Below are positions 1 to 15,974 of a stretch of DNA of 15,974 bases, piece after piece (position 1 is the first letter of the stretch; the number at the start of each line of letters is the position of its first letter). The DNA lies in assembly GCA_949287115.1 (NCBI GenBank), contig CASEFF010000134.1, positions 1-15,974 of the forward strand, read 5' to 3'. The stretch is from an uncultured Bacillota bacterium. Its GTDB lineage: Bacteria > Bacillota > Clostridia > Peptostreptococcales > Anaerovoracaceae. A program made the position numbers and the translations under genes. The notes beneath the pieces were generated by a model, which saw nothing but the letters and a program-made list of their open reading frames with translations, had not been told where the DNA came from and searched no databases.

Positions 1-65
1 ACGCCCTGATATGCGCATCCGCCGCACAGTCCGCTGTCCCTGCAGATCTCCTTACAGTTTTCCAT
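1..65 (-). CDS. Partial RumA/TrmA-family RNA (uracil-5-)-methyltransferase, N-terminus only
   Basis: Only the first 21 complete codons are inside the window. The ATG lies 4 nt after the tgt stop, with a GGAAGG stretch in the end of tgt as a plausible ribosome binding site. The peptide begins MENCKEICRDSGLCGGCAYQ. It contains Cys-x5-Cys-x2-Cys followed by an aromatic-Gln-Gly run, the pattern of the N-terminal [4Fe-4S] ligands of RumA/RlmD-type methyltransferases, which make 5-methyluridine in 23S rRNA or tRNA. No TRAM domain precedes the cysteines, as in many shorter clostridial members. Its position as last visible gene of a tRNA-modification/repair operon fits an RNA methyltransferase. The identification rests on about 20 residues, so another Fe-S protein cannot be excluded. 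Confidence 0.55.
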   Translation of the reverse strand, partial: MENCKEICRDSGLCGGCAYQG

Positions 66-69
66 ATCG

Positions 70-1238
<1,169 letters not shown>

Positions 1239-1261
1239 ACCATATTATGATACCACAGCGA

Positions 1262-1759
1262 TCAGAGGTACTTCAATATCTTTCCGTATTCTTTCACTAG
1301 CCTATCCGTGGAAAAGGCGCAGTTGGCCGGACTCGTTGACGGAAGCGACATGGCGGGGACACCGCACACCGGCAGACACAGCTTTTCATACAGCTTCGCC
1401 GCCTTACCTCCCGTAGTGAACACCGCCGCTATATCCGCCGCATCAAGAATGAGTCTCATATCGTTTGGCTGCGGGTCTCTGATGCTGCTGTCTTCCGCTC
1501 CTCTTATCTCGCAGCTGTCCAGCACATCCCATAGCGCTATCCTGTGACGCGTCAGAAAAGCCTTCCTGTCTTCCACCGTTTCCGGCGTTTCCTCGCAAAA
1601 AAGAGCGGCCAGCACGGACCAGAACCTGTTTCTGGGGTGACCGTAATAAAAACCCTGCTCCCTCGACTTCGGAGACGGTATGCTTCCCAGTATCAAAACC
1701 TTTGAATCGCTGTCATAAAACGGTCCGAACTCGTGGACCACCCTTTCGCTTCCCTTCAC
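1262..1759 (-). CDS. Family 6 UDG-like DNA-deoxyinosine (hypoxanthine) glycosylase
   Basis: A 165-residue protein in the uracil-DNA glycosylase superfamily. It carries the block ILGSIPSPKSREQGFYYGHP followed by RNRFW, then ALWDVLDSC and the C-terminal LPSTSPAN active-site loop. This arrangement is typical of the HDG/family 6 branch, described as excising deaminated adenine (hypoxanthine) from DNA, sometimes also uracil. The start is chosen as GTG at 1759 because AGAAGGAG lies 5 nt before it. An in-frame ATG at 1777 overlaps the queA stop as ATGA and would add 6 residues, but it has no Shine-Dalgarno. The starting sequence GSERVVHEFGPFYD fits the GTG start. The gene sits between queA and tgt, so it would be co-transcribed with ruvCAB. 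Confidence 0.85.
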   Translation of the reverse strand: MKGSERVVHEFGPFYDSDSKVLILGSIPSPKSREQGFYYGHPRNRFWSVLAALFCEETPETVEDRKAFLTRHRIALWDVLDSCEIRGAEDSSIRDPQPNDMRLILDAADIAAVFTTGGKAAKLYEKLCLPVCGVPAMSLPSTSPANCAFSTDRLVKEYGKILKYL

Positions 1760-1773
1760 GATAACTCCTTCTG

Positions 1774-2844
1774 TCATTCAATGAACATCGCATCGCCGTA
1801 ACTGAAAAACCTGTACTTTTCCCGTACGGCCTCGTCATATATCTTAAGTATCTTCTCCCTGTCGTAAAGGGCGGATATCAGCATCAGCAGCGTCGACTTC
1901 GGCAGATGAAAATTCGTTATGAGGCTGTCTATGATCCTGAACTCATAGCCCGGGTATATAAAGATACCGGTGCTGCCCTCGCCGCTCCTGACCTGCCAGC
2001 AGCCTGACTTGCCGTCCGCGGTCCGTGCGCTTTCATCGAAAAACGCCGCGCTTTCCAGCGTCCTCGTGGATGTGGTTCCCACCGATATGATCCTGCGGCC
2101 TTCACGTTTCGCTCTGTTTATCTTCTCCGCACTCTCTTCGCTTATGAAGTACTCCTCGAAATGCATCGAATGTTCCTCGACGTTTTCGCACTTTACGGGT
2201 CTGAATGTCCCTATGCCCACGTGAAGCGTGACGTATACCAGCTCCACGCCCTTTTCCTCAGCCTTTTTCAGCAGTTCCTCCGTAAAGTGCAGGCCTGCCG
2301 TCGGAGCGGCCACAGAGCCCTCTTCACGGCAGTAGACCGTCTGATAACGCTCCTTATCCTCTTCACTGTCTTCCCGCTCTATGTACGGAGGCAGCGGCAT
2401 GCTGCCCAGCTCTTCCAGCCTTTCCATGAATATGCCGTCGTACTCGAACTCAACGATCCTTGTGCCGTCCGCGCCGAACTCCCTCACCTTTGCCCTGAGC
2501 AGCGGCGACTCGCTGAACATCACGCTGTCTCCCGGTTTGAGTCTCTTTGCCGGTTTTGCCATGGTTTCCCATACATCGCCTTCCATACGCTTTGTCAGCA
2601 GAAATTCTATCTTCGCTCCGGTGCCTTCCTTCACGCCGTACAGCCTTGCCGGCAGGACTTTGGAGTTGTTCATGACGAGACAGTCACCCGCCTTCATGTA
2701 CTCCGGTATGTCAAAAAAATGTCTGTGCTCCAGCTCTCCCGTGTCCCTGTGGACCACGAGAAGTCTGGAGCAGTCTCTCTTATCCGCCGGTTTCTGAGCG
2801 ATCAGCTCCTTCGGCAGATGGTAATCGAAATCGCTTATCTTCAT
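1774..2844 (-). CDS. queA: S-adenosylmethionine:tRNA ribosyltransferase-isomerase
   Basis: A 356-residue protein, the usual length for QueA, which transfers and isomerises the ribosyl group of SAM onto preQ1-34 of tRNA to give epoxyqueuosine. Recognisable blocks are [20 protein letters not shown] at the N-terminus, [56 protein letters not shown] near the middle, and [19 protein letters not shown] near the C-terminus. The start has AGAGGA about 8 nt upstream. It is 38 nt downstream of ruvB. This linkage of queA and tgt to the ruv genes is common in Bacillota. Nothing is missing from the expected motifs. Confidence 0.97.
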
Positions 2845-2882
2845 GAGTCTATCCTCTTCATGTTCTCTATATCTCCATATCG

Positions 2883-3944
2883 CTATCCGCTTATCGTAAC
2901 GGTAAGCTGCTCTCCGTCTTCCGTCGCGTCATCATCCTCATCGGTTTCATGCGGTATGCCCAGATGCCTGTAGGCATCCTCGGACACGACCCTTCCCTTC
3001 TGCGTCCTGTAGAGGAACCCGGTCTGTATGAGATACGGCTCATACACGTCTTCTATGGTCACCCTCTCTTCGCCTATAGATGCGGCTATGGTATCTATGC
3101 CTACAGGACCTCCGTTGAACCTCTCTATGATGGTCCTCAGTATCTCCCTGTCGAGACCCTCAAGACCCATATCGTCGACACCGAGCGCTTTCAGGGCTTT
3201 ACGTGTTATATCCATGTCTATCGTGCCGTTTCCCTTTACCTGAGAAAAGTCGCGGACGCGCTTGAGCATCCTGTTGGCCACACGTGGCGTGCCTCTTGAA
3301 CGCTTCGCCATCTCATTCATCGACTCTTCATCTGCGGCGACGCCCAATATGTCAGCGGATCTCTTTATGATCTTTTTCAGCTCTTCCGGCTCGTAGACCT
3401 CGAACTTACAGCTGACCCCGAATCTGTCCCTGAGCGGCGCCGACAGGCTTCCTGCTCTCGTCGTCGCTCCTATGAGGGTGAATTTCGCTATATCCAGCCT
3501 TATGGATCTCGCCGAAGGGCCCTTTCCGATTATTATATCCAGTGCAAAATCCTCCATCGCCGAATACAGCACCTCTTCAACGGACCTGTTGAGCCTGTGT
3601 ATCTCGTCGATGAAAAGCACATCGTTCTCGTTGAGATTGGTCAGTATGGCCGCCAGATCGCCTGCGCGCTCTATGGCAGGACCTGACGTTATCCTTATGT
3701 CGACGCCCATCTCATTGGCTATTATACCCGCCAGCGTCGTCTTTCCCAGACCCGGAGGTCCGTAAAAAAGCACGTGATCAAGCGGTTCATTCCTCAGCTT
3801 CGCAGCTTCTATGAATATCTTGAGGTTGTCGGTGACCTTCTTCTGTCCTATATAATCATCGAGCGTCTGCGGCCTCAATGTCAGCTCGCTCATTCCCTCG
3901 CCTTCTCCCAGCTCCGCTGCTGTTATCCTCTCTTCGTAGTCCAT
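2883..3944 (-). CDS. ruvB: Holliday junction branch-migration ATPase RuvB
   Basis: A 353-residue AAA+ motor that, with RuvA, drives branch migration of Holliday junctions. Walker [10 protein letters not shown] is at residues 63-70, Walker [10 protein letters not shown] at about 109-117, and the sensor regions [18 protein letters not shown] and [19 protein letters not shown] are clear. The C-terminal winged helix contains [22 protein letters not shown]. An acidic extension of about 18 residues ([14 protein letters not shown]...) follows the usual end, making it slightly long for the family. The ATG has AGGAG 9 nt upstream. ruvA ends 28 nt before it and queA begins 38 nt after it. Confidence 0.98.
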
Positions 3945-3972
3945 TTCACGTTTCTCCTAAAACCCGTTTATC

Positions 3973-4572
3973 CTAAAACAAATTCCTGAGGGCCAGCTTT
4001 ATGTATTCCTCAGCCGTAAGGTCGGCGTCCTCAACTGATGCCAGCGCGGACATCGCTTCTCCCCTCGTATATCCCAGAGCGATCAGGGCGCTCACCGCTT
4101 CGCTCCTGCCGTCCGAAGGTATCGCGACAGATCCGGCATCGCCCTCGGGGAGCGTTTCGGCGCCGACTGACGCTCCGAACTTGTCCTTGAGTTCCAGCAC
4201 TATCCTTTCCGCCGTCTTTTTCCCTATGCCGTTTGCCTTCGTTATGGTCTTCACGTCCTCGAAAGCTATGGCCTGCTGTATCTGCTCCAGAGAAAAAGAC
4301 GACAATATGGACATCGCCGCCTTTGCTCCGACACCGTTTACCGTTATCAGCTTCCTGAAAGCGTCCAGCTCTCCCTTTCGCATGAATCCGTAAAGGCTCA
4401 CATCGTCTTCCTTTACGATCATCGCCGTATATACCATGACTTCGCGGCCTTCCTCGCTCAGATATACCCGTGAATTGGCCGGTACATATATCTGATATCC
4501 AACGCCCCCTACGTCAACTATAACGTATCCATTGCCCTTTTCTGCAAGTTCACCGCGTATGAATCCTATCAT
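3973..4572 (-). CDS. ruvA: Holliday junction DNA-binding protein RuvA
   Basis: A 199-residue protein, normal for RuvA, which binds four-way junctions as a tetramer or octamer and recruits RuvB. It begins MIGFIRGELAEKGNGYVIVD (domain I, OB fold). It then shows the two helix-hairpin-helix segments VNGVGAKAAMSILS and ANGIGKKTAERIVLELKDK, and a C-terminal three-helix domain (SEAVSALIALGYTRGEAMSAL) that contacts RuvB. The ATG at 4572 overlaps the ruvC stop as ATGA, with GAAGGAG 11 nt upstream inside ruvC. The reading frame stays open upstream to an ATG at 4626, but that would add 18 non-conserved residues and a large overlap, so the shorter start is preferred. Confidence 0.97.
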   Translation of the reverse strand: MIGFIRGELAEKGNGYVIVDVGGVGYQIYVPANSRVYLSEEGREVMVYTAMIVKEDDVSLYGFMRKGELDAFRKLITVNGVGAKAAMSILSSFSLEQIQQAIAFEDVKTITKANGIGKKTAERIVLELKDKFGASVGAETLPEGDAGSVAIPSDGRSEAVSALIALGYTRGEAMSALASVEDADLTAEEYIKLALRNLF

Positions 4573-5072
4573 CTCAAACCAAGCTCCTTCAGTTTTTTCC
4601 TCGTATCGGCGGAATGTCCGTGACATATGGCGGCCGCCAGCGCATCTGCCGTATCATCCGGCTTCGGCGTCTCCCTCAGGTTGAGTATGGTCCTGACCAT
4701 CATCTGGACCTGTTTTTTGTCCGCCCTGCCATAGCCCACCAGCGCCTGCTTTATCTGCAGCGGTGTATATTCCTCGACCTCTATCCCGCCTTTGACGCAC
4801 GCCAGTATGGCCACGCCTCTTGCCTGTCCCACCATTATGGCTGTCTTTGCATTCGTATTGAAAAAAAGCTGCTCGATAGACGCCACATCCGGGCGCTCCT
4901 CATCTATGATCTCCCTGAGGGAATCGTAGAGATGCACCAGCCTGTCCGTCATCTCCATGGATGCATCGGTTGTGATGGCTCCGTATCGGCATGGCCTGAA
5001 CCTGTTGCCCGTTTTTTCGATGACGCCGTATCCCAGGATTGCATATCCCGGATCTATACCTAATATCTTCAT
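4569..5072 (-). CDS. ruvC: Holliday junction resolvase RuvC
   Basis: A 167-residue endonuclease that cleaves Holliday junctions moved by RuvAB. RNase H-like acidic catalytic residues are visible: Asp7 in MKILGIDPG, Glu67 in ASIEQLFF, and the Asp residues in PKPDDTADALAAAI near 139-143. The family block FNTNAKTAIMVGQARGVAI is intact. It is the first gene of the operon. The start has only a weak purine-rich site, and the mRNA would start about 40 nt upstream from a promoter carrying a LexA-like box. The stop overlaps the ruvA start by 4 nt, which suggests coupled translation. Confidence 0.97.
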   Translation of the reverse strand: MKILGIDPGYAILGYGVIEKTGNRFRPCRYGAITTDASMEMTDRLVHLYDSLREIIDEERPDVASIEQLFFNTNAKTAIMVGQARGVAILACVKGGIEVEEYTPLQIKQALVGYGRADKKQVQMMVRTILNLRETPKPDDTADALAAAICHGHSADTRKKLKELGLR

Positions 5073-5116
5073 ATCTGCCGCTTTTCGCCTTTTCCGTCCG
5101 TTTCAGTGTTTTATAA

Positions 5117-5145
5117 AGTATATCACACAAACGTATGTTTGTCTA
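5117..5145 (-). promoter_or_regulatory. ruvC operon promoter
   Basis: On the minus strand TAGACA (5140-5145) and TATACT (5117-5122) are separated by exactly 17 bp, with TGA immediately before the -10 (extended -10). The predicted transcript starts near 5110, about 40 nt before the ruvC ATG. It lies back to back with the argR promoter, whose -35 begins at 5146. Confidence 0.75.
5127..5142. promoter_or_regulatory. LexA/DinR-type SOS box
   Basis: ACAAACGTATGTTTGT is an inverted repeat with perfect 6-bp arms around 4 central bases. Read on the minus strand, the 14-bp core CAAACATACGTTTG agrees with the Bacillus consensus CGAAC-RNRY-GTTYC at 12 of 14 positions. It lies in the spacer of the ruvC promoter and touches its -35, the usual place for LexA repression. 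Its distal edge is 4 bp from the argR -35. ruvAB is a known SOS target in Bacillus. Confidence 0.72.
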
Positions 5146-5175
5146 TTGAAAAACTTTTTCACTCTATGGTATAAT
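5146..5175 (+). promoter_or_regulatory. argR-recN promoter
   Basis: TTGAAA (5146-5151), an 18-bp spacer and TATAAT (5170-5175), with TGG just before the -10 forming an extended -10. The transcript would start near 5182, giving an 85-nt leader. The leader contains a 6-bp hairpin, CGTCCG-TAC-CGGACG, at 5202-5216. A 10-bp AT palindrome TATAATTATA covers the -10. I could not recognise a convincing ARG box. Confidence 0.75.
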
Positions 5176-5266
5176 TATAAACAATATAAGTTGTATTTAC
5201 CCGTCCGTACCGGACGCCCCATACAGGTGTCAACGGCGGCGGACTGATTTTTCGAGAGGGGCGGAC

Positions 5267-5719
5267 ATGCGCATTTCAAGACAGAACAAAATACTCGAAC
5301 TCATTGAAAAATACGAGATCGAGACGCAGGACAAACTCGTTTCCATGCTGAGGGATTTCGGCTATGACGTTACTCAGGCCACCATATCCAGAGACATAAA
5401 GGAGCTGCAGCTTGTAAAGACGTTATCGTCCACCGGAAAGTATAAATATGCACAGTCCTCCCACGCCGAGGGGCTGATGTCAGACAGGTTTTCCAACATT
5501 TTCAAGGAGACCGTCAAATCCACCGCCCACTCGGGCAATATCGTTCTCCTGAAGACTCTGTCCGGCTGTGCCAGCGCCGCTGCCGAGGCTCTCGATTCGA
5601 TAGGACTGCCTCACGTGATAGGCTCGGTGGCCGGTGACAACACCATAATGTTCGTCGTCGACGATCCCGCCAATTCTCCCGCCGTCGTGGAGATACTGGA
5701 AAACATGCTGAAAAAATAG
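5267..5719 (+). CDS. argR: Arginine repressor ArgR
   Basis: A 150-residue protein of standard ArgR/AhrC length. The N-terminal winged helix-turn-helix includes the recognition segment TQATISRDIKEL (residues 36-47). The C-terminal oligomerisation and arginine-binding domain contains GCASAAAEALDS and VIGSVAGDNTIMFVV (about 100-131). In this family the arginine-bound hexamer represses arginine biosynthesis and may activate catabolism. The ATG follows GAGAGGGG by 5 nt. recN begins 45 nt downstream with no terminator between, the usual argR-recN pairing of Bacillota. Its promoter abuts the LexA-boxed ruvC promoter. Confidence 0.96.
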   Translation: MRISRQNKILELIEKYEIETQDKLVSMLRDFGYDVTQATISRDIKELQLVKTLSSTGKYKYAQSSHAEGLMSDRFSNIFKETVKSTAHSGNIVLLKTLSGCASAAAEALDSIGLPHVIGSVAGDNTIMFVVDDPANSPAVVEILENMLKK

Positions 5720-5764
5720 CAGCCATGCCGTCGTCCGCGGCACACCACCGGAGGTACGCGATAC

Positions 5765-7384
5765 ATGATCAGACATATCAGTATAAAGGATTTCGCCATC
5801 ATCGAAAATGTGGAGATCGATTTTCACGATGGTCTGAATATAATAACCGGCGAGACAGGCGCCGGAAAATCCATAGTCATAGAAGCGGTTAGTCTGGCTC
5901 TCGGGAGCAGGGCGGACACCGCTTTTATCCGTTCAGGGAAGGAAAAGGCCGTGATACAGATGATAGCCGACCTCAACGGAACGGAATACATCATATCGAG
6001 GGAGATCTCCTCTTCCGGCAGGAACATATGCCGCATAAACGACGAGATCGTTACCCTGACACGGCTCGGCGACCTTTGCCGCAAACTGGCCGATATACAC
6101 GGCCAGTACGATCATCAGTCCCTGCTGGATCCCGAAAACCACATAAAGCTGGTCGATCTCTACCACAAAGAAACCATATCACCTCTCAGAAAAGACGTCT
6201 CGGAGGCATATGAGGATTACTCCGCGCTGCGGGCGCGTCTAAAAGCCCTTCTTACCGAGGCGGCAAAGGACAGACGTCAGCGCGATTTCATGCAGTTCGA
6301 ATTTGACGAGCTGACGGCTGCAGGTCTCATGAGCGGTGAGGATACGGAACTTGAGGAAAGGGTTAAGCTCCTTCAGAACAGCGAAAAGATATACGAGAAC
6401 CTTTCCGGAGCATATTATGTCGCTTCCGGCGATGACCGCTCCGTCCTTTCATCGCTGAAACAGATATCCGATATGATATCCGGCATCTCTTCCTATTCGG
6501 GAGACCTCGGAACCATAGACAGCCGTCTCAATGAGCTGTACTTCGAATTCGAGGACATCGCCTCTTCCATAAGGGACTGCCGCGACAATGCCGTATTTTC
6601 TCCCGAAGAACTCGATGCGGCCATAAACAGGCTCGAGACTGTAAACAAGCTGAAAGCAAAGCACGGTAAAACGCTGGATGAGCTGATAGCATACAGGGAC
6701 GAGCTGGATGAAAAGCTCGCCGCCATGGATGATATGGACAGCACGAAGAGCGATATGGAAAGGGAACTGTCAGCGCGCCGTCATCGGCTGCTTGCCGCAT
6801 GCGGGGCTCTTTCGGAAGCCAGAAAAGCATCCGCCGCCGAACTTGAAGAAAAGATATCCGCAGAGCTTGAAGAGCTGAATTTCAACGATGCGGGATTTTC
6901 CATAGAATTCAGGGATGCCGACGTCCTGACATCAGGCGGCGCCGACACCGTCGAATTTCTCATAGCCACGAATAGAGGCGAACCCCTCAAGCCTCTCAGC
7001 AGGATCGCTTCCGGCGGAGAAATGTCCAGGATAATGCTGGCCTTCAAGAAGATCATCGGCGATTACGACGACATACCTACCATGATATTCGACGAGATAG
7101 ACAGCGGCATCAGCGGCATCACCGCCAGCATCGTAGGCCGCAAGCTCAAAGACATATCCCGCACGCATCAGATAATCTGCATCACGCACCTGCCGCAGAT
7201 CGCAGCCTGCGGAGATCACAACTACAGGATATCCAAGGAATCCGACGATGCCATGACCTACACCACCGTACTGCCTCTCTCCCACGACGAAAAGGTCGCC
7301 GAAATAGCACGGCTGCTGGGAGGATCCAACATAACTGAAACGACGCTGAAATCGGCGGAGGAGCTCATCGCCGCATCGAAATGA
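5765..7384 (+). CDS. recN: DNA repair protein RecN (SMC-like ATPase)
   Basis: A 539-residue SMC-like protein of near-normal length that acts early in double-strand break repair. Walker A GETGAGKS is at residues 29-36. A long charged helical region (about 150-390, rich in Glu, Lys, Ala, Leu) forms the coiled-coil arms. The ABC signature RIASGGEMSRIMLAFK is near 412-427 and Walker B TMIFDEIDSGISG near 438-450, followed by the histidine-switch region ICITHLPQIA. The start has GGAGGT 9 nt upstream. It is the second gene after argR and ends just before a bidirectional terminator. RecN is SOS-induced in several bacteria, which fits the nearby LexA-like box. Confidence 0.97.
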   Translation: MIRHISIKDFAIIENVEIDFHDGLNIITGETGAGKSIVIEAVSLALGSRADTAFIRSGKEKAVIQMIADLNGTEYIISREISSSGRNICRINDEIVTLTRLGDLCRKLADIHGQYDHQSLLDPENHIKLVDLYHKETISPLRKDVSEAYEDYSALRARLKALLTEAAKDRRQRDFMQFEFDELTAAGLMSGEDTELEERVKLLQNSEKIYENLSGAYYVASGDDRSVLSSLKQISDMISGISSYSGDLGTIDSRLNELYFEFEDIASSIRDCRDNAVFSPEELDAAINRLETVNKLKAKHGKTLDELIAYRDELDEKLAAMDDMDSTKSDMERELSARRHRLLAACGALSEARKASAAELEEKISAELEELNFNDAGFSIEFRDADVLTSGGADTVEFLIATNRGEPLKPLSRIASGGEMSRIMLAFKKIIGDYDDIPTMIFDEIDSGISGITASIVGRKLKDISRTHQIICITHLPQIAACGDHNYRISKESDDAMTYTTVLPLSHDEKVAEIARLLGGSNITETTLKSAEELIAASK

Positions 7385-7413
7385 TAAAGCATGCTCCGTC
7401 GGCCACACATATA

Positions 7414-7459
7414 GTTCATTAAAAAAGCAGGCATCATTCCGCCTGCTTTTTTAATGAAC
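7414..7459. terminator. Bidirectional intrinsic terminator between recN and aroK-like gene
   Basis: GTTCATTAAAAAAGCAGGC (7414-7432) and its exact reverse complement (7441-7459) form a perfect 19-bp inverted repeat with an 8-nt loop. The GC core GCAGGC/GCCTGC followed by six T residues makes it a rho-independent terminator on both strands. The right arm encodes the last residues of the aroK-like protein, and that gene's TGA lies in the loop (7434-7436). Confidence 0.92.
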
Positions 7460-7943
7460 CGATTATATCCTCAACGGTATTTTCCGCCCTGTATCTATGG
7501 GATCTTACAGTGATATCCGCATACTTCTCGTAGAGCGGCACCCGCTTATCGTAAAGGCTGTCTATCGTCTCTCCTTTTTCCATTGCCACCCCGCGGGTCT
7601 TTATGTTTCTCAGACGCTTTCTGATGGTGCTCAGCGACGCCTCTATGTAAATGATTATGCCGTTTTCCTTGAGGTGCTCCATCGCGGCCTCATAGTATAC
7701 CGCGCTGCCGCCGGTGGCGATAACGGTATTTTCCACATTCACTCCGCACAGGACCTGCTCCTCCAGCGTCTTGAAGGCATCTATCCCGTCTTCGTTTATT
7801 ATCTCCTGCAGGCTCTTTCCTGCTTCCTCCTGTATCAGCAGGTCCGTATCCAGAAAATTCATCTTCAGCGACTTTGCCAGTATCACGCCTGTGACGCTCT
7901 TGCCGCAGGCAGGCATTCCTGTCAATACTATATTTTTCTTCAT
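7434..7943 (-). CDS. aroK: Shikimate kinase-like P-loop kinase
   Basis: A 169-residue P-loop kinase of shikimate kinase length. It has Walker A GMPACGKS (9-16), the DTD motif (32-34) that binds Mg and shikimate, Arg117 in the lid region, and R-x-PLYEKYAD (134-142) typical of AroK. Two positions differ from classical AroK. The shikimate-binding Arg of the F-R-x-x-E motif is Lys58 (FKTLE), and the GGG motif reads GGS (78-80). It may therefore be a genuine clostridial shikimate kinase variant (step 5 of the chorismate pathway) or a related small-molecule kinase. The start has GGAG 8 nt upstream. It lies 34 nt after the DUF523 gene, and its 3' end is part of the terminator. No other aro gene is in the window. 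Confidence 0.8.
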   Translation of the reverse strand: MKKNIVLTGMPACGKSVTGVILAKSLKMNFLDTDLLIQEEAGKSLQEIINEDGIDAFKTLEEQVLCGVNVENTVIATGGSAVYYEAAMEHLKENGIIIYIEASLSTIRKRLRNIKTRGVAMEKGETIDSLYDKRVPLYEKYADITVRSHRYRAENTVEDIIGSLKKQAE

Positions 7944-7977
7944 CTGTTGTTCTCCAGTCTTTTCGCTTTTGCCGGCG

Positions 7978-8442
7978 TCATTGGTCGCAATCCTTCAGCA
8001 GCGCCTCGACCTCATCAAGCTGAAGCTCCGAATACACAGCGACTCCTGCCTTTACGAGAAGTTCCGTCGCCGTTCCCTGTCCCTTTACGAGATTACCCGA
8101 AAACGTCCCGTCATATATCATGCTGCTGCCGCAGGACGGGCTCTTCTCCTTGAGCAGGGCGCAGACCACATCGTTTTCGCGGGCAAGTCTCGCTGCTTCC
8201 TCAGCACCCTTCAGATATTCCGCGGTCACATCACGGCCGTCCCGCGTCACGACTTTATCGCCTTTCCTCTGTGCATCGGCCCTCGGAACCGGCAGGCCGC
8301 CGAAGACCTCGGGACATACCGGTATCAGCCTGCCTTCTTCCTTCCATTTTAAAAATCTGGGATCCGTCTCTTCCTTTGATCTGCCGTCATACCGTACGGG
8401 GTCGCCTCCGTACAGGCACTGACTCACGAGTATCTTTTTCAT
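7978..8442 (-). CDS. DUF523 family protein, TudS-like thiouracil desulfidase candidate
   Basis: A 154-residue protein starting MKKILVSQCLYGGDPVRYDG. It has three conserved cysteines: Cys9 (SQCLYGG), Cys43 (VCPEVFGGLPVPR) and Cys104 (SPSCGSSMIYDGTFSG). These match DUF523, whose member TudS has been shown to hold a [4Fe-4S] cluster and remove sulfur from 2-thiouracil; the substrate here is unknown. The ATG at 8442 has GGGAG 8 nt upstream. The frame is open further upstream, across the preceding terminator and into rpsA, but that region is not DUF523-like. It is transcribed toward the aroK-like gene (34-nt gap). A strong terminator sits directly before its ribosome binding site. Confidence 0.88.
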   Translation of the reverse strand: MKKILVSQCLYGGDPVRYDGRSKEETDPRFLKWKEEGRLIPVCPEVFGGLPVPRADAQRKGDKVVTRDGRDVTAEYLKGAEEAARLARENDVVCALLKEKSPSCGSSMIYDGTFSGNLVKGQGTATELLVKAGVAVYSELQLDEVEALLKDCDQ

Positions 8443-8457
8443 AATATGCTCTCCCGC

Positions 8458-8485
8458 AAAAAAGAGATGGCGAACCATCTCTTTT
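8458..8485 (-). terminator. Intrinsic terminator after ispH-rpsA
   Basis: On the minus strand AAAAGAGATGG, loop TTCG and CCATCTCTTTT form an 11-bp stem with a UUCG-type loop, ending in a run of six T residues. It begins 27 nt after the rpsA stop. Its T-run ends 15 nt before the DUF523 start codon, leaving room only for that gene's ribosome binding site. Confidence 0.9.
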
Positions 8486-8512
8486 GAATGCATACGTATT
8501 GACAGATATGCC

Positions 8513-9751
8513 TTAAGCCTCGGTCTTTTCGCCTTCCGCTTCATCAGCAGCACTGTCCGTGACTTCTGCCGTCTCTGCCGGAGCAGCTTCCGCAGCATCG
8601 GCCACATCATCGGCAGGAGCGGCTTCCTCCGTCTCAGGAGCAGCTTCTTCACCTGCCACAGGCGGATCTATAGTCTCTCTTATGCTGAGGCTTATTCTCT
8701 TCCTGTCCTTATCTATCTCGAGTATCTTGGCCTTTACGATCTGTCCGACTTCAAGCTCGTCGTTGATGTTTCCGACTCTCTTGTGAGCAACTTCGGAAAT
8801 GTGTACGAGTCCGTCAAGACCCGGCTCCAGCTCAACGAAAGCACCGTATTCCTTGATCTGTACGACCTTACCCTCGATGACCTGACCTACCTGATAGTTC
8901 TCGTCGATAACGCTCCAAGGCTCAGGCGTATTCTGCTTGAGTCCCAGCGAGATCTTGCCCTTTTCCTGATTCATGGAAAGGACTTTCACGTTTATCTTCT
9001 GGCCTATGCTGAGCACTTCCTGAGGGTGCTTGAGTCTTCCCCACGAAATCTCCGAAATATGGAGCAGACCGTCGATACCGCCGATATCAACAAATGCGCC
9101 GTAATCGGTGAATCTCATAACGGTTCCCTCGACAACATCGCCGACGTTGAGATTCTCCCAGATCTCCGCAACCAGCTTTTCCTTTTCCTCGTTGAGGAAG
9201 AGCTTGTGCGAGAATACGGCTCTGTTCCTTCTCTGATCGACTCTGGAAACCCTTACTTCCATAGTCTGGCCTACGAACTCATCTGCGTTTTCAACGTAGT
9301 GATCCGAAAGCTGTGAAAGAGGAATGAATCCCGATACTTCCTTGTATTCGGCGATAACTCCTCCGTTTACCGTTCTGGTTACCTTAACTTCGAGTACTGT
9401 TTTATCTTCAAGCGCCTTTACGATCTCATCCCAGTTGGCGCTGATTTCCAATTTCTTCTTAGAAAGTAAGATGCCGCCATCACCGTCGTCGGTCTTTATT
9501 ACCTTCGCCTGTATCTCGTCGTCTACTTTAAAAACGTCGGACAATGTCTGACCTTCTTCAAGGCTCACTTCCGAAGCAGGAAGGATACCGTCTTTTTTGC
9601 ATCCCAGATTTACAATAACTTCTTTGTCAGTAACTTGGTGAACTTTTCCCGTAACGATCTCTCCGCCTCTAGGTAATCTGAGGGATTTCTCGATCTCGTC
9701 CATCAGGTCGTTCATGTTCAATTCGTTGTTTTCAAGTGTAACATCACTCAT
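8513..9751 (-). other. rpsA: Candidate internal translation unit: stand-alone S1 (412 residues) from within ispH-rpsA
   Basis: An ATG at 9751 is in frame with the fusion (codon 272) and begins MSDVTLENNELNMNDLMDEI, resembling the N-terminus of free S1 proteins of Bacillota. The minus strand has TAAGGAGGTT at 9770-9761, close to a full match to the anti-Shine-Dalgarno sequence, with 11 nt between GGAGG and the ATG. A sigma-A-like promoter lies about 60 nt upstream. This would allow S1 to be made without IspH. The same bases also encode Lys-Glu-Val of the IspH C-terminus, so the ribosome site may partly be chance. Confidence 0.5.
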
Positions 9752-10564
9752 TCTGGCAATAACCTCCTTAATAGTGCATTCGGGCGTCGAAGCACCCGCC
9801 GCTATTCCTATTCTATTACATTTTTGAAGTTGTTTCAACGGTAAATCTTCAATATTTTCAACAAAATAGGTGTTATTGCAGAATTTTTTGGAAATTTCGC
9901 ACAACTTCTTCGTGTTGGAGCTTTTTCTACCCCCTATCACGACCATCATATCGCACTCTTTGGCCAGCTGCGCACATGAATCCTGCCTTTTAGTCGTTGC
10001 GCTGCATATCGTATTGTTTACATAAAAACGCTTCCCCTTATCGGAAAACGCCCTCTCCACATCGCGCAGCACATCCTCCCTTATGGTCGTCTGCGTGACT
10101 ATGAACAGATCATCTTCTTCCACATCCGCAGCCTCATCGTATGAATTCACAACTATAGCGGGCTTCCTGCACCACCCGAATATCCCGGTGACTTCGGGAT
10201 GATCCTTATCGCCTACTATCACGACCTGCCGGTCGGTATCGTGGACGAGTTTATGGATCTTCGCCACGACCGGACATGTGGCATCTATGAGTCTTATGCC
10301 CTTCCTCTCCGCTTCATCGTAAAACGCCTTGCCTTCGCCGTGGGATCTTATTATCACAGTTTTGCCCGGATCGACTTCATCAAGGGAGTTTATGATCTTT
10401 ACACCCTTTTCTTCAAGATCCCGTGTCACCCGCTCGTTATGTATGAGAGGCCCCATGGAAAAAATATTTTCACTGCTGTTTTCCGCGGCTTCCTCCGCCT
10501 TTTCTATCGCCTGTCTGACGCCGAAACAGAATCCGGCGTTCTCAGCCCTTATTATTTTCTTCAT
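8513..10564 (-). CDS. ispH-rpsA: IspH–ribosomal protein S1 fusion (HMBPP reductase / 30S S1)
   Basis: A 683-residue fusion. Residues 1-271 are IspH (LytB), the [4Fe-4S] enzyme that reduces HMBPP to IPP and DMAPP in the last step of the MEP pathway. The cluster cysteines are Cys13 (GFCFGV), Cys97 (DATCPVV) and Cys187 (NNTICSATTKRQ), with the active-site HPEV (122-125), TQTT and SSNT. From residue 272 (MSDVTLENN) it is ribosomal protein S1 with four S1/OB domains at about 300-370, 388-455, 474-543 and 558-629. A disordered Ala/Glu/Asp-rich tail covers 632-683. Such fusions are known in Clostridia. The ATG has GGAG 7 nt upstream and overlaps the end of rarA by 23 nt. An internal start for the S1 half is described separately. 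Confidence 0.97.
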   Translation of the reverse strand: MKKIIRAENAGFCFGVRQAIEKAEEAAENSSENIFSMGPLIHNERVTRDLEEKGVKIINSLDEVDPGKTVIIRSHGEGKAFYDEAERKGIRLIDATCPVVAKIHKLVHDTDRQVVIVGDKDHPEVTGIFGWCRKPAIVVNSYDEAADVEEDDLFIVTQTTIREDVLRDVERAFSDKGKRFYVNNTICSATTKRQDSCAQLAKECDMMVVIGGRKSSNTKKLCEISKKFCNNTYFVENIEDLPLKQLQKCNRIGIAAGASTPECTIKEVIARMSDVTLENNELNMNDLMDEIEKSLRLPRGGEIVTGKVHQVTDKEVIVNLGCKKDGILPASEVSLEEGQTLSDVFKVDDEIQAKVIKTDDGDGGILLSKKKLEISANWDEIVKALEDKTVLEVKVTRTVNGGVIAEYKEVSGFIPLSQLSDHYVENADEFVGQTMEVRVSRVDQRRNRAVFSHKLFLNEEKEKLVAEIWENLNVGDVVEGTVMRFTDYGAFVDIGGIDGLLHISEISWGRLKHPQEVLSIGQKINVKVLSMNQEKGKISLGLKQNTPEPWSVIDENYQVGQVIEGKVVQIKEYGAFVELEPGLDGLVHISEVAHKRVGNINDELEVGQIVKAKILEIDKDRKRISLSIRETIDPPVAGEEAAPETEEAAPADDVADAAEAAPAETAEVTDSAADEAEGEKTEA
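9810..9838 (-). promoter_or_regulatory. Internal promoter candidate for the S1 half of ispH-rpsA
   Basis: Minus strand TTGAAA (9833-9838), exactly 17 bp, then TAGAAT (9810-9815). Each hexamer matches the sigma-A consensus at 5 of 6 positions. It lies in a locally AT-rich stretch of ispH, and a transcript from near 9803 would have a leader of about 50 nt before the ATG at 9751. Pattern evidence only. Confidence 0.45.
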
Positions 10565-11834
10565 CTATGCGCTCCAATGCTTCAAGATACTTTTTGAACG
10601 ATCCTTCACTGCCGTTTTCCGTAGGCTCGTAATATTTCTTTCCCTCCCTGTAAAGATCATCGGGAAGATACTGCTGTGTAACGTAGCCGCCGTAGTCGTG
10701 AGGATATTTATATCCCGTGCCCCTCCCCAGCTTCTCCGCACCTTCGTAATGCGCATCCTTCAGATGATCGGGCACATCGTCTATCTTTCTGTTCCTCACA
10801 TCGTCTATCGCCCTGTTGAGCGCCTCGTTGGCCGCGTTGGACTTCGGGCACGACGCCATAAGCACGACCGCCTGAGCCAGATTTATCCTCGCCTCCGGCA
10901 TACCCACCATCTGGGCCGCCCTGACGCAGGATGTCACTATGGATATGGCGCTGGGATAAGCCATCCCTATGTCTTCGCTGGCCATAACCAGCAGTCGTCT
11001 TCCTATCATCACTATATCCGCTCCGCCTTCCAGAAGTCTGGCCAGATAGTGGACCGCTGCGTGAGGATCGCTGCCCCTGACCGATTTCTGCAGAGCCGAC
11101 AGGAGATCGTAACGATCTTCCTCCCTGTCATAGAAAGTCGTCTGCCGCTGCATGGCTTCACCGACTATGCTTTTGTCTATGGTCTTTTCCTCGCTGATGT
11201 TGTCGACGATGAATCCCAGCGTATCCAGCGCTACCCGGCAGTCGCCGCCGCTCATTTCCGCCAGCATCCCGAGAGCATTTTCGTCGTATCCGATGTCAAG
11301 TCCGCCAAATCCCTTTTCATCATCGGTCAGTGTACGCTTCAATATGGTGAGTATCTCCCCGGATGACAGTCTTTTGAACTCATATATGTTCCTTACCCTG
11401 CTGAGTATAGCGTTATTCACGGAAAAATACGGGTTTTCGGTTGTGCTGCCGATGAAGACTATCACGCCTTCTTCGAGCGCTTTCAACAGCGAATCCTGCT
11501 GCAGCTTGTTCCACCTGTGCACCTCATCCACATAAAGACACGTCGATTCCCTCTGCAGCCCGTAAAATCTCGTGGCCGCATTTTCCAATATCGTCTTCAA
11601 CTCCTTCGTGCCTGTTGTCGATGCATTTATCTCGACAAAACTGCTGTCCAGTTCTCCCGCTATTATCCTCGCCAGCGTCGTCTTGCCTGTCCCCGGCGGT
11701 CCGAAAAATATGGCCGAGTCAAACGTCCCGTTCTTTATTGAATTATAGAACAGAGAACCTTCGTACATGAAGTGGGTCTGCCCGACAAAATCCTGTATAC
11801 GTGAAGGTCTCATCTTCGTAGAAAGAGGTATCAT
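10542..11834 (-). CDS. rarA: Replication-associated recombination protein RarA (MgsA) AAA+ ATPase
   Basis: A 430-residue AAA+ ATPase of the RarA/MgsA/WRNIP1 family, which acts at stalled replication forks and is related to clamp-loader subunits. It begins IPLSTKMRPSRIQDFVGQTH. Walker A GPPGTGKT is at 45-52 and Walker B CLYVDEVHRWNK at 99-110. IGSTTENPYFSVNNAILSR carries sensor 1 and the arginine-finger region. The C-terminal block has EDIGMAYP, the family's CPKSNAANEAL and HLKDAHYEGAEKLGRGTGYKYPHDY. GGAGAG stands 11 nt before the ATG. It heads the transcription unit that continues, by a 23-nt overlap, into ispH-rpsA. Confidence 0.95.
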   Translation of the reverse strand: MIPLSTKMRPSRIQDFVGQTHFMYEGSLFYNSIKNGTFDSAIFFGPPGTGKTTLARIIAGELDSSFVEINASTTGTKELKTILENAATRFYGLQRESTCLYVDEVHRWNKLQQDSLLKALEEGVIVFIGSTTENPYFSVNNAILSRVRNIYEFKRLSSGEILTILKRTLTDDEKGFGGLDIGYDENALGMLAEMSGGDCRVALDTLGFIVDNISEEKTIDKSIVGEAMQRQTTFYDREEDRYDLLSALQKSVRGSDPHAAVHYLARLLEGGADIVMIGRRLLVMASEDIGMAYPSAISIVTSCVRAAQMVGMPEARINLAQAVVLMASCPKSNAANEALNRAIDDVRNRKIDDVPDHLKDAHYEGAEKLGRGTGYKYPHDYGGYVTQQYLPDDLYREGKKYYEPTENGSEGSFKKYLEALERIDEENNKG

Positions 11835-12052
11835 CGCTTTTCATCTCTCCGTAGTCGTAATGTCGTGATATACGTGCACGTCACGCGATAAAGCCGCATG
11901 GTAAAGTCACGCGATAAAGCCGCGCGACGGGTGAGTCGACGTGTCCCGCAAAACGCTGCACGTTCACATCAGTTATTATACTACAGCTCATGACAAAAGT
12001 CTCCACGTAATACGCCTGTGCGGATGCGCCCCTCATCATGATGCCCTCTACC
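11835..12052 (-). other. Intergenic region between the pilus operon and rarA, with promoter candidate
   Basis: This 218-bp stretch holds no convincing gene. It contains a consensus -10 TATAAT on the minus strand (11975-11980) with only a poor -35 (GACTTT at 16 bp), which would start rarA transcription near 11968 and give a leader of about 130 nt. The paired hairpins at 11882-11928 fall in that leader. I see no clear terminator for the pilus operon just after its last stop at 12053, only the short palindrome CATCATGATG. Confidence 0.4.
11880..11928 (-). repeat. 18-bp direct repeat forming two tandem hairpins in the rarA leader
   Basis: GTCACGCGATAAAGCCGC occurs at 11880-11897 and again, without mismatch, at 11906-11923 (26-bp period). 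On the transcribed strand each copy folds. The first is GTCGCGCG-GCTTTAT-CGCGTGAC (11928-11906, 8 pairs including one G-U). The second is CATGCG-GCTTTAT-CGCGTG (11900-11882, 6 pairs including one G-U). Loops and 3' arms are identical while the 5' arms differ yet still pair. Function is unknown; a protein-binding RNA element or repeat remnant is possible. Confidence 0.7.
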
Positions 12053-12598
12053 TCAGGACGCCCTCTTTCTCTTTTCCTCCTCGATCTGCCGCTTCAAAAC
12101 TCCCACCTTATCCGTCATCTCTCTCAGCCTGTGGTCACGGTACATTATGTATTCCGCCGCCTGCGACAGATAACCGGCATATCCGTCCCGTATACCGCGT
12201 TTCAGCACATCTATGAACCTTACGAGATTTTTCTTCATGTCCGTTTCGTACTTTTCCAGCGGCACGTAGGCTATCTTTATCTGCCCCGTATCCTTGTTGT
12301 AAAACACCGTGTCCTCCGTGATCCTGACTCTCGTCGGATCTATCAGGTATTCGACGGATCTGTTCAGTATTATCAGGACGTTCTCCAGTATATACATGGC
12401 ATCTTCGGTCCTTTCGACCCTATACCCGCTGAGAGGAGCAAACCCGCTGCATTCGTACATGCCGTACTCCCTGCCGCCTTCGCTCATGAAACCCATCGAC
12501 ATGAATATGTCGCAGTCGCTTCCGCTGAGCATTATCTTCTCGAAATCCCTTATGGCTCCCTCCCGCAGTCTTATCCTGAAATCCCTGTCTTCCCACAT
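12053..12598 (-). CDS. Uncharacterised Tad-locus protein, possibly DUF6382-like without FHA domain
   Basis: A 181-residue soluble protein with no signal peptide or membrane segment. It has a mixed alpha/beta pattern. The central stretch AMYILENVLIILNRSVEYLI, then VRITEDTVFYNKDTGQIKIAYVPLE, resembles the N-terminal DUF6382 region of FHA-domain proteins found in clostridial Tad loci. No FHA domain follows; the protein ends in a Lys/Arg/Glu-rich helix (RLREMTDKVGVLKRQIEEEKRKRAS). The start has GGGAGGA 6 nt upstream. It begins 12 nt after the upstream pseudopilin gene and is the last gene of the pilus operon in this window. I do not recognise a biochemical function. Confidence 0.6.
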   Translation of the reverse strand: MWEDRDFRIRLREGAIRDFEKIMLSGSDCDIFMSMGFMSEGGREYGMYECSGFAPLSGYRVERTEDAMYILENVLIILNRSVEYLIDPTRVRITEDTVFYNKDTGQIKIAYVPLEKYETDMKKNLVRFIDVLKRGIRDGYAGYLSQAAEYIMYRDHRLREMTDKVGVLKRQIEEEKRKRAS

Positions 12599-12610
12599 TT
12601 CTTCCTCCCA

Positions 12611-13372
12611 TTACGAACCTCCGCACTTGCTGCACGGAGCATATCCTCTCTCTACGGCTTCAGATCTGTCTATTGCAACGCTTTTCCTGTCTATCGTGCG
12701 GCATGTCCCCCTGTGATATGCCGTACCGTCGCTGCCAAAACAGAACACCAGGCTCCCCTCCGGAATATCGTCCGAAAGACACATACCGCACGGATCATAA
12801 CGCCGTTTTACGCTTCCCGACAACAATACGGGATGCACCGTAGCTTTTACATACGTACAGCTTTCGCCGTGGTACTTTTCTCCCGACTGTGGGAATATCC
12901 ACACGGTATGCCCCGTCTCGGCGCTTTCCAGACCGGATGCTCCCATCGGCGTTCCCTTTTCCTTCTTTCCGACAAACCCTCTGAATTTCACCGGAAATTC
13001 CAGCTCGAACTTCCTTTCCGAAAACAACGGAAGCTCCGGCTTTTCCGTCGCATCCAGCCTGTATGATATGAGATTGTCACCCGACATATCCGAATACATT
13101 ACCCTCAATGCGCTGACGCTCACATCATCCAGATCCGGATTATCTTCCCTTACTCTTTCTTCGACCTTGAATGCTGTGGTCGCCGGCGCCACACCGTTCG
13201 ACGCCTTTGCCGCTATCTGCGAACTCTCGTCCAATGCTCCGTGTATGCAGTTTTCCCACATGCCTTCTATACGCATGAAATATCCCAATGACAGCACCGC
13301 AAGTATGAAAAGCGGTACAAGTATCACAGCTTCAAGCGTATAGAATCCCCTAGTATCTCTTTTCATATCCAT
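12611..13372 (-). CDS. TadE-like pseudopilin with two C-terminal Ada-like His-Cys-Cys-Cys motifs
   Basis: A 253-residue membrane-anchored protein. The N-terminus reads ...TRG/FYTLEAVILVPLFILAVLSLGYF: a basic leader ending in Gly, then Phe at +1 and Glu at +5, the type IV prepilin peptidase pattern, then one hydrophobic helix, as in TadE/TadF minor pilins. The C-terminal part carries two copies of H-x3-C-x22-C-x2-C (H168-C172-C195-C198 and H220-C224-C247-C250), ending YDPCGMC and YAPCSKC. They resemble the Ada-type metal-binding motif attached to various clostridial secreted proteins. The start overlaps the upstream DUF5702-like gene by 23 nt; Met3 at 13366 is an alternative start. Neither has a strong Shine-Dalgarno site. 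Confidence 0.78.
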   Translation of the reverse strand: MDMKRDTRGFYTLEAVILVPLFILAVLSLGYFMRIEGMWENCIHGALDESSQIAAKASNGVAPATTAFKVEERVREDNPDLDDVSVSALRVMYSDMSGDNLISYRLDATEKPELPLFSERKFELEFPVKFRGFVGKKEKGTPMGASGLESAETGHTVWIFPQSGEKYHGESCTYVKATVHPVLLSGSVKRRYDPCGMCLSDDIPEGSLVFCFGSDGTAYHRGTCRTIDRKSVAIDRSEAVERGYAPCSKCGGS

Positions 13373-14561
13373 AGCTCACGCCGTTCACCCTGACGTCCAC
13401 CCTTATCCCCGTCGCATACTCGTTCATGAGGAAATCTCCGTCGTGGGTCATCCTCATATTTATCTGTATCAGATCCATGATCCTGCTCACTTTTATATTG
13501 TCGTCCCTGAAAAACAGCAGTATCTGAAGATACTCACCGTAATCGTACCCTTTCGTGGTCTGCGGCACGACAGTACCGCCAAATATCCCTTCCACGGCGC
13601 TGTCCAGATCTATCGCCCACGAAGACGCATCTTTTTTCAGCGGGACTTCATATCCCTGCCACAGCAGTTCCACATCGTTGTCGGCCTCCGCATATGCCCA
13701 CGTCGATGCCAGCGCCGCCTGTGTTGCCGGAGCAGCCGCCCCGGGAGTCATGAGCTCCGCCAGAGCCAGCGTCTGGGACCTCTTGACCGGATCCGCATAT
13801 ATATGCGCCAGATTCAGAGGGAACCTCATGGCTTTCAATGCCATTTCAACGCGTTTTTCGTTCTTCATGTCGGACATTTCTCCTCCCAGTATATATTCCA
13901 CTTCGCTGCGAAAGAAATGCTCATCGTTGACCTGCATGCTCCTGCTGTTGAACATGCCGAGTATATATCTGTTCAGCATGTACTTCTCAGTCCCTTTTTC
14001 GAAAGCCCTGTCCGCCTCTGTCACGTTTTTCGCAATGGATTTTGCTATCGACGTAAGGCTCTTGTCCGGCACCGCCGAAGACGGCAGCGACGCGGCTGTG
14101 GGACCGTGCCGCAGCGTTCTTGCCTCCCTTTCGCTGCCGCCGGTCCCCTCTTCCGCATACCCGGTCAGTATTGCCAACCTGTCTTCAGCCTCAGCAAGTT
14201 TCATATATTCCATGATCTGCTCTTTTATCAGATCGATATCCGCCGTGGAAAACATGCTTCCCGAAACCTTTACGGACTCGACTTCCACGTCCTTCATACC
14301 TACAAGCGAATGTTCTATATATCCCGTCAGCTTCCTGCCGAGTTCCCTGTCGCTTCCGCGTATGATGAACAGCCCGTATTCTTCCTGCACCTGACTGTTG
14401 AACTCCGACAGGACAGAATCTCCCGCAAGGCTTACCACCCCGTCAACGCGGCTCTTTACACATTCAGCTCTTGCTCCGTATATAAGAGCCAGCACTATCG
14501 ATATGACCGCAGCCATTATGACCATCAGAAATACCGCGCTGCTTCCTCTCCTACTTCTCAT
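13350..14561 (-). CDS. DUF5702-like Tad pilus-associated membrane protein
   Basis: A 403-residue protein with an N-terminal basic stretch MRSRRGSSA and one hydrophobic helix (VFLMVIMAAVISIVLALIYGA, about 10-30), followed by a large extracytoplasmic region. The segment VVSLAGDSVLSEFNSQVQEEYGLFII and the overall length and position fit DUF5702 proteins, which accompany Tad genes in Clostridia and whose function is not known. There is no Glu at +5 after the Gly, so processing by the prepilin peptidase is uncertain. The start has AAAGGTG 7 nt upstream and overlaps the preceding TadE-like gene by 11 nt. The end overlaps the following pseudopilin gene by 23 nt. These overlaps argue for a single tightly coupled operon. 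Confidence 0.75.
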   Translation of the reverse strand: MRSRRGSSAVFLMVIMAAVISIVLALIYGARAECVKSRVDGVVSLAGDSVLSEFNSQVQEEYGLFIIRGSDRELGRKLTGYIEHSLVGMKDVEVESVKVSGSMFSTADIDLIKEQIMEYMKLAEAEDRLAILTGYAEEGTGGSEREARTLRHGPTAASLPSSAVPDKSLTSIAKSIAKNVTEADRAFEKGTEKYMLNRYILGMFNSRSMQVNDEHFFRSEVEYILGGEMSDMKNEKRVEMALKAMRFPLNLAHIYADPVKRSQTLALAELMTPGAAAPATQAALASTWAYAEADNDVELLWQGYEVPLKKDASSWAIDLDSAVEGIFGGTVVPQTTKGYDYGEYLQILLFFRDDNIKVSRIMDLIQINMRMTHDGDFLMNEYATGIRVDVRVNGVSYGYEKRY

Positions 14562-14976
14562 CTCCGGTCACCTTTATCACATTGCGATATCTTATGTACG
14601 CCGCTCCGTCCACCGCCACGCATTTTCCCTCTATGATGAACGGACTTCTTTTCTCCAGCAGTCCCCTGTTTTCGAGCATCAGATATCTCTTTCCGTACGC
14701 TTCACTTTCAACGATACCCCTGTCTACGTATACATCTGCATCGCTCTCATCACTTTTACCGCCGCCTCGGCCGCTGTCTGCTTCATCTCCCGTATACACG
14801 GTCTTTCCGGCCGCTTCTCCTGCTCCGTGCCGCAGCGCGATATGCATGGCGCTCCGCTCCGTCACCTGACTGTAGAAGAACATTATTATAAGCACGAGCG
14901 TTATCACCGCCAATATCACCATGGGCAGCACGATGGCCGCTTCAACGATATAGCTGCCCTTCCTGCTGTTTTTCAT
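14551..14976 (-). CDS. TadE-like pseudopilin
   Basis: A 141-residue protein starting MKNSRKG/SYIVEAAIVLPMVILAV. A short basic leader ends in Gly and is followed by Ser at +1 and Glu at +5, then a hydrophobic helix of about 25 residues: the TadE/minor pilin pattern cut by the prepilin peptidase. The rest is a small extracellular domain with a Gly/Asp/Ser-rich stretch (about 56-80). The open frame extends further upstream to 15213, but those residues are not pilin-like and overlap the Flp pilin gene, so the ATG at 14976 is preferred; it has GGTGG 5 nt upstream. The pilin gene ends 35 nt before it. Confidence 0.85.
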   Translation of the reverse strand: MKNSRKGSYIVEAAIVLPMVILAVITLVLIIMFFYSQVTERSAMHIALRHGAGEAAGKTVYTGDEADSGRGGGKSDESDADVYVDRGIVESEAYGKRYLMLENRGLLEKRSPFIIEGKCVAVDGAAYIRYRNVIKVTGDEK

Positions 14977-15011
14977 GCCGTGCCACCGTTTCTCTTCTCC
15001 GGCCATGTCCG

Positions 15012-15167
15012 TCAGTTGAACTCGCTCAGCCCGTCGAAGGTGTCGTTTACGAAGTCGGTTATCTCCGTCCTGAATATCAGCCCCAGAGCCACCGCTAAGG
15101 CCACCAGAATGGCGACCTGCACCAGTTCCATCCCTTTCCTGCTCTTTACATCGATCCTCTTCAACAT
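15012..15167 (-). CDS. Small Flp-like type IVb pilin
   Basis: A 51-residue protein: MLKRIDVKSRKG/MELVQVAILV then a hydrophobic helix and a short charged tail ending DGLSEFN. A 12-residue basic leader ending in Gly, one helix and a mature part of about 39 residues, placed between tadC and tadE-like genes, fit the major Flp pilin of a Tad system. At mature position +5 it has Gln, with Glu at +2, unlike classical Flp pilins with Glu at +5. The start at 15167 has GGGAGG 8 nt upstream; a longer version from 15203 would lack such a site and add 12 unlikely residues. Confidence 0.78.
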   Translation of the reverse strand: MLKRIDVKSRKGMELVQVAILVALAVALGLIFRTEITDFVNDTFDGLSEFN

Positions 15168-15216
15168 AGCATTTCCTCCCTTCCCTTTGCGCCGTATCGT
15201 CACGGCCGCTCACAAC

Positions 15217-15974
15217 TCAAAGCTCCAGCAGCGCCGGCGCCACGGTTATCACTATCAGCACCAGCAGAAATATCATGAGCGGCAGGGTCAGCTTCGTTTC
15301 AGCGAGCCTTCCCCGCTCCTCACAGCTCTTTTTTCTTTCCAGCCACAGCATCTCACTCTCCGACTGCAACTTACCTGTAAGCTCCGTCCCCTTCCTGACG
15401 TTGTCGGTGATTATATTGGACACTCTCATCAGCTCACGTATGCCGCTCTCCTTTGCCATTTTCCTGAATTCGACATGCATGGATCCGTTGGCCGTCCTGC
15501 ACGAGATGTATATCTCCTTCAGCCTGCCGTAAAAATAATCGCCGTCATCACGGAATGAAAACGTCTCTTCCACGGTCTTCTCAAATGCATTCGTCAGCAC
15601 CAGACCTGCATTCAGCAGCAGCACCAGTCTGTTGACGAATTCCGGCAGCTGTTTCATCACAGATGCCGCAGCCTCTTTTTTCTCCCTTTCAAACGCAGCA
15701 AACCTGTTCCTGTAGACCACGAATGCCACCAACCCGGTAAGCACCGCTATGACCGGCGCATTGGAGCCTGTACCGCTCTCCGCTTCCCATAATATTCGTT
15801 CTCCCGACTCGAGCCTGCCCGGCAGCTTCACCTGCACTTTCTCCGTATCACTGTTGAGATCGGACACTATGCCTCTCAATTCCCTTTCCACGCGCGCCTG
15901 CCGGGACATGGTCTTCTCATCGCCGTCCCCTCCATCTTCATCTTCGCCCGTCTCATTTCCGTAAGGTTCAAGGA
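15217..15974 (-). CDS. tadC: TadC-like type II secretion system F family protein (5' end uncertain)
   Basis: An inner-membrane platform protein of the Tad pilus machine. It has a transmembrane helix (PVIAVLTGLVAFVVY), then the T2SSF-type cytoplasmic domain with LPEFVNRLVLLLNAGLVLTNAFEKTVEE, a stretch REL..VSNIITDNVRKGTELTGKL, and RGRLAETKLTLPLMIFLLVLIVITV as the last helix. The first in-frame ATG is at 15909 (230 residues) but lacks a good ribosome site. The frame stays open to the window edge, reading an acidic Gly-rich segment (GNETGEDEDGGDGDEKT), so the gene may extend beyond the window. The Flp-like pilin gene starts 49 nt downstream. In known Tad loci TadA and TadB are usually encoded upstream, outside this window. 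Confidence 0.82.
   Translation of the reverse strand, partial: LEPYGNETGEDEDGGDGDEKTMSRQARVERELRGIVSDLNSDTEKVQVKLPGRLESGERILWEAESGTGSNAPVIAVLTGLVAFVVYRNRFAAFEREKKEAAASVMKQLPEFVNRLVLLLNAGLVLTNAFEKTVEETFSFRDDGDYFYGRLKEIYISCRTANGSMHVEFRKMAKESGIRELMRVSNIITDNVRKGTELTGKLQSESEMLWLERKKSCEERGRLAETKLTLPLMIFLLVLIVITVAPALLEL

Follow-up and report, generated by a model that had tools for sequence, protein, structure and literature searches.

Does a gene read as a single long frame, in which IspH is joined to ribosomal protein S1, give only the joint protein, or does it also carry a nested rpsA gene from which S1 is made on its own? The question is raised by an ispH-rpsA fusion ORF of 683 codons located on the minus strand (8513..10564, stop included) of the analyzed stretch of DNA (15,974 nt, hereafter the window).

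Elements at the domain junction of the fusion gene

In the encoded protein, Pfam finds a LytB/IspH domain at residues 4-272 and, after it in the same open frame, four S1 repeats. Its NF000907 score of 755.7 bits (residues 3-646) exceeds the curated cut-off of 624 and identifies it as a bifunctional IspH/30S S1 protein. This agrees with the preliminary description of the locus, according to which such fusions are already known; proteins of the same type are described in the accessible part of PMC4746011. No separate S1 gene was found in the window's own genome (a draft, 74% complete), and one further S1-domain match in this draft covers 75 residues inside a 769-codon open frame. The ORF upstream of ispH (10542-11834), presumably rarA, overlaps the ispH start by 23 nt, and therefore ispH probably has no promoter directly ahead of it.

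TTGAAA-17-TAGAAT, a ribosome site TAAGGAGGTT and an in-frame ATG at codon 272 had been placed at the junction by the preliminary description, and all these positions proved exact. The putative promoter is composed of a -35 hexamer TTGAAA (9833..9838, minus strand; codons 243-244) and a -10 hexamer TAGAAT (9810..9815, minus strand; from the last base of codon 250 to the second base of codon 252), with 10 of 12 matches and a 17 nt spacer, inside the accepted range of 16-18 nt. Judging by promoter geometry, transcription would start at position 9803 of the minus strand, 7 nt below the last -10 base. The Shine-Dalgarno stretch (9761..9770, minus strand) occupies codons 266-268 with their flanks and sits at the domain junction. 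The ATG of codon 272 (9749..9751, minus strand), 11 nt after GGAGG, would open a nested rpsA gene (8513..9751, minus strand, stop included) encoding a free S1 of 412 residues from Met272 with four Pfam S1 stretches.

Taken from the window alone, these motifs are not above chance: there is one promoter-like site in 8300-10800 compared with 2.6 expected in shuffles, and AAGGAGG occurs once on both window strands (9763-9769) compared with 2.7 expected. Such counts suit an explanation by chance and protein constraint, by which the C-terminal helix of IspH needs K-E-V and Met, while codon usage favours AAG GAG GTT. The junction elements rise above chance because they are conserved across relatives, as described in the next section. 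At the 12 gene starts examined in the window, including that of ispH, AAGGAGG was not observed.

The surroundings of the junction had also been described as AT-richer than the rest of the gene. Of the 1962 90-nt windows in the gene, only 8 have a GC content as low as that of the promoter part (9804-9893; 0.256), which bears the description out. For the full interval 9749-9838 the description fails: GC content there is 0.422, and 290/1962 windows have values as low. A point of caution is the gap between GGAGG and ATG, which at 11 nt is longer than usual in the window's own genome. The commonest gap of AAGGAGG(5-12)ATG sites there is 8 nt (31 of the 100 sites listed out of 116), and 11 nt lies in the upper tail (5 of the same 100 listed out of 116, the junction included). 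Longer Shine-Dalgarno spacing with A-U-rich extended pairing is reported for S. aureus in the accessible part of PMC13009471, and, by analogy, an extended pairing of this kind might suit GGAGGTTATT.

Conservation of the junction in the family and across the class

The search of the window's own genome and 60 relatives gave a match in 61/61 genomes, S1-domain matches included. We compared 34 same-genus fusion loci and asked which of the columns with an invariant amino acid were also codon-invariant. This was the case for one column each among 19 Lys (266), 24 Glu (267), 28 Val (268), 30 Leu (243) and 23 Ile (252) columns, and these map onto the Shine-Dalgarno stretch (266-268), the -35 (243) and the -10 (252). 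The remaining codon-invariant columns were 5/8 Gln, 1/14 Ser and 1/5 Tyr.

At the family level (the searched family is, we assume, Anaerovoracaceae), 140/148 genomes and 88/92 genera were matched at E<=1e-60. Named near relatives, presumably members of this family, include Anaerovorax odorimutans, Emergencia, Gallibacter intestinalis, Eubacterium brachy, [Eubacterium] infirmum and Mogibacterium. In total, 139 of 141 family loci were aligned; L143 and L144 had no IspH match and were dropped. The set consists of the 34 genus junction loci, with two loci each contributed by genomes G020 and G025, and of 105 loci from the range L059-L165 (107 loci), which came from 145 other genomes, 137 of them with a match.

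TTG243, the -10 core TA...T, GGAGG and ATG are jointly present in 139/139 family fusions. Thus, the alignment of AAGGAGG and ATG across fusions that the preliminary description had proposed supports a nested start. Loss of the ribosome site through synonymous changes in related fusions, named there as evidence against it, was looked for as well, and the site was kept in 139/139 family loci and in 88/89 loci of other families. At the codon level, we found TTG243 in 139/139 loci (the next best Leu column reached 0.855), ATA252 in 133/138 Ile codons, AAG266 in 125/125 Lys codons, GAG267 in 139/139, GTT268 in 137/139 and ATG272 in 139/139. The -10 bases T (250.3), A (251.1) and T (252.2) are the same in all 139 loci while residues 250 and 251 vary, as does the third base of the hexamer. 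A fixed TA...T with variable inner bases is the pattern of sigma-A -10 elements. GC content at third codon positions in the family drops to 0.258 in codons 239-255, compared with 0.513 in codons 1-238 and 0.520 in codons 291-640.

How much of this could be due to the protein? At the residue level, E267 and M272 do not vary among the 139 family loci, as protein constraint would have it. However, residue 266 is replaced (K, E, R, Q or L) while its codon always ends in G, so that the nucleotide pattern is unchanged. Furthermore, among 114 divergent family representatives (<80% nucleotide identity, mean 62%), TTG243, GAG267 and ATG272 were each found in 114/114, whereas 0/157 control columns were fully codon-invariant and the median share of the top codon was 0.52. 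Other in-frame GGAGG(4-13)ATG sites are scarce in family fusion genes (11 in 94,262 codons).

Fusions outside the window family were studied in a class-wide search, in which 212 of 291 genomes matched at 1e-110. The class set comprised 90 fusions from 43 families, 30 of them best-scoring and 60 chosen for family and genus spread; 89 were parsed and L246 was left out. GGAGG is present at the junction in 88/89 (the exception, L244, has AGAGAGG). Codon 267 is GAG in 89/89 despite a mean within-gene GAG share of 0.30, and codon 266 is AAG in 65, GAG in 17, AGG in 4, and CAG, AGA and TCG in one each, the mean within-gene AAG share being 0.38. These two were the only codon-invariant columns in the class set. 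The product of the GAG and AAG shares is 10^-81 if the sequences are taken as independent, which they are not. An ATG is found in all 89 fusions: 87 have it at codon 272 and 3 at codon 271, one fusion carrying both. It follows GGAGG at a distance of 11 nt in 85 fusions and of 8 nt in 3. Only four other in-frame GGAGG(4-13)ATG sites were found in these genes. The junction variants AGGGAGG (L204), AGAGAGG (L244) and TCGGAGG (L248) represent natural tests of site strength.

Unfused ispH genes served as controls. GGAGG was found at the matching place in 0/35 of them, and Leu or Ile occupies position 272 in the 16 unfused loci examined for it (L042-L056, L058), which also argues against protein constraint. 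The 35 controls were taken from 37 loci, L044 and L045 being skipped as having open frames >420 codons. L040 was left out of this count since it looks like a frameshifted fusion with AAGGAGG and ATG at its junction. In this locus (genome G046), two overlapping frames near residues 368-379 indicate an apparent frameshift in the S1 half, either a sequencing error or a real break.

Based on the codon invariance at 243 and 266-268 relative to controls and on the class-wide presence of GGAGG, explanations by chance and codon bias were rejected, and we give chance combined with protein constraint next to no credence. By nucleotide-level comparison, the predicted Shine-Dalgarno and start codon inside the ORF have been kept beyond protein need both in the family and across the class. 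The same is true of the putative promoter in the window family.

Outside the window family, the range of the promoter is different from that of the ribosome site. Promoter conservation extends to the window family and to two loci of family f9 (L031 and L032, with TTGAAT and TAAAAT at the equivalent place), and not to the class: in the 89 other-family fusions, TTG243 is present in 9, TA..T in 23 and both in 7. Two loci of family f11 (L033, L040) contain AAGGAGG and ATG and lack TTG, and TA..T occurs in 10/35 unfused loci. Since the inner ribosome site is conserved class-wide and the promoter is not, the former appears to be ancient and the latter to have been added later. We infer that the predicted promoter fires. 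Two f9 genomes possess, besides the fusion, a second, stand-alone S1-like gene (G044:C22:192610-193677 and G055:C32:41907-42956).

A putative hairpin between the promoter and the ribosome site

Between the -10 and the Shine-Dalgarno stretch, codons 256-262 form the pattern CnGGnG[6 nt]CnCCnG. The corresponding predicted hairpin (9776..9802, minus strand) has an inner stem of 6 bp (9798-9793/9786-9781) with a loop at 9792-9787 and a weaker outer stem of three pairs (9802-9800/9778-9776). Its fixed G-C pairs are due to the protein motif AGASTP. Pairing of the wobble positions was first noticed by eye in the genus set.

In the family, the wobble pair of codons 256-261 is paired in 95.0% of cases compared with 63.7% expected, and that of codons 257-260 in 93.5% compared with 70.2%. 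When the 12,099 variable wobble pairs of the gene are ordered by three covariation measures (paired minus expected, Watson-Crick minus expected, and mutual information), these two come at ranks 1 and 2; ordered by the raw fraction paired, they come at 2 and 3. Inner-stem cells are paired in 96.9% (131 distinct rows) compared with 88.0% in shuffles, a level that 0/500 shuffles reach, and pairing in the inner stem falls to 22-47% when the partner strand is slid. Counted in both orders, G-U pairs occur in 26/131 rows at columns 6-21 and in 41/131 at columns 9-18.

These pairs were further analyzed on a tree built without the hairpin region, with 2140 other pairs as the null. Pairing was kept on 43/55 and 47/68 changed branches, compared with a null mean of 10% and a maximum of 51%. 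Changes on both sides with the pair kept were detected on 14 and 5 branches; 14 exceeds all 2140 null pairs, while 5 is matched by 47 of them. The outer stem (codons 255/263) is weaker, with 73-85% paired. RNAalifold returned the inner three pairs and an outer stem, and not the whole stem, and the total folding energy of the leader is unremarkable (z -0.9). Taken together, the aligned loci show covariation of the predicted hairpin in the window family. Class-wide, the signal is weak (64% compared with 42% expected for 256-261, and 54% compared with 44% for 257-260), and both pairs form in 12/35 unfused loci.

If transcription starts near 9803, as promoter geometry predicts, the hairpin would lie at the 5' end of the S1 mRNA, which suggests protection or regulation, and we consider that it probably serves one of the two for this mRNA. 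Alternatively, the nested gene may be real and the hairpin an element of S1 autoregulation or translation control instead of a 5' stabiliser of the mRNA. S1 autoregulates rpsA in E. coli, and the location of the hairpin between promoter and ribosome site, together with the lack of any Rfam match up to E 1 within 8300-10900, is in line with this alternative. On the other hand, protective 5' stem-loops begin close to the mRNA 5' end, and 1-5 nt would separate the hairpin from the predicted end. In addition, the predicted fold leaves AAGGAG, part of the ribosome site, unpaired. We regard the control element as a serious contender, though with chances somewhat below even.

Probable origin of the predicted inner start and proposed products of the gene

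Insight into the origin of the junction came from another family, f2, in which 35 of 41 genomes searched were matched and 9 fused and 21 unfused loci were read. In 15/21 unfused loci, the likely ribosome site of rpsA (mostly AAGGCGAGG), as read by eye, falls within the final codons of ispH, whose stop is near the rpsA start or overlaps it (e.g., TAATG or TGATG); in the other 6 it is at or after the ispH stop. In L345, a single in-frame stop, TAG, directly precedes the ATG. Five of the nine fused loci (L340-L343, L347) contain AAGGTGAGGGA and ATG in the corresponding place and the ispH stop is gone, while in the remaining four (L336-L339) different SD-like stretches, judged by eye, precede the first Met of S1. 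The GGAGG-11-ATG junction itself was found in 0/9 fused f2 loci. The linker after the junction Met of L347 contains a run of repeated Glu-Glu-Gln codons. By their arrangement, L345 and L348-L365 represent intermediates between separate and fused genes, and f2 shows how a fusion can inherit a predicted inner start. The fusion of the window family presumably had the same origin.

The f2 loci also bear on a different explanation of the junction, namely that the SD-like stretch slows elongating ribosomes so that IspH folds before S1, with no initiation taking place. It would account for the position of the stretch exactly at the domain junction. However, it leaves unexplained the conserved ATG with its nearly fixed gap, as well as the upstream promoter and hairpin in the window family, and the f2 unfused relatives have such a site before a separate rpsA start. 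We therefore consider ribosome slowing unlikely.

If S1 is initiated inside the frame, is the fusion protein needed at all? It could be supposed that only free S1 and truncated IspH matter and that the intervening open frame is neutral, since in f2 the stop may be absent or present, with one in-frame stop separating the genes in L345. However, 138/139 family loci keep the frame open for >60 codons beyond Met272 (L041, the remaining one, lies at a contig end), and 89 fusions of 43 other families keep it open for at least 355 codons past the junction. L040, a fused locus outside the window family, was considered in this connection since it looks frameshifted in its S1 half. The long open frame indicates that the fusion protein is kept too, and a neutral frame seems slightly less plausible still than ribosome slowing.

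In the reading that we prefer, with a high degree of confidence and on nucleotide-level evidence, the window gene would have two products, the fusion and a free S1 made from the kept start of rpsA itself, with its own promoter and perhaps a 5'-hairpinned mRNA in the window family. Ribosomes beginning at the ispH start would make the full IspH-S1 protein. AAGGAGG in the last IspH codons would recruit ribosomes to start at Met272 and to make free S1 of 412 residues. This inner site is most likely the original ribosome site and start of rpsA, retained after loss of the ispH stop. In the window family, the nested gene would be transcribed from a sigma-A-type promoter in the 3' end of ispH into a short mRNA, whose 5' end would fold into the hairpin, probably protective or regulatory. 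We infer initiation at Met272 and the existence of both proteins; the ribosome site and ATG of 139/139 family loci, together with GGAGG in 88/89 and ATG in 89/89 fusions elsewhere, favour the nested start put forward in the preliminary description. Its dosage logic, that S1 is needed far more than IspH, may apply.

With good, if slightly lower, confidence, we extend this reading to most clostridial IspH-S1 fusions. They would be dual-product genes that arose by loss of the ispH stop before a start signal of rpsA lying within ispH, in which both the long frame and the inner start are kept and free S1 is the main product; one family would have a full inner transcription unit (promoter, 5' hairpin and ribosome site) within ispH codons. 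If so, downstream expression would depend on the ribosome-site stretch AAGGAGGTT. These genes would offer a conserved example, open to simple tests, of how fusions may cope when their parts are needed in unequal amounts. They also point to one route of fusion, in which loss of the stop comes after the ribosome site of the downstream gene has already taken its place within the upstream gene, and warn that a second protein can go unnoticed where a long ORF is annotated as one.

IspH-RPS1 'Rosetta stone' fusion proteins were described by Rao et al. 2015 (PMC4746011). As far as the accessible part of this paper goes, its fusions (NF000907) have the same IspH and four S1 repeats as the window protein and likewise come mostly from anaerobic Firmicutes; Fusobacterium fusions are also named. 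The gene is treated there as coding for a single polypeptide, unlike the dual-product reading proposed here, and in the same part no mention of an internal start, a linker or Shine(-Dalgarno) was found. This is in keeping with the preliminary description, which knew of no described internal start; none was found in the literature searched either, most subscription journals being outside its scope. According to the same part of PMC4746011, the C. thermocellum product, made in E. coli with an N-terminal tag, was full-length and was accompanied by co-purified Rho. An N-terminal tag would not retain free S1. The fusion was also used there as an argument that IspH acts on the ribosome. If the dual-product reading is true, this 'Rosetta stone' argument needs re-reading, since a large share of the S1 in such cells could then be the ordinary, unfused protein.

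Internal promoters in operons are known from C. ljungdahlii, where, according to the accessible part of PMC6203783, a downstream unit is likewise driven by a promoter located in the 3'-terminal part of a gene. Unlike in those operons, the downstream unit here is in frame and belongs to the same ORF, and the putative promoter is frozen across the family. Phage T7 gene 4A/4B and E. coli infB and cheA are examples of in-frame internal starts giving nested proteins. In these genes, too, a ribosome site and a start inside the ORF lead to a full protein and its C-terminal part. In contrast to them, the predicted inner product here corresponds to an entire ancestral gene, rpsA, which has been joined to that of an unrelated enzyme, and rpsA seems to have kept its original start as the inner site. 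Finally, E. coli ompA and B. subtilis aprE have 5'-terminal stem-loops that stabilise their mRNAs. The hairpin described here similarly lies upstream of a ribosome site and near a predicted 5' end, but, unlike those stem-loops, it is located in coding sequence, and both the transcription start and the stabilisation are putative.
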